From positions 1 through 6,865 of the forward strand of contig JACQWU010000150.1 of assembly GCA_016209155.1 (NCBI GenBank): a stretch of 6,865 bases of DNA, in the 5' to 3' direction. How positions within the stretch are numbered: the stretch's first letter is position 1; each line of letters starts with the position of its first letter. The notes beneath the pieces were generated by a model. It was not told where the DNA came from. It ran no database searches and saw only the letters and a list, made by a program, of their open reading frames with translations. Shown in pieces: positions 1 through 6,865 of the stretch. The stretch is from Candidatus Desantisiibacteriota bacterium. GTDB lineage: Bacteria > JACRDZ01. Made by a program: the position numbers and the translations under genes.

Positions 1-705
1 CTCGCAGGGGCGCGTGCTATGAATAAAATCTGCATGAATGATTCATTATGGGAAAATCCCGCGGCAATGAGTGCTACCTTGCAATATTTATTTTATAACT
101 ATAAAAAAATGAATATGGTGGTTTTGATGCCCTACTCTTCCAAGCTTAAAAACCTGGCAGAATGGTTCAGGCAATTATGGGCGGAAAGTCTTGGGAAAAA
201 ATATTCAATAGACGGAGATACAATTTTTGCAGGTTCGACTCCGATTGATGCTCTTGGTGTTACTGATCAGCATTCACAGCTTCAGCTTTATACAGAAGGT
301 CCATATGATAAAACAATTGTATTTATTAAAGTCGGGAAATTTACTTCGGAAATAAAAATTCCAAAAGAAAAAAAATCAGGATTACAATACTTAGGCGGAC
401 ATACATTAAATAAACTTATGGACATAGAATTCTTAAGCACTGAATATTCACTTTTAAAAGAAAAACGTCCAAGCTCTACAATACATATCCCGGAAATAAA
501 TGATTATACTATTGGACAACTATTGTATTTTCTGGAAATGCAAACAGTTATTGCAGGTGAACTTTTTAGAGTAAATACTTATAATCAACCCGGAGTTGAA
601 ACCGGGAAAAATTTTACTTATGGACTCCTGCATCGTAAAGGATATGAAGATAAGGTAAAAGAATTTGCCGGTAAGATGGAAAAAAGTCCTAAGTATATTA
701 TTTAA
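1..705 (+). CDS. pgi: Glucose-6-phosphate isomerase, C-terminal half (5' end outside window)
   Basis: Interconverts glucose 6-phosphate and fructose 6-phosphate in the cytoplasm (glycolysis and gluconeogenesis). The frame is open from base 1, reading LAGARAMNK before the first ATG at 19, so that ATG is internal and the gene starts outside the window. The 234 visible residues are about half of a typical 430-450 residue bacterial Pgi. Family landmarks seen are LMPYSSKLKNLAEW, WAESLGK, GVTDQHSQLQLY and NQPGVETGK. By family knowledge the Glu of WAESLGK (codon 184-186), the His of TDQHSQ (271-273) and the Lys of GVETGK (607-609) match the catalytic Glu, His and Lys of Bacillus-type enzymes. All three are present and the frame is intact to the TAA, so this end looks functional. 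It converges on the minus-strand gene ending at 764, and I see no clear terminator between them. Confidence 0.95.
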   Translation, partial: LAGARAMNKICMNDSLWENPAAMSATLQYLFYNYKKMNMVVLMPYSSKLKNLAEWFRQLWAESLGKKYSIDGDTIFAGSTPIDALGVTDQHSQLQLYTEGPYDKTIVFIKVGKFTSEIKIPKEKKSGLQYLGGHTLNKLMDIEFLSTEYSLLKEKRPSSTIHIPEINDYTIGQLLYFLEMQTVIAGELFRVNTYNQPGVETGKNFTYGLLHRKGYEDKVKEFAGKMEKSPKYII

Positions 706-763
706 TCAATATGACTATTAAAGGAATAATTTCAATTAGACATTTTGTAATATATAACCTTAT

Positions 764-982
764 TTATGCCATAATTGTTAAATATTCCTTTGAAAATAGC
801 ATCACACTACCAATAAACACTAAAATCACACCAACAATAATTGCCAAAATTGCGATTTTATTGATAATTCCATATGCTCCTGCAAATTGAGATTTAAATG
901 AATTGAGATCAATAATTCCATAAAAAATACTGCTAACTCCCAAAAAAATAAGGATCACGCAAATGATTTCTTTTTCATGCAT
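764..982 (-). CDS. Small two-helix membrane protein, function unknown
   Basis: A 72-residue protein with two hydrophobic stretches, at about residues 6-24 (IICVILIFLGVSSIFYGII) and 43-63 (from IAILAIIVGV to SVMLF). They are joined by a short polar loop containing SFKSQFAGAYG. It should be a two-pass inner-membrane protein with both ends on the same side. The start is supported by AAAGGA at 990-995, 7 nt before the ATG. The general shape (two helices, FxG loop, very short length) resembles small uncharacterised families such as DUF3185, but that link is only a resemblance and I assign no function. It lies downstream of the protease gene on the same strand, separated by about 90 nt that include a strong palindrome, so it is probably transcribed separately. 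The hydrophobic pattern and good ribosome site argue for a real gene. Confidence 0.7.
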   Translation of the reverse strand: MHEKEIICVILIFLGVSSIFYGIIDLNSFKSQFAGAYGIINKIAILAIIVGVILVFIGSVMLFSKEYLTIMA

Positions 983-989
983 ATTGTTT

Positions 990-995
990 TCCTTT
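990..995 (-). promoter_or_regulatory. Ribosome binding site of the small membrane protein
   Basis: On the minus strand AAAGGA lies 7 nt before the ATG at 982-980, which is normal spacing. It is the main reason for accepting this short gene and its start. Confidence 0.55.
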
Positions 996-1038
996 TATGC
1001 TATAGATGTATTTAATTTTTCATTGTTCCAGCTAAATA

Positions 1039-1064
1039 CAGGGGACAGGTATTCCTGTCCCCTG
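1039..1064. repeat. Perfect 11-bp palindrome with 4-nt loop (REP-like or terminator hairpin)
   Basis: CAGGGGACAGG at 1039-1049 and its exact reverse complement CCTGTCCCCTG at 1054-1064 flank the loop TATT. The stem is GC-rich in otherwise AT-rich DNA. It sits 9 nt past the stop at 1074 of the minus-strand protease reading frame, where a terminator would be expected. The flank on that side reads TATTTAGC, only a weak U-tract, and the plus side has none. The sharp base-composition contrast and intergenic position also fit a dispersed REP-type element of the kind mobilised by Y1 (REP-associated) transposases. I cannot tell these apart without the rest of the genome. Confidence 0.7.
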
Positions 1065-1073
1065 ATAATATCA

Positions 1074-1550
1074 CTACGGCTTAGTTATATTAATAGTATT
1101 GCCTGTTAAAGCATTATTAGTTTCAATAATCTCTTTATTTGAATTATTGTAATCAGCTATTGCTCCGATATAATATGTTCTCGCAGATAAATTTGAAGGT
1201 ATCGCAGCATTTATTGTTACTGTGCTTTCTGCACCTGCGGCAAGACTTGCAATAGACTGAGTACCTATTCGTCTATCAGATGTTGTTATAATTGCATCTG
1301 TTGATAGATAAAGTCCAATATAAGAGGCTGACATTGTTCCAACACCTTGATTTTTAACTGTTGAACTTATGGAAATAGATGTTCCTGTAACACCGGATGA
1401 CGGGCCGCTTACAACTGTCATGATAGCATCAACTCCTGATATTAAATTAATAGTATTGCCCGTTAATGTATTATTAGTTTCATTAGTCTCTTTGTTTAAA
1501 TTACTATAATCAGCTATCGCCCCGATATAATATTGACCGGGAGAAAGACT
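1074..1550 (-). pseudogene. Out-of-frame 3' tail of the S8 protease gene (end of CARDB unit 3 plus CARDB unit 4)
   Basis: This frame is open for 158 codons from 1550 to a TAG at 1074. It begins with the second half of a CARDB unit (SLSPGQYYIGAIADYSN) and runs through a complete further unit starting VDAIMTVVSGPSSG and ending NTINITKP. It is offset from the protease frame by one base at about 1550, exactly where unit 3 is missing 136 nt. Restoring that length joins it to the protease as one protein of about 1,859 residues. An ATG at 1421-1419 could begin a 115-residue protein, but it has only a poorly spaced GGAG before it, no signal peptide, and starts partway into a domain sequence. I read it as a remnant, not an independent gene. 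Sequence conservation within the remnant is high, so the break is recent or an assembly fault. Confidence 0.75.
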
Positions 1551-2383
1551 GACATCGTTCCAATCCCTTGATTTTTAGCTGTTGAAGTTATTGAAACAGA
1601 TGTTCCTGTAACACCGGTTGCCGGACCGCTTATAAGAGTCATGATTGCATCAACACCTGATGTCAGGTCAATTGTGTTACCGGTTAAAGTATTATTATTT
1701 TCATTCGTTTCAACACGCGTAGTATTGTAATCAGCAATAGCACCTATATAATATCTGCCGGCTGTTAGCGTGGACGGGATAACTAATGATGATGTTAATG
1801 TACTGCTTGATGCACCATTCAAGCTTGAAATATATTGTATCCCTATGCGGGTATCTGATGTTGTTATAACTCCATCTGTTGATAAGTAAATTCCATTATA
1901 AAAACTGGAGATAGTTCCTGTTCCTTGATTTTGAACTGTTGAAGATATAGAAATTGATGTTCCTGTTAACCCGGTTAAAGGACTGCTTACAGAAGTCATT
2001 ACAAGATCCGCTCCTGCGACTTCAATTGGAATTGCTGTGCTCATTGTGTTATTTTGCTCATTCATTTCTGAAATAACTCCATCTTTATCAACAAATGCAC
2101 AGATGTAATAATTCCCTAAAGGTGTACTCGCAGGGATGGTTAAAGTTGTTGATGATGCACTTGTTACCCCTGCTCCCAGTGATGAAACAATACGCACAGC
2201 TGCCAATACTACATCGTCACTTCCGCCATAGATTGTATCCTGTGACAGATGAAAAGCAATTGTAAATGCTCCTGAGGCTGCGCCACCCTGATTTTTAGCT
2301 GTATTTGAAACACTTAATGTACTTCCGGGCGCAACTTTGGTTGAAGTCGTTGAAAGTACAGTCATTATAAGATCAGGTTTGGG
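1074..2383 (-). repeat. Tandem CARDB domain array (four units, the third internally deleted)
   Basis: Four successive CARDB units of about 115-125 residues share the pattern xDxxMT, SISISSTVKNQG, IYLSTD and YYIGAIADYN, ending ETNNTLTGNT. Unit 1 (about 2012-2383) is the most divergent. Units 2 (about 1655-2011), 3 (about 1440-1654) and 4 (1074-1439) are close to each other in DNA sequence. From the codon after GxGT (ATC 1912-1910 in unit 2, ATG 1334-1332 in unit 4) to the AGCTGAT-type block takes 180 nt in units 2 and 4, but only 44 nt in unit 3 (1555 to 1511), a loss of 136 nt. CARDB domains are Ig-like adhesion modules by family knowledge. Confidence 0.8.
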
Positions 2384-5300
2384 GACATCTTGTACTGTTA
2401 TTGTTATTGTCTCAGAGACAGGTAACGAGCCGTCTGAGACTGTAAATGCTACATTGTAATTTCCTGATTGTGTATAATCTGGGGCCCACGTGAATATTTT
2501 TGTTGTTGTATCAAATATTGCTCCTCTTGGTAATCCTACAGCTGTAAATGTTAATACATCTCCATCCGGATCATCGGCGCTTACATTAAACTGTAGCAAC
2601 ACTCCTTCGTTTATTGTCTTATTTTCTATTGGATAAAGTTCAGGTGCACGATTTACATTGTTTACTGTTATTGTTATTATCTGAGAATCAGATAAAAAGC
2701 CGTCTGATACTGTAAATGTTACGTTGTAATCTCCTGCCTGTGTATAATCAGGGGTCCACGTGAATGTCTTTATTGTTGTATCAAAAACTGCTCCCCCTGG
2801 TAATCCTTCTGCTGCAAATATTAATGCATCTGTGTCAGGATCACTGCCGGTTACTATAAATTGCAATAACTGAACTTCATTCACTGTCTTATTTTCTATG
2901 GGAGTAAGTACCGGCGGCCGGTTGATTGTACCTGCCATTACTGTAAATGCATTATAAAGAATATTTTTCATTGAGAGATGAACAATATTAATATTATATA
3001 TTCCCGGTATGAGACCGTTAGGGATAACAGTCGATATAGTGTTGTTATTTACAATATTTACAGGCGTTAAGGATGTCCCCGCACTGATTTTATCAATTAT
3101 AAATAAATTACTATCAGTTAAAACATACAAATTATTACCCGAAACATATACACCGTTTGTAATCGTATTATTTATGCAGTTTATAACAACCGGATTAAAT
3201 GGATCACTTATATTTATCACTTGTAATCCTTGTTCATAACCATCCGTTACATAAGCATAATTACCTGACACAAATACACCGGTCGCACCGCCGGGAGTAT
3301 CCGAACTTCCTATAATATTCGGACTTGCCGGATTGCTTATATCTATTATTTGTAATCCACCTTCATAACTATCCGCGACATACGCATAATTTCCAGATAC
3401 ATATACTCCTTCAGCATATCCGGGGGTATCCAAACTTCCTATAATGTTCGGATTTGCCGGATCACTTATATTTATTATCTGCAAACCGGAAGTCCCATCC
3501 GCGACATACGCATAATTACCTGATACATATACTCCTTTTGCAAGATGTGGGGTAACCACATTGCTGACTATTACGGGATTTGCCGGATCACTTATATTTA
3601 TTATCTTTAAACCACCGCCATAACCATCCGCAACATACGCATAATTACCGGTTACATATACTCCATACGCATAACCCGGAGTATCTATACTGCCAGTTAT
3701 TGATGGATTTGATGGATTACTAATATCTATTATCTGCAATCCTATATCACCTTCCGCTATGTATGCATAATTATCTGATACAAATACACCATACGCATAA
3801 CCCTGAGTATTAATATTACCGGCTTTAACCGGATTTACAGGATCACTTATATTTATTATCTGTAATCCTGTATTATCAGTTATATATGCGTAGTTATTTG
3901 ATAAATATATGTTATTTGCATAACTGGAAACATTTATGCTGCCAATAATACCGGGATTAAAAGAATTATTAAGACCTATTACTTCAAATCCGTACGAGCC
4001 AGCAATATAAATATAATTACTTGTCACAAAGACACCTGTGGAATAACCATTATTCACAGTATCAACTGTTTTTGCATTTAAAGGGTCGCTTATGTCTATT
4101 ACCTGTAATCCATAACCGCCGACTGCATACAAATAATTATCAAACTTATAAAGCCCGGAAATATTGAAAATACGTTGAGTTTTTACAATAACCGGATTTG
4201 ATTTATTGCTTATATCAATTATTTTCAAACCGGAATTACCATCTGCTAAATATGCGTAGTTATCTGATACATATATTTCCTGGGCATAATCAAGAGAGCT
4301 TACACTTCCAACAATAATCGGATTAAAGGGATCCCCTATATTTATTATTTGTAATCCCCCGGCATAACCATCCGCTACATAAGCATAATTACCTGTTATA
4401 TATACACTCGTTGCATTGTTTGGAGTAACCACACTACCAACAATATTTGGATTAAATGGATTACTTATATCTATTATTTGCAGCCCGGATCCAAAACCAT
4501 CTGCAATATATGCATAATTCCCTGATATATTTATTCCTGATGCATAACCCGGGGTATCTATATTCCCTGTAATATTTGGATTAACTGGATTGCTTATATC
4601 TATTATTTGTAATCCTGAATCACCATCTGCTATATATGCATAGTTACCAGATACACATACTTTATCAGCGATACCTGGGGTATCCACACTGCCCACAATA
4701 TTTAAATTATTCGGATCACTTATATCTATTATCTGTAAACCCGAGATACCATCTGCAACATATGCATAATTACCTGAGACATATACTCCAAACGTGAAAC
4801 CGGGAGTATCTAAATCATTTATCTTACGTAATCCGCCATTTCCTATATATATTTTATATGAACTATCAAAATTATCACCTGTTTTTGTTATTGTAATTAA
4901 GCTATTTGATTTTCCGCTATCAGGAGTTACAGTATAATTTATTATTTTAACCTCAACACTATCTATGGCAGTCGCACCTTCATCATCTGTGACAGTTAAT
5001 GTAACTGTATATATTCCATATATATTATATTCATGAGTAACATTTTTCCCGTCTCCTATTTTACCATCGCCAAAATTCCATGAATATGAAATAATATTTC
5101 CATCTATATCACTGGATAAAGAACCGTTGAAAGATACAGACTCTTTTATCATAACTTCCGGTATAAAACATTCTGCTTTTGCTATTGGTAACTGATTAGG
5201 AGGTACAGGGATAGTCAATCCATTATTAACATTTAATCTTCCACCTGTAGCAACTTTACCGCTGAGGGATGTCAAAGGATCAGTACCTGCAAGGATAACT

Positions 5301-6517
5301 CTTCGCAATTCCTTATAATTTAGTAAAGGCCTATAACCCCAAATCAAAGCAGCTGCTCCGGCTACATGAGGTGCAGCCATTGATGTACCGCTCAAATCAT
5401 CATATTTATTTGATAATATGGTACTATAAATTCCATCACCCGGAGCTCCCAGGTCAACAGAAAGTAAACCATAGTTTGAAAAATCTGAAAGATTATCATT
5501 CCAATCAGTAGCTGAGACGGAAATAATATTCAATAAATCAAAACAGGCCGGATATAAAGGATACACTTCAGCATCCGCCATATTATTTCCCGCAGCTGCT
5601 ACAAAAAGAATACCATTGTCTTTTAACCTTTCTACCGCGCTGTAAAGTGATTGAGAAAATGCATAAGCTCCCCAGCTATTGCTCGTAATTTTAACATTAA
5701 CTCCTCTTTGCTTCATATCAATGACATAATCAATACATTCAATCGCGTCACCAGTACTACCTGTCCCATCTGCTCCTATAAATTTAAGCGCCATTATTTT
5801 TACATTCCAATTCACACCGGTTATCCCTATCCCATTATTGCCAACTGCTCCAATCGTCCCTGCCACATGCGTTCCATGTTTGTTATCATCCATAGGATTC
5901 CCTGTTCTTCTAATAGTGTTACATCCGTATACATCATCAATTATTCCGTTATTATCATCATCTAAACCGTTTGAAGGTATCTCTCCCGGATTTCTCCACA
6001 TATTTGCATTAAGATCCACATGATTATAATCAACTCCTGTATCTATTACAGCCACAACAATAGTTGAATCGCCAATAGTGGCATCCCAGGCTGAAGGTGC
6101 ATCAATAGCGTTCATACCCCATAGAAAATTAAAATTAGGATCGTTTGGCAGTCTTTGTATCTGAACTATATAATCCGGTTCTGCGAATTCGACCAGAGGT
6201 GATTTGTTTAATTTCGAAATTAATTCATCGATAGATTTTTTATTCTTAAGTTTTAGTCTATGTATACCTATTTTTTTATAAAATTTATCATTAACCAAAT
6301 TATTAGCCGACAACAAATTATCAGCTTCATATGATAATTTGTTACTTTTTTTTGCAAAATCTTTAAATTTGATCAAAATGCCATCTTGTGAATATTTTTC
6401 AATCTTTTTAGCGGATGAATCACGATATACAGCTTCGGAATGGGTAAAAAATAAAAAAAATAATAGTATAGTAGAAAAAAACAAATACATAATTTTGATA
6501 AAATTATTTTTAGACAT
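1514..6517 (-). CDS. Secreted subtilisin-like (S8) protease with PKD, IPT, LVIVD propeller, Ig-like and CARDB domains; C-terminus truncated by frameshift
   Basis: Predicted extracellular serine endopeptidase of 1,667 residues. Residues 1-29 are a signal peptide (KNNFIK, a long Leu/Phe core, then SEA). Residues 30-127 are a fervidolysin-type propeptide that would act as chaperone and inhibitor (GILIKFK to LVEFAEPDY). The catalytic domain spans about 132-433 with Asp159 (AVIDTG), His214 (HGTHVAG), oxyanion Asn311 (AAAGN) and Ser379 (GTSMAAPHVAG), so the active site is complete. A DDDNNGIIDD loop looks calcium-binding. Then follow PKD (444-527, SWNFGDG), the IPT N-half (528-562), 14 LVIVD repeats (563-1145), the IPT C-half (1146-1196), two Ig/cadherin-like domains (1198-1378), CARDB 1 (1379-1502), CARDB 2 (1503-1621) and a CARDB 3 stub. 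The last 11 residues are out-of-frame sequence before the stop. No sortase, SLH or type IX-like tail is visible. The start at 6517 is chosen because AGGAGG sits 7 nt before it; upstream ATGs at 6523 and 6556 do not fit. The non-catalytic modules probably mediate binding; the substrate is unknown. Confidence 0.92.
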   Translation of the reverse strand: MSKNNFIKIMYLFFSTILLFFLFFTHSEAVYRDSSAKKIEKYSQDGILIKFKDFAKKSNKLSYEADNLLSANNLVNDKFYKKIGIHRLKLKNKKSIDELISKLNKSPLVEFAEPDYIVQIQRLPNDPNFNFLWGMNAIDAPSAWDATIGDSTIVVAVIDTGVDYNHVDLNANMWRNPGEIPSNGLDDDNNGIIDDVYGCNTIRRTGNPMDDNKHGTHVAGTIGAVGNNGIGITGVNWNVKIMALKFIGADGTGSTGDAIECIDYVIDMKQRGVNVKITSNSWGAYAFSQSLYSAVERLKDNGILFVAAAGNNMADAEVYPLYPACFDLLNIISVSATDWNDNLSDFSNYGLLSVDLGAPGDGIYSTILSNKYDDLSGTSMAAPHVAGAAALIWGYRPLLNYKELRRVILAGTDPLTSLSGKVATGGRLNVNNGLTIPVPPNQLPIAKAECFIPEVMIKESVSFNGSLSSDIDGNIISYSWNFGDGKIGDGKNVTHEYNIYGIYTVTLTVTDDEGATAIDSVEVKIINYTVTPDSGKSNSLITITKTGDNFDSSYKIYIGNGGLRKINDLDTPGFTFGVYVSGNYAYVADGISGLQIIDISDPNNLNIVGSVDTPGIADKVCVSGNYAYIADGDSGLQIIDISNPVNPNITGNIDTPGYASGINISGNYAYIADGFGSGLQIIDISNPFNPNIVGSVVTPNNATSVYITGNYAYVADGYAGGLQIINIGDPFNPIIVGSVSSLDYAQEIYVSDNYAYLADGNSGLKIIDISNKSNPVIVKTQRIFNISGLYKFDNYLYAVGGYGLQVIDISDPLNAKTVDTVNNGYSTGVFVTSNYIYIAGSYGFEVIGLNNSFNPGIIGSINVSSYANNIYLSNNYAYITDNTGLQIINISDPVNPVKAGNINTQGYAYGVFVSDNYAYIAEGDIGLQIIDISNPSNPSITGSIDTPGYAYGVYVTGNYAYVADGYGGGLKIINISDPANPVIVSNVVTPHLAKGVYVSGNYAYVADGTSGLQIINISDPANPNIIGSLDTPGYAEGVYVSGNYAYVADSYEGGLQIIDISNPASPNIIGSSDTPGGATGVFVSGNYAYVTDGYEQGLQVINISDPFNPVVINCINNTITNGVYVSGNNLYVLTDSNLFIIDKISAGTSLTPVNIVNNNTISTVIPNGLIPGIYNINIVHLSMKNILYNAFTVMAGTINRPPVLTPIENKTVNEVQLLQFIVTGSDPDTDALIFAAEGLPGGAVFDTTIKTFTWTPDYTQAGDYNVTFTVSDGFLSDSQIITITVNNVNRAPELYPIENKTINEGVLLQFNVSADDPDGDVLTFTAVGLPRGAIFDTTTKIFTWAPDYTQSGNYNVAFTVSDGSLPVSETITITVQDVPKPDLIMTVLSTTSTKVAPGSTLSVSNTAKNQGGAASGAFTIAFHLSQDTIYGGSDDVVLAAVRIVSSLGAGVTSASSTTLTIPASTPLGNYYICAFVDKDGVISEMNEQNNTMSTAIPIEVAGADLVMTSVSSPLTGLTGTSISISSTVQNQGTGTISSFYNGIYLSTDGVITTSDTRIGIQYISSLNGASSSTLTSSLVIPSTLTAGRYYIGAIADYNTTRVETNENNNTLTGNTIDLTSGVDAIMTLISGPATGVTGTSVSITSTAKNQGIGTMSVFLPVNIISGR
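2384..2926 (-). repeat. Two tandem Ig/cadherin-like (He_PIG type) domains within the protease gene
   Basis: Two units of about 90 residues each carry RxPxLxPIENKTxNE, a DPDxDxLxF motif, GLPxGAxFDTTxKxFTWxPDYTQxGxYNVxFTVSDG and a closing ITITV. The two copies are nearly the same at the protein level, which points to duplication. The acidic DPD motif fits calcium-dependent cadherin-like folds. They act as a spacer or stalk between the propeller and the CARDB array. Confidence 0.75.
2930..3082 (-). other. C-terminal half of a split IPT/TIG domain
   Basis: Translates to SLTPVNIVNNNTISTVIPNG followed by GIYNINIVHLSMKNILYNAFTV. This is the characteristic second half of an IPT/TIG domain (thT-I-xxxVPxGLxPGxYxxxVxxxxxxxxxxxAFTV). 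No first half precedes it directly; the matching first half lies about 580 residues earlier, before the LVIVD repeats. Confidence 0.65.
3083..4831 (-). repeat. LVIVD beta-propeller array, 14 repeats
   Basis: Fourteen repeats of 40-43 residues (about 120-129 nt) follow the pattern AxGVYVSGNYAYVADG, then GLQIIDISDPxNP and NIVGSxDTPGY. The Asn of the NYAYVAD block falls at a regular 40-43 residue step throughout. Repeats 1-5 and 8-13 match well. Repeats 6 (FDNYLYAVGG) and 7 (SNYIYIAGS) are worn, and repeat 14 (GNNLYVLTD) lacks its last strand. The array opens with an orphan last strand (LRKINDLDTPGF), which would pair with repeat 14 and close a ring. Fourteen repeats would make two seven-bladed propellers, which is an inference. 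The usual role of such repeats is protein or polysaccharide binding at the cell surface. Confidence 0.85.
4832..4936 (-). other. N-terminal half of a split IPT/TIG domain
   Basis: Translates to YTVTPDSGKSNSLITITKTG, then DNFDSSYKIYIGNGG. This matches the first strands of an IPT/TIG domain (ITSISPxSGxxxTxITITGxNF..). The domain then breaks off into LVIVD repeats and resumes at 3082. Confidence 0.65.
4937..5194 (-). other. PKD domain coding segment of the protease
   Basis: An 80-85 residue segment with SVSFNGSLSSDIDGNIISYS, WNFGDG and YGIYTVTLTVTDDEGAT is a canonical PKD domain. Its conserved WxFGDG core is intact. It directly follows the catalytic domain and may position the enzyme on a polymer or protein surface. 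Confidence 0.85.
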
Positions 6518-6524
6518 ATACATT

Positions 6525-6530
6525 CCTCCT
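6525..6530 (-). promoter_or_regulatory. Shine-Dalgarno site that sets the protease start
   Basis: AGGAGG on the minus strand lies 7 nt before the ATG at 6517-6515 but only one base before the ATG at 6523-6521. It lies downstream of the ATG at 6556. It therefore selects 6517, which yields a protein beginning MSKNNFIK and a clean signal peptide. Confidence 0.8.
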
Positions 6531-6533
6531 ATT

Positions 6534-6563
6534 TTAAACAATAATATATATATCATTGTTTAA
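6534..6563. repeat. AT-rich inverted repeat between the CARDB-ended gene and the protease gene
   Basis: TTAAACAAT at 6534-6542 pairs exactly with ATTGTTTAA at 6555-6563, around a TA-rich centre that can pair further after one mismatch. It overlaps the stop codon of the upstream gene and ends 3 nt before the protease Shine-Dalgarno site. As a terminator it is weak, because the stem is almost all A-T. It could tune readthrough or translation, but its function is unknown. Confidence 0.4.
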
Positions 6564-6865
6564 GGTCTGGTTACATTAATCATATTGCCGGTTAAGGTAT
6601 TATTCGTTTCGATAGTTTCCTTATTTGCATTATTGTAATCAGCTATTGCTCCGATATAATATGTTCTTGCAGATAAACCTGACGGAATTGCAGCATTTGT
6701 TGTTATAGTGCTTGATGTTCCTCTTGCAAGACTTGTAATTGATACTGTACTTATTCGTGTGTCTGATGTTGTTATAACAGCATCTGTTGATAGATAAAGC
6801 CCGGTATAAGATGCTGACATCAATCCGACACCTTGATTCTTGACTGTCGAAGTTATAGATATTGA
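6560..6865 (-). CDS. C-terminal CARDB domain of a larger secreted protein (5' part outside window)
   Basis: The frame is open from the right window edge to a TAA at 6560, giving 101 residues that begin SISITSTVKNQGVGLMSAS and continue through GLYLSTDAVITTSDTR and YYIGAIADYNNANK to the C-terminus VTRP. This is one nearly complete CARDB unit. The ATG at 6823 is internal to the domain, so the gene starts beyond the window. The closest match in this window is the last CARDB unit at 1074-1421, with a 39-nt identical block (6629-6667 and 1143-1181). It lies about 42 nt upstream of the protease start and in the same direction, so the two genes may be co-transcribed. The N-terminal domains are not visible, so what it does beyond carrying a CARDB end is unknown. 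Confidence 0.85.
   Translation of the reverse strand, partial: SISITSTVKNQGVGLMSASYTGLYLSTDAVITTSDTRISTVSITSLARGTSSTITTNAAIPSGLSARTYYIGAIADYNNANKETIETNNTLTGNMINVTRP

Follow-up and report, generated by a model that had tools for sequence, protein, structure and literature searches.

Secreted subtilases that carry a run of CARDB domains at the C-terminus are represented by Subt-(CARDB)9 of Geobacter sulfurreducens (NP_954260.1), which was listed under cell adhesion in a survey (PMC2605481). The protein described here, from a Candidatus Desantisiibacteriota bacterium, resembles it in being a predicted secreted S8 peptidase with CARDB domains at the C-terminal end. Unlike the Geobacter protein, it has intervening PKD, LVIVD and He_PIG domains and its CARDB array is cut by a frameshift.

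The stretch of DNA analysed (the window; 6,865 nt with zero Ns) is the whole of contig C54 of draft genome G000, an assembly of 352 contigs that is 79% complete. Its longest open reading frame (ORF) matches, in the Pfam search, a Fervidolysin-type prodomain, Peptidase_S8, PKD, LVIVD repeats, two He_PIG Ig-like domains and CARDB, the last comprising units 1 and 2 and the first third of unit 3. The Peptidase_S8 (PF00082) match is over the cut-off (E-value 2.4e-54) and extends over residues 164–423, corresponding to positions 2–271 of the 288 in the model. The Asp, His and Ser catalytic motifs can be read by eye in the translation as AVIDTGVD, HGTHVAGT and GTSMAAPH. Judging from the sequence, the window encodes a secreted multi-domain S8 protease, the C-terminal tail of which was formerly an array of four CARDB units. 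The features of the locus are as follows:

6560–6865, minus strand: 3' end of a second gene with the same kind of CARDB tail (Pfam), the body of which lies beyond the contig end
1514–6556, minus strand: truncated S8 protease ORF of 1,680 aa (1,667 aa from ATG 6517)
2039–2380, minus strand: CARDB unit 1, intact (profile and model match)
1661–2011, minus strand: CARDB unit 2, intact (profile and model match)
1549–1655, minus strand: 5' fragment of CARDB unit 3, approximately model positions 1–36, in the protease frame
1548–1549, minus strand: deletion junction (1549|1548) with 136 nt missing, from landmark spacing and alignments
1434–1548, minus strand: 3' fragment of CARDB unit 3, approximately model positions 81–118, now out of frame
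1514–1516, minus strand: premature stop codon TAG, 11 codons past the junction
1077–1433, minus strand: CARDB unit 4, complete and undamaged, out of frame (Pfam and predicted beta-sandwich)
1074–1076, minus strand: old stop codon TAG following ...NTINITKP, homologous to the C-termini of four other arrays
1039–1064, minus strand: perfect 11-bp hairpin, approximately 10 nt past the old stop

On the plus strand, the contig start truncates a gene (positions 1–705) for a phosphoglucose isomerase-like protein, of which the C-terminal part remains.

Units 1, 2 and 4 and the copy in the upstream gene all pass the CARDB (PF07705) cut-off of 22.7 bits, with scores of 61.1, 52.3, 53.0 and 43.9 bits, respectively. 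Unit 3 is an incomplete CARDB domain, matching positions 1–36 and 81–118 of the model built in this study in different frames, and its 3' fragment alone scores 22.2 bits, under the cut-off. The sequence places this break far beyond chance, since both fragments match the CARDB model in two frames. The distance between the landmarks AATCARGG and TATTAYAT is 183, 177, 41 and 177 nt in units 1–4 and 177 nt in the upstream copy; the difference of 136 nt is the same as that found in the initial annotation with other landmarks (180 and 44 nt). When its two fragments were aligned separately to ten intact units, unit 3 was found to lack 136 nt relative to nine of them and 139 nt relative to the tenth, which has one extra codon. 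Because a partial CARDB domain is present on each side of the junction, the direction of the change is clear, namely a loss in unit 3 and not an insertion in the other units. A fusion of two different units was also considered as the origin of unit 3 and set aside, one unit with an internal loss being simplest; the left part resembles unit 4 most and, after it, unit 3 of the own-genome paralogue described below, while the right part is equally close to both.

The missing 136 nt amount to 45 codons plus one base. The frame past the junction encodes 11 residues (VFLPVNIISGR) and terminates at TAG 1516–1514, whereas reading on in the old frame from 1511 leads through 145 open codons and the whole of unit 4 to 1074. 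The initial annotation had described both the stop 11 codons on and the open original frame correctly, and its shortening of the protein from about 1,859 to 1,667 residues follows arithmetically from ATG 6517. Unit 4 is indeed cut off, lying complete but out of frame after the premature stop. The loss from unit 3 was overstated as half of the unit; it is about 45 of 119 residues (38%).

The most useful reference for the tail lies in the same genome. Locus L021 (G000:C144, positions 6143–9802 of the locus) contains a gene for a CelD_N enzyme, which we take to be GH9-like; its open frame of 1,219 codons is uninterrupted and includes He_PIG and four CARDB units. The two He_PIG-CARDB1–4 tails are collinear and about 78–80% identical at the DNA level, with identity continuing on both sides of the 136-nt gap and only one other gap, of 3 nt, in unit 2. 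In contrast to the window protease, the CelD_N enzyme has an unrelated catalytic part, a complete unit 3 and an intact frame; its landmark spacing is 183, 180, 177 and 177 nt in units 1–4. BLAST alignment to this paralogue breaks at the same junction, and the 136-nt gap corresponds to G000:C144 14192–14327. L021 also contains, between two genes at 5854–6051 on the minus strand, an isolated CARDB fragment interrupted by an in-frame stop, which looks like the decayed remnant of an old tail from another subfamily.

For the N-terminal part, the comparison is with a protease of isolate STD1_102 (genome G003; L107 655–4182), which has the same order of prodomain, peptidase, PKD and LVIVD and is 47% identical in this part. 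It differs in that two PKD domains and a dockerin-like end (a weak match, below the Pfam cut-off) replace CARDB. Since a PKD/dockerin-like tail takes this place in the closest protease homologue, the CARDB tail looks, from these sequence comparisons, like an exchangeable module found on different enzymes in this lineage. In L107 (655–4767), the gene for the S8-PKD-LVIVD protease with the weak dockerin match at its end is followed by a cohesin-domain gene, and the two might form a cohesin–dockerin pair on a protease.

The second CARDB gene of the window lies directly upstream of the protease gene in the same direction, and its CARDB copy is the closest relative of unit 4 (80% identity at the amino acid level), for which reason a local duplication probably underlies the tails of both genes. 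In five arrays the final CARDB unit carries [DN]-[ILV]-T-[KR]-P directly ahead of the stop, while the inner units differ. Such ends are found at window positions 1074–1091, in L021 near 9802, where the tail ends with ...TIDLTKP, and in the CARDB ORFs of L022 and L023; they may reflect either common descent or a C-terminal signal. The hairpin past the old stop reads CAGGGGACAGG-AATA-CCTGTCCCCTG on the minus strand, has a z-score of −4.6 relative to shuffled sequences and is without a T-run. It possibly marks the transcript end of the full-length gene, although a scan for canonical terminators gave none at the old end of the gene. The hairpin is present in a single copy in the genome, which rules out a dispersed repeat, and an Rfam search of the window gave no match.

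The orphaned part of the gene still has the appearance of coding sequence. None of its 145 codons is a stop, though 55 of 1,305 possible single-base changes would create one. Between unit 4 and the upstream copy there are 13 differences at first, 12 at second and 34 at third codon positions, and the dN/dS of this pair, 0.19, is below that of intact pairs. Polarised single-step changes, in small numbers, are 8 synonymous to 4 non-synonymous on the unit 4 branch and 13 to 4 on that of the upstream copy. As far as these small numbers and the sequence allow, most of the unit 4 branch was passed under protein-level constraint. Because the coding signature is preserved in the lost part, the lesion is to be considered young, and the deletion, as dated from sequence, is recent relative to the divergence of the units, an age that is relative only. 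On this scale the third-position excess and the low dN/dS bear out the recent origin proposed in the initial annotation. In bacterial genes recently truncated or pseudogenised by out-of-frame deletion, the frame is lost and the downstream frame is clean; the deletion in the window displays no essential difference from such ordinary truncations.

We therefore favour, with a probability of roughly 0.74, an ordinary shortening of the gene by a 136-nt out-of-frame deletion in the protease tail. The alternative that carries some weight, though we consider it unlikely, is that the gene is intact in the cell and that the assembler or a gap-closing step misjoined two ends within unit 3. CARDB arrays do break contigs: in G003, one 127-nt CARDB-encoding stretch forms the ends of both C9 and C44, and the contig of the window itself ends inside a CARDB unit. 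Moreover, the junction is seen in one draft assembly, with the contig number and completeness given above. In a survey of 51 loci and related arrays, the only other frame-broken arrays were L055 (100 N) and L064 (9 N), where assembly gaps inside CARDB units break the frame; arrays at loci free of assembly gaps keep one frame. The N runs lie in the CARDB arrays of two public genomes, at L055 6589–6688 and in L064 between 5687 and 5776, and the ORFs called across them look frameshifted. The window, unlike both of these arrays, contains no N. In a short-read assembly graph, collapse of a repeat requires that the junction be spanned by an exact repeat as long as the k-mer. The longest exact repeats within the window are 39, 31 and 29 nt, yet the longest CARDB repeat (39 nt) is located elsewhere and no exact repeat of at least 14 nt touches the junction, which weakens repeat collapse, named in the initial annotation as the main alternative, and leaves it unsupported at 1549|1548. 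The sequences that meet at the junction come from domain regions that are not homologous to each other and could share a few bases at most. Furthermore, the other CARDB ORFs of the G000 assembly, up to 4,746 codons in length, are open through the match, the exception being a weak intergenic fragment on C144.

Two further readings were weighed. Among the lineage's secreted enzymes with CARDB tails, tail length might vary within the population through deletion and recombination between the several similar arrays of one genome, so that long and short protease forms coexist, the tail being strain-polymorphic or switchable and the change selected as at contingency loci. Related proteins do carry different tail modules, the closest homologue having PKD and a dockerin-like end where this protease has CARDB, and array length ranges from one to ten units across loci. 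If true, the coexisting forms would differ in surface attachment or release. We consider this very improbable: no second allele was found in the own genome or in the relatives compared, all of which are outside the same genus and family, the arrays of other gap-free loci stay in one frame, and a loss of 136 nt without flanking repeats is irreversible by slippage or inversion. No signs of phase variation were found at the lesion in the form of direct repeats of at least 14 nt, simple-sequence runs or, as read from the sequence, homopolymers longer than 3 at the junction. Among the same relatives no close strain with either the deletion or the intact state of this gene was found, and a full-length protein scan of genome contigs retrieved no relative. 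The exact junction sequence is absent from the viral contigs scanned, and a distant DNA search of plasmids produced just weak matches to short parts. Still more remote, to our mind, is continued expression of the downstream part, either by −1 ribosomal frameshifting at the junction or from an independent start at ATG 1421. The old frame is indeed uninterrupted, and AGGAG can be read approximately 10 nt before this ATG; however, the junction codons read GTC TTT CTC CCG, without a slippery heptamer of the type X-XXY-YYZ, the product from ATG 1421 would be devoid of a signal peptide, and recent descent accounts for the open frame. In sum, the polymorphic or switchable tail suggested in the initial annotation is not borne out by a second allele, a recoding signal or a reversible element.

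Returning to an ordinary deletion, its structural consequences can be estimated from the AlphaFold model of unit 4 (mean pLDDT of 91), in which strands are predicted at residues 3–9, 13–15, 19–28, 37–44, 54–61, 69–77, 85–92 and 108–117. The residues deleted from unit 3, approximately 36 to 81 in unit 4 numbering, correspond to three of the eight predicted strands (37–44, 54–61 and 69–77) and also hold the strongly conserved family motif YLSTDaxITTSDTRxGT. With three middle strands and the conserved motif lost, the unit 3 stub is not expected to fold.

On the favoured explanation, a single 136-nt deletion, which probably originated by illegitimate recombination at short or no homology, took out the three middle strands of unit 3 in a tail of four CARDB units. 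As 136 is not a multiple of three, translation proceeds out of frame and ends after 11 codons, and the remaining tail would consist of two whole CARDB units and a stub presumably unable to fold. Nothing is changed in the N-terminal export signal or in the prodomain, protease, PKD and LVIVD parts, so the cell probably still makes and exports the enzyme, now with a shorter tail. Such a change would be a simple loss, neither programmed nor reversible. Attachment of the shortened protease to the cell surface or substrate may be looser.

CARDB tails on subtilases are already known, and the lesion in the window is no new kind of switch. As the other broken arrays in the survey were assembly gaps, a broken CARDB array in a metagenome assembly should be verified in the reads before any biological conclusion is drawn from it. 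The importance of the finding lies mostly in annotation: the protease gene should be marked as frameshift-truncated, and its CARDB tail is to be treated as an exchangeable, not a fixed, module.
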